DNA of 64,000 nucleotides from an uncultured Clostridia bacterium (lineage in GTDB: Bacteria > Bacillota > Clostridia > Oscillospirales > Ruminococcaceae): assembly GCA_944386475.1 (NCBI GenBank), contig CALXBH010000035.1, positions 1 to 64,000 of the forward strand. The letters are read 5' to 3'. Position 1 is the stretch's first letter. Every line of letters starts with the position of its first letter. Positions 1 through 64,000 of this stretch are shown in pieces. The notes under the pieces were generated by a model that was given only the letters and a program-made list of their open reading frames with translations, was not told where the DNA came from and searched no databases. The position numbers were made by a program, and so were the translations under genes.

Positions 1-2
1 AG

Positions 3-68
3 ACCGACGCCGCCATGAAGCGGGTGCTCAAAGCCTTGGATAAGATGGATGTTAAACTCAGAGGATAA
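3..68 (+). CDS. 3' end of an unidentified protein (partial)
   Basis: An open frame enters from the left edge and ends at a TAA at 66-68. The 21 visible residues are basic and end in KMDVKLRG. This is too short to assign a family. It is called coding only because the frame is open from the window edge and the first noncoding repeat begins about 30 bp later. Confidence 0.45.
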   Translation, partial: TDAAMKRVLKALDKMDVKLRG

Positions 69-97
69 ATTGATTTAGTTTATACAAATGATTTTTT

Positions 98-221
98 TGC
101 CGCGTTCCGCCGCGGCACCACGGGGAGCCTTTTTGCACCGCCAAAAAGGCTCCACAAAAAGCGGTGGCAAGCTGCCGGTGAGCACGGCCGACACAAGTGA
201 CATGGTAGGTACCCCCTTTGC
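98..221. repeat. Type C dispersed repeat, copy 1
   Basis: This 124-bp segment recurs at 1126-1249 with one visible difference (GCACC versus GTACC). It contains a 7-bp helix (TGCCGCG with CGCGGCA) and then an 11-bp perfect inverted repeat, GGAGCCTTTTT (124-134) with AAAAAGGCTCC (143-153). Both copies are followed within 45 bp by an intrinsic terminator. No convincing protein is encoded. It fits a small non-autonomous mobile or structured element. Confidence 0.8.
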
Positions 222-263
222 CCAGCGGCGGCTGGCTTTCCAAACCTTTATAAGCGGATACGA

Positions 264-300
264 AAAAACACAGGACGGAAATTTTCCGTCCTGTGTTTTT
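264..300. terminator. Bidirectional intrinsic terminator
   Basis: An 18-bp stem, AAAAACACAGGACGGAAA paired with its complement at 282-300, carries A and T runs at its ends. It can stop transcription from the left-edge gene on the plus strand and from the XRE gene on the minus strand. Confidence 0.8.
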
Positions 301-331
301 CACTTTGGCTTAGCTTAAAAAGGGCCGCAGT

Positions 332-604
332 CTACCGATCCGCCAGACCCGCCAACACGTCCATGGGAACTTCTAAGATCCGGGAAAAGGCCAGCAGTTC
401 ATCCACATACACCGGGCGGGTTCCAGCTTCGATGGCAGTCAGCTCCTCCTTGGTCATTAAAACGCAGTTTAGCTCTAAAAGATCAATGATTACCCGGAGG
501 CTGTATTTCTTTTTCAGCCGGTAACGCTGGATGCGCTGGCCGCACAGGGTCTTGGGTACCCCGGAAACGCGCACTTGATACCGTTTTAGCATCTCCCTCA
601 TCAT
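332..604 (-). CDS. XRE-family helix-turn-helix protein
   Basis: A 90-residue protein with a Cro/C1-type DNA-binding fold in its second half: helices around residues 28-45, a recognition region near MTKEELTAIEAG, and a typical tail (VDELLAFSRILEVPMDVLAGL). It probably binds DNA as a dimer. The start is uncertain: ATG codons lie at 604, 601 and 592, and the best Shine-Dalgarno-like sequence (GAGGGAG) abuts the 592 ATG. A palindrome at 621-639 sits just upstream and suits autoregulation. It is divergent from a second XRE gene at 850. The target genes are not evident. Confidence 0.75.
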   Translation of the reverse strand: MMREMLKRYQVRVSGVPKTLCGQRIQRYRLKKKYSLRVIIDLLELNCVLMTKEELTAIEAGTRPVYVDELLAFSRILEVPMDVLAGLADR

Positions 605-620
605 CCAAGCAAAAATTTTC

Positions 621-639
621 TACACGTTAATGACGTGTA
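621..639. promoter_or_regulatory. Palindromic operator candidate
   Basis: TACACGT (621-627) and ACGTGTA (633-639) form a perfect 7-bp inverted repeat with a 5-bp spacer, 17 bp upstream of the minus-strand XRE start. Its size and position fit a dimeric regulator site. Binding by the neighbouring protein is inference. Confidence 0.5.
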
Positions 640-656
640 ACAAGCGCCTTGAGGCG

Positions 657-688
657 TCCTTTTCGTTTATAATCATAAACGAAAAGGA
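657..688. promoter_or_regulatory. 14-bp perfect inverted repeat between divergent XRE genes
   Basis: TCCTTTTCGTTTAT (657-670) and its exact complement (675-688) are separated by AATC. There is no T run outside the stem, so it reads better as a protein-binding palindrome or promoter-region hairpin than as a terminator. Confidence 0.5.
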
Positions 689-695
689 CAGCCAT

Positions 696-745
696 AAGGT
701 ACTGTAATTAGCTACCGTAAAAGGTACTGTAATTAGCTACCGTAA
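696..745. repeat. Perfect 25-bp tandem direct repeat, two units
   Basis: Units at 696-720 and 721-745 are identical, beginning AAGGTACTGTAATTAGC and ending TACCGTAA. They lie about 105 bp upstream of the second XRE gene. Adjacent identical units suggest tandem operators or a recent duplication. Two units without spacers do not make a CRISPR array. Confidence 0.75.
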
Positions 746-849
746 AATGAAGCAGTGGCGCAAGCTATCCTCATTAAAAAGAGCTGTCGAATTTTAGCGT
801 ATTCAGCTATACTAAACATTGACAGACTTTCAGCAAAGCAGGACAGCAG

Positions 850-1092
850 ATGAATTTGACAGAATTTAGAAGTGACTGGGGCCGATTTGATTTTCGCCTG
901 AAAGAATACTGTGAGACACATAAAATCAGTAAAAACAAATTAGCCAAGGCGGCGGAAATGCAGTTTACCCAGCTTCAACGCTATTATAACAACACAATTG
1001 TCCGGCCGGACTTAACGGTGTTGGCCAGGCTTTGCTATGTGCTGGACTGCAGTCTTTCGGATATCCTGGTTTATACCCTCCCGGATGAATAA
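850..1092 (+). CDS. XRE-family helix-turn-helix protein
   Basis: An 80-residue protein with a Cro/C1-type HTH: DFRLKEYCETHKISKNKLAKAA, then the recognition segment MQFTQLQRYYNNTIVRPDLTVLARLCYVLDCSLSDILVY. This resembles the short XRE regulators common in Clostridia that consist only of the DNA-binding domain. The ATG at 850 follows AGGA at a reasonable distance. Upstream lie a TATACT hexamer (808-813), the tandem repeat and palindromes. It is a candidate partner or antagonist of the divergent XRE gene at 332-604, but the targets are unknown. Confidence 0.8.
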   Translation: MNLTEFRSDWGRFDFRLKEYCETHKISKNKLAKAAEMQFTQLQRYYNNTIVRPDLTVLARLCYVLDCSLSDILVYTLPDE

Positions 1093-1125
1093 AAATATAG
1101 GAAAGATTGCAGAAAATACCGCATA

Positions 1126-1337
1126 TGCCGCGTTCCGCCGCGGCACCACGGGGAGCCTTTTTGTACCGCCAAAAAGGCTCCACAAAAAGCGGTGGCAAGC
1201 TGCCGGTGAGCACGGCCGACACAAGTGACATGGTAGGTACCCCCTTTGCACGGAGGAAAATAAAAAAGACACGGCGAATTTTCGCCGTGTCTTTTTCGGT
1301 TTTCTATAGCTACATGATACCGCGGCGGAACGCGGCA
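1126..1337. mobile_element. Type C repeat, copy 2, bounded by 18-bp inverted repeats
   Basis: Positions 1126-1249 repeat 98-221 almost exactly. In addition, the first 18 bp (TGCCGCGTTCCGCCGCGG) return as a perfect inverted copy at 1320-1337, enclosing the repeat and a terminator in a 212-bp unit. Terminal inverted repeats without an internal gene are the pattern of a MITE-like element. No clear target-site duplication was seen. Confidence 0.55.
1263..1296 (+). terminator. Intrinsic terminator after the XRE gene
   Basis: A 16-bp stem, AAAAAGACACGGCGAA (1263-1278) with its complement (1281-1296), ends in a T run. It lies inside the inverted-repeat-bounded unit and probably ends the XRE transcript. 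It is symmetric enough to act in both directions. Confidence 0.75.
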
Positions 1338-1429
1338 AAATAGTATAGCTTTTTTATCTCTTGTTGCTTTGGCCTTTTAGAAAAGCTACCTGCAACAGCG
1401 GCCCCAAAAGCTCGCCAGTTGCTTTTCCC

Positions 1430-3535
1430 TTATTCCGGTTTCCCATAACCGATCTTTAACGTCATCCCGGGCAGGGCGACCCCTTGGCTGCGGGTGATGG
1501 GGAGCCGCTGCTCCTCCGAGAAGCCGATGGTCTCCCCGTCGTGGAGGGTGATGTCCCCATCCAGCACATAGGCGGCCATGTTCGCCAGGAAGTTTTGCAC
1601 ATCCCCCGGTTTGGCGTCGGCGTTTAAAACCTCCATTTCCTCTTTGCCGAAGACCTCCATGCCGTAGGTGTAGCCGCTGATGCCATTTTCATCCCGGTAA
1701 AGGCCGAACCAGATCCAGTTGAAGATGGGGAGGGAACCTTCCTTCATCATAGCGGCAAAATCTTTATAAAAGCCCGGCTCAAAAACGGTGCCGCTGGTAT
1801 AGATGCCGGTGGCGGCGGGCTGTTTGCAGCAGGCGGCCAGCACCTTCACAAACAGCTTGCCCCGATCCAGAAGGGAAGCGTTTTCTCCCATCACCCCGAC
1901 GATCAGGTGGGCCTTGTGGTCTTTGGCTGTTTCCACCGCCTGGGGCCACAGGTAGTTGTGGACGGCGTTTTCCTCCGCCTCATGGTCGGGAACCGGCACC
2001 GGCATCAGGCTGACGGTAGCCATCATGTTCCCCTCGGTGAAGATGAGCGTCCCGGTGTCCCGGTCGGTGGGGGCGCTTCCATCCACCTCGTTTTCGGTGG
2101 CGTCCACCCCCCAGTCCTCCTTTAAGTCCCGGATGAGCTGGGCTTTATCCCAAAAGGTGCGGGAGAGCAGCACAAATCCCACAAACGCGCCGGTTTCTTT
2201 GCTGGCTTCCTCTTTGGCCTCCGACTCATTTGCCGCCTCGCCGGAAGTCTCTTCACTGGGATTTTGTTCGGCGGGCGGAACGCTCGCCGGAGCTTCTTGG
2301 GCGGCCTCTTGTTCCTTAACGTCCTCGGCTTCCTTTAACAGCACGCCGCCCGCATCCTGCCGGAAGGTGTGAAAGCTCGCCTTTAATACCGGGCTTTGTT
2401 TAAACACCTCCACTGCCGCGTCCAGCAGGGCGGGGAGGTCCCAGGCGATAAAGTCAAGATATTCGTGGGCCGTGCCGGAAGCCCCACCCAGGAAAGTAAC
2501 GGCCTTGTCCCCGGCTTTTTGGAGGATCTTATCCTGCAAGCTGTCCCGCAGGGCCAGCCCCTCTTTGCCGGAGCTGTTTCCTTTTGGGGAATCTTCGGTC
2601 AGGGAATAGTAGAAAAACCCGGGGACAGCTCCGTCCCGGTGCAAAGCGTCGATACCGCCGGTTTTTCCCGCCAGGTATTCCTTTTCAAACAGGGGGCATA
2701 CCGTGACGCCCGAGAGGATGTCCCGCCGCAGGGGGATTTTTTCGCCTGGGAAAGCTTCGGCCTTTTCCGGCTCCCGGTTATAGGGGGTGATTTCCTCCGC
2801 CGGGAAGGGTGCGCCGTCGGTGGGGCAAAGGCCGATCTCCTTGAGAGCGTCAGGGGAACCTTGGCAGTCCACCCGCACCTCCCAGTGATGGAGCACTTCA
2901 TCCGGGGCGTGCTTGACAAAATAGCAAAGGGAAAGGGCCTGGGTTTTTTCCTCGCCGGGGATCAAAGTCAGCCGGTAAACGCCGCCGGAAAGGCTTAGAT
3001 CCACAGCGGCGCCGTCCCCCAATACCTGGGCGAAAAGCTCTTTACAGCGGGCGGATGCGGCGGCTCCGTTTTTCCCGCCGCCCAACAGTTCCCGCAGGCC
3101 GGCTTCTTTTTCCACAAAGGAATCCCAGGCTTCTTTTACCCGCCGGGCAAAGGATTTTTGAAATTGGGGGAGGGAAAGCTGCTGGCGGCAGCCTTCGATA
3201 AACATCCGGGTGTCCCGGTCTCCCGGCCGGGCGGACAGGGCCTTTTCAAAGTAGGGGAGGGCATATCCTTCCTCGCCCAGATAATAATAAGCGTATCCCA
3301 TGCGGAAGTTAAAGGTGTGATCGTCTGTTAACGAAGATTCCACCGATTTTAAAAGCTCGATGGCTTTGCGGTAATACTCCGGCGTATCGGGGCCGGCTAA
3401 GTTGTTATAAGATCTGGCCAGTTCGCTGACAAGAGCGGGGGTGAGCTCTTCTTTGGGAAGGGCCGTTAGCGTGTCGATAATGGCTTGATAGTCTCCCTGG
3501 GCGTTTAACGTCTCCAGCTGTTTTTGTAAATCCAT
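1430..3535 (-). CDS. TPR and DUF4261 domain protein
   Basis: A 701-residue cytoplasmic protein. Residues 1-140 form tetratricopeptide-like helices (SELARSYNNLAG, FRMGYAYYYLGEEGYALPYFEKAL). A middle domain resembles suppressor-of-fused or DUF4261-associated regions. An acidic, Ala/Glu-rich linker lies near residues 395-440. The C-terminal 250 residues look like DUF4261 (VGFVLLSRTFWDKAQLIRDL). The biochemical role of DUF4261 is not established to my knowledge. The start at 3535 is chosen because AGGAGG lies just upstream; the longer frame to 3589 has no such site. No operon partner is visible. Confidence 0.7.
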   Translation of the reverse strand: MDLQKQLETLNAQGDYQAIIDTLTALPKEELTPALVSELARSYNNLAGPDTPEYYRKAIELLKSVESSLTDDHTFNFRMGYAYYYLGEEGYALPYFEKALSARPGDRDTRMFIEGCRQQLSLPQFQKSFARRVKEAWDSFVEKEAGLRELLGGGKNGAAASARCKELFAQVLGDGAAVDLSLSGGVYRLTLIPGEEKTQALSLCYFVKHAPDEVLHHWEVRVDCQGSPDALKEIGLCPTDGAPFPAEEITPYNREPEKAEAFPGEKIPLRRDILSGVTVCPLFEKEYLAGKTGGIDALHRDGAVPGFFYYSLTEDSPKGNSSGKEGLALRDSLQDKILQKAGDKAVTFLGGASGTAHEYLDFIAWDLPALLDAAVEVFKQSPVLKASFHTFRQDAGGVLLKEAEDVKEQEAAQEAPASVPPAEQNPSEETSGEAANESEAKEEASKETGAFVGFVLLSRTFWDKAQLIRDLKEDWGVDATENEVDGSAPTDRDTGTLIFTEGNMMATVSLMPVPVPDHEAEENAVHNYLWPQAVETAKDHKAHLIVGVMGENASLLDRGKLFVKVLAACCKQPAATGIYTSGTVFEPGFYKDFAAMMKEGSLPIFNWIWFGLYRDENGISGYTYGMEVFGKEEMEVLNADAKPGDVQNFLANMAAYVLDGDITLHDGETIGFSEEQRLPITRSQGVALPGMTLKIGYGKPE

Positions 3536-3660
3536 GGTGATCCTCCTAAACGGTGATGCCCGCCGGAATTGACCGGCAGCTCCCCGCAAGCTTTCTACTG
3601 GTATGGTAACACAGCCCGGTTAAAAAGGGAATAGCTTTTTTACAAAACACTCGTCTTAAA

Positions 3661-3840
3661 AGGCTTCTCCCCGGGGAGAAAAAGCGCGGTTTCGCGGCGT
3701 TTGGCCGCGAAATGCGGGCCATGCTTTCCGGCCCGTAAGCGGTTTTTTGGAAGGGTGGTGCTTGCAGCACCCTTTGCGCCGCAGGCGGTGGTGAGGGGGA
3801 ATAAATCTCTCCCCCAAAAAGAGAAACCTTTCTTTTAGCA
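3661..3840 (+). repeat. Type A structured element with type B fragments
   Basis: A GGCTTCTCCCC/GGGGAGAA hairpin leads into a type A core: outer strand AAAAAGCGC (3679-3687) with GCGGTTTTT (3739-3747), helix a TTTCGCGGC/GCCGCGAAA (3690-3698/3704-3712), helix b GCGGGCC (3714-3720) with GGCCCGT, then hairpin c AAGGGTGGTGC/GCAGCACCCTT (3751-3761/3764-3774). A GGTGGTGAGGGGG motif of type B follows. The segment fills most of the 395-bp gap before the next gene, and no gene is seen in it. Confidence 0.75.
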
Positions 3841-3930
3841 GCATCTGCCAGGAAAATTTACAAGTTGTGATTGCTTCCTACCGCCAAACATGGTAACATT
3901 AAGAAAAGAACAAACGAAAGGGTGATGGCG

Positions 3931-5514
3931 GTGAAACGAAAGCTTTGCGTGCTTTTGGCGGCAGTTTTGGCGGCGGCCAGCCTGTCCGGCTGTCAGCCCC
4001 AGGATGTTTCCACGGCCATCCAGCAAAAAAAGCCCCTTTTGTACATTAAAAACGGCAGTCTTTACAGCATGGGCTTGGACAACAAGCCCGACCGGATTGT
4101 GGGACAGTTTCCCTCCCAAACCGCAGGGGACGATTCTTCTCCCGTCTGGCGGGCGGACATCGGCCTTGTCACCTCCCCCAGCTGCAAATATCTGGCCTAT
4201 TCCACCCAGGGGGAGGGAAACGGGGGATTTCGCACCCTGTATGTAGCCAGCACCGAACAAAACGATGTGCGGGTGATTACCTCGGAGATCCCCAGCGGGC
4301 TGCTTCAGCAAAGCGGGCCGGATCTTCGGCGGTATTACTGCTTTTCCGACCGGGAAGATAAGCTTTACTTTTTGCAGTACGACGCCCAGGCGCTGCGCAC
4401 CGATCTGTACGCCTGGCAGGATGGGACGCTGACCCTTGTGAAGGAAAACGTCACGGAATTTTATTTTGATAAAAATGAGGAAAAAATCCTCTGTGTGGGG
4501 CCGACCCTTAATAAGCTGGAGACATCTACGGTCTCCCTTGATTACCGCACCCTGCTTCAGGAAAAATACAACTACGATATAAAACAGCTGAGCATTCTGG
4601 ATCTTTCCTCCGGACAGGAGACAATCCTTTCCCGCCGGTTTGTGGAGGAAATGGACATAGCGGATGCAGACGGCCTTACCAAGATTAATTTTGTGGAAGA
4701 GGACTTAAATGGCGACCGAACCTATAAGACCTATGAGGAAGGGAAAGGCGTTTATCAAAACAGCCTGGATGAAAGCTCCTATAAAACCGATGAAGAATAC
4801 AAAAGCCTTCTAACGCTGGACGATGGCTCCTATATCGGTTCGGATGACGACGGCTATTACTTTGTCCCGGCAGATGGTGAAGCACAGCTTTTATTTCTCA
4901 AAACCCAGACGGTAGAGGGGCAGGAGGCTACCGTTTCCGCCCGGTTTTTGTTAAGCGAGGATCAGGGAACCCTGTATTTCACCAAGACCTATTCGGTAGC
5001 TGACCAGTATGGTTATACCGGCGAGCTTCTTTCGGCTCAGGTTGCGGATGGCCAGGTAAAGGATATTTTCACGGTGGACAAGGGAAACAATATTGATTTT
5101 TCCCCTGCCGCGGGCAATCAGGGGCTGTTTTATACCAAGCAGCAGCGAAACGAATATAACGAAGAGGTATATTACGCCTATTATCAGGAGAGCCGCAAAA
5201 GCGCCCCCGCCTTTTTGGGAGCGGATTTTAACATCTACTCCAGCATCCAGGCGGGGGGCGAGCTGTACATCGCCCGCCGGGCGGACGATCATCTGGATTA
5301 CTATAACATCCACGGGACGACGCCGGTTTTGTACCAGGATCAGGTGGTGGAGGTTTTGGTCTGCAACAATCACCTGTATGTATTAAAAAGCGCAGGGGAT
5401 AACCGGTACGACATCTATCTGGCCTCCCAGCGGGTGGTGCTGGACGCCGAAGAGGTCATTGACGCCCTGAAAACCGGCTGCCATGATTATATGGACATCT
5501 TTGCCGGACTATAA
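3931..5514 (+). CDS. Lipoprotein, possible beta-propeller (DUF5050-like)
   Basis: A protein of about 527 residues with a signal peptide (VKRKLCVLLAAVLAAASLSGC) whose LSGC is a good lipobox, so it is probably a lipoprotein on the outer face of the membrane. The rest is rich in short beta-type segments (LLYIKNGSLYSMGLD, KLYFLQYDAQAL, QGLFYTKQQRNEYNEE), recalling DUF5050/TolB-like propellers. No catalytic motif is recognised. The GTG at 3931 is preferred because AAAGGG lies 8 bp upstream; the ATG at 3925 is too close to that site. It is monocistronic, with a strong terminator behind it. Confidence 0.65.
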   Translation: MKRKLCVLLAAVLAAASLSGCQPQDVSTAIQQKKPLLYIKNGSLYSMGLDNKPDRIVGQFPSQTAGDDSSPVWRADIGLVTSPSCKYLAYSTQGEGNGGFRTLYVASTEQNDVRVITSEIPSGLLQQSGPDLRRYYCFSDREDKLYFLQYDAQALRTDLYAWQDGTLTLVKENVTEFYFDKNEEKILCVGPTLNKLETSTVSLDYRTLLQEKYNYDIKQLSILDLSSGQETILSRRFVEEMDIADADGLTKINFVEEDLNGDRTYKTYEEGKGVYQNSLDESSYKTDEEYKSLLTLDDGSYIGSDDDGYYFVPADGEAQLLFLKTQTVEGQEATVSARFLLSEDQGTLYFTKTYSVADQYGYTGELLSAQVADGQVKDIFTVDKGNNIDFSPAAGNQGLFYTKQQRNEYNEEVYYAYYQESRKSAPAFLGADFNIYSSIQAGGELYIARRADDHLDYYNIHGTTPVLYQDQVVEVLVCNNHLYVLKSAGDNRYDIYLASQRVVLDAEEVIDALKTGCHDYMDIFAGL

Positions 5515-5530
5515 AAGATATTTAGTTAAT

Positions 5531-5572
5531 AACACACATGCCGCCCGTACCGTACGGGCGGCATGTGTGTTT
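5531..5572 (+). terminator. Intrinsic terminator
   Basis: CACACATGCCGCCCG pairs with CGGGCGGCATGTGTG around a short loop and is followed by TTT. It lies 17 bp after the lipoprotein stop codon. Confidence 0.85.
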
Positions 5573-5573
5573 A

Positions 5574-5990
5574 TAGGCTTCTCCACGGGGAGAAGCTGCC
5601 GCTGAAAGCGGCTGATGAGGGGAAAAAGCGCGGTGTCGCGGCGTTTAGCCGTCGAAATGCGGGCCGTACTTTCCGGCCCGTAAGCGGTTTTTTATATGGG
5701 TAGCGCTTTGTGGCACCCTTTGATGTCTACCTTTAGGTGACCGATGAGGGGTTACTAGCAAGCGCTGCGCTTACCTTTTTCCACCTCATCCGACGGTAAA
5801 GGGCGCAGTTTTGCTTCGCCCTTTACCGCCACCTTCTCCTACAAGGAGAAGGCATTTTGGCGTGCCTTATTCGCAGGCTTCTCTCAGTAGAAAAAAGCGA
5901 ACCGTGCTTTCCGGTATTCTTTGCTGTTACTGGGCCTCTCCCCGGGAAGAGGCTGCCGCTGAAAGCGGCTGGTGAGGGGAACAAAATATC
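5574..5990. repeat. Repeat island of type A and type B elements
   Basis: This 417-bp gap between the lipoprotein and the ABC ATPase holds no supported gene. It contains a type B unit (5575-5624, hairpins GCTTCTCC/GGGAGAAGC and GCCGC/GCGGC, then TGATGAGGGG), a degenerate type A core (5623-5721), an inverted type B unit (5783-5852) whose central hairpin is long (GGTAAAGGGCG with CGCCCTTTACC), and another type B unit (5935-5982). Confidence 0.75.
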
Positions 5991-5995
5991 TTCTT

Positions 5996-6679
5996 TTATT
6001 CCTCTGTATCCGATAAAATATGGCCGTCCCCCACTGTGATCTGCCGTCCTGCCCTGGCGGCGACGCCGCCGTCGTGGGTGATGAGAATAACGGTGCGCCC
6101 CTGGCTGTGAAGGGAGGAAAGCACCGCCATGATCCCCTCGCCGGAGCGGCTGTCCAGGTTGCCGGTGGGTTCGTCCGCCAACAGGATAGGGGGCTCGGCG
6201 GCGATGGCCCGGGCGATGGCCACCCGCTGCTGCTGGCCGCCGGACATTTCCGCCGGGCGGTGGTGTGTCCGCTGGGACAGCCCCACCTGCTCCAGCGCCA
6301 AAAGGGACAGCCGCCGCCGCTCCGCCTTAGGCACGCCCCGGTAAAACAAGGGGAGCTCCACGTTTTCCAGCGCCGTCAGGCCGGGGATCAAATTAAACCC
6401 CTGGAAAATAAAACCGATGGTCTGGTTGCGGATAGCCGACAGCTGCCGGTCGGTCATGTGGGAAACATCCTGCCCCTCCAGCAGATAACGGCCTTTGGTG
6501 GGGATGTCCAGACACCCCAGCAGGTTCATCATAGTGGATTTTCCCGATCCGGAGCTGCCCACAATCGCCACAAATTCCCCCTGGCTGATGGTCAGGGAGA
6601 TATCGTCCAGCGCCCGGACCTCGTTTTCCCCCGGGTGATAGATTTTAAAAACATGTTCCAGCTGGATTAGCTTTGTCAT
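5996..6679 (-). CDS. ABC transporter ATP-binding protein, MacB/LolD type
   Basis: A 227-residue nucleotide-binding subunit of an ATP-dependent exporter or lipoprotein/peptide-extruding complex. Visible motifs are Walker [10 protein letters not shown] (41-49), Q-loop Gln93, signature MSGGQ (145-149), Walker B ILLADEP (165-171) and H-loop His202. The [10 protein letters not shown] segment is typical of the MacB/LolD/FtsE group, which works with FtsX/MacB-type permeases. No permease lies next to it: repeats are downstream and spoVAE is upstream. A perfect 19-bp inverted repeat lies 10 bp before its start. Confidence 0.9.
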
Positions 6680-6688
6680 TGTTTACAT

Positions 6689-6729
6689 AACCTTTTTGTC
6701 ATGGCATAAAATGCCATGACAAAAAGGTT
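6689..6729. promoter_or_regulatory. Perfect 19-bp inverted repeat before the ABC ATPase gene
   Basis: AACCTTTTTGTCATGGCAT (6689-6707) and its exact complement (6711-6729) flank AAA. The T run is inside the stem, so this is not a standard terminator. Folded as minus-strand RNA it would include the AAAAAGG nearest the ATPase start, so it could limit translation. It could also end the spoVA transcript or be a protein-binding site. Confidence 0.55.
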
Positions 6730-6893
6730 TCCTCCCAGTAATATTTATTCCCTTTGATTACAGCGTTTCCCTGTCAAAAAGGGTCGAAAGCCCGGCGGGA
6801 ACGGTTTTCAACAGGGTTTTGTTGAAAATGTTTAAAACTATACAAACAGTTATGGCGGCTTGTCAGCTTGTCCTTTTTAAAAGGGCAGATCCG

Positions 6894-7268
6894 TCAGCTC
6901 TTGTCTCCCGACTTAAACAGCAGCGCCGCCAAAAAGCCGAAGACGATTGCGGCAGTGATCCCTGCGGCGGCGGCAGTCAGCCCGCCGGTCATAGCCCCCA
7001 AAAGCCCATGGGCGGCCACCGCCTCCCTGACGCCTTTGGAGAGCAGGTAGCCGAAGCCGGTCAAGGGAACCGAAGCCCCCGCCCCGGCGAACTCCACCAG
7101 GGGACCGTACAAACCGATTCCGCCTAAAATTACCCCGGCCACCACATAGGAGACCAAAATCCGCGCGGGGGTAAGCTTGGTGTAATCAATGAGCACCTGG
7201 CCGATGGCGCACAAAAGCCCGCCGATGAGAAAAGCTTTTCCGTAATCAAGCAGCATATCCACTTTCAT
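6894..7268 (-). CDS. spoVAE: Stage V sporulation protein AE
   Basis: A 124-residue integral membrane protein with about four hydrophobic segments, matching the short SpoVAE(b) form. SpoVA proteins form the channel that moves dipicolinic acid into the forespore during sporulation and out at germination. GAKASVPLTGFG-type sequence (GAGASVPLTGFGYLLSKGV) is the family hallmark and is shared with SpoVAC. An ATG with GGAGG upstream sets the start. It is the last gene of spoVAC-spoVAD-spoVAE, 22 bp after spoVAD. Confidence 0.93.
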   Translation of the reverse strand: MKVDMLLDYGKAFLIGGLLCAIGQVLIDYTKLTPARILVSYVVAGVILGGIGLYGPLVEFAGAGASVPLTGFGYLLSKGVREAVAAHGLLGAMTGGLTAAAAGITAAIVFGFLAALLFKSGDKS

Positions 7269-7290
7269 ATCCTCCTTTGCAGCCGGTTTA

Positions 7291-8307
7291 TCACTGAGGT
7301 TTTCGGGACAGATGGACCAGGTGGGCGATGCCGGGGATGGATTCCCCCTGCTGGACGCTGGTGGGGGACATCAGCGCGCCGGTGGCCATAAACAAAACGT
7401 TTTCATAGGTGCCGTTTTTTAACAGCTTGAGGATGTGGCCGCACAGCACCCCGGCGGAACAGCCGCAGCCCGAGCCGCCTGCATGGACGTCCTGAGTCTC
7501 CCGGTCGTACAAAAGCAGCCCGCAGTCGTCATGCCGGCCTTTTAAGGGGATACCCTCCCGTTCCATGAGCTCGTACAAAAGATCGCTGCCCACCTGGCCT
7601 AAGTCGCCGGTGAAGATGCGGTCGTAATTCTCAGGAGAGGTGCCGGTGTCCTGAAAGAAGGTTTTTAAGGTGTCCGCGGCGGCGGGAGCCATGGCGGCCC
7701 CCATGTTGTTGAGATCTTTAATCCCCAAATCGCCGATCTTGCCCACGCATACCGCCCGGGCGTAAGGCGGCTCGTTTTTCTCCCCCACAATCAAACAGCC
7801 CGACGCCGTGGCGGTCCACTGGGCGGTGGGGGTACGCTGGCCCCCGTATTCCAGGGGGAAGCGGAACTGCCGCTCCGCCGTGCAGAAGTGGGAGGAGGTC
7901 ACCGCCATGGCACGGCGGGCGATCCCCCCGTCCACAAACAGCGAGGCGAGCATTAAGCTTTCCGCCATGGTGGAGCAGGCGCCGTACAGCCCGATATAGG
8001 GGATAGCCAGTCCCCGCAGGCTGTAGGCCGAGCTGATGCACTGGTTGAGCAGGTCCCCCGCGAACACCACGTCGATGTCCTCGGGGTGCAGGCCGGCTTT
8101 TTTCAGCGCCCGGGACTCAGCGTCCATCTGCATGCGCATCTCGGCTTTTTCCCAGGTTTTTTCTCCAAAGGTGGTGTCCTCGCTTAACAGGTCGAAATCC
8201 TCCCGCAGGGGCCCCTCTCCCTCTTTTTTGCCCCCCACGGCCGCGCTGGCCAAAATGCTGGGGGAGTTGGGCAGTAAAATGGTGCTCCGGCTGATCCGGT
8301 TCGGCAT
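7291..8307 (-). CDS. spoVAD: Stage V sporulation protein AD
   Basis: A 338-residue soluble protein with a thiolase-like fold; SpoVAD is known to bind dipicolinic acid and to act with the SpoVA membrane subunits. Recognisable segments include the start MPNRISRSTILLPNSPSILASAAVGGKKEGEGPL (split here only for description) and GYGACSTMAESL-like LYGACSTMAESL. The ATG at 8307 follows AAGGAGGGG. It is the middle gene of the three-gene operon, transcribed in the forespore under SigG in known relatives; I did not identify the promoter. Confidence 0.95.
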   Translation of the reverse strand: MPNRISRSTILLPNSPSILASAAVGGKKEGEGPLREDFDLLSEDTTFGEKTWEKAEMRMQMDAESRALKKAGLHPEDIDVVFAGDLLNQCISSAYSLRGLAIPYIGLYGACSTMAESLMLASLFVDGGIARRAMAVTSSHFCTAERQFRFPLEYGGQRTPTAQWTATASGCLIVGEKNEPPYARAVCVGKIGDLGIKDLNNMGAAMAPAAADTLKTFFQDTGTSPENYDRIFTGDLGQVGSDLLYELMEREGIPLKGRHDDCGLLLYDRETQDVHAGGSGCGCSAGVLCGHILKLLKNGTYENVLFMATGALMSPTSVQQGESIPGIAHLVHLSRKPQ

Positions 8308-8322
8308 AAAATCCCCTCCTTA

Positions 8323-8778
8323 TCAAAAAATAAGCCCGACGGCCCATAAAATGACCCCGTAGATCACGCTGGCCAAGGTGCCGTAAACGATCACCGGTCC
8401 GGCGATAATAAACATTTTGGCCCCCAGTCCCAGTACATAGCCTTCGCTTTTAAATTCCAGCGCCGGGGAGACCACCGAGTTGGCAAACCCGGTGATGGGG
8501 ACTAAAGTGCCGGCGCCGCCTACCTTGGCGATGTTGTCATAGACGTTTAACCCTGTCAGCAGGGCGGACAAAAAGATCAGCGAGATGGAGGTCACGGCGC
8601 TGGCCTCGTCTTTCACAAGGCCGAGGCTCATGTAGAAATTGGTCAGCGCCTGGCCGATGACGCAGATGAATCCGCCGATTAAAAAGGCGGAGGGGATGGT
8701 TTTATAGCTTTTAGTGCCGGGCGAGGCTTTTTTGTTGAGCTCCTCGTATTCCCGGCTGGTGATTTTCGTCTGGCTCAC
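8323..8778 (-). CDS. spoVAC: Stage V sporulation protein AC
   Basis: A 151-residue membrane protein with several hydrophobic segments after a charged N-terminus. It carries the SpoVAC/AE motif GGAGTLVPITGFANSVVSPALEF (residues near 78-100). In Bacillus SpoVAC behaves as a mechanosensitive channel for dipicolinic acid release. It starts with GTG at 8778 behind a GGGGGAA site and is first in the operon. The spoVAA, AB and AF genes of Bacillus are absent, as is usual in Clostridia. Confidence 0.95.
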   Translation of the reverse strand: MSQTKITSREYEELNKKASPGTKSYKTIPSAFLIGGFICVIGQALTNFYMSLGLVKDEASAVTSISLIFLSALLTGLNVYDNIAKVGGAGTLVPITGFANSVVSPALEFKSEGYVLGLGAKMFIIAGPVIVYGTLASVIYGVILWAVGLIF

Positions 8779-8916
8779 GGTGATTCCCCCTGTTTTTTAG
8801 GATAGTAAAAGTGGTTTCTTAGAGGTATTTTCTCCTGGCAAGGCGGGTTTTTGCGCCGGTGGAAAATAAGGCGGATATTTATGATAATAAATCAAAGCCG
8901 TTCCCGCAAAAAGCCG

Positions 8917-8945
8917 TTGCGAAGCGGCATGATTTTTGCTATAAT
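8917..8945 (+). promoter_or_regulatory. Promoter of purA, SigA type
   Basis: TTGCGA (8917-8922), a 17-bp spacer and TATAAT (8940-8945) preceded by an extended TGC. It drives a leader of about 110 nt before purA. Confidence 0.75.
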
Positions 8946-8954
8946 AAAAAACGG

Positions 8955-10340
<1,386 letters not shown>

Positions 10341-10342
10341 AA

Positions 10343-10384
10343 AAGTAAAGGGAGAAAAACTATTAAGTTTTTCTCCCTTTACTT
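10343..10384 (+). terminator. Intrinsic terminator of purA
   Basis: A perfect 19-bp stem, AAGTAAAGGGAGAAAAACT (10343-10361) with its complement (10366-10384), has a 4-base loop. It starts 3 bp after the purA stop. Confidence 0.85.
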
Positions 10385-10390
10385 AAAAAA

Positions 10391-11070
10391 CACTTGCCGC
10401 CCATATATTGTGGGCGGCATTTTGCGTTTGCTTGCGGGCCAGAAAGTACGGCCCGCATTTCGCGGCTAAAAGCCGCGAAACCGCGGTTTTTCTCTATTGA
10501 AAGAGGCCATTTTGCCTTCCCCTCACAGGGGAAGGTGGCGGCGTAAAGCCGCCGGATGAGGTGAAAAAGGTGAGCATTGTTGTAAAACACCTCACCACCG
10601 CCTGCGGCGGAGCAAAGGGTGTTGCAAGCACCACCCTTCCAAAAAACCGCTTGCGGGCCGGAAAGTACGGCCCGCATTTCGCGGCTAAGCGCCGCGAAAC
10701 CGCGGTTTTTCTCTATTGAAAGAGGCCATTTTGCCTTCTCCTAGCAGGAGACGCTCTTGACAGAGCGCGGTGGCAGCGATAGCTGCCGGATGAGGTGGAA
10801 AAGGTAAACGCAGTTTATTCCCCTCATCAGCCGCCTTCAGCGGCAGCTTCTCCCCAGGGAGAAGCCTTTTAGCAGTCTGCCCCACAATCTGCCTTCTCCT
10901 TTTAGGAGACGCTTTTGGTAGAGCGCGGTGGCAAAGGGTGTTGCAAGCACCACCCTTCCAAAAAACCGCTTGCGGGCCATACTTTCTGGTCCGCATTTCG
11001 CGGCTAAGCGCCGCGAAACCGCGTTTTTTCTTTATTGGAACAGGCCATTTTGCCTTCTCCTTCCTTTTCC
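10391..11070. repeat. Large repeat island: three type A and several type B copies
   Basis: A gene-free stretch. Type A copies on the minus strand lie at 10396-10497 (its hairpin c is replaced by GCCGCCCA/TGGGCGGC, 10396-10403/10411-10418), 10615-10710 and 10934-11030. Type B units lie at 10516-10563, 10734-10800 and inverted at 10819-10870. A truncated type B unit at 10892-10932 runs straight into the third type A copy. The alternating order suggests serial insertion or recombination. Open frames here only reflect the repeats. Confidence 0.8.
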
Positions 11071-11145
11071 TATGGTGGGCGCCTGCCAAAATTCATACTA
11101 TTCCCATAAAAATAGAGGAATATAAGAATTTTAAAGCGGTTTTGA

Positions 11146-11174
11146 TTGCAAAAAAAGGAGAAAAATAGTATAAT
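11146..11174 (+). promoter_or_regulatory. Promoter of the metF operon
   Basis: TTGCAA (11146-11151), a 17-bp spacer and TATAAT (11169-11174), about 90 bp upstream of metF. I see no S-box or T-box in this short leader. Confidence 0.7.
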
Positions 11175-11262
11175 ATACTTTTAAAGCAGAAAAAAACGCA
11201 TGACAGCTTTATTCAAACAGGCAATCATACAAACAGGATAGAAGGGAAGGCAGGAAGTTACT

Positions 11263-12132
11263 ATGAAAATTTCGTCGCTTTTTAAGCCCGGGAAAACCGT
11301 CCTCTCCTTTGAGGTGTTCCCGCCTAAAAAGACAAGCTCCATCGACACGATTTATTCCACTCTGGACGAGCTGAAGGATTTGTCCCCTGATTTTATCAGC
11401 GTCACCTACGGGGCGGGCGGGAATCTGGCGGACAACTCCACCTGCGAGATCGCTTCAATTATCAAAAACAAATACCATATTGAATCCCTTGCCCACCTGA
11501 CCTGTGTCAGCTGCGGGAAAGAGGATATCCGGGAAATCCTCAAACGGTTTAAGGAAAACGGCATCGAAAACATTCTGGCGCTAAGAGGGGACGAAAACCC
11601 CGACCGCCCGGCCAAGACCGACTTCCGTTATGCCAGCGAGCTCATCACCTTTATTAAAAACGAGGACCCTTCCTTTGGCATTTCGGGGGCGTGCTACCCC
11701 GAGGGGCACATCGCTTCGGACAGCCTGGTGGAGGATATTAAAAATCTCCGCAAAAAGGTGGATGCAGGGGCGGAACATTTAGTGTCCCAGCTGTTTTTTG
11801 ACAACAGCGCCTTTTATTCCTTTGTGGAGCGGGCGCGCATCGCCGGAATCGAAACGCCTATCGAGGCGGGGATTATGCCGGTGGTGAACAAAAGCCAGAT
11901 CGAGCGGATGGTCTCCCTGTGCGGGGCGAGCCTTCCTTCTAAATTCACCCGGATGATGAGCCGGTATGACGGCAAGCCCGAGGCCATCCGGGACGCGGGC
12001 ATCGCATACGCGGTGGACCAGATCGTGGACCTTATCTCCAACGGCGTCCAGGGCATCCACCTGTACACCATGAACAACCCCTATGTGGCGCGGCGGATCA
12101 CCGAAAGCATCCGCTCGATGTTAAACGCCTAA
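11263..12132 (+). CDS. metF: 5,10-methylenetetrahydrofolate reductase
   Basis: A 289-residue flavoenzyme that makes 5-methyltetrahydrofolate, the methyl donor for methionine synthase. FEVFPPK (16-22) is the family N-terminal motif, and LRGDENPD and GYPEGH-like ACYPEGH segments are visible. Length fits the bacterial FAD-only form. The ATG at 11263 follows AGGAAG. It heads a three-gene methionine operon with the two cobalamin-dependent methionine synthase parts. Confidence 0.97.
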   Translation: MKISSLFKPGKTVLSFEVFPPKKTSSIDTIYSTLDELKDLSPDFISVTYGAGGNLADNSTCEIASIIKNKYHIESLAHLTCVSCGKEDIREILKRFKENGIENILALRGDENPDRPAKTDFRYASELITFIKNEDPSFGISGACYPEGHIASDSLVEDIKNLRKKVDAGAEHLVSQLFFDNSAFYSFVERARIAGIETPIEAGIMPVVNKSQIERMVSLCGASLPSKFTRMMSRYDGKPEAIRDAGIAYAVDQIVDLISNGVQGIHLYTMNNPYVARRITESIRSMLNA

Positions 12133-12161
12133 ATGGGATATGCTAGAAAGGAGGCCCGCTG

Positions 12162-12851
12162 GTGCCCATTGTGTTGCAAGACTTAAATAAACAGGAGATT
12201 TTCCGTTACTTAGGGTACGGCGGGGCCGAACCGGATGCCGTCACCAAGAAACTCACCGAGGACTGCTCCATAAGACTTTTAAAGGAAGCGGTTCCCCGGT
12301 ATCTATACGCCGTGCACCCCCTCCGGTGGGAGGAAGAAGGCATCCGGGTGGGGGAGACCCCCTTGCTGCTCACCGGAAACAGCATTAAGGAGCATCTTGC
12401 GGGGTGCTCTAGGGCGGCGCTTTTGTGCGCCACCCTGTCCCAGCCGGTGGACCGGCTGATTCACGGGGCGGGGCTTCGGGATATGGCCGAAAGCCTTGTG
12501 TACGACTGCTGCGCCTGTGCCGCCATCGAGCAGCTGTGCGACCAGGCGGAGGAGGAGATCCGGGAAAAACTGCTGGCAGGGAGCAAAACGCCTTTGTATT
12601 TTACCTTCCGGTTTTCCCCGGGGTACGGCGATCTGCCGCTGACGGTGCAAAAGGATTTTCTCGCCGTGCTGGACGCCCCCCGGAAGATCGGCCTGTGCGC
12701 CACAGGAAACCATATTTTGCCCCCCCGCAAATCGGTGACGGCCCTCATCGGGATTTCGGACAAGCCGGTGGAGGCCAAGCGGCGGGGCTGCGGCGCCTGC
12801 CCCATGCAAAAAACCTGCGCATTTCGAAAACGAGGTGACCACTGTGGATAA
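12162..12851 (+). CDS. Methionine synthase reactivation-domain protein
   Basis: A 229-residue protein equivalent to the C-terminal AdoMet-binding activation domain of MetH, which supplies the methyl group used to reactivate oxidised cobalamin. The motif TFRFSPGYGDLPL near residue 147 matches the RxxxGY AdoMet-binding region. The C-terminus has CGACPMQKTC, a Cys cluster absent from the E. coli domain. It starts with GTG at 12162 behind AAAGGAGG. It overlaps metH by 8 bp, which suggests coupled translation and fixed stoichiometry. Confidence 0.88.
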   Translation: MPIVLQDLNKQEIFRYLGYGGAEPDAVTKKLTEDCSIRLLKEAVPRYLYAVHPLRWEEEGIRVGETPLLLTGNSIKEHLAGCSRAALLCATLSQPVDRLIHGAGLRDMAESLVYDCCACAAIEQLCDQAEEEIREKLLAGSKTPLYFTFRFSPGYGDLPLTVQKDFLAVLDAPRKIGLCATGNHILPPRKSVTALIGISDKPVEAKRRGCGACPMQKTCAFRKRGDHCG

Positions 12852-15243
12852 AAAACAAGCCTTTTTCTCCCTGTTAAACAAGGAATTCGTGCTGCTGGAC
12901 GGGGCCATGGGAACCATGCTGCAAAAAGCAGGCCTTCCCATGGGGGCGCTGCCCGAGCTTTATAACCTCACCCAGCCGGAAAAAATCAAAGATATCCACC
13001 GCCAGTATGTAGAGGCGGGAGCGGATATCCTTTACGCCAACACCTTTGGGGCCAACCGGCACAAACTGCAGGGGAGCGGTTACACGGTGGAAGCAGTGGT
13101 TGCCGCCGGGGTGAAGGCCGCCAAAGAGGCGGCAGGGGACAAGGCCCTGGTGGCGCTGGACATCGGCCCCATCGGGGAGTTGTTGGAGCCTGCGGGGAGC
13201 CTTTCCTTTGACGGGGCGTATGACATCTTTTCCCAGATGATTGCAGCGGGCGCGGCCGCCGGGGCGGATGTGATCGCTATTGAGACCATGACCGATCTAA
13301 ACGAGACCCGGGCGGCGCTTTTGGCCGCCAAGGAGCAAACCGAGCTGCCGGTTTTGTGCACCATGACCTTTGAGCAAAACGGCCGCACCTTTACCGGCTG
13401 CAGTGTCCCTTCCATGGCCATGACGCTGGAGGGCCTGGGGGCGGACGCCGTGGGCATTAACTGCTCCTTAGGGCCGGACCAGCTCCCTCCCTTGGTGGAG
13501 GAGATGGCCCGGTGGACCCGGCTTCCCTTGGTGGTCAAGCCAAACGCAGGGCTTCCCGACCCCAGCAGCCAGGAGTACGATATTTTGCCCGACGATTTCG
13601 CCGGGTATATGGCGGCGCTGGTGCCCTACGGCATCAAGATCGCCGGAGGGTGCTGCGGCACCACGCCGGATTATATCCGCCGGTTAAAGGAGGTTTTCGC
13701 CCCCCTTTCTTATCAAAAGCCCGCCTTTGTCCCTCAGACGGCGGTGTGCTCCCCCTCGGTGGCGGTGCCGGTGGACCGGGCGCGGATTATCGGGGAGCGG
13801 ATTAACCCCACCGGGAAAAAACTGTTTAAACAGGCGCTTTTAAACGAGGACATCGATTATATTTTAAACCAGGCCATCAGCCAGGTGGGCGCGGGGGCGG
13901 ACATTCTGGATGTAAACGTGGGCCTGCCGGAGATCGACGAGCCCCGGATGATGGTGAAGGTAGTCAAAGCTTTGCAGGGCGTGGTGGATACACCCCTGCA
14001 GCTGGATTCCTCCGACCCGAAAGCGCTGGAAGCGGGACTTCGGGCCTACAGCGGCAAGGCCATTGTGAATTCGGTTAACGGCGAGGAGGAATCCCTGAGC
14101 CGGATTCTGCCTTTAGTGAAAAAATACGGCGCGGCGGTGGTGGGCCTTACCCTGGACAAGGGGGGCATCCCCAAAACCGCCGAAGCGCGGTTTGCCATCG
14201 CCCAGCGGATTTTGGAGCGGGCCTTGTCCATGGGGATCCCCAAGGAAAACGTGCTGATCGACTGTCTGACCTTAACCGCCTCGGCGGAGCAGGCGGCGGT
14301 GGCCGAGACCTTGAAAGCGGTGCGGATGGTCAAGGAAAAACTGGGGCTCAAAACCGTGCTGGGGGTGTCCAACATCTCCTTCGGGCTCCCCAACCGGGAG
14401 CTTGTGAACCACTCCTTTTTGACTCTGGCGCTGGCAAACGGGCTGGATCTTCCCATTATCAACCCCAACATCAAAGCCATGACCGACGCGGTCAACGCCT
14501 ATCATCTGCTGATGAACATCGACAAGGGCGCGGAGCATTTTATCGCGGCCTACAGCGAGGCGGCCGCTCCGGCTGTTTCCGGGACTCCGGCCGTACAGGG
14601 AGAGAGTAAAGACTTAGGCTACGCAGTGGAAAAAGGCTTAAAAGCGGATGCGGCCCAGCTCACCCGGGAGTCACTTCAAAAACAGGACGCCATGGAGATT
14701 GTGAACGGCATCCTCATCCCCGCGCTGGACACGGTGGGAGCCCAGTTTGAAAAGGGCAAGCTGTTTTTACCCCAGCTCATCCAGTCGGCCAACGCGGCCC
14801 AGGCGGCCTTTGAGGTCATCAAGGAGCATTTATCCAGGACAAACGGCTCCCCTGTCAGCCGGGGCACCATTGTGCTGGCCACGGTAAAAGGGGATATCCA
14901 CGACATCGGGAAGAATATTGTGAAGGTTTTGCTGGAAAACTACGGTTATACGGTGGTGGATTTAGGCCGGGACGTGGAATACGAAGCGGTGGTGGACGCC
15001 GCTTTGCGCCACAAGGCGAAGCTTGTGGGCCTGTCCGCCTTGATGACCACCACCCTTAAAAGCATGGAGGGCACCATCAAGCTGCTGCGGGAAAAACAGG
15101 TCCCCTGCAAGATCATGGTGGGGGGCGCGGTGTTAACGCCCGAGTACGCTAAAACCATCGGCGCGGACTATTACGCCAAGGACGCCAAGGAGTCCTGCGA
15201 CATCGCCGGGCGGGTGTTCGGTGAAGAAAAGGAAGAATCCTGA
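12844..15243 (+). CDS. metH: Cobalamin-dependent methionine synthase lacking the activation domain
   Basis: About 799 residues. Domains in order: homocysteine S-methyltransferase (1-290) with zinc-ligand cysteines at about 207, 270 and 271; pterin-binding barrel (about 310-560, with GERINPTGKK); cap helices (about 600-690); cobalamin-binding domain with the DIHDIG motif at about 684-689 that supplies the His ligand. The fourth domain of E. coli MetH is missing and is encoded by the preceding gene. The GTG at 12844 fits GAGGTGA; a GTG at 12835 is an alternative. Confidence 0.95.
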   Translation: MDKKQAFFSLLNKEFVLLDGAMGTMLQKAGLPMGALPELYNLTQPEKIKDIHRQYVEAGADILYANTFGANRHKLQGSGYTVEAVVAAGVKAAKEAAGDKALVALDIGPIGELLEPAGSLSFDGAYDIFSQMIAAGAAAGADVIAIETMTDLNETRAALLAAKEQTELPVLCTMTFEQNGRTFTGCSVPSMAMTLEGLGADAVGINCSLGPDQLPPLVEEMARWTRLPLVVKPNAGLPDPSSQEYDILPDDFAGYMAALVPYGIKIAGGCCGTTPDYIRRLKEVFAPLSYQKPAFVPQTAVCSPSVAVPVDRARIIGERINPTGKKLFKQALLNEDIDYILNQAISQVGAGADILDVNVGLPEIDEPRMMVKVVKALQGVVDTPLQLDSSDPKALEAGLRAYSGKAIVNSVNGEEESLSRILPLVKKYGAAVVGLTLDKGGIPKTAEARFAIAQRILERALSMGIPKENVLIDCLTLTASAEQAAVAETLKAVRMVKEKLGLKTVLGVSNISFGLPNRELVNHSFLTLALANGLDLPIINPNIKAMTDAVNAYHLLMNIDKGAEHFIAAYSEAAAPAVSGTPAVQGESKDLGYAVEKGLKADAAQLTRESLQKQDAMEIVNGILIPALDTVGAQFEKGKLFLPQLIQSANAAQAAFEVIKEHLSRTNGSPVSRGTIVLATVKGDIHDIGKNIVKVLLENYGYTVVDLGRDVEYEAVVDAALRHKAKLVGLSALMTTTLKSMEGTIKLLREKQVPCKIMVGGAVLTPEYAKTIGADYYAKDAKESCDIAGRVFGEEKEES

Positions 15244-15336
15244 CGGCTTTTGCCGGGCGTTTTGTGGGAACTAACCGAAACCGGCTGCATGATTTGAACA
15301 GACTGCTTAATTTCTGGGAACTTTTTAAAAATAGGG

Positions 15337-15365
15337 TTGTGAATACTGCTCGAATCGTATATAAT
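15337..15365 (+). promoter_or_regulatory. Promoter of ireB
   Basis: TTGTGA (15337-15342), a 17-bp spacer and TATAAT (15360-15365), 55 bp upstream of the ireB start. Confidence 0.75.
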
Positions 15366-15420
15366 AAAAACATACATGGTTTTCATGTATGCCAGCGTTA
15401 ATGATGTGAGGTGACAAGTT

Positions 15421-15666
15421 ATGCACGAAAAAACCATGACATTTTCCGTTCACGACGATAAAGAAAGCGAAATGAAACAAATCCTGACCACCGTGTATGA
15501 CGCATTGCGGGAAAAAGGATATAATCCCATCAACCAGATTGTGGGCTATATTCTGTCCGAGGACCCCACTTATATCACCACCTACAATAACGCCAGGAGC
15601 CTGATCCGCCGGGTGGACCGGGATGAGCTTTTGCAGGCGATGGTGAAAGCGTATTTAAACGACTAA
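15421..15666 (+). CDS. ireB: IreB family regulatory phosphoprotein (UPF0297)
   Basis: An 81-residue cytoplasmic protein matching UPF0297: TMTFSVHDDKESEMKQIL near the N-terminus and GYNPINQIVGYILSEDPTYIT in the middle. In Enterococcus, IreB is phosphorylated by the Ser/Thr kinase IreK and affects cephalosporin resistance; the role here is inferred by family. The ATG follows TGAGGTG. The ruvX and DUF1292 genes that usually follow it are absent, and a terminator stands downstream. Confidence 0.93.
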   Translation: MHEKTMTFSVHDDKESEMKQILTTVYDALREKGYNPINQIVGYILSEDPTYITTYNNARSLIRRVDRDELLQAMVKAYLND

Positions 15667-15737
15667 AAGGAGCTTGCGGGACAAGGGCTTTTGCCCATAC
15701 GCTGCGGGCTGTACGTGTTTTTTCGTGGGGAGTGTTG

Positions 15738-15760
15738 CCGCTATGCAACACTCCCTTTCG
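15738..15760 (+). terminator. Terminator-like hairpin after ireB
   Basis: GGGAGTGTTGC and GCAACACTCCC enclose CGCTAT in the line 15721-15760 and are followed by TTTCGCTTT. The tail is a weak T run. Confidence 0.6.
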
Positions 15761-15827
15761 CTTTCAGGAGCAAAGCCTTTTATAGGGCAGAACTCCTTTT
15801 TTATATCGGGAAAGGATGAAAAACAGC

Positions 15828-17375
15828 ATGAAATTTTTGGTGACCTCCGCCCAGATGAAACTGGCGGAGCAAAACTCCAACCGGCTGGGGGTGAGCTACC
15901 GGCAGCTGATGGAAAACGCCGGGGCGGCGGCCTATCAGGCGATCAAGGAGCGGATCGAGGTCCATGAAAGCCTGCCGGTGCTTCTGCTGTGCGGCAGCGG
16001 CAACAACGGGGGCGACGGCTTTGTCATCGCCCGCAAGCTGGAGGAACTGGGGCTTTCCCCCCGGGTGGTGCTCTGCTGCGGGGAGCCCCACACCGACGAC
16101 GCCCGGTTTATGTACGACCGGATGGAGGATGTGCCGGTGCTTCGCTACCCGGAGCAGGCCGGGGAGGTGTTAAGGCTGGTGGAGTGCGCCGCCGTGATTG
16201 TGGACGCGGTTTACGGCACCGGCTTCCACGGGAGTTTGGACAAGCCGCTGGCGGAGCTTTTCTGGCGGTGCGGCCGCACGGGAGCCATCCGCTTTGCGGT
16301 GGACATCCCCTCCGGCGTGGCGGCGGATTCCGGGCAGGCGGATGATTTTTCCTTCCGCGCCGGGTATACCTTAGCGATGGACGCCTGCAAGCCCGCCCAC
16401 CTAAAAGGGGAGGCAAAGCCCTTTTTAGGGGAGGTTGTCACCCTGGACATCGGCATGGCCGAGGGGAGCTACCAAGGGGTGGAGGCCGTCAGGATCATCG
16501 ACGGGGAATTTGTGAAGGAAACCCTTCCCACCCGCCAGACCGACGATCATAAAGGGGTTTACGGGAAGCTTTTAAACATCTGCGGGTGCTTTTCCATGTC
16601 CGGCGCGGCGGTGATGTCGGTGCTGTCGGCTTTGCGGGCCGGGGCGGGGCTGGTGACGCTGGCCGCCCCAAAAAGCGTGGTGGCTGGGGTGTCCGGCCGG
16701 ATTTTGGAGGGGACGTTTTTGCCCCTGCCCGAGGTAGATGAAGACGGCATTCCTGGGAGTGCGGCGTCCTCCGCCGCGCCCCTTGTTTTGGACCGGCTGA
16801 AAAGCTGTACGGCGGGACTGATCGGCTGCGGGCTTTCCCTTACCCCGGACACCCGGGAGCTGGTGAGCCAGGTGGTGCGGTATTCCCCCTGTCCGCTGGT
16901 GGTGGATGCGGACGGGCTTAATGCCGTGAGCGGGGAGCTGTCCTTGCTCCGGGAGGCCCAGTCCCCCCTGGTGCTCACCCCCCATTTCGGGGAGATGGCC
17001 CGGTTAAGCGGGAAATCCATCCAGGAGCTCAAGGCGGATAAAATGGCCGGCGCCCGGGAATTTGCCAAAGAATACGGGGTGACGCTGGTGCTCAAAGGCC
17101 CCAACACGGTGGTGGCCGCCCCGGACGGCAGGCTGTTTGTGAACACCACCGGCAATCCGGGCATGGCCCGGGGCGGCAGCGGGGACATTTTAGCCGGGAT
17201 CATCGCCGCGTTTTTGGCGCAGGGGCTTGCCCCCTGGGACGCCGCGGCCTGCGGGGTGTACCTCCACGGCCTGGCGGGGGATATCGCGGCGGAGCAAAAC
17301 ACCATGCAGGGGATGCGCCCCAGCGACATGATCGGGTTTCTGCCACAAGCCTTCCGCCAAAGCGGGATCCAGTAA
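15828..17375 (+). CDS. nnr: Bifunctional NAD(P)HX epimerase and ADP-dependent dehydratase
   Basis: About 515 residues. The N-terminal 210 residues form the NnrE/YjeF-N epimerase (GSGNNGGDGFVIARKL), and the C-terminal 280 form the NnrD dehydratase, a ribokinase-like fold ending with GNPGMARGGSGDILAGI. Together they repair hydrated NADH and NADPH. The ATG at 15828 sits 11 bp from AAAGGA; the ATG at 15816 would be too close. No operon partner is apparent, and a repeat segment follows. Confidence 0.95.
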   Translation: MKFLVTSAQMKLAEQNSNRLGVSYRQLMENAGAAAYQAIKERIEVHESLPVLLLCGSGNNGGDGFVIARKLEELGLSPRVVLCCGEPHTDDARFMYDRMEDVPVLRYPEQAGEVLRLVECAAVIVDAVYGTGFHGSLDKPLAELFWRCGRTGAIRFAVDIPSGVAADSGQADDFSFRAGYTLAMDACKPAHLKGEAKPFLGEVVTLDIGMAEGSYQGVEAVRIIDGEFVKETLPTRQTDDHKGVYGKLLNICGCFSMSGAAVMSVLSALRAGAGLVTLAAPKSVVAGVSGRILEGTFLPLPEVDEDGIPGSAASSAAPLVLDRLKSCTAGLIGCGLSLTPDTRELVSQVVRYSPCPLVVDADGLNAVSGELSLLREAQSPLVLTPHFGEMARLSGKSIQELKADKMAGAREFAKEYGVTLVLKGPNTVVAAPDGRLFVNTTGNPGMARGGSGDILAGIIAAFLAQGLAPWDAAACGVYLHGLAGDIAAEQNTMQGMRPSDMIGFLPQAFRQSGIQ

Positions 17376-17400
17376 AAAGGATCACTAAAAGGGAAAATCG

Positions 17401-17630
17401 TTTAGGCCGCTCCTAACAGAAAAAAGCGCGGTTTCGCGGTGTTTAGCCGCGAAATGCGGGCCATACTTTCCGGCCTGCAAGCGGTTTTTATAAGGGTGCT
17501 GCAAATTGCAGCACCCTTTGCTTTGCCGTTAGGCGGTGGTGAGGTGATTGGCAGAAAATCTTTCTTTTTCCACCTCATCCGACCCGACTCAAGCCGGGCC
17601 ACCTTCTCCTAACAGGAGAAGGAAAAATGA
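17401..17630. repeat. Type A element followed by an inverted type B unit
   Basis: The type A copy at 17420-17519 is close to consensus: helix a TTTCGCGGT/GCCGCGAAA (17432-17440/17446-17454, one G-U pair), helix b GCGGGCC/GGCCTGC, outer arm GCGGTTTTT (17481-17489) and a perfect hairpin c AAGGGTGCTGC/GCAGCACCCTT (17492-17502/17508-17518). An inverted type B unit (17569-17623) has the central hairpin CCCGACT/AGCCGGG. It fills the 338-bp gap before the PadR gene. Confidence 0.8.
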
Positions 17631-17654
17631 CAGCAATATTTTTTGCAAGGTACC

Positions 17655-17683
17655 TTGTATTATAAGATAGCTTGTGTTATACT
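17655..17683 (+). promoter_or_regulatory. Promoter of the PadR operon
   Basis: TTGTAT (17655-17660), 17 bp, then TATACT (17678-17683), 32 bp before the TTG start. The palindrome AAGGTACCTT directly upstream could be an operator. Confidence 0.7.
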
Positions 17684-17714
17684 GTACGAAAGGTTCAGGA
17701 ATGGAGGCTAGGCT

Positions 17715-18056
17715 TTGAATATCCAGTTTAAAAAAGGCGCTTTAGAACTTTGCGTGCTGTCCGTCCTGTGCCGGAAGGACTGCTATGGATACGAACTGGT
17801 CAGCGATATTTCCTGCCATATTGATATTTCCGAGGGGACGATCTACCCGTTGCTCAAACGGCTTAAGGATGAAAAGCTGGTGGTTACCTATTTGCAGGAG
17901 TCTCCCGAAGGACCGCCCCGAAAATATTACCGGATCTCTGACCGGGGAAGGGAATACAAAGACCAGCTGGTAGCAGAATGGCTGGACTTTACTAAAAAGG
18001 TCAATCATATTATCGAAGGCCCGTCCGAGGGACAAAAAGGGAGGAATCCATCATGA
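17715..18056 (+). CDS. PadR-family transcriptional regulator
   Basis: A 113-residue winged-helix protein: [23 protein letters not shown], the recognition segment [19 protein letters not shown] and the wing [19 protein letters not shown] are typical of PadR. It has a TTG start with GGAGG 7 bp upstream. The stop overlaps the next start in ATGA. In Firmicutes this regulator commonly controls the DUF1700 and DUF4097 genes it sits with, probably by autorepression. Confidence 0.93.
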
Positions 18057-18673
18057 CGCTGCGGGAAAACTATCTGGCCCGCCTCAAAGAGCTTTTAGCG
18101 GCCATGCCGCCGGCCGACCGGGAAGAGGTTTTGGCGGATATCAGCGAGCATTTTGACGCGGCTCTCCGGGAGGGGGAGACCGAGGAGGAGATTATCGCCC
18201 GGCTGGGCACGCCGGAAAGCATTGCCACACAGTACGGCTACGCTGCTGCAGCCGCGCCGCCGGCCGCCGGAGCAGCCGGCCGCCAAAACCGCGGCGTGGG
18301 CGCCGGCAGGATTTTTGGCTCTATCGGCCTTGGCTTTTTTAACCTGTGCGCGGGCTATCCTGTGCTATTCGTTTTTTGGGCGGCGGCGGCAGCTTTGGCG
18401 GCCGCAGCGGTTTCCATTGGTCTCAGCGGCCTTTTATATCTTGTATGCCTGTGCCTGTCCCCGGTGTTTTCCTGGGCGCAAGACAGCCTTATGCAGGGCT
18501 TCCCTTTGATCGCCAACCTGTTTACCGGCATCGGGCTTGTCTCTTTTGGCGCGCTCGCTTGCATCTGGACAGTCAAGCTGTTTGTTGTATGTATCAAGGT
18601 TGGCGTGCGGTATCTTGTCTGGTCGTTTAAGTGGATCTTCTGCATGAAGACCAAAAAGGAGGGGGATGCATAA
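18053..18673 (+). CDS. DUF1700 family membrane protein
   Basis: A 206-residue protein. Residues 1-65 are the helical DUF1700 head ([34 protein letters not shown], here split by family pattern only). Two or three hydrophobic segments follow between about 85 and 195. It joins PadR through an ATGA overlap and the next gene through TAATG, so the three are one transcript. The function is unknown; such operons are linked to envelope homeostasis by association only. Confidence 0.85.
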
Positions 18674-19716
18674 TGAAAAAGCTAGGGATTGCCAGCGCCA
18701 TTTTAGGTGGGATTTTTGTCCTCTCCTGTATCATCGTCGTGGTCAGCCTGTTTGCCGCCGGGTGGAGGGGAAGCTCCCTGCGGGAGCCGGTCAGCCAGCA
18801 GAAAACCGCCGTTTTGGGGGATCAGGATGTATTGACGGTGGACTGCGGTTTGGCGGACTGTGTGATCGATTATGCCGCCGACGGCAGCACCCAGCTGACC
18901 GCCACGCTGACCGGGGCGAGCACCCATTCCAACCGGTTGGATTTTACGGTGGAGCAAACGGATGAAGGGGTTAACGTGACCCTGAAACGGCCCTTCCAGC
19001 TGTTTTTCTTTGGCTTTTATGAGGACTATGAGCTGCGCATCACGGTGCCGGAAACCTTTGAGGGGAGCTTGCGCATGGATAATGGCAGCGGGGATACCGA
19101 AATCCTCCTGACAGCGCTACAGGACGTGCGGCTGACTTCCGGTGCGGGGGAGATAAAAACAGGGGATATGACCACGGCTTCGTTCTCTGCAGACAATTCC
19201 GCCGGGAGTATTGTCACCGGCAGCATCACGGCGGAGAAGGATATTGCCATGGAAAACTCCGCTGGTAAAATTAGTACCGGGGCGCTCAGTGCCGGCGGCA
19301 AAGTGACGCTGTCTTCCAGCGCCGGGGATATTGTGGCAGATGGGTTAAAAGCAGCTTCGGCGAACGTTCGCAACTCAGCCGGGCGCACCGAGATTCATCA
19401 TATTGAGGACACCGATCTCACCGCCCGGCAGTCCGCCGGGGGGATCGTCTGCCAGTATGATTCTTTTGCAGAAAACCAGATGGATATTGAAAATTCCGCC
19501 GGGCGGATTTTGCTCTCCCTCCCGGCCCAGGCGGCCTTCCGGCTGGAGGCTTCGGCCAGCGCGGGACAGGTCCGGTGCGAGTTCCCCGTCTGGGCCACCC
19601 ACAACGGGAGCAGTGAGCTCTCCGGCGCCGTAGGAGAGGAGGACGCCTCCAATCTGGTGCGGCTTCACTCCTCGGCAGGGGATGTGGTGATCCAGCAAAA
19701 TGGGGATTTGACTTGA
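18673..19716 (+). CDS. DUF4097 beta-helix protein, membrane anchored
   Basis: About 347 residues. One N-terminal membrane segment (IASAILGGIFVLSCIIVVVS) is followed by an extracytoplasmic DUF4097 domain with repeating short strands of the pattern NSAGxI or SSAGDI, about 20 residues apart (residues 150-345), as in a right-handed beta-helix. No enzyme motif is seen. The ATG at 18673 has GGAGGGGG upstream; an earlier GTG at 18631 is less likely. Confidence 0.85.
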   Translation: MKKLGIASAILGGIFVLSCIIVVVSLFAAGWRGSSLREPVSQQKTAVLGDQDVLTVDCGLADCVIDYAADGSTQLTATLTGASTHSNRLDFTVEQTDEGVNVTLKRPFQLFFFGFYEDYELRITVPETFEGSLRMDNGSGDTEILLTALQDVRLTSGAGEIKTGDMTTASFSADNSAGSIVTGSITAEKDIAMENSAGKISTGALSAGGKVTLSSSAGDIVADGLKAASANVRNSAGRTEIHHIEDTDLTARQSAGGIVCQYDSFAENQMDIENSAGRILLSLPAQAAFRLEASASAGQVRCEFPVWATHNGSSELSGAVGEEDASNLVRLHSSAGDVVIQQNGDLT

Positions 19717-19744
19717 TACTGTCACCACTTTTTGGGTATATTGG

Positions 19745-19915
19745 TCTCTCCCAACAGAGAAAAACTGCGGTTTCGGCCTCTCCTTGAGGAGAGGCTCCGC
19801 CGTCAGGCGGTGGTGAGGTGATTTGGAGCAATTCTTACTTTTTCCACCTCATCCGGCGGCTTTATGCCACCACCTTCCCCTCATAGGGGAAGGTAAAGTA
19901 GCCCCTCCCAACAGA
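19745..19915. repeat. Paired type B repeats, head to head
   Basis: A type B unit at 19779-19825 (CCTCTCC/GGAGAGG, CCGCC/GGCGG, then GGTGAGGTG) faces an inverted one at 19846-19892 (CCACCTCATCC, then GGCGGC/GCCACC and CCTTCCCC/GGGGAAGG). A fragment resembling the start of type A (AACAGAGAAAAACTGCGGTT) precedes them and another follows. No gene is seen. Confidence 0.75.
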
Positions 19916-19936
19916 AAAAAACGCGCATATAAACAC

Positions 19937-19971
19937 AAACACCCTCCGGGAATTTTCCCGGAGGGTGTTTT
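19937..19971. terminator. Bidirectional intrinsic terminator after gdhA
   Basis: A 16-bp stem, AAACACCCTCCGGGAA (19937-19952) with its complement (19955-19970), ends in A and T runs. It lies 55 bp beyond the gdhA stop on the minus strand. Confidence 0.85.
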
Positions 19972-20025
19972 GCTATAGGAGAAAAAGGAGAAAACGTAAA
20001 AGCAACTTTTAATACGCAATGCTTA

Positions 20026-21381
<1,356 letters not shown>

Positions 21382-21415
21382 TTAGTTGCCCCCTTAAATA
21401 GTAATTGATATTTTT

Positions 21416-21444
21416 ATTATAAGCATAACGTTTCAAAATTGCAA
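21416..21444 (-). promoter_or_regulatory. Promoter of gdhA
   Basis: On the minus strand TTGCAA (21444-21439), a 17-bp spacer and TATAAT (21421-21416), about 40 bp upstream of the start. Confidence 0.75.
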
Positions 21445-21478
21445 GAGGAAACTGCAATTTTATTTGATTAAAATTGCA
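21435..21478. promoter_or_regulatory. Operator candidate overlapping the gdhA -35 box
   Basis: AAAATTGCA (21435-21443) and TGCAATTTT (21453-21461) form a perfect 9-bp inverted repeat with a 9-bp spacer, and a third half-site, AAAATTGCA, lies at 21470-21478. The first arm covers the -35 box, so a bound regulator could repress gdhA. The regulator is unknown. Confidence 0.5.
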
Positions 21479-21574
21479 ATATTTAAAAAATTTCGCATTT
21501 TTGTTTAAAATTTAGCCGGATTTATGCAAGAAAAACAAAAGCCGTTTCAAAAAATAATGTTTCCATCCGAGGGG

Positions 21575-21770
21575 GAAAAGGCCTCTTCCAACAAGGGAAA
21601 ACCGCGCTTTCGCGGCTTTCGGGCGCGAAATGCGGGCCATACTTGCCGGCCTGCAAGCGGTTTTTCGGAAGGGTGCTGCAAATTGCAGCACCCTTTGCCG
21701 CCGCCTTTTTAGGGGGCCTTTTTGGCGGCGCAAAAAGGCCCCGCGTGCTGTCGCGGCGAAACACGACAAA
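21575..21770. repeat. Type A element joined to a type C relative
   Basis: The type A copy at 21598-21695 is near ideal: outer AAAACCGC/GCGGTTTT (21598-21605/21657-21664), helix a TTTCGCG/CGCGAAA, helix b GCGGGCC/GGCCTGC, hairpin c AAGGGTGCTGC/GCAGCACCCTT. Behind it, inverted, lies a type C-like hairpin, GGGGCCTTTTT/AAAAAGGCCCC (21713-21723/21732-21742), with matching changes on both arms relative to the copy at 124-153. Confidence 0.75.
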
Positions 21771-21778
21771 AAGAGCGT

Positions 21779-21823
21779 AAAAAAGGGCGTACGGCAAAAA
21801 TCCTTTTGCCGTACGCCTTTTTA
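21779..21823 (-). terminator. Intrinsic terminator of the amino acid ABC operon
   Basis: GGCGTACGGCAAAA and TTTTGCCGTACGCC form the stem, followed on the minus strand by a T run. It lies just after the ATPase stop. Confidence 0.85.
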
Positions 21824-21829
21824 ACTGAA

Positions 21830-22552
21830 TTACAGCACCTTGGACAAAAAGTCCTGTAGCCGCGGGTTTTTAGGATGGGAGAAAAATTCCTCCGGCGGGG
21901 CCTGCTCCATAATGCTGCCCTCGTCCATAAACAGGCAGCGGGTGGCAACCTCGCGGGCAAAGCCCATTTCGTGGGTGACCACCACCATGGTCATCCCGTC
22001 GTCGGCCAGTTCCTTCATTAAGGAGAGAACCTCGCCCACCATCTCCGGGTCCAAAGCGGAGGTGGGCTCGTCAAACAGCATCACGTCCGGGTTCATGGCC
22101 AAGGCCCGCACAATGGCGATACGCTGCTTTTGCCCGCCGGAGATCATGGACGGATAGGTGTCCGCCTTGTCCGCCAGGCCGATGCGCCCTAACAGCTGCA
22201 TGGCGTTTTGCGTAGCCTGCTCCTTGGTGGCCAGCTTAAGCTTGACAGGAGCCAGGGTGATGTTGTCCAAAATGGTCAGATGGGGGAACAGGTTAAAATG
22301 CTGGAACACCATGCCCATCTTCCGGCGGAGCATGTCCACATTGCATTTGGGATCGGTGATTTTGGTCCCTTCAAACCAGATCTCCCCGGAGGTAGGGGTC
22401 TCCAGCAGATTTAAGCACCGAAGAAAGGTGGATTTTCCCGAGCCGGAGGGGCCGACGATGACCACCTTTTCCCCCTTGTCGATATGTTCGGTGATATCCT
22501 TTAGGACGTGGTTGTCCCCAAAGGTTTTAGAAAGGTTTTTAACGTCGATCAC
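21830..22552 (-). CDS. Polar amino acid ABC transporter, ATP-binding subunit
   Basis: A 240-residue GlnQ/ArtP-type ATPase: Walker [10 protein letters not shown], then [17 protein letters not shown] (Q-loop), signature MISGGQKQR, Walker [21 protein letters not shown], and the switch [14 protein letters not shown]. It powers uptake through the adjacent permease. GTG at 22552 is chosen because AAAGGAGG lies about 9 bp upstream and the resulting protein begins [12 protein letters not shown], normal for the family. It overlaps the permease end by 14 bp. Confidence 0.93.
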
Positions 22553-23240
22553 TCTTGGCCATCCTCCTTTCAATCGCTTTAAAGATCGCATTCATTCCCA
22601 GTACCAGCACCAGGTACACCAGCGCAATGGAGATCAGGGAGAAAAACGGATCCATCGTCCGGCTGCGCACCAAATCGGCGGCCTTGGTCAGATCCATGAC
22701 GGGGATATATCCGGCAACGGAGGTCTCTTTTAAGATAGTGATGAATTCGTTGCCTAAAGAGGGCAGGCAGCTTTTAAACGCCTGGGGCAGGACGATGGAG
22801 CGCATGGTGGTGGCAGCGGACAGCCCCAAAGAGCGTCCCGCCTCGGTCTGGCCCTTGTCCACCGACAAAATGCCGCCCCGGACAATCTCCGCCACATAGG
22901 CGCCCGAGTTGATGCCGAAGGCTAAAACCGACACCAGAATGGTATTGTCGATAAACGAGAAGATCATAAAATAGGCGATCATCAGCTGGACGACGGTAGG
23001 GGTGCCGCGGATGACGGCGAGATACACCGAACAAATCCAGTCCAGCCATTTCAATTTTCCGGTTTGGGCGGAGTATACCCGCACAATAGCTACCAGAATA
23101 CCTAAGATTACCCCGATGAGGGTGGCAAAAATGGCGATCAGGATGGTGTTTCCCAGTCCCTCTAAAAACAAAAGATACCGGTTTTGATAGATAAACGTAT
23201 TGTAAAAGCTGGTAGCCAGATAATCAAAAAATGCTTCCAT
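22539..23240 (-). CDS. Polar amino acid ABC transporter, permease subunit
   Basis: A 233-residue HisM/GlnP-type permease with about five membrane helices. The cytoplasmic EAA-like loop [34 protein letters not shown] contacts the ATPase. It is the middle gene of the binding protein-permease-ATPase operon. The substrate is not predictable from sequence alone. Confidence 0.93.
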
Positions 23241-23277
23241 ACAAAACGGCGTCCCTTTCTAAAGAATCAACAAACAA

Positions 23278-23306
23278 GGGCAGCAGGCGTTTTATGCCCG
23301 CTGCCC
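23278..23306 (-). terminator. Intercistronic hairpin in the ABC operon
   Basis: GGGCAGC and GCTGCCC enclose an imperfect inner pairing in the 118-bp gap between the binding protein and permease genes. It has no strong T run, so partial termination or mRNA protection would fit; such hairpins often give excess binding protein. Confidence 0.45.
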
Positions 23307-23358
23307 GAGGCTGTTTTAAAATCACCCTGTTTTCACTGCTTTTCCAGAGAGCTTACTG

Positions 23359-24198
23359 CTATTCCTGGGTAGTGTGATTAAGCACGTACTCGTCGATTTT
23401 GCCCTCAGCCATCAAACGCTCCAGCGTGTTGTTGATAGCCTCCAGCAGTTCGGTGTTTCCCTTCTGGACACAGAAGGCGTATTCCTCTTCCACGGTGGAA
23501 CCGTCGGAGTATTTCATCTCCACCGCCTTTAAGCCGGAGTTTTCCCGGTTGGCAATGGCCTGAGCAGGCAGCTCATCCACAACCACCGCGTCCAGCTTGC
23601 CGGTGCCGATGTCGGCCGCCGCCAAGGGGGCGCTGTTGTACTGGTTTAACACCGCGCCGGAGTTATACAATATACCGTCGGTGCCGTCTTCCCGGTCAGC
23701 GGCGGCCATCAACGCGTCGTCGATGGTCAGGTCACCGGTGGTGCCCAGCTGCACGCCGATCTGCTTGCCCTTTAAGTCGTCGATGGTGTTAAAGTTCGAG
23801 TCGGTCTTCTGGACAATATATTGTTTGGATTTTACGTATTTTACCGAGAAATCCACCTGTTCTTCCCGTTCGGGGGTGACGGTGATGCCGGCCGCGCCGA
23901 AAGCGCCTTTTCCGGTTTGGATCGCGCCGATGATGGTATCGAATTTTACGTTTTCGATCTTGAGTTCCACCCCAAGGTCTTTGGCCAGCTCTTTGGCGAT
24001 GTCCACGTCTACGCCGACGATCTCGTTGTTGTCGCCGATATACTCAAAGGGAGCGAACTCCGCGTTGGTATACATGACGATCTCGCCGCTTTCCTTGATT
24101 TTCTCAAGGCTCTGCTGGTCGGAGGAGCATCCCGACAGGACGCCCATAGCCATGACTGCCGCTAAGGACATGGCTAAAATGGTTTTTGTAATTTTCAT
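23359..24198 (-). CDS. Polar amino acid ABC transporter, substrate-binding lipoprotein
   Basis: A 279-residue family 3 solute-binding protein. The signal peptide MKITKTILAMSLAAVMAMG ends in the lipobox LSGC, so it is anchored outside the membrane. EIVMYTNAEFAPFEYIGDNNEIVGVDVDIAKELA is the classic first-lobe segment, and a second lobe follows GKQIGVQLGTTG. The ATG at 24198 is taken as start because the longer frame has no signal peptide at its N-terminus. It is first in the operon. Confidence 0.93.
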   Translation of the reverse strand: MKITKTILAMSLAAVMAMGVLSGCSSDQQSLEKIKESGEIVMYTNAEFAPFEYIGDNNEIVGVDVDIAKELAKDLGVELKIENVKFDTIIGAIQTGKGAFGAAGITVTPEREEQVDFSVKYVKSKQYIVQKTDSNFNTIDDLKGKQIGVQLGTTGDLTIDDALMAAADREDGTDGILYNSGAVLNQYNSAPLAAADIGTGKLDAVVVDELPAQAIANRENSGLKAVEMKYSDGSTVEEEYAFCVQKGNTELLEAINNTLERLMAEGKIDEYVLNHTTQE

Positions 24199-24351
24199 AA
24201 TTGACCCATTCCTTTCTTTGCCTCTGCCGCCGGGCAGAAAGGCTGAGGGGAAACTGATTTCTCTCCTCAATAAAAACTATTTTAACTGTATCATAAATTT
24301 TACCGAAAGGCAAGAGCAAGGGGGGAACCCTAGCGAAAAAAGGGAGAATTT

Positions 24352-25206
24352 TTATTTAAGCAGGGAGCGCATATCCTTCGGCAGGGGGCTTTTAAAACAA
24401 ACAGGGATATGGGTCACCGGGTGGATAAAGGCGATCCTTGCGCAGTGAAGGGCCTGGCGGCTGATTTTTTCCTGACTGCCGCCGTACAGCCCGTCCCCTG
24501 CTAAAGGACAGCCCAGATGGGCAAAGTGCACCCGGATCTGGTGGGTGCGCCCGGTGTCGATGCGCACCCGCAAAAGGGTCATCCCCCTTGTCCGGGCAAC
24601 CACCCGGTAGCGGGTGACCGCCTGTTTCCCTTCGGCAGAGACCCGGCGCTTGACAGCGCTTTCCGGCTCCCGGGCAATGGGGGCGTCGATCACCCCTTTG
24701 TCCCAGGGGATCAGGCCGCAGGCAATGGCCAGATACTCCTTTTTTAAAGACTGAGGGAGCAGAAACGCCGCCAAGGGATGCCGGGCGATCACACACAGCC
24801 CGGAGGTATCCCCGTCCAGCCGGTTGACCGGGTGGAACCCCTCCCCGGGATATTGGGCGGCGTATAAGTTTAACAGCGTGTCCTCCCGGTGGCCGTGGGA
24901 AGGGTGCACCGGCATCCCGGGAGGCTTGTCATAAACGGCCAGATGGGCGTCCTGCAGCACTATGGGAGCCGAAAGCGCCGGGTTGGGGGCATACCGGCAG
25001 GAATCGGCGGGCAGGGTGAGGCGAAGGATATCCCCCGCGCGAAGGATGTCGGGCATCCGAGCGGGAACGCCGTTTTGCAAAAAGCCGCCGGGAACCTGCT
25101 TGACCGACCGGATCAGGGTGGTGGACCAGCCCTGTTCCCGCCGGAGATAGTCCTGAGCCGAAGCGCCCTCCCACCGGGGCGGTACGCGGTAGCACAGAGA
25201 GATCAT
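24352..25206 (-). CDS. RluA-family pseudouridine synthase
   Basis: A 284-residue enzyme predicted to convert uridine to pseudouridine in rRNA or tRNA. An S4-like RNA-binding region spans about residues 15-70, and the catalytic motif NRLDGDTSGL contains the nucleophilic Asp near residue 131. GRTHQIRVHFAHLGCPLAGDGLYG is the conserved C-terminal block. The ATG follows AAGGAG. The modified position cannot be told from sequence. Confidence 0.93.
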   Translation of the reverse strand: MISLCYRVPPRWEGASAQDYLRREQGWSTTLIRSVKQVPGGFLQNGVPARMPDILRAGDILRLTLPADSCRYAPNPALSAPIVLQDAHLAVYDKPPGMPVHPSHGHREDTLLNLYAAQYPGEGFHPVNRLDGDTSGLCVIARHPLAAFLLPQSLKKEYLAIACGLIPWDKGVIDAPIAREPESAVKRRVSAEGKQAVTRYRVVARTRGMTLLRVRIDTGRTHQIRVHFAHLGCPLAGDGLYGGSQEKISRQALHCARIAFIHPVTHIPVCFKSPLPKDMRSLLK

Positions 25207-25214
25207 AGGGAGGG

Positions 25215-25606
25215 CTCCTTTCTTTATGATGAGAGAAGGGCTATTGGCCGGCTGGGTGGGATTTTCAAGGGAGGTTCTCCTCCCTTGAACCGTCTTTTCT
25301 TCATTCTCTTTTGACGGAGCAAAAGAGAATACCGCCTGTGGGTGCGGGAACCCACAGGTTAAAGTTATCGTCCAAACGATCGTTTGATCGCTAGGTTTGA
25401 TTTTACAGGAATGGTGTGAAATAGATTCATTTGTGTTTTCTTCGGTTTACGGGGTTCCGCCCCCGTACGACGGACCCCTCTTTTGCTTGTCAAAAGAGGG
25501 GTGAGAAAACCAACAAAGGGGGAAGTTTCCCCCTTTGACACCCCCTCCATTTCTCGGCTGCAATTTACAAAATAAACGAAAGCCTTGGACACGGTGGATA
25601 ATCGCT
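25215..25606. other. Gene-free stretch with several hairpins
   Basis: No convincing gene. Hairpins include CCTGTGGGT/ACCCACAGG near 25335-25358, CCCCTCTTTTG/CAAAAGAGGGG near 25477-25503 and CAAAGGGGGAA/TTCCCCCTTTG just after. Their stems are unlike types A to C. Some may end the XRE transcript on the minus strand. Confidence 0.55.
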
Positions 25607-25831
25607 CTATTTTTTAGGTGGATAGGGTTCTTTTTGATTGGTTCGCCCCAGCAGATAATCCACACTAGTTCCGTAAAAATCAGCAAGCTGAATCAACATT
25701 TTTGCAGAAAAATCAAGCAGGCCGGTTTCATATTGGGAATAGGTGTTTTGCGCAATTCCCAGCAGCTTTGCAATCTGTACCTGTTTAATATCGTTATCTT
25801 CTCGTAGATCCCTGATTTTTTGATAGGCCAT
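25607..25831 (-). CDS. XRE-family transcriptional regulator
   Basis: A 74-residue protein that is almost only an HTH domain: IRDLREDNDIKQVQIAKLLGIAQNTYSQYETG, then LIQLADFYGTSVDYLLGRT. The YSQYE recognition helix is typical of short XRE repressors. It is divergent from the small Cys-rich gene at 25902, with a perfect palindrome between them, so it probably represses itself and perhaps that gene. Confidence 0.9.
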   Translation of the reverse strand: MAYQKIRDLREDNDIKQVQIAKLLGIAQNTYSQYETGLLDFSAKMLIQLADFYGTSVDYLLGRTNQKEPYPPKK

Positions 25832-25852
25832 ACAATCACCTCATATGCCATT

Positions 25853-25881
25853 CTATTTTATCTGAAATACAGATAAAATAG
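25853..25881. promoter_or_regulatory. Operator candidate between divergent XRE and Cys-rich genes
   Basis: CTATTTTATCTG (25853-25864) and CAGATAAAATAG (25870-25881) are a perfect 12-bp inverted repeat with an AAATA spacer. It lies 22 bp upstream of the XRE start and 21 bp upstream of the small gene, as expected for a shared repressor site. Confidence 0.6.
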
Positions 25882-25901
25882 TAAAAAAGGAGGTGGTTTG
25901 G

Positions 25902-26090
25902 ATGAAACCAGAGGGGCAGGTCTGTGAGGACTGCGTTCATTTTTACCAGCATTACGTGAAAAAAAGCAACGGTGTAGAAATTTGCTTTGTGGAAGTATTA
26001 TGTGGACATTGCCCGAACCCCAGACAGAAAAAGCGGTGGAAATACTCTCCTGCCTGTCCGCTTTTTGAGCCCCGGCAGGACGGCGAATAA
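25902..26090 (+). CDS. Small Cys-rich protein, possible metal site
   Basis: A 62-residue protein of unknown function. Six cysteines (8, 11, 28, 34, 37, 52) include two pairs, CEDC and CGHC, with His13 and His17 nearby, consistent with a zinc ribbon or similar site. It has no signal peptide or membrane segment. The ATG at 25902 follows AAGGAGGTG at good spacing. It shares a promoter region with a divergent XRE regulator. Confidence 0.7.
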   Translation: MKPEGQVCEDCVHFYQHYVKKSNGVEICFVEVLCGHCPNPRQKKRWKYSPACPLFEPRQDGE

Positions 26091-26093
26091 CCA

Positions 26094-26139
26094 AAAAAAG
26101 TGGCTTCCCTTGCCCACAGGCCAGGAAAGCCGCTTTTTT
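26094..26139. terminator. Bidirectional terminator between convergent genes
   Basis: AAAAAAGTGGCTTCC and GGAAAGCCGCTTTTTT pair with a G-U. It serves the Cys-rich gene on the plus strand and ilvE on the minus strand. Confidence 0.8.
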
Positions 26140-26153
26140 ACAGATTCCAAAGT

Positions 26154-27224
26154 TTAGTCGATCCGGACCGTCCAGCCGAAGGGATCGGGCAGGCGTCCCC
26201 ACTGGATGCCGGTGAGCTCGTCATACAGCCGCTGGGAGATGGGGCCGATTTTGTTTCCGCCGATCTCCATTTCGATGTCGCCGTATTTTAAATGCCCCAC
26301 CGGGGAGATGACCGCGGCGGTGCCGGTGCCGAATACTTCGTCCAGCTTGCCGTTTTTATGAGCCTCCACGATCTCGTCGATGGAGATCCGCCGCTCCGAA
26401 ACCTTCATGCCCCAGGAGCGTATCAGCTCCAAGGCGGATTTACGGGTGATGCCGGACAAAATGCTGCCGTTTAAAGCGGGGGTGACCGCTTCGCCGTCGA
26501 TGACAAAGAAGATGTTCATCGCGCCCACTTCTTCGATGTATTTGCGCTCCACGCCGTCCAGCCAGAGCACCTGGGAGTAGTTCTGCTTTTCCGCCTCCGC
26601 CTGGGCGTTTAAGGAAGAAGCGTAGTTGCCGGCGGTTTTCGCCATGCCGGTGCCGCCTTTGACCGCCCGGACATAGTTTTTCTCCACATAGATCTTCACC
26701 GGATCAAGGCCTTCGGCATAGTAGGGGCCGGAGGGGGAGAGGATAATCATAAACAGGTAATGATGGCCCGGATGCACCCCTAAATGAGCGTCGGTGGTGA
26801 TGATAAAGGGCCGGATGTATAAAGAGGTGTCCTTAATGTGAGGCACCCAGTCTTTTTCGATTTCCACGAGCTTTTTAAGGCCTTCCAGACACAGCTGCTC
26901 GTCAATGGGGGGGATGGACAGCCGGGCGTTGGAGACGTTTAACCGCTTGAAGTTCTCCTCCGGGCGGAACAGCTGGATATGGTCGTCATCGGTGCGGTAG
27001 GCCTTTAAGCCTTCAAAGACTTCCTGCCCGTAGTGCAGGCACATGGCGGAAGGATCCAAAGAAATGGGGCCGTAGGGGACGATCCGCGGGTCGTGCCAGC
27101 CCTCTCCTTCATCGTAATTCATGATGAACATGTGGTCGGTAAAGGTGTTGCCAAACCCGATTTTGGATTCATCGGCCGGTTTTTCCTTAGGATGTTTGGT
27201 CAGTTCCACAGCAATGTTGCTCAT
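26154..27224 (-). CDS. ilvE: Branched-chain amino acid aminotransferase
   Basis: A 356-residue class IV PLP enzyme that transaminates leucine, isoleucine and valine with 2-oxoglutarate. The PLP lysine is expected in [11 protein letters not shown], and the blocks [20 protein letters not shown] and [14 protein letters not shown] match the longer BCAT type. The ATG at 27224 follows AAGAAGGA and is preferred over an upstream ATG. It is transcribed alone from its own promoter; no ilv or leu genes are adjacent. Confidence 0.96.
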
Positions 27225-27287
27225 GACGAGTCCTTCTTTCCCAAATATAAAATGTGAAAATATGAAACATTTCACGAATTAACTTTC

Positions 27288-27316
27288 ATTATAGCAAGAT
27301 TCTATGCGTCTTTCAA
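27288..27316 (-). promoter_or_regulatory. Promoter of ilvE
   Basis: On the minus strand TTGAAA (27316-27311), a 17-bp spacer and TATAAT (27293-27288) with an extended TGC. The 60-nt leader is too short for a T-box. Confidence 0.8.
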
Positions 27317-27411
27317 TCGGTTTTCGCAAAAAAATGACTGATTTTACGAAAAAAGTTGCTTTTTGTCCTGGGGAAGTCCTGAAACGCCGGATAAACCAGC
27401 CGCCGGGATGC

Positions 27412-28008
27412 TTATTCCTCCCCGGGGAGAAGGCGGCGGTCTTTGTCGGTGATGGGGCGGAACACCCGGCAGGGGCTGCCGATGGCCACCACATTGGCGG
27501 GAATATCCCGGGTGACAATGCTCCCCGCGCCGATAACCGAGTTCTCCCCGATGGTCACTCCGGGGAGGATGATGCTTCCCGCCCCGATCCAGACGTTGTT
27601 CCCAATGTGGACCGGCAGGTTATACTGGGCGGTTTTCCGCCGCAGCTCCGGGTCGATGGGGTGGGTGGCGGCGTCGATGGTGACGTTGGGGCCGATCATC
27701 ACGTTGTCGCCGATAAAGATCTCCCCGTCGTCCACCAGCGTCAGGTTAAAGTTGGCGTATACATTGTTTCCCAAATGGGTGTGGCGGCCCCAGTTGGCCC
27801 GCAGGGGAGGCTCGATATAGCAGTTTTCGCCCACTTCGCAAAGCAGACGCTTTAAAATCTCTCCCCGCTTTTGCTGCTGGGAGGGGCGGGTCTCGTTAAA
27901 GTCGTATAAAATCTCCAGGCAGGCCAGCTGCTCCGCCCGCAGGTCTTCGTTGTCGTCAAAATAAATTTCGCCGGAAAGCATCCGTCTTTTCACTTCGTTA
28001 ATATCCAT
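27412..28008 (-). CDS. Maltose/galactoside-type O-acetyltransferase
   Basis: A 198-residue left-handed beta-helix enzyme that transfers acetyl from acetyl-CoA to a sugar. The N-terminal helical MAT region (KRRMLSGEIYFDDNEDLRAEQ) is followed by hexapeptide repeats such as IGDNVMIGPNVTIDAATHPID, with the catalytic His in ATHPI, and IGNNVWIGAGSIILPGVTIG. It starts 6 bp after the methyltransferase stop, so they share a transcript. The physiological acceptor is unknown. Confidence 0.92.
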   Translation of the reverse strand: MDINEVKRRMLSGEIYFDDNEDLRAEQLACLEILYDFNETRPSQQQKRGEILKRLLCEVGENCYIEPPLRANWGRHTHLGNNVYANFNLTLVDDGEIFIGDNVMIGPNVTIDAATHPIDPELRRKTAQYNLPVHIGNNVWIGAGSIILPGVTIGENSVIGAGSIVTRDIPANVVAIGSPCRVFRPITDKDRRLLPGEE

Positions 28009-28014
28009 AGGGTG

Positions 28015-28794
28015 TCACTTTCCTTTTTCCGTACCGGAAAGGGGATTTTCCGGCTTTTTGGCGCGGATAATCAAAAATGCGGGTTTGATAAACTCCTTGG
28101 CAAGGTCGGGGCGCTGTTTTATCGCCTGGGGGGAAGGGGTGGGCTCCACCGCGTCGGTGAGCACAAAGCCCGCGTGGGCCAGGGTGGTTAAAATCTCCCC
28201 CATCGGCCGGTGGTAGTTTACCACGCCTTCCACAAACCAGGTCCCCACCCGCCGGCCGCTTTTAGCGTAGTCCGAAAAGGTGTAGGAGCAGGGGTTCCCC
28301 TGCTCATCCTGATTAAAATGCCCGGCGCAGTCCAGCGTGGCGGTGACGATGGGATGCTCCTGGGACCACAAAAGCACCCCGCCGGGATGTAATAAGGAAA
28401 AGCAGCCGGCCATCAGCCGGGGAAAATCCTCCGCGTAATGAAAGGCTAACGAACTGTAGATCAGGTCAAACCGCTCCCCTTCGCTTACCAGCTGGGAAAG
28501 GCCGGCCATGTCCATCCGGCGGTAGGTAATGCCCGGGTGGGAGGCCTCTTTTTGGGCAGCGCTTAGCATCTTTTGGGACAGGTCGATCCCCATCACCCGG
28601 GAGGCGCCCCGGTTTATAAAATCCAGGCAGTTATGCCCAAAGCCGCAGCCGATATCCAGCACCCGCTTTCCGGTCAGGCCGGGGAGGAGGGCCTGCATGG
28701 CGGGCTGTTCCAAAAGGTCGTTGTAGCTTTTTCCTTCCCGCAGCTTGCGGTATTCGTTAAAAAAGGTTTCGTTGTCAAAAATATTCTGGCTCAT
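28015..28794 (-). CDS. Class I SAM-dependent methyltransferase
   Basis: A 259-residue methyltransferase with the AdoMet motif VLDIGCGFGHN and the acidic residue in VMGIDLSQKML, followed by FDLIYSSLAFHYAEDFP and LLHPGGVLLWSQEHP. This resembles the UbiE/small-molecule methyltransferase group; the substrate is unknown. The ATG at 28794 is chosen for its AAGGAG site. It lies 50 bp after recG and 6 bp before the acetyltransferase. Confidence 0.88.
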   Translation of the reverse strand: MSQNIFDNETFFNEYRKLREGKSYNDLLEQPAMQALLPGLTGKRVLDIGCGFGHNCLDFINRGASRVMGIDLSQKMLSAAQKEASHPGITYRRMDMAGLSQLVSEGERFDLIYSSLAFHYAEDFPRLMAGCFSLLHPGGVLLWSQEHPIVTATLDCAGHFNQDEQGNPCSYTFSDYAKSGRRVGTWFVEGVVNYHRPMGEILTTLAHAGFVLTDAVEPTPSPQAIKQRPDLAKEFIKPAFLIIRAKKPENPLSGTEKGK

Positions 28795-28843
28795 GACAAG
28801 CTCCTTAAAAGCAAAAATGGAGGGAGAAGGAGGCAAAGCATGC

Positions 28844-30898
28844 TTAGTTAAAGCTGTTTTGGTCGGCGGAGGAAAACAGCTCCGCCACCATGCCGGCAAG
28901 TCCCCGGTTTTGCACCGAGGAAAGCTCCGGGTCGGCGGATATGATCTGTTTGGCTAAGGCCTGGGTTTTGCGGAGCACCTCCATATCCTCCGCCATGCTG
29001 GCGATTTTAAGCCCGGGGAGGCCGTGCTGCCGGGAACCGAAAAAGTCGCCCGGCCCCCGCATTTTCAAATCCTCCTCCGAGATGACAAACCCGTCGTTTG
29101 TCTGGCACATCACCTTTAAGCGGCGGCGGGTTTCCTCCCCCCGGTGGTCCGAGACGAGGATGCAGGTGGAGGGGTATTCCCCCCGGCCCACCCGGCCGCG
29201 AAGCTGATGAAGCTGGGACAAGCCGAACCGCTCGGCGTTTTCAATGAGCATAATCACCGCGTTGGGGACGTCCGCTCCCACCTCGATGACGGTGGTGGAA
29301 ACTAAAAGCTGGATGTCTCCCTTCACAAAAGCGGCCATCACCGCCTCTTTTTCAGCGGATTTCATCCGGCCGTGCAAAAGCCCCACCCGGTAGCCTTTAA
29401 AATCTTCCCGGGAAAGCCGCCGGGCATAGGCGACTGCGGCGTTTAGCTCCCCGGCGTCGGCCTCGTCGATCAAGGGGCAGACAATATACCCCTGGCGGCC
29501 CTCATCCAGGTGCTTTTTGATATAGCCGAACGCCCGCTGCCGCTTGGCGGAATCGATGGCGTAGGTGGCCACAGGCTTGCGCCCTTTTGGCAGCTCGTCC
29601 AGCACCGAGATGTCCAGATCCCCGTAGATCATCAGCGCCAGCGTCCGGGGGATAGGGGTGGCGGACATCACCAGCACATGGGGGTTATCCCCCTTTTGGA
29701 TCAGCCGGGAGCGTTGTCCCACCCCGAACCGGTGCTGTTCGTCGGTGATCACAAGGCCCAGCCGGTGAAAAGAGACCGAATCCTGCACCAAAGCGTGGGT
29801 GCCCACTACCACCGAGTAGCCCCCCTGGGCGATCAGCTCTTTTAAATCCGCTTTCTGCCGGGGGGTGAGCCCTCCCGTGAGGAGGCAGACCTTGACCCCG
29901 CAGGGGGAGAGCATTTTGCTCAGGGTGTGAAAATGCTGTTCCGCCAAAATCTCGGTGGGGGCCATCAAAGCGGTCTGGAACCCGTTTTTGGAAAGCACAA
30001 AGCTCAAAGCCGCGGCCACCGCCGTTTTGCCCGATCCCACGTCCCCCTGGAGCAGCCGGTTCATGGGGGAGGGGCTGCCCATATCCTCCACCGCCTCCCG
30101 GACGGCCCGCTGTTGTGCCCCGGTGAGGGAAAAGGGCAGGGCGGAATAAAAGGGGGTTAAATCCACCGGGGAAATCCGCACGGAGGTCTCTTTGCGGTTG
30201 CGGGATTTTAACCGCAAAAGCCCCAGCTGCAGGGTGAGGAATTCCTCAAAGATCAGCCGGTTTTTGGCGGCGGAAAGGGCGGAGCGGTCGTGGGGGAAGT
30301 GGATGTTCTGCAGGGCAAACCGCAGGTGGCAAAGGCCGTATTCCCGGGTGATCTCCGAGGGCATGGGGTCGTACACATCATCCCCCAGCAGGGAAAACAG
30401 CCCGGCCACATCCTTGGAGATCGTCTTGGAGGTAAGCCCTTCGGTCTGATGGTAAATAGGGCGGATTAAATTTTTCTCGTCCCCGGGCAGCACCGCGGGG
30501 GAGGCCATCTCCTTGCGGTAGAGGTTGCCGGATATCTTGCCGTAAAAATAATAGGTCTTGTTAAGTTCCAGGGAATCATACAGGTATTTGCTGTTAAAGA
30601 TGGTGACGGTCATATCCTGCTCCCCGTCGGTGACAAACACCTTAAATAAGCTCATCCCCTTGCGGATGCGCTGTTCCGGCTGTTTTTTGTACACCGTCCC
30701 CTTAATAATGGCATTTTCCCCGGGAACTGCTGCGGCGACGGGGACCGGGGAGGAAAAGTCCAGGTAATCCCGGGGATAAAACCGGATCAGGTCCCCGGCG
30801 GTTTTTACTTTCAGCTTTTCATAGGCCGCCGCCTTTTTGGGCCCCACTCCTTTTAAGTACTGAACAGGCTGTTTTAACAGCTGGGAAGCTTCCTCCAT
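28844..30898 (-). CDS. recG: ATP-dependent DNA helicase RecG
   Basis: A 684-residue superfamily 2 helicase that remodels stalled replication forks and branched DNA. An N-terminal wedge/OB domain spans about 1-170. The motor has Walker A GDVGSGKTAVAA, Walker B VITDEQH and motif VLVMSATPIPRTL, then a second RecA domain with LHGRMKSAEKEAVM and the QLRGRVGRG block. Length is usual. The ATG follows GGAGGTG. Confidence 0.97.
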   Translation of the reverse strand: MEEASQLLKQPVQYLKGVGPKKAAAYEKLKVKTAGDLIRFYPRDYLDFSSPVPVAAAVPGENAIIKGTVYKKQPEQRIRKGMSLFKVFVTDGEQDMTVTIFNSKYLYDSLELNKTYYFYGKISGNLYRKEMASPAVLPGDEKNLIRPIYHQTEGLTSKTISKDVAGLFSLLGDDVYDPMPSEITREYGLCHLRFALQNIHFPHDRSALSAAKNRLIFEEFLTLQLGLLRLKSRNRKETSVRISPVDLTPFYSALPFSLTGAQQRAVREAVEDMGSPSPMNRLLQGDVGSGKTAVAAALSFVLSKNGFQTALMAPTEILAEQHFHTLSKMLSPCGVKVCLLTGGLTPRQKADLKELIAQGGYSVVVGTHALVQDSVSFHRLGLVITDEQHRFGVGQRSRLIQKGDNPHVLVMSATPIPRTLALMIYGDLDISVLDELPKGRKPVATYAIDSAKRQRAFGYIKKHLDEGRQGYIVCPLIDEADAGELNAAVAYARRLSREDFKGYRVGLLHGRMKSAEKEAVMAAFVKGDIQLLVSTTVIEVGADVPNAVIMLIENAERFGLSQLHQLRGRVGRGEYPSTCILVSDHRGEETRRRLKVMCQTNDGFVISEEDLKMRGPGDFFGSRQHGLPGLKIASMAEDMEVLRKTQALAKQIISADPELSSVQNRGLAGMVAELFSSADQNSFN

Positions 30899-30918
30899 CC
30901 CATCACCTCCTGGGAAAA

Positions 30919-30954
30919 CCGCCCGTAAAATTCCTATACGAATTTTACGGGCGG
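30919..30954 (-). terminator. 15-bp inverted repeat, terminator-like
   Basis: CCGCCCGTAAAATTC (30919-30933) and its exact complement (30940-30954) enclose CTATAC. It probably ended the fakA transcript on the minus strand. The right arm is repeated at 31128-31142. Confidence 0.6.
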
Positions 30955-30986
30955 GGCTTTGTTGTTATCACAATTGTTTAGGGGCT

Positions 30987-31082
30987 AAAAACACGGTTTT
31001 TGCGCGTTTGCGCGCAAAATGCGGCCTTTTGTGTACAGGCTGCAAGTGTTTTTATAAGGAAATGTTGCAAACATTTCCTTTG
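30987..31082 (+). repeat. Divergent type A structured element
   Basis: This has the same architecture as the other type A copies with different stem sequences. Outer AAAAACAC/GTGTTTTT is at 30987-30994/31046-31053. Helix a is TTTTGCGCG/CGCGCAAAA, helix b GCGGCC/GGCTGC with one G-U, and hairpin c AAGGAAATGT/ACATTTCCTT. It is flanked by 15-bp direct repeats (30940-30954 and 31128-31142), suggesting insertion or recombination. Confidence 0.75.
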
Positions 31083-31155
31083 TACATGCCGCCGGTTTTG
31101 ATATTTTAGGTCTATAAAATCTTATCAGAATTTTACGGGCGGTATAAATTAAAGG

Positions 31156-32802
31156 CTATTCTACTGATACGATATAATAATACACCGGCTGGCCGCCGTT
31201 AATGAGGTTGATTTCCACATTGTCGCTGATCTTAGCCCGCAGCGCCTCATACGCCTCGTCGGCCTGGGCGTCGGTGACGTCCGCGCCGTAGATCACCGTG
31301 ATAAAGCTGGAATCCCGCTTGACCATCCGGCTGGTAACCTTGATGAGAGCCTTGGTTACATCCTTTTCGGTGAAGGAGAGCTTGCCGTTTTCCAGGCCCA
31401 AAATCTCTCCTTCCTTGATTTTGTGGCCGTCGTAGTCGGAATCCCTGGCCGCAAAGGTGATCTGGCCGGTGGACACATGGTCTAGGGCTTTGGTCATATT
31501 AAGACGGTTGTCCGCAAAATCAGCATCCGGGTCAAAGGCCAGCATGGCGGACAATCCCTGGGGGATGGTGCGGGTTTGCAGCACGCACACCCGGCGGTCA
31601 GCCAGCTTGACCGCCTGCTCCGCGGCCATGATGATGTTTTTGTTGTTGGGCAGCACAAATACCGTCTGAGCGGGAACCGCCTGGATGGCCCGCAGGATGT
31701 CCTCGGTGGAGGGGTTCATGGTCTGTCCGCCGCTGACGATTTTATCCACGCCCAGGTCTTCAAACAGGCTTTGCAATCCCTGGCCTGCGGCTACCGCCAC
31801 AAATCCGAAGGGGCGCTCGGGATCCACGGGAGCATAATCGTCCTCGATGGCGGCCTGCTCGGCCTCGTGCACCTTGTTTTCATGCTGCTCCCGCATGTTT
31901 TCGATCTTAATCTTGGTGAGGGTGCCGAACTTTAACCCTTCCTGCAAGGCGTTGCCGGGGTTTTCGGTGTGCACATGCACCTTGATGATGTCGTCGTCAT
32001 CCACCACCACCACGCTGTCGCCGATGGATTCCAGATAGGCGCGCAGGGCTAAAGAGCCCTTGGCGTTTTTCGCCTTGTTGACGATATACTCGGTGCAATA
32101 GGTAAACTGGATATCCGCCTCGGCTTCGGCTGCCGCGTTTTTGGGAGCCATCACCGGGGAGGGGGCTTCTTCCTTTTGGACAGGCTCGATCATTTTGCCG
32201 GTTTTAAAGACGCTTTGCATCCCCTCCAGCACGATCACAAAGCCCTGGCCGCCGGCGTCCACCACGCCGGCTTTTTTGAGCACCGGCAAAAGCTCCGGCG
32301 TCTGCTGCAAAGCGGCTTTGGCCTCGTCCACAATACAGTCAAACACGGTGTTTAGATCATTTGTTTCTTTGGAAAGCTCCACCGCTTTTTCCGCCGCCAG
32401 CCGGGAAACAGTCAAAACCGTGCCCTCGGTGGGCTTCATCACCGATTTGTAGGCGGCTTCCACCCCCAGCTGCAGCGCGTGGGCCAGGTCGGCGCCGTTG
32501 GCGGTCTCTTTGCCCTTGAGCCCTTTGGAAAAGCCCCTAAACAACAAGGATAGGATGACGCCGGAATTTCCTCTGGCCCCCCGCAGCAGGCAGGACGCCG
32601 CAACGTCCGCCGTCTGGGTGACGGTGGGGTTATTTAATTTCATCAGTTCGCCTTTTGCGGCGCTGATGGTCATGGACATGTTGGTGCCGGTGTCCCCATC
32701 GGGGACGGGGAAGACATTTAACTCGTCTACCTCCTGCTTGTGATTGACAATGTTGTTTGCCCCCGACAAAAAAGCGTCCCGGAGCGTTGATCCACTTAAC
32801 AC
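31156..32802 (-). CDS. fakA: Fatty acid kinase FakA (DAK2 domain, YloV)
   Basis: A 548-residue protein. The N-terminal DhaL-like kinase domain has FPVPDGDTGTNMSMT, which binds ATP and magnesium. A middle domain and a C-terminal DegV-like domain follow. FakA phosphorylates fatty acids carried by FakB proteins so they can enter phospholipid synthesis. It starts at GTG behind GAGGTGG. It lies 51 bp after an Asp23-family gene, a pairing conserved as yloU-yloV in Firmicutes. No fakB gene is in the window. Confidence 0.94.
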   Translation of the reverse strand: MLSGSTLRDAFLSGANNIVNHKQEVDELNVFPVPDGDTGTNMSMTISAAKGELMKLNNPTVTQTADVAASCLLRGARGNSGVILSLLFRGFSKGLKGKETANGADLAHALQLGVEAAYKSVMKPTEGTVLTVSRLAAEKAVELSKETNDLNTVFDCIVDEAKAALQQTPELLPVLKKAGVVDAGGQGFVIVLEGMQSVFKTGKMIEPVQKEEAPSPVMAPKNAAAEAEADIQFTYCTEYIVNKAKNAKGSLALRAYLESIGDSVVVVDDDDIIKVHVHTENPGNALQEGLKFGTLTKIKIENMREQHENKVHEAEQAAIEDDYAPVDPERPFGFVAVAAGQGLQSLFEDLGVDKIVSGGQTMNPSTEDILRAIQAVPAQTVFVLPNNKNIIMAAEQAVKLADRRVCVLQTRTIPQGLSAMLAFDPDADFADNRLNMTKALDHVSTGQITFAARDSDYDGHKIKEGEILGLENGKLSFTEKDVTKALIKVTSRMVKRDSSFITVIYGADVTDAQADEAYEALRAKISDNVEINLINGGQPVYYYIVSVE

Positions 32803-32853
32803 GGTAGCATACCACCTCTGTACAAATTATGAAAAAGTCAGGCCAAGGCCTTA

Positions 32854-33222
32854 TTATTCGTTTTTCATCCCGTCGATAAACACGTTGACCCGGGCGACGG
32901 TAAGCCCCGAGACCTCCTCGATCACATACTTCACCTTATTGATAATGCTCTTGACAATGGCGGTGACGTTGGTGCCGTACATGACGATAATGTGCAGGTC
33001 GATCACAAATTTTTCTTTGTTGTACCGCACCCGGATGCCTTTTTCCGGAATCCGGCGCTTGCCAAAGCGCATATTGTTCAGATAGTTTTTCACGCCCTGG
33101 GTGGCTCCGGCTGTGGCCATGCCCGCTACGCCGTAGCAGTTCATGACGGTGCCGCCCACCAGATTGACAAAGAAATCGTTGGAAATATCGATCCTTCCCA
33201 GATGGTTTTCCAGTCTGACCAT
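32854..33222 (-). CDS. Asp23/Gls24 family protein (YloU-like)
   Basis: A 122-residue alpha/beta protein of the Asp23/Gls24 envelope stress family: GGTVMNCYGVAGMAT near the N-terminus, VIDLHIIVMYGTNVTAIVKSI in the middle and VNVFIDGM at the end. The conserved partner is fakA directly downstream. It has no membrane segment. The gene may be read through from the binding-protein gene 82 bp upstream. Confidence 0.92.
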   Translation of the reverse strand: MVRLENHLGRIDISNDFFVNLVGGTVMNCYGVAGMATAGATQGVKNYLNNMRFGKRRIPEKGIRVRYNKEKFVIDLHIIVMYGTNVTAIVKSIINKVKYVIEEVSGLTVARVNVFIDGMKNE

Positions 33223-33303
33223 AATAAACCCTGCCTTTCAGTGAAATTTCCAGACGTGCGCCGGAAAGGGGAATCTGTTTTGCTGACGGATAATGCTGTT
33301 TTA

Positions 33304-34887
33304 TTATTTCCAGTCGGTGATGTTATAAAACACGTCCGACGGGGTTGCCACAATAGACGTTTGGATGTTCCGGTTATAGGCTACGATCCCGCTGCGGAAA
33401 AGCAGAGGGATAAAAGGGGTTTCCTTATTAAACAGCTCCGCAAAGGCGGCATAGGTGCCGCTGCCGCTTTGATAGGCGGTATAGGCGGCTTTTAACTCGT
33501 CGCTGGCGCTGATCCCGGCGTTTAGCGGCGCAGTGTTAAAAAAGGCGGAGATGTCCATGTTGTATAAAAGCTTGGTCTCCCCCAGGTACAGGTCAAAATC
33601 CTGCTTGGACACCTTGGCGGAAAAGTCGGAGAAATTCTCCTCGGTGACCACATTGATGTCGATACCCACCTCCCGCAGGGCGCTTTCAATGGCGCTGGCG
33701 GTGAGCACCTTGTAGTTGTTGTCCCCGTTGATTAATAAATTGAGGGTGATGGGGGTGTCTCCGTTTAAGCGCACGGCGCTCATATCCTGTTCGGTGTACC
33801 CCAAGCCGTCCAGCAGCTCGTTTGCTTTTTGCTGGTTATAGCCGGGGAATTTGTCCCCCGACAGATCTTCCCCTAAGTCGAACACGGGATTGGTGGGAAG
33901 ATAGGTGGCCGTCCCCCGGCCGGAATAGCCTCTGGACAAAATGGATGTGCGGTCAAGGGCATAGGAGAGGGCACAGCGGAATTCCGGGTCCTTGAGCACC
34001 CCCCGGGAGGAGTTGATGCCGATGTAGATCATGTTATTGAGGGATACCGGCTGGGTGGCCGCGCCGATGCCGCCGATTTCCCCTTTGCTTAGATCCGAAA
34101 ACATCAGCGCCACGGTGCCGGTTTTCACGCTGGTCATAATCGCCTCGTCGTCCGGCGCGGTCACCAGCGGGATGGTTTTAAATTTGGGATCGGCCTGGCC
34201 GTGCCAGCCGGTGTTGTAGGTAAGGGTGTAGTTGTCATTGCCGTCCGCCTGCAAAACATAGCGGCCCGCCCCGATGGGGATATCCCCCGCTCCCTCGGCG
34301 GTGTTGTTTTTGACAATGGGGACGTCCAGGCAGCTTGCAAAATTGCGGTCGGCTTTTGCCAGGGTAAAGACCACCCGGTTGTTCCCGTTGGCGGAAACAT
34401 TGGCCACATTGGCAAGCCTCGCCCCGTAAAGGGAGGAGGATTTTGCCCGGTTGATGGAGTAAACCACCGATTCCGCCGTTAAAGCGGAGCCGTCGGAAAA
34501 CCTGACCCCGTCTTTTAAGGTGACGGTGCAGGTGGCGCCGGATATAGAAACGTCGCTTGCTAAAACGTTTTCGGGGACAAGTTCGGTGTTCAGCTTTACA
34601 AGGCTGTCATAGATCAGAGGAAACAGGGTGGAGTTCACCAGCGTAGTGGCCGAATAAGGATTAAAGGAGTCGTCCATATTGGCCGCTAAGGAAATCGAGG
34701 ACAGCGCAACACCGGTAAATTCCGACGAGGTGTCGGTCTGGGGCTTTACGGTGGTGAGCGCTTCATCCTGAGCGGCGCTGCTGCATCCGGTTAAAAACAG
34801 CAGAAGGGCACAGCCCGCGGCCGCCGCTTTGGTACAAATCCGCCCCAGGCGGGGAAACAACGAATTCAGGGGGTTTTTACGCAGCAT
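33304..34887 (-). CDS. Family 5 solute-binding lipoprotein
   Basis: A 527-residue extracytoplasmic binding protein of the OppA/DppA class. The signal sequence ends in the lipobox LTGC. Family blocks include NSTLFPLIYDSLVKLNTELVPEN, VTLKDGVRFSDGSALTAESVVYSINRAK and LKDPEFRCALSYALDRTSIL. These usually bind peptides or nickel chelates. The cognate permease and ATPase genes are not in the window. The ATG at 34887 follows GGAGGT. Confidence 0.9.
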   Translation of the reverse strand: MLRKNPLNSLFPRLGRICTKAAAAGCALLLFLTGCSSAAQDEALTTVKPQTDTSSEFTGVALSSISLAANMDDSFNPYSATTLVNSTLFPLIYDSLVKLNTELVPENVLASDVSISGATCTVTLKDGVRFSDGSALTAESVVYSINRAKSSSLYGARLANVANVSANGNNRVVFTLAKADRNFASCLDVPIVKNNTAEGAGDIPIGAGRYVLQADGNDNYTLTYNTGWHGQADPKFKTIPLVTAPDDEAIMTSVKTGTVALMFSDLSKGEIGGIGAATQPVSLNNMIYIGINSSRGVLKDPEFRCALSYALDRTSILSRGYSGRGTATYLPTNPVFDLGEDLSGDKFPGYNQQKANELLDGLGYTEQDMSAVRLNGDTPITLNLLINGDNNYKVLTASAIESALREVGIDINVVTEENFSDFSAKVSKQDFDLYLGETKLLYNMDISAFFNTAPLNAGISASDELKAAYTAYQSGSGTYAAFAELFNKETPFIPLLFRSGIVAYNRNIQTSIVATPSDVFYNITDWK

Positions 34888-35494
34888 AGGGGGACCTCCG
34901 GTCTCACGGAAAAGAAAACGGCGATACAGTCGGGAATATAGAATCATAACACATAAAAGCGATTGCAGGCTGTCGAATATATCATAAGCACAAAGCGCGA
35001 ATGGGATAATGGGCGATTTTCACCAGCTACCTCATCTGAGACGAATGCTAAAATGTTATAAATATCGTCACGCAGGCGGACGATGCACAAAGGTTTATTG
35101 CAAAATTTATCATTTTGCAATGAATCTTTTCCTGCATATTGCTATTTTTTATCTTATCATTAAGAGAAAACCGGTGACATGCGCGTCGGTTTTCGGCACA
35201 CAGCCAATCCCGTGATAGCGGGATTGGCCGGGGGAATGTTAGAAAGGGGGCTTGCCCCTCTTCTACAGACTCTGTGGCTATTATACCATGAGCGCAGCGC
35301 GCGAATGAGATAATTGGCCATAGGGCGGAAGCGAACAATGTGAGCGAATCGCCCGGCCATAAGAATAACGTATAATAACCACGTTGTGGTTATTATATCA
35401 TATTTTTGGCCGATGTAAAACCTTTGTTTTAAGAGAATAGACAGAAAGAAAAACCACTATTTTTGCCGTAATTTTGAAAATCTCTCCGAATCGC
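34888..35494. other. Long intergenic region rich in inverted repeats
   Basis: No gene is supported between the divergent binding-protein and AI-2E-family genes. Perfect inverted repeats are ATTGCAAAAT/ATTTTGCAAT (35097-35106/35112-35121), GAAAACCG/CGGTTTTC (35166-35173/35187-35194), GCCAATCCCG/CGGGATTGGC (35203-35212/35219-35228) and TATAATAACCAC/GTGGTTATTATA (35371-35382/35386-35397). The last contains -10-like sequences. Confidence 0.6.
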
Positions 35495-35524
35495 TGGACT
35501 TTTGCCTGTCCGGTTGGGTATAAT
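35495..35524 (+). promoter_or_regulatory. Promoter of the AI-2E family gene
   Basis: TGGACT (35495-35500), an 18-bp spacer and a consensus TATAAT (35519-35524), 36 bp before the TTG start. The -35 box is weak. Confidence 0.55.
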
Positions 35525-35559
35525 GGGAACAGAACAATGCCAAAAGGGAGGGAAGGCCT

Positions 35560-36795
35560 TTGAAATTCCCCTGGAACAAACGTTATCTGTCCATGGGGAT
35601 TACCGCTTTTGCGGTGATCGCGTGCAGCATTTTATTTTACCTGTTTCTACGGAATTTTAACGTGGTGGCGGGCTTTTTGGGAAAGATTACGTCGGTGTTG
35701 ATGCCGGTGATTATGGGGTTTGCCATCGCGTATCTGTTAAATCCTCTGTTGAACTTTTTTGAACAAAAATGCTTTACCCCCCTTTTAAATAGAATGAAGC
35801 TGAAAAAAATTCCCAAGGGGCTGTCCCGCGGCTTGGGAATTTTCGCCACCCTGGCGCTGACCATCGCCGTGCTGGCGGTGCTGATCAGCTTGATCCTTCC
35901 CCAGCTGTTTGTAAGCATCGCGGGGATGATCGAAAAGATGCCCGCGTATTTTAACGATTTAAAAGAATATGGAACCGAGCTGTTAAAATCCAATCCCGAC
36001 CTGTCCCAGTTTGTCAACGAGCAGTTCGATTTGATTATGAAATACCTGCAAACAGCCTTTGACAAACTGACTCCCTATCTCAACGACCTGCTGGGCGGGG
36101 TGACCCAGGGAGTTCTGGGCTTTATCAATGCGGTCAAGGATCTTTTGATCGGCTTTATCGTATCCATTTACATTATGGCCGCCCGGGAGAAGTTTTTGGC
36201 CCAGGCCAAAAAAGTGGTGTACGCGGTGTTCCCCCAGCATATGGGGAAAAAGCTTATGCGGGTCACCTTAAAAACCCACCGGATCTTCGGGGGCTTTTTA
36301 ACCGGCAAGATCCTGGACGCCATGATCGTGGGAATCCTCTGCTTTATCGGCACCTCGATTTTTAGCTGCCCTTACGCCCTGCTGGTAAGCGTGCTCATCG
36401 GCGTCACCAACGTCATCCCGTTTTTCGGCCCGTTTATCGGGGCGATCCCCAGCGCGCTGATTATCTTTTTGGAGGATCCTGCCAAGGCGCTGATCTTTAT
36501 CGTCTTTATCATCATCCTCCAGCAGGTGGACGGCAATATCATCGCCCCCAAGATTTTAGGGGACTCCACCGGTTTGTCCGCTTTCTGGGTGATCTTCGCC
36601 ATTTTGCTGTTCGGCGGCCTGTTTGGGATTTTGGGAATGTTTATCGGCGTTCCCGCCTTTGCAGTGATCTACACCATCATCTCCACCCTGCTGGAAGACC
36701 GGCTGGAGAAAAAGGGGCTTCCCACCGCCACCGAGGATTACAGGGCGGAAGAATCCGCCGGCCCGCCTCCGGAAGAACAGCCGGCGGGGGAGTGA
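35560..36795 (+). CDS. AI-2E family transporter (PerM/YdiK type)
   Basis: A 411-residue membrane protein with about eight hydrophobic segments and a central soluble, helical region (about 110-170). The block GVTNVIPFFGPFIGAIPSALI and the later DGNIIAPKILGDSTGLSAFWVI are family hallmarks. Members have been linked to autoinducer export and to Na+/H+ antiport; which applies here is unknown. It starts with TTG behind GGGAGGGAAGG. The C-terminal tail is Pro/Glu-rich. Confidence 0.92.
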   Translation: MKFPWNKRYLSMGITAFAVIACSILFYLFLRNFNVVAGFLGKITSVLMPVIMGFAIAYLLNPLLNFFEQKCFTPLLNRMKLKKIPKGLSRGLGIFATLALTIAVLAVLISLILPQLFVSIAGMIEKMPAYFNDLKEYGTELLKSNPDLSQFVNEQFDLIMKYLQTAFDKLTPYLNDLLGGVTQGVLGFINAVKDLLIGFIVSIYIMAAREKFLAQAKKVVYAVFPQHMGKKLMRVTLKTHRIFGGFLTGKILDAMIVGILCFIGTSIFSCPYALLVSVLIGVTNVIPFFGPFIGAIPSALIIFLEDPAKALIFIVFIIILQQVDGNIIAPKILGDSTGLSAFWVIFAILLFGGLFGILGMFIGVPAFAVIYTIISTLLEDRLEKKGLPTATEDYRAEESAGPPPEEQPAGE

Positions 36796-36817
36796 GCTTG
36801 GGGTGAAAAGAGTAAGA

Positions 36818-36851
36818 AAAAAGCCCTGCGGAATTTTTTCCGCGGGGCTTT
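36818..36851 (+). terminator. Intrinsic terminator
   Basis: AAAAAGCCCTGCGGAA and TTCCGCGGGGCTTTT enclose a short T loop and are followed by T. It ends the AI-2E family gene. Confidence 0.85.
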
Positions 36852-36919
36852 TGTGATTGGATCTCGATTTACTTTAATAGCTTTATTAAAAAGATTTTTT
36901 ATATTGAATGAAATTTTAC

Positions 36920-36948
36920 TTGAAAATTGCTATTTCAGCTATTATATT
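36920..36948 (+). promoter_or_regulatory. Promoter of the AT-rich secreted protein gene
   Basis: TTGAAA (36920-36925), a 17-bp spacer and TATATT (36943-36948). It gives a leader of about 145 nt that is strongly AT-rich. A possible 15-codon frame (36963-37010) lies in it, but its start is too close to the GGGAGG. Confidence 0.55.
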
Positions 36949-37097
36949 AAATGTGGGAGGTGATGGAAAAAAAGGAAATGTATACTATAATTTACAAAAT
37001 GGGGGGGTGATCTTTAAAATATAAAAATAAAATTTTTGCGAATCTAAATTAATAACCCGAAAGTTCATAACAAAAAATTAAAAAGAGGGGATTCCGC

Positions 37098-37667
37098 GTG
37101 AAAAAACAAATTATAAGTATATTATTAGCTATGTGTGTTGTGAGTTCCAGTTCAGCATTTGCATTATCTTCAAATCAAACGCAAAATGGTATAGAGCCTA
37201 GAGCGACAACCACATTTTTAATTGATAATGATACGATTGACTCGAGTTGCTCAAATTCAAGGTATGGATTCAATGAATACTTAAGCGATACTGGCCACTA
37301 TAATAATGATGCCAGACGGCAGTTAACAAAAGGAGGAGGAAGTTATTGGTATCGCTGGGAAAGTAATGGGGGCTTTTGGAAAAATGGAACTATTTACGCA
37401 AAAGTTGGCGTATATGTAAATAATAAGTACTTTCTGGATTCCGCTGCTGAGTACTATGTTGAAAGGACGTATAGTACTATAATGGCTCCGGTGGGAACGT
37501 TAAATCAAAATTATGCAAAAGCTGGATGGAATTATTTTAATGAAATATCATTAAACTCGCTATCTGCTGACGGCGCTAATAAAAGCAGTTTTGTAGAAGT
37601 TTGGCCGTCCGGAAACAACCAGACCGGTTATACCGGCGCTGACGCCATTCAGGTAACTTACCGTTAA
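37098..37667 (+). CDS. Secreted protein of unknown function, AT-rich
   Basis: A 189-residue protein with a cleavable signal peptide (MKKQIISILLAMCVVSSSSAFA). The mature part is rich in Asn, Tyr, Ser and Gly (YGFNEYLSDTGHYNNDARRQLTKG, SYWYRWESNGGFWKNG) and looks like an all-beta extracellular domain, faintly like golvesin-type domains. I do not recognise a family. It starts with GTG behind AAAGAGGGG. Its DNA and about 240 bp upstream are visibly more AT-rich than neighbours, suggesting transfer. It is 17 bp upstream of the next gene. Confidence 0.75.
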   Translation: MKKQIISILLAMCVVSSSSAFALSSNQTQNGIEPRATTTFLIDNDTIDSSCSNSRYGFNEYLSDTGHYNNDARRQLTKGGGSYWYRWESNGGFWKNGTIYAKVGVYVNNKYFLDSAAEYYVERTYSTIMAPVGTLNQNYAKAGWNYFNEISLNSLSADGANKSSFVEVWPSGNNQTGYTGADAIQVTYR

Positions 37668-37684
37668 ACGAGGGAGGAATTGTT

Positions 37685-38587
37685 ATGAAAAAGATGAAAG
37701 AGAAAATTATGATTGGTGTTGCAGTGGTTGGCGTGGCAGCATCCGCATCCATCAGCGTGTTAGCATGGGGACTAAGCAGCACGGGGAACCAGGTGTCCGC
37801 CGCCGCTGCCTGGCCTAAGGTGTCGTCTAATATGGCGGTAGATGGGGAAAAAGCCCAGCAGGAAGAAACCATCGTCAACGACCAGTCGTTAACGAAACAA
37901 AATATTTTCAACAAAATGTTGAATTCGGTTGATTATTATCAATCGGTATACGGGAGCTTTGAAGTTTCCAATGCCGCCTTTGGCGACCAAACCGTTTCCT
38001 ATCAGGCGGGATTAGAGGATAAGGTGTCTTATCAAAAGATCGAGGGAACCGGTATTGATCAGGAGCAGTATTATCAAAATAATGAGCAGATCAAGTATGA
38101 CAACAAGGCCCGCACCTATCGTGTCAGCGCGGTGGCGGAGTTTGTGGAGGAACCCCAGCTGAGGAGTGGCGCCAGAATCACCGAAAATGAAGATGGAACC
38201 AAGAACTATTTTTACAGAGGGGATGTTACCCATACGGGCTTTGCTTCTTCCATGAGTTTGCTGCCTCAGGAGATGGCCTTTGGCTTCTTGGAGGACTTCT
38301 CCCTGTGGGAGATCACGGGAACTGAAACCTATCTGGGCCGGGAGGCTGTGCGCATCGAAGGCCTCACCGAAGAGGCCTATGGGGATAAGCTTAGTGTGGA
38401 GAGCTTTGTCTTTTTAGTGGATCGGGCCACCGGCATCCTGCTACGGTATGACGGCTACGATCAAGACGGCGCGCTTACCGATTCCATGCACACCACCCAG
38501 ATCGCTATTGACCAGGGGCTGTCCATAAATCTAAACGCCCGCTCGAATAAATATGCGGGATACACCGAATTGGTGCGCGGCCAGTAA
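37685..38587 (+). CDS. Exported protein, LolA/RseB-like (tentative)
   Basis: A 300-residue protein with an N-terminal hydrophobic segment (IMIGVAVVGVAASASISVLA) acting as signal or anchor. The C-terminal half (ETYLGREAVRIEGL, then SFVFLVDRATGILLRYDGYDQDGAL) resembles LolA/RseB-type domains that bind lipid or sense the envelope. That is a pattern judgement only. The ATG follows GGAGG. It is co-transcribed with the AT-rich secreted gene, but its base composition is close to that of the rest of the window. Confidence 0.65.
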   Translation: MKKMKEKIMIGVAVVGVAASASISVLAWGLSSTGNQVSAAAAWPKVSSNMAVDGEKAQQEETIVNDQSLTKQNIFNKMLNSVDYYQSVYGSFEVSNAAFGDQTVSYQAGLEDKVSYQKIEGTGIDQEQYYQNNEQIKYDNKARTYRVSAVAEFVEEPQLRSGARITENEDGTKNYFYRGDVTHTGFASSMSLLPQEMAFGFLEDFSLWEITGTETYLGREAVRIEGLTEEAYGDKLSVESFVFLVDRATGILLRYDGYDQDGALTDSMHTTQIAIDQGLSINLNARSNKYAGYTELVRGQ

Positions 38588-38599
38588 AAAAGGCATATA

Positions 38600-38630
38600 A
38601 AAAGCGGAGGCATTTTGCCTCCGCTTTTTT
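38600..38630. terminator. Bidirectional intrinsic terminator
   Basis: AAAAGCGGAGGCA and TGCCTCCGCTTTT enclose TTT and are followed by more T. It lies between the exported protein and rubrerythrin genes, which converge. Confidence 0.85.
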
Positions 38631-38646
38631 GCGCATACGCATAAAA

Positions 38647-39186
38647 TCAATAGTTCTGCGCTTTGATCTGGAAATACGCCTGGGGATGGCGGCAGACCGG
38701 GCAGACGGCGGGAGCCTCCGGCCCGTAGTGGACCCGGCCGCAGTACCGGCAGATCCAAAGCTGGGGGCCGTCCTTTTTGAACACCTGGGACTGCTTGATG
38801 TTTTCCGCCAGCTTGCGGAACCGCTCCTCGTGATCCTTTTCGATCTCCGCCACCATCTCGAACTGCTTGGCGATGGTGGTGAACCCCTCCGCCTTGGCCT
38901 CTTCGGCGAAGTTTTTATACATCTCGGTCCATTCGTAGTGCTCGCCGGCTGCGGCGTCCTCCAACCCCTCGGCGGTAGGAGGGGTCTCACCGCCCCGCAG
39001 ATGCAAAAACCACTGGTAAGCGTGGGCCTGCTCGTTGGCGGCGGTTTCCTCAAACAGATCGGCGATCTGCTCGTACCCGTCCCGCCGGGCGGCCTTGGCG
39101 TAAAAGATGTATTTGTTGCGCGCCTGGCTTTCCCCGGCGAACGCCGCCATCAGGTTGGCTTCGGTTTTACTCCCCTTTAATTCCAT
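38647..39186 (-). CDS. rbr: Rubrerythrin
   Basis: A 179-residue cytoplasmic peroxidase of anaerobes that reduces hydrogen peroxide. The diiron four-helix bundle has ligands in AGESQARN (Glu19), ANEQAHA (Glu52, His55) and [10 protein letters not shown]. The C-terminal rubredoxin-like centre has Cys146, Cys149, Cys162 and Cys165. Length is typical. The single gene is consistent with an oxygen-sensitive organism. Confidence 0.96.
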
Positions 39187-39344
39187 GAAGATCCGCTCCT
39201 TTGCAGAAAATTTTCATCCCTAGTATGGACAGAGGTTTTAAAAAACATGCAGGGGGGACGAAAATTTTCCCAATACGCTGCATAACCCCTGTCGGCAAAG
39301 GCCAATACTGAGAGGGAAATACGAAAGATAAAGGAGCGTTTTTC

Positions 39345-40502
39345 ATGACGGCAAAGGAGACAAAAACCGCCCTTCGGTTTGACGAAGGCGGGCTGTGCGG
39401 TCAGCTTCACAAGGATATGACGCCGGAGCTTTGCGCCCGCCTGGGAAGGGCGGCGGGGGCCCTTGCACCGGGGAAAAAGCTGGGGCTCGGATGTTCCGGA
39501 CCGGGCGGAGCCAGGGCCTTGGGGCTCGCCTTGGCGGGCGGGGCGATGTCCGCCGGGGCGCAGGTGCTGGATTTCGGGGAATGCCCCCGGGCGGTATTTG
39601 ATTTCTGCATGGCTCAAAGCGGCGCGGAAGCGGGCTTTTTTATCGAAGGAGAACACCAGATCTCCCTGTCCGCCGTGGACAAGGGCGGGCTCCCTGCGGC
39701 CAGAGAGCGGGAGCGGGCGCTGGAATATCAGGCCATGCATGTAAACGGAGAAGCTTTCCCCCCTCCGGGAAGCTACACCCCCGCTCCCGGCTTTGTGAAA
39801 CGGTATCCCTTTGCACTTTTAACCCTGGCGGCCGTCCCGCTGGAGGGGGAGGGGGTGTCGGTGCGCTCCTCGGGAAAACAGGTGGCCGGCATGATGAAGG
39901 ATACCTTCGCCCGGCTGGGATGCCGCCCCTCTTTGGAGCGCAGCATCCAGATTTCCGCCGACGGGACGGCCCTTTCCTTTTACACCCCCCAGACGGGCTA
40001 TGTGTTTATGGACCATCTGCGGGCCATCTGCTGTCTGGGGGAGTTTATGCGGGGGGCGGATGTGGCGGTGGAGGAGTCCTCTCCCTGGGCGCTCACCGCC
40101 CTGGCCCGGCAGTACGGCCGCCGGGTGCTGCGCTATTCCCCGGCAGGAGAAGGGGATGAAGGCGCTAAAAAGCTGGCGGAAGAACAGCCCTTTTTGCGGG
40201 ACGGAATGATGATGGCGGTCTACCTTTTATCCTTTTTAAAAGAGCATGAGGTTTCCCTGGAGGAAGCCCTGCGGCTGATCCCGGATTTTTATACCGTCCG
40301 GCGGTTTGTGGCGGTGCCGCCGGCAGGCTCTCATCAGTATCGGGATAAGCAGGGCCAGGTGACGGTGAAACCGGTGAAGTCCGGCAAAGGGGTCTGGGTG
40401 CTGGCGGAAAGCGAAAAAGCGGAGACGGCCATGGAATTATGCGACCTTTACGAGGATAAACTGAAAAAGGCCGCCCTTGACACAGGGGAGAAATCAAGGT
40501 AA
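39345..40502 (+). CDS. Degenerate phosphohexomutase-like protein
   Basis: A 385-residue protein recalling alpha-D-phosphohexomutases. GLGCSGPGGARALGLALAGGAMSAGAQVLDFGECPRAVFDF matches the first domain. However, the catalytic serine loop (TASHNP in enzymes) reads GFFIEGEHQISL, and the metal loop (DGDxDR) appears as SADGTALSF. If the relation holds, it is probably not an active mutase. A C-terminal segment (VLAESEKAETAMELCDLYEDKL) fits the family's last domain. The ATG follows AAGGAG. It is monocistronic. Confidence 0.55.
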   Translation: MTAKETKTALRFDEGGLCGQLHKDMTPELCARLGRAAGALAPGKKLGLGCSGPGGARALGLALAGGAMSAGAQVLDFGECPRAVFDFCMAQSGAEAGFFIEGEHQISLSAVDKGGLPAARERERALEYQAMHVNGEAFPPPGSYTPAPGFVKRYPFALLTLAAVPLEGEGVSVRSSGKQVAGMMKDTFARLGCRPSLERSIQISADGTALSFYTPQTGYVFMDHLRAICCLGEFMRGADVAVEESSPWALTALARQYGRRVLRYSPAGEGDEGAKKLAEEQPFLRDGMMMAVYLLSFLKEHEVSLEEALRLIPDFYTVRRFVAVPPAGSHQYRDKQGQVTVKPVKSGKGVWVLAESEKAETAMELCDLYEDKLKKAALDTGEKSR

Positions 40503-40871
40503 TATAGACATAAGATTTGTGTTCGGAGCATTTTCCCATTGGGATGTGCGTCAGGGAGCTTTCGCAAAGATGCTGCGGCCCTATACATCCCCCATTTAAC
40601 AGTGCGGAAAAAATGAAAAGGCAAAGCCGGAACCCGGGACGGAAAAATGGGCTCCGGCAGCCGGAAAATGAAGGTTCTTCAAATCAGCAAACATCCACTA
40701 CATAAACGAGGGATACGGTTGGAACCAGGAAAAAAGGAAGCAGGGCGCAAAGCAAGATGCTTAAAGCAAAATGCTTTTAAAAGCGCGCTGCTTGGTTTGA
40801 GATGCCTTTTTTTGTGAAAACCGGTTGTTTTTCTTCGTTTAACAAAATTCGACGATAAGCGAGGGAACAGC
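40503..40871. other. Upstream region and leader of rnj
   Basis: No supported gene in 369 bp. An AAAGCA/TGCTTT hairpin lies at 40763-40768/40772-40777 and a self-complementary CTTTTAAAAG follows it. No confident promoter was found. RNase J mRNAs can be autoregulated, but nothing here shows that directly. Confidence 0.45.
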
Positions 40872-42965
40872 GTGACAAATGATACTGTAAAAAAAGAGTC
40901 CTCCAAAGCAGCGGAAGCCCCGGCGGAGAAAAAAAGCCGTCCAAACAACACGGGCGGCCGGCGGCGCAAGCCCGCGGCAAAAGGGTCATCCGCCAAAACC
41001 GGCGGGGAGGCCAAAACCTCAGGTAGTGCTGCTTCGGCTGGCGCGGAAGCAAAAGCTAGCGCAGCCTCTTCGGAAGGGAAAAAGGTCCCGGCCAAGGGGC
41101 AAGGGGCCTCCGGGCAGAAGGCCGGGGGCCGTAAAAAGACGGCCGGGAACAGAAAACCGGCGGGCCAAAACACCGGGCGAAAGGCCTCGGAAAAAAGCGC
41201 CGCCGCCGAGCCCAAGGAAACAGCGGTAAAAGGAAAAGCCGCTTCGGGCGGGGCCTCCCGGGGAAAGGGCCGCACCCAGAAAAATTCCCGGAGCAAAGAC
41301 CACCGCAAGCCGCCGGTGCGGATTATCCCCTTAGGCGGCTTAAACGAGATCGGCAAAAACATGACCTGCTATGAATGCGAAAGTGACATGATTTTGGTGG
41401 ACTGCGGCACCGCCTTTCCGGACGCGGAGATGCCGGGCGTGGACCTGGTGCTCCCGGATTTCTCCTATGTGGAGAAAAACGCCGACCGGCTGCGGGGCAT
41501 CGTGCTCACCCACGGCCACGAAGACCACATCGGCGCGCTGCCTTATTTTTTAAAGAAAATCAACGTCCCGTTGTACGGCACCGCGCTGACGCTGGGACTG
41601 GTGGAAGGCAAGCTAAAAGAACACGGCCTTTTGGGCAAGGTGCAGTTAAACGTGGTCAAACCCGGGCAGACGGTTAAGATGGGCTGTATGTCGGTGGAGT
41701 TTATCCATGTGAACCACTCCATCCCCGACGCGGTGGCCTTTGCTATCACCACCCCGGCGGGCGTCATCATCCACACCGGCGACTTCAAGGTGGACTATTC
41801 CCCCATCGAGGGCGGCATCATCGACATCGCCCGGTTTGCGGAGCTCGGCAACCAGGGGGTTTTGTGCCTGTTGTCCGAGTCCACCAACGCCGAGCGCCCC
41901 GGCTCCAGCATGAGCGAGCGCAAGGTGGGCTATTCCTTTGAGTCTTTATTTAAAAATGCCGCCGGGAAGCGGCTGATCGTGGCGACCTTTGCCTCCAACA
42001 TCCACCGGGTGCAGCAGATTGTGGACAACGCCCAGCGGTACGGGCGAAAGATCGCGGTCTCCGGCCGCAGTATGGTTAACGTGGTGGCCAAAGCCACCGA
42101 GCTCGGGTATCTGACCATCCCCGACGGGATGCTCATCGACATTGACGAGATCAGCCGGTATCCCAACGACCAGATCACCCTGATTACCACCGGCAGCCAG
42201 GGAGAGCCTATGGCCGCCCTGTCCCGGATGGCGTCGGGGGATCACCGCAAGGTGAGGGTCACCAGCGAGGATTTCATCATCATTTCAGCCAACCCCATCC
42301 CGGGCAACGAAAAGCATGTTAACCGGGTGGTCAACGACCTGCTCAAGCTGGGGGCCGACGTGGTGTACGAGGCGATGTACGAGGTCCATGTTTCGGGCCA
42401 CGCCTGCCAGGACGAACTGAAGATGATGCTTTCTTTAACAAAACCCAAGTTTTTCATGCCCATCCACGGGGAGTATAAGCATCTGAAAAAACACGCGGGA
42501 CTGGCCCAGATGATGGGAGTCGCCCCCGACCACATCCACATCGGCGACATCGGCGAGATCATCGAGCTCGACGGCGTGGACATGAAGGTGGTGGGCGCGG
42601 CGCCTGCCGGCAAGGTGCTGGTGGACGGCTACGGCGTAGGCGACGTGGGCTCGATCGTTTTACGGGACCGCAAGCATCTGGCCGAGGACGGCTTGATTGT
42701 GGTGGTGGCTACCATCGAATCCGAAGGAGGCTGTACGGTGGCCGGGCCGGACATTGTTTCCCGGGGCTTTGTGTATGTGCGGGAGTCCGAGGAGCTGATG
42801 GCCCAGGCCAAGGAGCTTGTCAAATCGGTGCTGGAGGACTGCGCCGACCGCAATGTGCGGGAATGGGGCGTTTTAAAGGGCAAGATCAAAGACGAGCTTT
42901 CCAACTTTATTTACCGGAAAACCAAGCGGTCACCGATGATCCTGCCGGTGATCATGGAGATATAG
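40872..42965 (+). CDS. rnj: Ribonuclease J with long basic N-terminal extension
   Basis: A 697-residue metallo-beta-lactamase/beta-CASP nuclease that degrades and matures RNA by 5'-3' exo and endo activity. The catalytic core starts near residue 152 (PVRIIPLGGLNEIGKN) and has the zinc motif HGHEDHIG, then IHTGDFKVD and beta-CASP blocks, and the C-terminal IDVHVSGHA-like YEVHVSGHACQDELK. Residues 1-150 are low-complexity Lys/Ala/Gly/Ser, probably disordered and RNA-binding. GTG start behind GAGGGA. Confidence 0.95.
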   Translation: MTNDTVKKESSKAAEAPAEKKSRPNNTGGRRRKPAAKGSSAKTGGEAKTSGSAASAGAEAKASAASSEGKKVPAKGQGASGQKAGGRKKTAGNRKPAGQNTGRKASEKSAAAEPKETAVKGKAASGGASRGKGRTQKNSRSKDHRKPPVRIIPLGGLNEIGKNMTCYECESDMILVDCGTAFPDAEMPGVDLVLPDFSYVEKNADRLRGIVLTHGHEDHIGALPYFLKKINVPLYGTALTLGLVEGKLKEHGLLGKVQLNVVKPGQTVKMGCMSVEFIHVNHSIPDAVAFAITTPAGVIIHTGDFKVDYSPIEGGIIDIARFAELGNQGVLCLLSESTNAERPGSSMSERKVGYSFESLFKNAAGKRLIVATFASNIHRVQQIVDNAQRYGRKIAVSGRSMVNVVAKATELGYLTIPDGMLIDIDEISRYPNDQITLITTGSQGEPMAALSRMASGDHRKVRVTSEDFIIISANPIPGNEKHVNRVVNDLLKLGADVVYEAMYEVHVSGHACQDELKMMLSLTKPKFFMPIHGEYKHLKKHAGLAQMMGVAPDHIHIGDIGEIIELDGVDMKVVGAAPAGKVLVDGYGVGDVGSIVLRDRKHLAEDGLIVVVATIESEGGCTVAGPDIVSRGFVYVRESEELMAQAKELVKSVLEDCADRNVREWGVLKGKIKDELSNFIYRKTKRSPMILPVIMEI

Positions 42966-43042
42966 GTTTATAGAAAACAGAAAAAACGGCAAACGTTGCG
43001 GTTTTACTTTTCAGCGAGGGGATACAGAAAGGCGGTGCAGGG

Positions 43043-45007
43043 TTGAAACAAAAAAGGATCTGGCTGGTAAGGCCGGTGTTCATCGCGTTTGCGGCGACGG
43101 ATCTTTTGTTTGCGGCGGCGGCGCTGTTTTTTGACTGGCGCCTGGCCGTAGGGATTTTTGTGGTAACGCTGGTGATTTCAGCGGTGGCCTTTTGGCGCTT
43201 GCGAAACATCCAGCAGGAAACCTATCAGTTTTTGCAGGATCTCGGCGAGCATTTAAATCTGGCGGACCGGGAAGCTCTTCACAACTTTCCCATCCCGGTG
43301 ATCGTCGTCAGCGGCTCCGCCGAGATCATCTGGTACAACGACCGGTTCCGCAACGGCCTGTTGGACGGGGAGGACGCCTATGGCGTCAGCCTGTCGGCCA
43401 TTACCGACCTTGCGCCGGAGGAATTCTGTGCCTCCCAGGGCGTGCAGCTAAGGTATAAAGAGCGGGATTTTAAGGTGTTCGGCTTTAATTCCGGAGACGA
43501 GGAAAATCCCCTGTACATGCTGTATTTTACCGAGGACACCGAGATCAAGCAGATGGCGGACGAATACAAACTAAGCCGTCCCTCGGTGCTCATTATCCTC
43601 ATCGACAACTATGAGGAACTGATGCAAAACGCCAAGGAAAGCGAAAAATCCCGGGTGTTAGGGGAAATCGACTTTGTGCTGGAGGCCTTTATGGCTCCCA
43701 CCACCGGCTTTATTTACAAGCTTTCCTCCGACCGTTTTTTGGCGGTGGTGGAAGAGCGGCATTTGCAGGACATGATCCAAAACCGCTTCCGCGTGCTGGA
43801 TGAAGCCCGCCAGATCAAGGCGGGGGATTCGGTGCCCGTCACCCTTTCCATCGGCGTGGGGCGGGGAGCCAAAACCCTGGCGGAAAGCGAGCAGTTTGCC
43901 AAACAGGGCCTTGACATGGCTCTGGGCCGGGGCGGCGACCAGGTGGCGGTGAAAACCGCCGGCGGCTTTGATTTTTACGGCGGGGTGAGCAAGGGCTACG
44001 AAAAACGCACCAAGGTAAAAACCAGGATTATCGCCGCGGCGCTGAACGAACTGATCGAAGCCAGCGATAACGTGATCGTCATGGGCCACCGGTTCGGGGA
44101 TTTGGACTGCACGGGCGCCGCCATCGCCATGGCCCAGGCCATGCGCCGGCTGGGAAAGGATTCCTTTGTGGCGGTGGACCAGGAAAAAAGCCTTGCCAAG
44201 GTGCTGATCCAGCGGGTGAAGGAGCAGGAGGGGAACGACGGCCTGTTTTTGCATCCGGAGGTGGCGATAAGCCGGGTGACGGCCAAAACCCTGATGATCG
44301 TGGTGGACACCCACAACCCGGAGATCGTGGAATCCAAAGAGCTGCTGGACGCCTGTCGCAGCGTGGTGGTCATCGACCACCACCGCAAGATGGTGCATCA
44401 CATCGAAAATGCGGTTATCTTTTTCCACGAGCCCTATGCGTCCTCGGCCTCCGAGATGGTGACCGAGCTGATGCAGTACATGGGGGATTCCAGTTTAGTG
44501 GGCCGGGTAGAGGCGGAGGCCTTGATGGCCGGCATTATGCTGGATACCCGGAATTTTGTCATCCGCACCGGTGTGCGCACCTTTGAAGCGGCCGCTTATC
44601 TGCGCCGCCGGGGCGCCGACACGGTGGAGGTGCGCAAGATGTTTTCCAGCACCATCGACGCCTATCAGCGCCGGGCCCGCCTGGTGGCGGGGGCGGAGAT
44701 TTACCGCAACTGCGCTATCGCCACGGCGGACTTTACTTCGGAGGACCTGCGCATCGTGGCGCCTCAGGCGGCGGACGAGCTTTTAACCATCAGCGGCGTG
44801 CAGGCGTCCTTTGTGCTGTACGGCGTGTCCGATGAAGTCAGCATTTCCGCCCGCAGCTTGGGAGAATTAAACGTCCAGCTGGTGATGGAGTCTTTGGGCG
44901 GCGGCGGCCATATGACCATGTCGGGGGCGCAGTTAAAAAACACGTCCATGGAAAAGGCGCGCCAGATGCTTTTGGAGGCTATCGACAAATATTACGAAAC
45001 AAGATAA
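43043..45007 (+). CDS. gdpP: Cyclic-di-AMP phosphodiesterase GdpP
   Basis: A 654-residue membrane protein that hydrolyses c-di-AMP. Two membrane helices (about 10-55), a PAS-like domain (about 75-165), a degenerate GGDEF domain (about 175-305, GRGGDQVAV in place of GGDEF), then DHH ([22 protein letters not shown]) and DHHA1 ([14 protein letters not shown]). Order and length match Bacillus GdpP/YybT. It starts with TTG behind AAAGGCGG. rplI follows, a conserved pair. Confidence 0.96.
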
Positions 45008-45074
45008 AGCAGTGTCCCGAAAAGCGGGTCATTGCTTGGATAAATTTCAGACACAGGGAAAGGCGGAGATACCC

Positions 45075-45521
45075 ATGAAGGTAATTTTAAAACAGGATGT
45101 AAAAGGCGCCGGCAAAAAAGGCGACCTTGTGAACGTATCCGACGGCTACGCCAGGAATTTCCTGCTGGCCAAAGGGCTGGCGGTAGAGGCCACGGCGCAC
45201 AATATCAACGAGAAAAACGCCAAAGACGCGGCGGAAAAACACCGCCAGCAGGTGGAGCTGGAAACAGCGATGGAAACCGGGAACAAGCTCAAGGACCAGA
45301 CGGTGACGGTGACGGCCAAAGCGGGCCAGGGCGGCCGGCTGTTCGGCTCGGTGACCGCCAAGGAGGTTGCCGAAGCGGTGGCGAAAAAATTCGGCATGGA
45401 CGTGGACAAACGGAAAATCGCTTTGGAAAGCGACATCAAGGCCTTTGGCACCTATGAATTTGATTTAAAGCTTCACACCAAAGTGACCGTCCGGATGAAG
45501 GTTATGGTCACCGAGGCGTAG
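45075..45521 (+). CDS. rplI: 50S ribosomal protein L9
   Basis: A 148-residue protein. The N-terminal domain [28 protein letters not shown] binds 23S rRNA, and a long connecting helix and C-terminal domain follow. The ATG at 45075 with GGCGGAG upstream gives the normal length; the upstream TTG at 45012 would add an unusual extension. It sits in the conserved order gdpP-rplI-dnaB. Confidence 0.97.
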
Positions 45522-45597
45522 CAGGGACAAAACTGCCGGCAGATATTGTCCCTTTGCTTGCCCTTTGATACGATAAGATTTGGGATTTGACAGCCTG

Positions 45598-45629
45598 ACT
45601 ACATCCGGGGAAGCCCGGATGTAGCTTTT
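45598..45629 (+). terminator. Intrinsic terminator after rplI
   Basis: CTACATCCGGG and CCCGGATGTAG enclose GAAG and are followed by CTTTT. It separates gdpP-rplI from dnaB. Confidence 0.75.
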
Positions 45630-45694
45630 GTGCTTTATAGGCGGCGGTTTGGGATTTAAAAAGGGTACCGGTACCCGGAAAGGCAGGAAAAATC

Positions 45695-47056
45695 ATGGAC
45701 ATGAATCTGGGCAGTTTGGTGACGGAGGATCTTTCCGCCGGGATGCCCTATAATCTGGAGGCGGAGCAGTCGGTTTTAGGCGCCCTGCTGCTGGAGCCTT
45801 CCAGCATCACCCTGGTGCTGGAATACTTAAAGCCGGAGTGCTTTTTCAGGGAACAGCACCGTCAGATCTTCGGGGTGATCCTGCGGATGTACACGGGGGG
45901 GAACCCCGTGGACTTTGTAACGGTGCTGGATCAGGTAATCAAGGAAAAAATCTTTGACACCCCCGACAGCGCAAAGCTCTATTTGGCTCAGCTCATGGAG
46001 CTTGTGCCCACCACGGCGAACCTGGAAAACTACTGCCGGATCGTCCAGGAAAAATTCTATGTCCGGTCGCTGATCCAGGCGGCCCGGGAGATTATCCAAA
46101 ACGCCCAGGAGGGCGGCGGGGACGCCAAAGACCTGCTGGACATGGCGGAACAGCGGATCTTTGAGATCCGCCAGGGCAAGGACGCCACCGGCCTCACCCG
46201 GATCGATGAGGCGATCATCTCGGTGTACGACCGGCTGCAAAAGCTGGCGGGAAGCGAAAAGGAAAACTATTTGGGCGTCCCCACCGGCTTTACCCGGCTG
46301 GACACCCTGATTACCGGTTTAAACGACTCCGACCTGGTGCTGCTGGCGGCCCGCCCCGCCATGGGAAAAACAAGCTTTGCCTTAAACATCGCCGCCAACG
46401 TGGCCAAAAAGACCGGCAAGCAGGTGGCGATCTTTTCCCTGGAAATGTCCAAGGAGCAGTTAGTCAGCCGGCTTTTGTCCAGCGAGGCTTTAATCTCCAG
46501 CTATAACCTGCGCACCGGGGAGCTCTCGGCGGACGAGTGGGTCAAGCTCGCCTCCAGCGCGGAGATTTTAAGCCAGACCCAGATTTATCTGGACGATACC
46601 CCCGGCATCACCGTGGCGGAGATGAAAGCAAAGCTCAGGCGGCTTAAAAACCTGGGGCTTGTGGTAATCGACTACTTACAGCTGATGAGCACCGGCCGCC
46701 GGGACGGCAACCGGGTGCAGGAAATCTCCGAGATCACCCGGAATCTAAAGATCATGGCCAAGGAACTGGACGTGCCGGTGCTCACGTTGTCCCAGCTCTC
46801 CCGCGGCCCGGATTCCCGAACGGAGCACAGGCCCCTTTTGTCCGACCTAAGGGAGTCCGGCTCCATCGAGCAGGACGCGGATATCGTCATGTTCCTCTAC
46901 CGGGAGGCGTATTATGAAAAAGAATCGGACAAACAGCACATCGCCGAGTGCATCGTGGCCAAAAACCGCCACGGCGAAGCCAGCACGGTGGAGCTGGGCT
47001 GGGACGGCCAGTACACCCAGTTTTCCAACCTGGAATGGAACCGGGATGAGCCGTAA
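45695..47056 (+). CDS. dnaB: Replicative DNA helicase DnaB
   Basis: A 453-residue hexameric helicase that unwinds DNA at the fork. An N-terminal helical domain (MPYNLEAEQSVLGALLLEPS onward) is followed by a RecA-like motor with Walker A ARPAMGKTSFALNIA, Walker B LGLVVIDYLQLM and the arginine-finger region. No intein is present. The ATG follows GGAAAGG-type sequence. It overlaps tilS by 11 bp. Confidence 0.97.
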   Translation: MDMNLGSLVTEDLSAGMPYNLEAEQSVLGALLLEPSSITLVLEYLKPECFFREQHRQIFGVILRMYTGGNPVDFVTVLDQVIKEKIFDTPDSAKLYLAQLMELVPTTANLENYCRIVQEKFYVRSLIQAAREIIQNAQEGGGDAKDLLDMAEQRIFEIRQGKDATGLTRIDEAIISVYDRLQKLAGSEKENYLGVPTGFTRLDTLITGLNDSDLVLLAARPAMGKTSFALNIAANVAKKTGKQVAIFSLEMSKEQLVSRLLSSEALISSYNLRTGELSADEWVKLASSAEILSQTQIYLDDTPGITVAEMKAKLRRLKNLGLVVIDYLQLMSTGRRDGNRVQEISEITRNLKIMAKELDVPVLTLSQLSRGPDSRTEHRPLLSDLRESGSIEQDADIVMFLYREAYYEKESDKQHIAECIVAKNRHGEASTVELGWDGQYTQFSNLEWNRDEP

Positions 47057-48404
47057 GGCGCTGGAGACTGTCCATCGTTATGAGATGTTTTCCATCGGCG
47101 ACCAGGTGGTGGCCGGGGTGTCCGGCGGCGCGGATTCTATGGCGCTGCTGGACTTTTTGTGCACGGGCCCTTTAAAGCTGCAGGTGACGGTCTGCCATAT
47201 AAACCACCTGCTGCGGGGGAAGGAAAGCGACCGGGACGAGGATTTTGTCAGACGTCTCTGCCGGCGGTACGGGGTGCCCTGCCGGGTGCTCCGATGCGAT
47301 ATCGCGGCGTTGGCCCGGCAAAAAAAGCAGGGGCTAGAAGAGTGCGCCCGAAAAATCCGGTACGATTTTTTTGAGCAGACAGCCAAAAAACTGGGGGAAA
47401 ATGTGAGAATCGCCACGGCCCACACCCTGTCCGACCGGGTGGAGACCATGCTGTTCCACCTGGCCCGGGGCACCGCCGCCGGAGGGTTCACCTCCATTCC
47501 CCCGGTGCGGGGGAGGATTGTGCGGCCGCTTATCGACTGCACCCGGGCGGAGGTGGAACGCTACTGCGCGGCCCGGCGCATTCCCTATGTGACCGATTCC
47601 ACCAACCGGGATCCCCGGTTTTCCCGCAACCGCCTGCGGCTTAAAGTCATCCCGGAGCTCCGGCAGATCAACAGCGGGTTTGAGCAAAACGCCCGCCGCC
47701 TGATGGAGGACATCCGGGAGGATCACGCCTATTTAAACGAGCTGGCAAAGAGGGCGGTTTTAAAAGCCCGCCAGGGCGTTTTGGAGGACGGCGTTTTGGC
47801 AGAAGAGCTGGCAAAACTCCCTCTGCCGGTGAAAAAGCGGGCGGCGGCCATGGTGCTGGAGGCCTGGAACTGCGAAAAAAGCGCCGCGCAAATCGGACGG
47901 TTTTGCCAAATAATTAGGGGAAAAAGCGGAACACTAAACCTGTCCGGCCGCCGGACAGCGGTGTTAACGGAAGGCGTTTTGGCGCCAAGGCAGGCGCTGG
48001 AGCCGTATTTTGAGTTCCCCCTCACCGATGGGGAACATGATTTGCCCGGGGGGTGGCGGGTCATCGTTCAGACTTTGGACAAAGAAAATTTTTTGCGGTT
48101 TCAAAAAATTCACAAAAATCGGTTCCATTATTTATTTGACTGTGATAAAATAATGAATAACTTTGTGCTGCGGCAAAAACTGCCGGGGGATGTGATCACC
48201 CTATACCGGCGGAATGTGACGAAAAGTATAAAAAAATTGCTTGGGGAACAAAAGCTTACCGCCGTGCAAAAAAGCCGGGTGCCTGTGATTGCGGATGAAA
48301 TGGGCCCGCTGGCGGTGGGATGCTACGGCATGAGCGTCCGCGCCGCGGCGGATGAAACTACCAGCCGCTTTCTGGCGGTGACGGTAGAGGGCCCCGGCAT
48401 CTGA
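47046..48404 (+). CDS. tilS: tRNA(Ile)-lysidine synthetase
   Basis: A 452-residue essential enzyme that adds lysine to C34 of the AUA-reading tRNA-Ile. The ATP pyrophosphatase P-loop [10 protein letters not shown] lies near residue 27, and [18 protein letters not shown] and [15 protein letters not shown] follow. The C-terminal TilS domain has [25 protein letters not shown]. The ATG at 47046 inside the dnaB end gives the normal N-terminus; earlier codons in this frame only overlap dnaB. Confidence 0.95.
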
Positions 48405-48453
48405 CAAAACGGCCGGGGAAAAGGCTTTTGGGAGAAGGGACAGAACAAATTCC

Positions 48454-48990
48454 ATGACAAACGATATTTTAAAAGTGCTGATTACCAAAGAAGAGCTGGA
48501 GCAGAAGGTGAAAGAGCTCGGGCGGCAGATCAGCCGGGACTACACAGGAAAAAACCTGCTGATGGTCAGCGTCCTGAAAGGGTCGGTGGTGTTTATGGCC
48601 GACTTGATGCGGGCGGTCACCATCCCCTGCGAGATCGACTTTATGTCGGTGGCAAGCTATGGATCGGGGGTCAAGACCAGCGGCGTGGTCAAGATCATCA
48701 AGGATCTGGACATCGATTTAAAAAACCGGGATCTTTTGTTGGTGGAGGATATCCTGGACAGCGGCATGACCTTAAATTACATTAAAAACATGCTGGAGCA
48801 GCGGGGAACCCGTTCTATCCGGATCTGCACCCTGCTGGATAAGCCCGAGCGCCGCCAGGTGGACATTAAGGCGGATTATTCCGGTTTTTCGGTGCCGGAC
48901 GAATTCGTCGTGGGCTATGGGCTTGATTTTGCGGAAAAATACCGCAACCTCCCCTATGTAGGCGTATTAAAACCCTCCGTTTACTCGTAA
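48454..48990 (+). CDS. hpt: Hypoxanthine phosphoribosyltransferase
   Basis: A 178-residue purine salvage enzyme. The PRPP-binding motif [13 protein letters not shown], the flexible loop [10 protein letters not shown] and the base-binding [20 protein letters not shown] are all present. The tilS-hpt-ftsH order is conserved in Firmicutes. Its start is 50 bp after tilS. Confidence 0.97.
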
Positions 48991-49009
48991 AATAAGCCGC
49001 CGGCTCTAA

Positions 49010-49031
49010 AAAACGCCCGGGGCGGCGTTTT
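49010..49031 (+). terminator. Terminator-like hairpin between hpt and ftsH
   Basis: AAAACGCC (49010-49017) and GGCGTTTT (49024-49031) form a short stem with the T run inside it. Termination may be partial. Confidence 0.5.
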
Positions 49032-49094
49032 ATAAATGGGAGTCAATAAGGGCGATTCTTCCGGCGGCAGGCCGGACGCAAGGAGTTGAATAGA

Positions 49095-51380
49095 TTGAAC
49101 AAAAAGATCAAGAGCATCGTCTTATATATCGTACTGATCGTGGCGCTGGTAGCTGCGGTGATGTTTATGGTAAATATGATGAATGCCCCCACCGCTTCTT
49201 ACCGGTATTCCGACGTTATCCAGCTGTTTTACGATAATAAGGTAGAAGCGTTCACCCTGGATCTGGGAAGCGGCGAGCTGCAAATGAAGCTGCGCCCCGG
49301 CGCTGCGCTGGAGCCAAGCCGCGGTTCGGTGCTGGCGGGGACCGGCTCTTCGTCCAACACGTCGTCCGGCGCGGCTGCCTCGGATACGGGATCACAGACG
49401 GCTTCTTCCGGTGATGCTTCCTCCCAGGGAGAAGGGCCTTCCGCGGGGGAAGCTTCCAGTGTTGTCTCCGATGACGCTGCCGGGGCTGCCTCCGAAAACG
49501 GCGGGGCCAGCAGCAATGGGGCTTCCTCTGTTTCCTCTCAGCCTGCTCAGGGAGGTGCTTCTCAAAACGGCGGCTTTTTAAGCGGTTTGCTGTTCGGCTC
49601 CGGTGCAAACGGCCAGTCCGGGGATCAGGTAATTACCTACCGGGTGCCCAACGTCAGCCTGTTTGTGAGCGTTATTGAGCAGTATGTCAACGAATACAAT
49701 GCGGCCCATCCGGATAATCCCATTGAATACGATATGGAGCCCGCCACCGACAACAGCTGGCTGATTACCCTTCTGCCCACCCTCCTTTTGGTGGGCGTGC
49801 TGATCGCCTCCATGGTGTTCATGATGAAGCAGACCAGCGGCGGCGGTATGGCCAAGTTCGGAAAAGCCAACATGAAAAACCCGGTGCAAAACGGCAAAAA
49901 GACCACTTTTGCCGACGTGGCCGGCGCCGAGGAGGAAAAAGAGGAGCTGGTGGAAATTGTTCAGTTCCTCAAACATCCTGCGAAATTTAACGATCTGGGC
50001 GCGCGCATCCCCAAAGGCGTTTTGCTGGAGGGCCCGCCCGGCACCGGTAAAACCCTGCTGGCCCGGGCAGTAGCGGGCGAAGCGGGCGTGCCGTTTTTCT
50101 CGATTTCCGGCTCCGATTTTGTGGAGATGTTCGTGGGTCTGGGCGCTTCCCGTGTGCGGGATCTGTTTGAACAGGCCAAGAAAAATTCGCCGGCCATCAT
50201 CTTTATCGACGAGATCGACGCCGTGGGACGCCAGCGGGGCACCGGCCTGGGCGGCGGCCACGACGAGCGGGAGCAGACTTTGAACCAGCTGCTGGTGGAG
50301 ATGGACGGCTTTGGTGAAAACGAAGGCATTATCGTCATGGCCGCCACCAACCGCAGCGACGTGCTGGATCCGGCGCTGCTGCGTCCCGGCCGGTTCGACC
50401 GCCAGATCGTGGTGGGCTATCCCGACGTCAAGGGCCGTGAGGAAATCTTAAAGGTTCACTCCCGCAACAAGCCTTTAGGCTTTGATGTTGATTTAAAGAC
50501 CATCGCCAAATCCACTGCCGGCTTCACCGGCGCGGATTTGGAAAACCTGCTTAACGAAGCGGCGCTTTTAGCCGCCCGGAAAAACCGCAAGGCGATCACC
50601 GAGCAGGATATCGAAGAGGCTACCATCAAGGTGGTGGCGGGCCCCGAAAAGAAATCCAGGGTTATGACCCCCAAGGACAAACAGATCACCGCCTATCACG
50701 AGGCAGGCCATGCGATTTGTATGTACTACCTGCCCACCCAGGATCCTGTCCATCAGATTTCCATTATTCCCCGGGGGATGGCGGCAGGCTTTACCATGTC
50801 CCTGCCGGAGCAGGATAAGACCCATATGACCAAGGGCGAGATGACCGAGACGATCATCGGCCTGCTGGGCGGCCGGGTGGCCGAACAGCTTACTCAGGAC
50901 GATATCTGCACCGGCGCCTCCAACGATATTGAGCGCGCCACCCGCATCGCCCGGGATATGGTCACCAAATACGGCTTCAGTGAAAAACTCGGCCCCATCA
51001 CCTACGGCAATGGGGACCATGAGGTGTTCCTGGGGCGGGATTTCAGCCAGGGCAACAACTGTTCGGAAAACGTGGCGGCGGAAATCGACGCCGAGGTCCG
51101 GGAGATTATCGAAACCGCTTACGAGCGGTGTAAGGATATCCTGGTGGAGCATATGGATGAGCTCCAGAAGGTGGCGAAATACCTGCTCATTAAGGAAAAG
51201 ATTGACGGAGAAACCTTTGAAAAGCTCGTCAAGGGAGAGATCGACCTCCCCAAGGCGGAGGATTCTGCGGCTAAGGAAGACACCGCTTCTGATGGCGGGC
51301 CGGCGGAGGAAACAAAACCGGATGACGATCATGGCTTTGAAGATCCCAGCAAGGATTTCCCGGATCTTCCTAAAGTGTAA
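49095..51380 (+). CDS. ftsH: ATP-dependent zinc metalloprotease FtsH with unusual Ser/Gly/Ala-rich insert
   Basis: About 761 residues. Membrane helix 1 (about 7-27), an extracytoplasmic domain, membrane helix 2 (about 217-240), AAA ATPase with Walker A GPPGTGKT near 313-320, Walker [13 protein letters not shown] region, and protease with the zinc motif HEAGH near 535. Residues about 84-160 of the external domain are Ser/Gly/Ala-rich and not found in typical FtsH. The TTG at 49095 lies 9 bp from AAGGAG. The acidic C-terminus is also extended. Confidence 0.95.
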
Positions 51381-51400
51381 GGAAAGGCTCTGTACGAATA

Positions 51401-51444
51401 AAAAACAGGCGCCGCAAAACATCTGTTTTGCGGCGCCTGTTTTT
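51401..51444. terminator. Intrinsic terminator of ftsH
   Basis: A perfect 20-bp stem (AAAAACAGGCGCCGCAAAAC with its complement) has an ATCT loop and ends in a T run. Confidence 0.88.
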
Positions 51445-51503
51445 ATATCTCCTGTTCTTACCTTGATGTTTTGTCGAATCTTTATTAAAAATGTCGAAAA
51501 ATG

Positions 51504-51532
51504 TTGTTTTTCTATAACTAAAATGGTACAAT
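51504..51532 (+). promoter_or_regulatory. Promoter of the first paralogous membrane protein
   Basis: TTGTTT (51504-51509), a 17-bp spacer and TACAAT (51527-51532), about 45 bp before the start. Confidence 0.7.
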
Positions 51533-51576
51533 AAATCTAACGCCTGCCATTTTACGAAGGATGAGAGGAATTTTGT

Positions 51577-52131
51577 ATGGATGGGATTTTAAGAGAAACC
51601 GGCATGGGGCCCATCATTCTTTTTGCCGGTATTTTTATCTTATTGTATGTTTTTATGGCTTCGGGGCTGCAAGGCTTAGCCAAAAGACGGCTGCTGACCG
51701 GGCTTGGCTGGCTTGGGTGGATTCCCATTGCCAACATATATCTGTTTGGACGGATTGTAGACGATATTTATTATTGCAACGGTTATCAAAAGCACTATCG
51801 TTTTTGGCTGCTGATAACTTTTTTCGCAAACATTCCTGCAGGATGGCTGGCAAACAGCGCAGGGGATATCAGGCTTTTGGGATTGATCCTGTTGCTGGTG
51901 ATAGCGGTAGTTGATTTAGTGCTTTACCTGATCGGCCTTTACGCCATTTACTCCGACTACGCGCAGGAATATCGGGTGGTCTTTTTGGTATTGTCCATCT
52001 TTGTGCCGGGAGCGTTTGCATTTCTGCTGTTTTTTATAAGAAAACGGGAAGGGGAATCGGTGCAAAGCCCGCCTGGCTATTGGGAAAACGGGGTTTATTA
52101 CTTAAAAGGGGCGAATCCTCCCAGAGAGTAG
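51577..52131 (+). CDS. Membrane protein, WIPxANxYLFG family, paralogue 1
   Basis: A 184-residue protein with about four membrane segments. After helix 1 it has AKRRLLTGLGWLGWIPIANIYLFGRIVDDIYY, a block shared with the next three genes. The tail contains SPPGYWENGVYYLKGANPP, also shared. It is the shortest paralogue and lacks the Gln/Pro/Tyr-rich tail. Function is unknown; the block recalls DUF5684-like proteins. ATG follows GATGAGAGG. Confidence 0.75.
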   Translation: MDGILRETGMGPIILFAGIFILLYVFMASGLQGLAKRRLLTGLGWLGWIPIANIYLFGRIVDDIYYCNGYQKHYRFWLLITFFANIPAGWLANSAGDIRLLGLILLLVIAVVDLVLYLIGLYAIYSDYAQEYRVVFLVLSIFVPGAFAFLLFFIRKREGESVQSPPGYWENGVYYLKGANPPRE

Positions 52132-52242
52132 GCGTCCGGGCACGGCGGCAGCCGGCTGGCTTTTTAGGCAAGCGAGCAGTCCAAGGCGCTGGTTTTTTAA
52201 GCGCCCAGACAGGATTGCGGAAGGACGCCGGGCAAAAAACTG

Positions 52243-52271
52243 TTGTGAAAGGCCTGTCCCCATGATATAAT
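52243..52271 (+). promoter_or_regulatory. Promoter of the second paralogous membrane protein
   Basis: TTGTGA (52243-52248), a 17-bp spacer and a consensus TATAAT (52266-52271), 80 bp before the start. Paralogues 2 to 4 may be one transcript from here. Confidence 0.75.
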
Positions 52272-52350
52272 GGTATCAGCCAAAGTATACGCCGTCATTG
52301 ACAAAAAAGCGGGGCGTTTTTGGTAAGTATTTTCGGAAGGGGCGTTTAAA

Positions 52351-53310
52351 ATGTACAATGATTACAACTTCGATTACAACTTTAATTGGGGACAAAACCC
52401 TGGCTACGGAACTCAAGAAGTAGATCCGGAACTAATTTTTTCCGTCTTCGGGATATTTTTCGCCGTTATGGCAATTATTGGACTGCTGTTTTACATTCTC
52501 CGGGCCGTCGGCCTGATGGGGATCGCCAAAAGACGGGGGTTCCCAAATTCCTGGCTTGCGTGGATTCCTTTTGCCAATGCCTATTTGTTTGGTAAGGTGG
52601 CGGACGACATCAGCTACCGCAACGGCCAGATAAAGGCGTTTCGGAAGATCCTGCCGGCGCTGGAGATTGTGGCAAGCGTTGGGGTTGCCATCAGCTTTGC
52701 CGTCATGATGGAGCCGCTGGTGGAAGTTCTGTCCGCTATGATTACCTACAGGGATCAAGCCTGGAGCTTTTATTATCCTCAAACGCAAGTGGACTCTATG
52801 TTATTTACGATAGGCATCGGGGCAATGATTATGATGATTGCGATGGTTGTGGCCGCGGTGTACGTCGTGTTTCACTACATCGCCCTTTACCGGATTTATA
52901 AGGACTACTCTCCCAACGAGGCGGTCATCTTTTTGGTGCTGTCCATCTTTCTTTCGGGGATTTTCGAGCCTATTTCCCTTCTTATCATCAAAAACCGCAC
53001 AGGCGCTTCGATCACCAACCCTCCCGGACAATGGGTAAACGGCGTGTTCCAGTACAACATGGGCTACGGCTATTCCGGCGCCCAGGGGAACGGGCAGGGA
53101 TACGGCTATAATCCTTACGCCCAGCAGCCCGGCTACAACCCCTATTACCAGCCGCAGCCTCCCCAGCAGCCGCCTTATGGCACTGGGTATAACGGCGCGC
53201 AGCAGGCTCCGGGACAACAAGCGCCCCAGCAGCCCGGGCAGCCTCAAACGCCGCCTCAGGCGCCCAATCCGCCTTATGGGAACAATCAGAATCCCGGACA
53301 GAACAGTTAA
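52351..53310 (+). CDS. Membrane protein, WIPxANxYLFG family, paralogue 2
   Basis: A 319-residue protein. An N-terminal Tyr/Asn/Asp-rich stretch precedes helix 1, then comes the family block RRGFPNSWLAWIPFANAYLFGKVADDISYRNGQ, three more hydrophobic segments, NPPGQWVNGVFQYN, and a tail of about 80 residues rich in Gly, Tyr, Gln and Pro (YNPYAQQPGYNPYYQPQPP). The tail looks disordered and probably cytoplasmic. Function is unknown. ATG start with GGAAGGGG upstream. Confidence 0.78.
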   Translation: MYNDYNFDYNFNWGQNPGYGTQEVDPELIFSVFGIFFAVMAIIGLLFYILRAVGLMGIAKRRGFPNSWLAWIPFANAYLFGKVADDISYRNGQIKAFRKILPALEIVASVGVAISFAVMMEPLVEVLSAMITYRDQAWSFYYPQTQVDSMLFTIGIGAMIMMIAMVVAAVYVVFHYIALYRIYKDYSPNEAVIFLVLSIFLSGIFEPISLLIIKNRTGASITNPPGQWVNGVFQYNMGYGYSGAQGNGQGYGYNPYAQQPGYNPYYQPQPPQQPPYGTGYNGAQQAPGQQAPQQPGQPQTPPQAPNPPYGNNQNPGQNS

Positions 53311-53344
53311 CCGGTAGCTAGCAAGAGAAAAGAAGGGGATTGCC

Positions 53345-54295
53345 GTGGCGGAGTTTTGGATCTTATGGAGCCTTATGATATTTCTTGTGCTGGGGATTTG
53401 GGGGACAGCCTATGTGCTGGGGAGCCTCGGCCTTTACCGGATCGCCAAAAACCGGGGCTTTTCAAAACCCTAGCTCGCCTGGATCCCCTTTGCAAGCGCC
53501 TATCTGCTGGGAAAGACCGCCGATGACATTTGTTACCGAAACGGCAAAAAGGAAGCCTGCCGCAAGCTGCTGCCGGGGCTTTTGATCGGCTATGCGGGCG
53601 GCCTTTTGGTGGTCTGCCTGACGATGTTTGTTTTGACCCAGTGGCTTCCCCATTCGGGCCTATATGGAAAATATTACGCCGATGCCAACACCAAGATCCT
53701 GCTGGTGTTTCTGCTTTGGGTGTTCCTCTTTGTGGCTGTGCTGATTGCTTTTGTAGTGTTTTTGTATATCACCCTCTATCAGATCTATAAGAAGTATTCT
53801 CCTGACGAAGCGGTGTTGTATCTCCTCCTGAGTATTTTTGTCGGCCTTGTTTTGTCAGCGGTATTTTTGTTTGTCATCCGGGACCGGGTGGGCCGGTCGA
53901 TTGCTTATCCTCCCGGTGTGTGGGAAAACGGGGTGTTCCGGCCTTACTATATAAATCCGGCCAACCCCTATGGCGGGTACCAGCAGGGGCAGCCTCAACA
54001 AGGGCAGCCCTTTGGGCAGGCGGGCTTTAGTCCCTACACGCAGCCGCCTCAGCCCGGGTATAACCCGTATTACCAGCCGACCCAGCCCGGACAGCCCCAG
54101 CAAGGGCAGCGGCCCTATGCGGGCAGCCCTTCTTATGGAAGCGGGCAGCCGCAGGGAACGAGCCCCTTTGCCCCGCCGCCAGAGCGGCAAAACCCGGATT
54201 TTTCGGCGGGAGATGCAACAAAGGAGCAAAAAGCAGGCTCGTTCGGAGATCTTCAGCGCCGCCAGCAGGACGGCGGGGACAGTGCCCGGCGGTAA
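53345..54295 (+). pseudogene. Membrane protein paralogue 3 with in-frame amber codon
   Basis: Reading from GTG 53345 (AAGGGG upstream), the frame gives helix 1, the block NRGFSKP, then TAG at 53471-53473, then LAWIPFASAYLLGKTADDICYRNGK in the same frame through the remaining helices, PPGVWENGVFRPYY and a Gly/Gln/Pro/Tyr-rich tail to 54295. In paralogues 2 and 4 the TAG position is Trp (WLAW), so TGG to TAG explains it. The rest is intact, so the nonsense change is recent, read through, or a base error. A restart at TTG 53582 would lose helix 1 and the block. Confidence 0.8.
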
Positions 54296-54362
54296 ACCGG
54301 CCCGGCTGCCAATAACAATCAAATGACAGGAATTAATCAGTAAATTAGGGGAGAGTTTTGCT

Positions 54363-55196
54363 TTGGGAACATCGGAAATCACATCGGCTGGAATGCAAAA
54401 TACCACGTTTCTGTGGATAATCGTGATCGCCTTTGGGGCAATCTGGCTGGGGCTCCATATTATACAGGCGGTAGGGCTGCAAAAGCTTTCCTCCAACCGG
54501 GGGGAGAAGGGAGCATGGCTCGCCTGGCTTCCGATCGGCAGTTCTTATGTGCTGGGGCGCACTGCGGACGGCATTCAAAGGGAGTCTGAACGCCGGGCGT
54601 TTTTCCGGATCTCTTTGCCGGTTTTGCAGCTTTGTTTACTTGTGATAGCGGGCATTTTGCCTTTTCTGCAAAGCGCCGTGACGATGATTTCAGGCGGCCG
54701 GCCGGTGATGCGGATCGTTTCGGATATCCCGGTACTGGCTGCGCTGATGGACGTTTTGTGGGTGATTTTGCTGCTGGCCGCAGTGACCGTCCAGTATATA
54801 TCCTTGTACACCGTCTTGCGGGAGTATGCGCCTTTTGAGGCGAACGGCAACCTGGTTTTAAGCATCATCTTCCCGTTTTTGTGCGCTGTTTTCCTGTTTG
54901 CGATCCGTGATAAGCGCCCCTATCGGGAACTGGAGCGGCAGCGGTTGGAAACCGAGCTAAAAGAGCGCGATGCCCAAAAGAGCCCGGAGCTGATTGCGCT
55001 GGAGCGTTTGAAGGCGGAAGCGGCGGCAAAGGCGGAGACACAGGGAGGCGCTAAAACGGAGCAGTCTCCCCTGGCGGATGCTATAGAAAAAAAGGCCGCG
55101 GAGAAAAGAGCGGAGCGTGCCGGCGTGGACAGCAGCTTCCTGACGGTGGAGGACCGGGGAGACGGGAAAAACCCCTTTGCCCCGCCTGGAAGATAG
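54363..55196 (+). CDS. Membrane protein, WLAWLP family, paralogue 4
   Basis: A 277-residue protein with the family block NRGEKGAWLAWLPIGSSYVLGRTADGIQ after helix 1 and about four membrane segments. Its tail differs from the others: residues about 185-277 are charged and helical (ELERQRLETELKERDAQKSPELIALERLKAEAAAKAE), probably a coiled coil, ending in KNPFAPPGR. The start is TTG behind GGGGAGAG. It lies 67 bp after paralogue 3. Function is unknown. Confidence 0.75.
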   Translation: MGTSEITSAGMQNTTFLWIIVIAFGAIWLGLHIIQAVGLQKLSSNRGEKGAWLAWLPIGSSYVLGRTADGIQRESERRAFFRISLPVLQLCLLVIAGILPFLQSAVTMISGGRPVMRIVSDIPVLAALMDVLWVILLLAAVTVQYISLYTVLREYAPFEANGNLVLSIIFPFLCAVFLFAIRDKRPYRELERQRLETELKERDAQKSPELIALERLKAEAAAKAETQGGAKTEQSPLADAIEKKAAEKRAERAGVDSSFLTVEDRGDGKNPFAPPGR

Positions 55197-55617
55197 GCAG
55201 GAAGCGGATTCCTTTGGTCGCCGCCATGTTTTGGGAAAGATGCACAAAATGAGCGGGCAAATTTCAAAAAAACTTTTCGTATACGGGGTTGCTTTTCGCA
55301 GCCCCGTATAGTATTATATAAGAGCGTGACTGCGACATGATATGCGATGAAGCGGGAGGTTGCAGGCGTTTCTCATCAAAACGTCTGGGGAATTTCCGTG
55401 GAGTATGTCCGATTTTAAACCGGGCGACAAAAGATGCTGAATGAACAGAAAAAGATACGCAAACCGAAGGCCTTGGGCGTTCAGGTGCGTTTTCTGTCTG
55501 CACCCCGGAAAAACTGCGCGTTTTTTCGGATTTTTTGTTGTGTGGGTGTGAAACACACGGGTGCGTGTTCAGTTTTTATGTCTTGTCCCCCGACCAATTT
55601 TCAAGGAGGCGATGACA
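55197..55617 (+). other. Upstream region and long leader of the S10 operon
   Basis: A 421-bp stretch without a supported gene. A 12-bp hairpin, ATACGGGGTTGC/GCAGCCCCGTAT with one G-U, overlaps the promoter at 55289-55317. About 300 nt of leader then precede rpsJ. Leader-mediated control by ribosomal protein L4 is known for S10 operons in other bacteria; I could not identify its structure here. Confidence 0.5.
55289..55317 (+). promoter_or_regulatory. Promoter of the S10 operon
   Basis: TTGCTT (55289-55294), a 17-bp spacer and TATTAT (55312-55317). It is the best -35/-10 pair in the gap. Confidence 0.55.
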
Positions 55618-55929
55618 GTGGCAGTCAAGGAGAAAATCAGAATCAGACTGAAAGGGTATGATTCCAGTTTGGTCGACGCTGCGGCGGCGAAAATCGTTGA
55701 AAACGCAAAGCGTACCGGCGCCAGAGTATCTGGTCCTATTCCACTTCCGACCGAAAAGGAAATCGTTACCATCCTGCGTGCCGTCCACAAGTATAAGTAC
55801 AGCCGTGAACAGTTTGAGATGAGGACTCACAAAAGGCTCATTGATATTTTGCGCCCTTCCAACAAAACGGTGGAAGCGCTGCAGAGCCTGGAACTTCCTG
55901 CTGGCGTAGACATTGAGATTAAGCTCTAA
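55618..55929 (+). CDS. rpsJ: 30S ribosomal protein S10
   Basis: 103 residues, with [17 protein letters not shown] near the start, [16 protein letters not shown] and [21 protein letters not shown] at 55618 is chosen because AAGGAGG is 8 bp away and the length is then normal; ATG 55612 is only 2 bp from that site. It heads the S10 operon; S10 also acts with NusB in antitermination. Confidence 0.97.
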
Positions 55930-55997
55930 GGTCTTACACGTGCAGGTCAAGTTGGCGGCCAAAGGCCGTTAACCAATAACCGAAGGAGGAAGAAATC

Positions 55998-56633
55998 ATG
56001 AAAAAAGGGATTATCGGTAAAAAAATCGGTATGACCCAGGTTTTCGATGAAAAGGGAAAAGTCATCCCCGTAACCGTCATCGAAGCAGGACCCTGCGTTG
56101 TGGTCCAGAAAAAGACCGTCGAAAACGATGGTTACAACGCGGTTCAGGTGGGCTTTTCCGACCTGAAGGCGAACAAGGTCAACAAGCCGTTGAAAGGCCA
56201 TTTTGCCAAAGCGGACGTAGCGGCAAAGCGGTTTTTGAAAGAATTCCGGCTGGAAGACTGCGATTCGGTTAACGTAGGCGACATCATCAAAGCGGATACC
56301 TTCGCAGACGGAGACATCGTAGACGTGTGCGGAACCAGCAAAGGTAAAGGCTACGCGGGTACCATCAAACGCTACAACGGCCACCGGCTGAAAGAAACTC
56401 ACGGCAGCGGCCCGGTCGCGCGTCATGCGGGTTCTATGGGAGCCTGCTCCGATCCGTCCAGAATTTACAAGGGCAAAAAGATGCCCGGTCACCTGGGTGC
56501 TGAGACGGTTACCGTTCAGAACCTGGAAGTCGTGAAAGTAGACGCTGAAAATAATCTGATTGCACTGAAAGGCGCGGTGCCCGGCCCTAAAGGCGGCGTC
56601 GTCGTGATCTCCAACAGTGTCAAGAAGGCTTAA
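55998..56633 (+). CDS. rplC: 50S ribosomal protein L3
   Basis: 211 residues. It starts [26 protein letters not shown], and the central [23 protein letters not shown] loop reaches toward the peptidyl transferase centre. An insertion-free, normal length protein. AAGGAGG lies upstream. Confidence 0.98.
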
Positions 56634-56650
56634 GGGAAGGAGGAAGCATC

Positions 56651-57274
56651 ATGCCAAACGTAGCAGTTTTTGATATGGCGGGCAAAGAAGTTTCCAAAAT
56701 GGATCTTTCCGACGCTATCTTTGGAATAAAACCCAACGCAGCAGCGGTTCACGCCGCGGTTGTCAACTATCTGGCCAACCAGCGCCAGGGCACCCAGTCC
56801 ACCCTGACCCGTACCGAGGTTCGCGGCGGCGGACGGAAACCCTGGAGACAAAAAGGTACCGGCCATGCGAGACAGGGCTCCATCCGCGCTCCCCAGTGGC
56901 GGCACGGCGGTGTGGCGTTAGGCCCCAAGCCCCGGAGCTATAATTACACCCTGAACAAGAAATTAAAACGGCTGGCTTTGAAATCCGCTTTGAGCAGCAA
57001 GGTTCTGGACAACGACATGATCGTGCTGGACAGCCTGACCATGGACGAGTTTAAAACCAAGACCATCGCGGAAATGCTCAAAGCCCTTGAGGTGAACACC
57101 AAGGCGCTGCTTGTTCTGCCCAGCGTTGACCAGAAGGTCATCAAGAGCGCGAACAATCTCCCCAACGTGAAAACCGCCCAGGTGAACACCCTGAACGTGT
57201 ACGACATCGTCAACTACGATAAATTCATCGTGGTGAAAGACGCCGTCGCAAAGATCGAGGAGGTGTACGCGTAA
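56651..57274 (+). CDS. rplD: 50S ribosomal protein L4
   Basis: 207 residues, with the tunnel-lining loop [25 protein letters not shown] at about 50-75. L4 represses the S10 operon in some bacteria by binding its leader. Its stop overlaps the rplW start in TAATG. Confidence 0.98.
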
Positions 57275-57567
57275 TGAAATTGGCACAGGACATTGTCATT
57301 AAGCCGGTTATCACCGAAAACTCCATGTCCGGCATCCAGGACAAAAAATACACCTTCCAGGTGGCGAAGGACGCCAATAAAATCGAGATCGCCAAGGCGG
57401 TGGAAGAGCTTTTCGGCGTAAAAGTCAAAAAGGTCAACACCATCAACTGCCGCGGCCGCATCAAACGCGTTGGACAGAACGTCGGCAAAACCCCCGACTG
57501 GAAAAAAGCAGTCGTTACACTGGCGGCGGATTCCAAGTCCATCGAGTTCTTCGAGTCCATGGTATAG
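57274..57567 (+). CDS. rplW: 50S ribosomal protein L23
   Basis: 97 residues: [40 protein letters not shown]23 lies at the exit tunnel and is the docking site for trigger factor and SRP. The first hairpin of the array described next begins at the last base of its stop codon. Confidence 0.98.
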
Positions 57568-57785
57568 AATGAAACGCAAAGCGTTTCATTCATTGGAAAT
57601 TTGCTTGTAGCACTGATGTGCTACAGTTGCTTCGCAACACCGCAAATTTCACTCTGCAACAAGCAATAGAAAAGAGACGCAAAGCGTTTCTTCATTGAAA
57701 ATTTGCGGCTTATTATCCGCGGTTTTATACCGCGTGGATCGAGAGCGTTAGGCTCTCAGGTGATGTATGAGGGGCGCCACCCCTC
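57567..57785 (+). repeat. Array of seven hairpins inside the S10 operon
   Basis: The 247-bp rplW-rplB gap holds, in order: GAATGAAACGC/GCGTTTCATTC (57567-57577/57581-57591); an outer stem GAAATTTGC/GCAAATTTC (57596-57604/57642-57650) enclosing TGTAGCAC/GTGCTACA and GTTGC/GCAAC; AAGAGACGC/GCGTTTCTT (57672-57680/57684-57692); GCGG/CCGC; CGCGG/CCGCG (57718-57722/57730-57734); GAGAGC/GCTCTC (57741-57746/57752-57757); GAGGGG/CCCCTC (57769-57774/57780-57785). The first hairpin and start of the second recur at 57674-57706. Confidence 0.85.
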
Positions 57786-57814
57786 GCTAAACCAAATCAA
57801 GGAGAGTGGAAAAA

Positions 57815-58648
57815 ATGGCAATCAAAAGTTACAAACCCACTACCCCTTCCAGACGTCAGATGACCGTTACGGATTATACCGAGCTTTCCAAAGTGGCTCC
57901 TGAAAGAAGCCTGTTAGCTCCTATGAAAAAACATTCCGGCCGCAACAGCTATGGCCGGATCACCGTCCGCCATCGGGGCGGCGGCAACCGTACCAAATAC
58001 CGCGTTATCGACTTCAAAAGGGATAAGGTTTCCATGAACGCAAACGTGCTCACCTTAGAGTACGACCCCAACCGTTCCGCCCACATTGCGCTGGTGCAGT
58101 ATGAGGACGGCGAAAAGCGGTACATCATCGCTCCCCACGGCTTAAAAGTGGGCGACGTGATCCGCGCCGGCGCAGACGCCGACATCAAACCCGGCAACGC
58201 GCTTCCGCTGACCAATATCCCGGTTGGTACCTTTATCCACAACATCGAGATGCACCCCGGCAAGGGCGCGCAGCTTGTCCGCTCCGCCGGCAACATGGCG
58301 CAGCTCATGGCCAGAGAGGGCAGCCTCGCTTTAATCCGTCTGCCTTCCGGCGAACTGCGCAACGTCCCCGCTGACTGCATGGCTACTGTCGGCCAGGTGG
58401 GCAACATCGACCACGAAAACGTCAGCATCGGCAAAGCGGGTAGAAAACGCCACATGGGTTGGCGGCCTACCGTCCGCGGTAGCGTCATGAACCCCTGCGA
58501 CCACCCCCACGGCGGCGGCGAAGGCAAATCTCCTGTGGGCCGTCCCGGACCTGTTACCCCCTGGGGTAAACCTGCTCTGGGTTACAAGACCCGTGCGAAA
58601 CATCATCGCTCCGATAAATTCATTGTAAAACGCAGGAATGCGAAGTAA
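57815..58648 (+). CDS. rplB: 50S ribosomal protein L2
   Basis: 277 residues. [16 protein letters not shown] opens it, and [19 protein letters not shown] is the conserved C-terminal block with the histidine near the peptidyl transferase centre. The ATG at 57815 is spaced correctly from AAGGAGAG; GTG 57806 falls too near. The hairpin array precedes it. Confidence 0.98.
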
Positions 58649-58671
58649 TGCTGAAAGGAGGCAGATGAATA

Positions 58672-58953
58672 ATGAGCAGAAGTGTTAAAAAAGGCCCTTA
58701 TGTCCAAGAAGTATTACTCAAGAGAGTACAGCAGATGAACGAAACCGGCGAGAAACGGGTTTTAAAAACCTGGAGCCGCGCCTCCACCATCTTCCCGGAT
58801 TTTGTTGGCCATACATTCGCCGTCCATGACGGACGCAAACACGTGCCCGTATACGTCACGGAGGATATGGTAGGTCACCGCTTAGGCGAGTTTGCCCCCA
58901 CCAGAACCTTCCGGGGCCACGCGGGTTCCAAAACCACAAATAACGGGAAATAG
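58672..58953 (+). CDS. rpsS: 30S ribosomal protein S19
   Basis: 93 residues: [18 protein letters not shown] at the start, [29 protein letters not shown] in the middle and [14 protein letters not shown] near the end. It binds the 16S rRNA head with S13. Normal length, AAAGGAGG upstream. Confidence 0.98.
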
Positions 58954-58972
58954 GCCGGAAGGAGGATTTTAA

Positions 58973-59308
58973 ATGGAAGCAAGAGCTTATCTTAGAAATG
59001 CCCGCATTGCTCCCCGTAAGGTCCAGATCGTCCTTGACTTGATCCGGAACAAACCCACGGACGTTGCGATGGCAATTTTGAAAAATACACCCAAGGCTGC
59101 TTGCGAGCCGCTGGAAAAGCTTCTGAAGTCGGCCATTGCTAACGCGGAACACAACCATCACATGGACACAAACAACCTGTATGTGTCCGAGTGCTTCGTT
59201 AGCCCCGGCCCTACGATGAAGAGAATCAGACCCAGAGCACGGGGCCGCGCGTTCCGTGTTCTGAAACGGACTTCACATGTCACCATGGTCGTGAAAGAGC
59301 ACGAATAA
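58973..59308 (+). CDS. rplV: 50S ribosomal protein L22
   Basis: 111 residues: [26 protein letters not shown] at the start and the tunnel hairpin region [24 protein letters not shown]. This hairpin is where macrolide-resistance changes occur in other species; the sequence here looks ordinary. Confidence 0.98.
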
Positions 59309-59328
59309 GCTGAAAGAGGAGGTAAACT

Positions 59329-60027
59329 ATGGGACAAAAAGTAAACCCCCACGGTCTTCGCGTGGGCGTGATTAAAGATTGGGATTCCCGCTGGTTTGCA
59401 AGAGATGACGCTTTCGGCGATATCCTGGTTGAGGATTATAAAGTTCGGAACTTCATTAAAAAGAGCTTGTATGCAGCCGGCGTCCCCCGCATCGAGATCG
59501 AGCGCGACGCTTTAAGAGTCAGAATCCATATCCACTGCGCCAAACCCGGCCTGGTAATCGGCAAGGGCGGCGCGGAAATCGAAAAACTGCGCGCCAAAGT
59601 GCAGGAAATGCTGGGCAAACCGGTTACCATCAACATCGTTGAGGTCCGTCAGCCCGACTTAAACGCGCAGCTGGTGGCAGAAAACATCGCTTCCCAGTTG
59701 GAGCGCCGTATTTCTTTCCGCCGCGCTATGAAACAGTGCATCTCCCGCACCATGAAACTGGGTGCGAAGGGCATCAAAACCCGCGTTTCCGGCCGTTTGG
59801 GCGGAGCGGAGATCGCCCGCAACGAAAGCTATCACGAGGGGACCATCCCCCTGCAGACCATCCGCGCTGACATCGACTACGGTTTTGCCGAAGCGCACAC
59901 CACCTACGGCCGCATCGGCGTTAAGGTCTGGATCTACAAAGGCGAAGTCCTGAAGGGCGAAGTGAAGGAAGAAAAACCTCGCTTTGAGCGCAGAAGGGCT
60001 CCCCGCAAAGAAGGAGGAAGTAAATAA
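59329..60027 (+). CDS. rpsC: 30S ribosomal protein S3
   Basis: 232 residues: [23 protein letters not shown], a KH domain with [13 protein letters not shown], and the C-terminal [31 protein letters not shown]. It forms part of the mRNA entry site. Its stop overlaps the rplP start by one base. Confidence 0.98.
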
Positions 60028-60452
60028 TGCTGCTGCCAAAACGTGTGAAATACCGCCGCGTCCACAGAGGACGTCTGACCGGTAAAGCCACCCGCGGCAC
60101 CACTGTCAGCCACGGCGAGTACGGCCTGGTTGCCCTGCAGCCCGCGTGGATTACTTCCAACCAGATCGAGGCGGCCCGTATCGCCATGACCCGTTACACC
60201 AAACGTGGCGGTCAGGTTTGGATCAAAATTTTCCCCGACAAGCCGGTTACCGAAAAGCCCGCTGAAACTCGAATGGGTTCCGGTAAAGGTTCCCCCGAGT
60301 ACTGGGTGGCGGTTGTAAAGCCCGGCCGGGTTATGTTTGAAATCGCCGGCGTTTCCGAAGAGGACGCCAGAGAAGCAATGCGTCTTGCTATGCACAAGCT
60401 GCCCATTAAGTGCAAGTTTGTGAAAAAGGATGAACAGGGTGGTGAGCAATAA
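60027..60452 (+). CDS. rplP: 50S ribosomal protein L16
   Basis: 141 residues: [20 protein letters not shown], then [40 protein letters not shown]. It contacts the A-site tRNA region. It overlaps rpmC by one base (TAATG). Confidence 0.98.
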
Positions 60453-60655
60453 TGAAAGCTTCTGAAATTCGCGACATGAATTTAAACGAATTAAACGCTA
60501 AGGAAAAAGAGCTCAAAGCGGAGCTGTTTAACCTTCGTTTCCAGCTTGCTGTAAACCAGCTTGAAAATCCGATGCGCATCAAGGCTGTCAAAAAAGACAT
60601 TGCTCGCATAAAAACAATTATGCGCGAAATGGAACTGAAAGCCGACGCGCAGTAA
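60452..60655 (+). CDS. rpmC: 50S ribosomal protein L29
   Basis: 67 residues forming two helices: [32 protein letters not shown] and [21 protein letters not shown]. It lies near L23 at the tunnel exit. The standard position after rplP supports the call. Confidence 0.97.
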
Positions 60656-60676
60656 GAACGAAGGGAGGAGTAAGCT

Positions 60677-60943
60677 GTGAACTCTGCAAACGAAAGAAAC
60701 CTGAGAAAAACCAGGGTTGGAATGGTTGTCAGCAACAAGATGGACAAGACCGTCGTCGTGGCCATTAAAGACAACGTAAAGCACCCCCTTTACAAAAAGA
60801 TCATCAAACGCACCGTGAAGTTCAAGGCGCATGACGCGGAAAACGCATGCAACATCGGCGACAAGGTCCAGATCATGGAAACCCGTCCCATCTCCAAGGA
60901 CAAACGGTGGAGAGTCACTCAGATCATCGAGAAAGCGAAATAA
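60677..60943 (+). CDS. rpsQ: 30S ribosomal protein S17
   Basis: 88 residues of OB fold: [42 protein letters not shown] and [23 protein letters not shown] start behind GGGAGGAG. A primary 16S rRNA-binding protein. Confidence 0.98.
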
Positions 60944-60989
60944 TTGGACGGAATTTTTTCCGTTGTGATACCGAAAGGAGGAACGCACT

Positions 60990-61358
60990 GTGATACAGAT
61001 GCAAACATCCCTGAAGGTCGCCGATAACACCGGCGCCAAGGAGTTAATGTGTATCCGTGTGTTGGGCGGTTCCCGTAGAAGGTACGCCAACATTGGCGAC
61101 GTTGTGGTAGCTTCGGTTAAAAAAGCAACACCCGGCGGCGTTGTTAAAAAAGGCGATGTTGTGAAAGCAGTAATCGTTCGTTCAGCCAAAGGCCTTCGCC
61201 GGAGCGACGGTACCTATATCCGCTTCGACGAAAACGCGGCTGTTATTATCCGTGATGACAAAAACCCCAGAGGTACCCGTATCTTTGGGCCGGTTGCCAG
61301 AGAGCTCCGCGAAAAGGATTACATGAAGATCCTGTCTCTGGCCCCCGAAGTACTGTAA
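60990..61358 (+). CDS. rplN: 50S ribosomal protein L14
   Basis: 122 residues: [27 protein letters not shown], and the end [21 protein letters not shown] start behind AAAGGAGG. In many bacteria it opens the spc operon; here a 46-bp gap with no clear promoter separates it from rpsQ. Confidence 0.98.
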
Positions 61359-61373
61359 TGGAGGTGCGCTGAC

Positions 61374-61718
61374 GTGAGCAAAATGCATGTGAAAACCGGC
61401 GACACCGTGGTGCTTCTGACCGGTAAGTACAAAGATAAGTACAAAGACGACAAGAAAACTCCCCGCACCGGAAAAGTGCTGGAAGTAAGCCCCAAAGAGG
61501 GCAAGGTGATCGTTGAGGGCATCAACGTGATCACCAAACATGTCAAGCCGAAAAGGATGGGCGAAACCGGCGGTCTCGTGAAAGCCGAAGCCCCGATCTA
61601 TGCCTGCAAGGTGATGCTGGTCTGCCCCAAATGCAACAAGCCTGCCAGAACCGGCGTTAAGATCCTGAAGGACGGCAAAAAAGTCCGCGTTTGCAAAAAG
61701 TGCGGCGAAACTTTCTAA
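61374..61718 (+). CDS. rplX: 50S ribosomal protein L24, zinc-ribbon form
   Basis: 114 residues. The KOW motif region starts [30 protein letters not shown], with a KYKD duplication that lengthens the first loop. The C-terminal half has [11 protein letters not shown] and CKKCGE, a four-cysteine zinc site seen in many Firmicutes. GTG start behind GGAGGTG. It starts 50S assembly. Confidence 0.97.
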
Positions 61719-61735
61719 AGTGAGGAGGAGTATTC

Positions 61736-62275
61736 ATGGCTAGACTGAAAGAGACCTATGTAAAAGAAGTAGCGCCTGCTTTGATGAAAAAGTTCGGCTA
61801 CAAAAGTGTCATGCAGATTCCGAAGCTTGAGAAAGTTGTGATCAACGTCGGTTGCGGTGAAGCGAGAGATAACCAGAAGGTTATCGACGCGATCTTAATC
61901 GACCTGGCTGCTATCACCGGTCAGAAACCGGTGGTCTGCAAAGCGAAAAAATCCGTCGCAAACTTCAAGCTCCGTGAGGGCATGAACATCGGCGCCAAAG
62001 TAACCCTTCGCGCCGACCGGATGTATGAGTTCGTTGACCGTCTGTTCAACGTGGCTCTCCCCCGGGTTAGAGACTTCCGCGGAATCAACGCCAACTCTTT
62101 CGACGGCCGGGGCAACTATTCCATGGGCCTGAAAGAGCAGCTGATCTTCCCGGAGATCGAATACGACAAAATCGATAAGGTTCGCGGCATGGACATCTGC
62201 TTTGTCACCACCGCGAAGACCGACGAGGAAGCCCGCGAGCTGCTCACGCTGATGGGCGCTCCGTTCGCAAAGTAA
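61736..62275 (+). CDS. rplE: 50S ribosomal protein L5
   Basis: 179 residues: [30 protein letters not shown] and the C-terminal [33 protein letters not shown]. It binds 5S rRNA with L18. Normal length, GAGGAG upstream. Confidence 0.98.
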
Positions 62276-62291
62276 AGGGAGGAAAGTAAAC

Positions 62292-62477
62292 GTGGCTAAA
62301 AAATCTATGATTGCTAAGCAGAAAAGGGAGCCCAAGTTTTCCACCCGTGCCTACAACAGGTGCAAAATCTGCGGAAGGCCTCACGCTTATCTGCGCAAAT
62401 ACGGCATCTGCCGTATCTGCTTCAGAGAGCTGGCCTACAAGGGCCAGATCCCGGGCGTGAAAAAGGCTAGCTGGTAA
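62292..62477 (+). CDS. rpsZ: 30S ribosomal protein S14, zinc form
   Basis: 61 residues. The short type Z form has zinc ligands Cys24, Cys27, Cys40 and Cys43. It starts with GTG behind GGGAGG. A zinc-free paralogue, made by some bacteria under zinc limitation, is not in this window. Confidence 0.98.
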
Positions 62478-62501
62478 GCACGAGCAAAGGAGGTTGACGG
62501 C

Positions 62502-62900
62502 ATGCAAATCACCGATACTATCGCTGATATGTTGACGCGGATCCGCAACGCGAACTCCGCCAAGCATGACACGGTGGACATCCCCGCGTCCAACATGAAA
62601 AAAGCGATTGCCCAGATCCTGGTGGATGAGGGCTATGTTAAAGGCTTTCAGGTCGTAGAAGACGGAAAGCAGGGCATTATCCGTATGACGTTGAAATACG
62701 GCGAAAATAAAACGCCGGTGATCACCGGCCTGCGCAGAGTCTCGAAGCCCGGCCTGCGTATCTATACAAGCTGCGAGGATATGCCTAAGGTCATGAAAGG
62801 CCTCGGCATCGCGATTTTATCAACTTCGAAGGGTGTTAAGACCGACCGCGACGCTCGTAAAGAGCATGTTGGCGGCGAGGTTTTGGCATTCGTCTGGTAA
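62502..62900 (+). CDS. rpsH: 30S ribosomal protein S8
   Basis: 132 residues: [31 protein letters not shown] at the start and [33 protein letters not shown] at the end. In E. coli it is the translational repressor of the spc operon. AAGGAGG upstream. Confidence 0.98.
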
Positions 62901-62915
62901 GGAGGAAACACAGGA

Positions 62916-63461
62916 ATGTCTCGTATCGGAAGAAAACCTATTGATGTTCCCTCCAATGTCGAAGTGAAACTCGACGGCCATCACATCACTGTGAAGGGCC
63001 CGAAGGGAACCCTTGAAAAAGACATCCGGCCGGAACTGACGGTGACCTATGAGAACAATGTGATCACCGTAACCCGCCCGGACGACCAGAAGGAAAACAG
63101 ATCGATCCATGGCCTGACCAGAACCCTGATCGCCAACATGGTAGAGGGTGTGGTCAACGGCTATTCCAAAGAACTGGAAATCAACGGCGTTGGTTACCGT
63201 GCGGCAAAACAGGGCAAAGACCTTGTGATGAACCTTGGTTACTCCCATCAGGTTATCGTGCCGGAAGTGGACGGCATCACCATTGATGTCCCCCAGCCCA
63301 ACAAGGTTGTGATCTCCGGCCCGGACAAACAGCAAGTAGGTCAGTTTGCTGCAGAAGTGCGCGAAAAACGTCCCCCCGAGCCTTATAAGGGCAAAGGTAT
63401 TAAGTATGTGGACGAGCATATCGTGCGCAAAGAAGGAAAAGCCGGTAAAGGTAAGAAGTAA
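62916..63461 (+). CDS. rplF: 50S ribosomal protein L6
   Basis: 181 residues: SRIGRKPIDVPSNVEVKLDGHHITVKGPKG, and the C-terminal GPDKQQVGQFAAEVREKRPPEPYKGKGIKY. It has two repeated domains near the GTPase centre. AAGGAGG upstream. Confidence 0.98.
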   Translation: MSRIGRKPIDVPSNVEVKLDGHHITVKGPKGTLEKDIRPELTVTYENNVITVTRPDDQKENRSIHGLTRTLIANMVEGVVNGYSKELEINGVGYRAAKQGKDLVMNLGYSHQVIVPEVDGITIDVPQPNKVVISGPDKQQVGQFAAEVREKRPPEPYKGKGIKYVDEHIVRKEGKAGKGKK

Positions 63462-63475
63462 AGGAGTGACAAGCA

Positions 63476-63835
63476 ATGGTGACAAGGCCTGACAGCAACA
63501 AGGCAAGAGCAATCAGGCACCGCAGGGTGCGCGGAAAGATTTCCGGTACGCCCCAGCGTCCACGCCTTAATGTATTCCGCTCCACCAAACATATCTATGC
63601 GCAGCTTATTGACGATGTCAATGGCGTAACCCTTGCAGCCGCTTCTTCTCTGGAGAAGGATTTCGAAGGAACCGGCGGCAACAAGGAAGCAGCACGTAAA
63701 GTTGGTCAGCTGATTGCCAAAAAGGCGGCTGAAAAAGGGATCACCGACGTGGTGTTCGACCGCGGCGGCTACCTGTATCACGGCCGCGTGATGGAACTGG
63801 CTGAAGGAGCCCGCGAAGGCGGCCTCAAATTCTAG
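63476..63835 (+). CDS. rplR: 50S ribosomal protein L18
   Basis: 119 residues: [31 protein letters not shown], and [26 protein letters not shown]. It carries 5S rRNA to the 50S subunit. ATG behind AAGGAG. Confidence 0.98.
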
Positions 63836-63849
63836 GAGGAGGTATTCAT

Positions 63850-64000
63850 TTGGCTAGGATAGATGGTTCTGCACTGGAATTGCAAGAAAAAGTCGTCGCC
63901 ATCAACCGTGTATCCAAAACGGTAAAAGGCGGACGGATCTTTAAATTTGCCGCCCTGGTCGTCGTTGGCGATGAAAACGGAACAATCGGTTTCGGCATCG
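63850..64000 (+). CDS. rpsE: 30S ribosomal protein S5 (partial)
   Basis: The first 50 residues are visible before the window ends: [41 protein letters not shown], the S5 double-stranded RNA-binding domain. TTG start at 63850 behind GGAGGAGG. The order rplR-rpsE is standard, and rpmD and rplO are expected next. Confidence 0.96.

Follow-up and report, generated by a model that had tools for sequence, protein, structure and literature searches.

An intergenic repeat with a conserved three-way-junction fold, probably a dispersed insertional element, in Ruminococcaceae-type Clostridia

We show here that an intergenic element of an uncultured Clostridia bacterium conserves one fold with a fixed asymmetric junction and changes most of its distal stem letters on both arms. 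Its copies are insertions between genes that grow into tandem arrays and fall into lineage-specific families. The element is probably a dispersed insertional repeat. That it is, moreover, a fold-conserved, structure-recognised, non-autonomous small mobile repeat with a putative mobiliser, not previously described, is a reading that we believe and doubt in about equal measure. The window, i.e. the whole stretch of 64,000 nucleotides that was analysed, is part of contig 35 of a 2.32-Mb draft genome. A first-pass annotation of this DNA had offered a structured RNA, a foldback mobile element or a DNA cruciform site. The evidence favours a mobile DNA element, because orthologous sites are empty, hairpin arms are duplicated, units form arrays, the distribution is patchy, gene context is not constant and there is little wobble asymmetry.

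The copy at 31 kb spans 96 nt (30987-31082), in which outer stem, hairpin a, hairpin b, an unpaired A, the closing arm and hairpin c follow each other in this order. Its parts are:

30987-30994/31046-31053, plus strand: outer stem (fold)
30995-30997, plus strand: unpaired GGT (fold)
30998-31006/31011-31019, plus strand: hairpin a, spanning 30998-31019 (fold)
31020-31027/31037-31044, plus strand: hairpin b, spanning 31020-31044 (fold)
31045, plus strand: unpaired A (fold)
30987-31053, plus strand: core three-way junction of outer stem, a and b (fold, z-scores, covariance model)
31056-31066/31070-31080, plus strand: hairpin c, AAGGAAATGTT tgc AACATTTCCTT, directly 3' of the core (fold)

Folded as RNA, the plus strand gives -40.0 kcal/mol (z -5.5 against dinucleotide shuffles). 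As DNA it gives -31.9 kcal/mol (z -6.8; opposite strand z -6.7), and 0 of 200 shuffles reach the fold energy of this copy. The fold that had been proposed here, with outer stem, a, b, closing arm and c, is present as drawn, its z-scores far below those of shuffles. Covariance model R1, which consists of 20 sequences from the own genome, scores the 31-kb core with E 1.5e-15 in a search of that genome; E-values are rough and all genomes searched are drafts.

Seven sister copies had been listed on the first pass. Six are as described; the one placed at 10396-10497 is not a regular copy but joins halves of two subtypes into a chimera. The list of eight was also incomplete, since a ninth copy lies on the minus strand at 57568-57650, where it matches model R2 (22 divergent sequences, other genera included) with E 3e-5. 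The copies besides that at 31 kb are:

3679-3777, plus strand: type-I copy between divergent genes (blastn, covariance model)
5623-5722, plus strand: type-I copy (blastn, covariance model)
10360-10491, minus strand: chimera of a type-I 5' half (10430-10491) and a 3' half with hairpin c of another subtype (10360-10429) (blastn, covariance model)
10612-10710, minus strand: type-I copy (blastn, covariance model)
10931-11029, minus strand: type-I copy (blastn, covariance model)
17421-17521, plus strand: type-I copy (blastn, covariance model)
21598-21698, plus strand: type-I copy (blastn, covariance model)
57568-57650, minus strand: ninth copy, in the rplW-rplB gap of the S10 operon (R2 match, sequence, sister-species comparison)
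57596-57650, minus strand: core of the ninth copy, with outer stem GAAATTTGC/GCAAATTTC (sequence)
57568-57590, minus strand: hairpin c of the ninth copy (sequence)
about 57660-57735: second, partial unit beside the ninth copy

In the own draft genome, blastn and R1 detect about 30 copies with strong scores (E about 1e-10 or lower), scattered over many separate contigs, and simpler single hairpins besides. These copies form at least three sequence families. Type I comprises most window copies; in type II the outer stem is AAAAATCGC/GCGATTTTT and each arm of hairpin c measures about 16 bp; type III, with the outer stem AAAAACAC/GTGTTTTT, includes the 31-kb copy. A base-pair descriptor search that allowed G-T pairs and mismatches did not separate the copies from shuffles. 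This search was too permissive; support for the copies rests on homology, covariance models and comparisons. Most type-I copies are enclosed by a second palindromic repeat (3658-3800, 5568-5984, 10508-10930, 17500-17640), which consists of a hairpin GGCTTCTCC..GGGGAGAAG, a variable hairpin and then ATGAGGTG or ATGAGGGG, and is often mirrored. It resembles a MITE in its own right and may serve the type-I element as a host site. A pair of 131-nt repeats with 97% identity is found at 98-228 and 1126-1256, each with the palindrome GGAGCCTTTTTGyACCGCCAAAAAGGCTCC, and an arm related to this palindrome adjoins the 21.6-kb copy.

Covariation supports the fold in the own genome and beyond. Among 20 own-genome copies (alignment A3), 93.6% of the cells pair, compared with at most 48% when the 3' partner column is slid. 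For 22 divergent sequences (alignment A5) the value is 95.8% (slid versions at most 53%), and both sides change in 23 of 26 pairs, in 128 cells in total versus at most 24 in slid versions. The R2 set is slightly contaminated, because one of its 22 rows (L085, minus strand) duplicates sequence on the reverse strand. It had been argued earlier that paired changes on both arms imply maintenance of the fold; the pairing frequencies and the 23 of 26 pairs bear this out, and the case becomes stronger with the relatives. Stem arms are nearly unrelated between genera and the architecture is the same. Over 65 copies the invariant letters sit at the junction, namely an unpaired GG after the outer arm (58 and 49 copies), a TTT/AAA foot of hairpin a (60-64), a T/A foot of hairpin b (60 and 62) and the unpaired A (65/65), a constancy that is partly detection bias because R2 was seeded by R1 and the models were trained on the junction.

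Selection acting on RNA predicts that G-T is favoured over A-C among single changes on the transcribed strand. Of 1618 pair cells, 94% are Watson-Crick and 2% wobble, and the helix deviations count 34 G-T versus 24 A-C cells, or 22 versus 14 distinct column events, in a test of limited power. As G-T and A-C deviations are similar in number, with a weak asymmetry at best, selection on an RNA strand finds little support and the pattern fits upkeep at the DNA level. The element could still be a structured RNA, its copies being transcribed and the three-way junction selected as a regulatory or decoy RNA or as an intermediate of retro-type mobility. Strong covariation, the fixed asymmetric unpaired junction letters and the good RNA fold energy would all suit such an RNA, and target-primed insertion in its retro-type form would give duplications of variable length, like the 15 bp at the 31-kb site. 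The small strand asymmetry and the rare wobble pairs tell against it, no Rfam match was found, and orientation and gene context are not constant; we therefore regard it as unlikely. Copies point either way, occupy convergent, tandem and divergent gaps, including divergent promoters, and carry no gene. An all-against-all BLAST of 179 flanking ORFs found no recurrent neighbour gene of note. Both orientations, all gap types and the lack of a recurring neighbour family speak against a cis-regulatory RNA.

The first-pass annotation had proposed a covariance-model search of related Clostridia, and such a search recovers the same architecture: R2 matches at E 1e-6 or better were found in 14 of the 397 genomes examined from the same family, which represent 10 of its 126 genera, several carrier genomes having 8-12 or more copies each. 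Among 391 genomes sampled across the Clostridia class, R2 matched only in the own genome and in one member of the same family. Carriers are Oscillospiraceae/Ruminococcaceae-type genomes, including G186 (100% complete), which is taken as the cultured Massiliimalia timonensis. Genomes G193 and G153 hold near-identical copies. In G193, copies (L175, L184, L191 and on contig 59) sit no more than about 270 bp from the end of a contig. The repeats thus appear to break assemblies, and copy numbers are lower bounds. In G289 (L170, L180, L187, L200, L201) the core stands inside a 350-405-bp repeat with long conserved flanks. The patchy distribution together with lineage-specific stem sequences argues for mobile or rapidly turning-over DNA and against a housekeeping element.

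Between about 4 and 35 kb the window is collinear with a sister species (G001), apart from some rearranged gaps, and comparison of the two reveals an empty site for the 31-kb copy in the recG-fakA gap of G001:

30919-30954, unstranded: older terminator-type hairpin CCGCCCGTAAAATTC-ctatac-GAATTTTACGGGCGG (comparison with the recG-fakA gap of G001)
30955-31127, unstranded: 173-bp inserted segment bearing the element, absent from G001 (empty site in G001)
31128-31142, unstranded: 15-bp direct repeat GAATTTTACGGGCGG, a copy of the second hairpin arm at 30940-30954 (sequence, repeat scan)

In the window, terminator hairpin, 173-bp insertion and 15-bp arm copy thus follow each other, and in G001 the corresponding terminator-type hairpin stands alone, without the insertion. 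More distant relatives that keep recG beside the gap have mostly short gaps of up to about 210 nt, and a few have longer ones. A further empty site is that of the copy at L005, where the gap measures about 193 nt in the own genome versus 38 nt or less in G001, and the copies at L006, L009 and L013 are missing from G001 too. Direct repeats of at least 12 nt flank 26 of 65 copies, with 0.85 expected in the control. At the 31-kb site the 15-bp repeat coincides with the whole hairpin arm, a copy that replication slippage could also yield, and the other copies share no fixed duplication length. Terminal boundaries are clear in some families only.

The copies might instead be bidirectional terminators of transcription or stabilisers of 3' ends that have spread as genomic furniture. 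This idea is prompted by the A-run/T-run outer stems in the window and by the stop codons that precede many copies. We hold it to be very unlikely, as several copies lie between divergent genes, the outer stems in G193, G323 and G086 are without T-runs, and the recG-fakA terminator hairpin is also present in the sister species, the element having been added beside it.

The rplW-rplB gap is short in most relatives that could be compared. At the place of the 57.6-kb copy, G001 has an element-like remnant that shares with the window neither a and b nor the 3' arm of the outer stem nor c; the two agree in the TTTCCAATG/TTTTTCCAATG linker and in the gene ends. The case for a shared ancestry rests on linker and site, as the sequence is not alignable. 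If both derive from the same insertion, all stems would have been replaced on both arms since the split; otherwise the insertions would be independent.

Tandem arrays in G086, G012 and on contig 36 of the own genome follow the scheme R-[spacer, core]-R-R'. Here R stands for the first arm of hairpin c, whose second arm occurs only after the last unit. The 31-kb site fits this scheme as well, provided that its terminator hairpin is read as R-R'. A rule that upstream array units always carry only half of hairpin c is weakened by the upstream unit at 57.6 kb, in which c is nearly complete. Arrays with duplicated hairpin arms and half hairpins may also be expected when template switching of the replication machinery at hairpins creates, copies and re-perfects palindromes, with no dedicated factor recognising them. 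Such a by-product of replication would likewise account for near-perfect Watson-Crick arms (the 94% above), for arms changed in blocks on both sides and for the chimeric copy at 10360-10491. It leaves unexplained, however, that ten genera with unrelated stems have one three-way topology and the same junction letters in common, and that copies were dispersed to many separated contigs; it seems improbable to us.

For the mobile repeat that we prefer, a mechanism can be outlined. The folded single strand, i.e. the three-way junction plus hairpin c, would be exposed during replication or transfer and recognised by a putative recombinase or replication factor. Insertion would target hairpins that are already there, or the DNA beside them, and would duplicate one of their arms, giving the layout R-[spacer, core]-R-R'. 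Provided that the fold survives, stems could drift or be exchanged freely, and this might be why the families look unrelated in sequence. In its strongest form, which we put forward tentatively and rather doubt, this would be a class of mobile DNA whose heritable, recognised feature is a single-stranded three-way-junction fold with a fixed junction, inserted by a putative recombinase beside hairpins with copying of one arm, and whose stems would be replaced almost entirely from one sister species to the next. Small bacterial repeats known so far have been discovered and named from their sequence. In the present case the families have hardly any stem letters in common and are connected by a conserved fold, and a search by sequence would overlook most of them. 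Should the fold be what is recognised, the element would provide a natural test case for insertion guided by structure, and might lead to a new recombinase.

The cultured carrier Massiliimalia timonensis makes the element testable. In its genome the element is located within a noncoding block of about 540 bp that is common to three loci (L204, L205, L206) and contains several strong hairpins. Each block ends beside tRNA-like sequence, with a tRNA-Leu or tRNA-Ser gene in two of the three (ARAGORN), and at one locus the element adjoins an actin-like partition gene (ALP/ParM type), a C5 methylase and an amidoligase gene. Judged by this arrangement, the block probably forms the end that a family of integrative elements has conserved, and such elements may be the vehicle of the repeat. 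Phage and plasmid collections gave no DNA match to the window element or the Massiliimalia block.

At the gathering threshold, Rfam release 15 recognises in the window only the S10-Clostridia ribosomal protein leader (RF03136; 55338-55430, upstream of the S10 operon) and nothing on the element. At a permissive threshold, eight element loci gave, besides tRNA genes, only sub-threshold matches of the chance type. An ATGAGG-type repeat at L006 (1685-1929) resembles Rfam whalefall-1 (best E 0.008, 25.5 bits versus a cut-off of 37), probably a chance similarity of hairpins. A literature search, which covered subscription papers in part, found work on REP, REPIN and MITE sequences and no account of this element. 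The earlier statement that it belongs to no named RNA family holds, and Rfam release 15 and the literature search yielded no match to an Rfam family or a described repeat.

Several known systems invite comparison. In integron attC sites the folded strand, and not the sequence, is recognised. The same kind of recognition is proposed here for the element, which differs in being a three-way junction without cassette genes. With MITEs and RUP, BOX or Correia-type repeats it shares a non-autonomous, intergenic, foldback character and an empty site with a flanking direct repeat. In contrast to these, it keeps a fold and not a terminal sequence, and its duplicated flank is a hairpin arm. A parent insertion sequence or shared terminal inverted repeat was not found among the flanking genes in the draft genomes, though a parent may lie elsewhere in them. 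In its dispersed, palindromic, mosaic and lineage-specific character the element behaves like MITEs as well as like REP/BIME sequences.

A further likeness is to REP/BIME sequences, which are short, extragenic, palindromic and present in many copies, whose imperfect hairpins are recognised as single-stranded DNA, and whose families have species-specific sequence and a common structure (PMC6006769, PMC2817692). Our element is likewise short, extragenic, palindromic and multicopy, occurs in both orientations and builds mosaic composites and arrays. However, a REP is one imperfect hairpin of 20-40 nt, and the unit found here comprises hairpin c and, before it, a three-way junction of about 70 nt. 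The definition of REPs includes a GTAG/GTGG or CGTC tetranucleotide at the hairpin foot (PMC3733652, PMC6006769); in the upstream flanks of the 65 copies, GTAG/GTGG occurs in 3 and CGTC in 0. REPs also go with a Y1 (HUH) transposase of the TnpA_REP (RAYT) kind, whose gene the repeats flank. The own genome has two IS200-type Y1 genes, with no match to the element models at their loci, and no Y1_Tnp gene was found in G001, G012, G153, G289, G186, G086, G193, G323 or G181. Mobilisation by Y1/RAYT is thus not supported, and a mobiliser of this transposase kind is unlikely; the analysis found no mobiliser. Identity with REPs was rejected on the absent tetranucleotide tag, the three-way-junction unit and the lack of Y1_Tnp in most carriers tested. 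Our best reading is that the element works like REP/BIME but is not REP/BIME.
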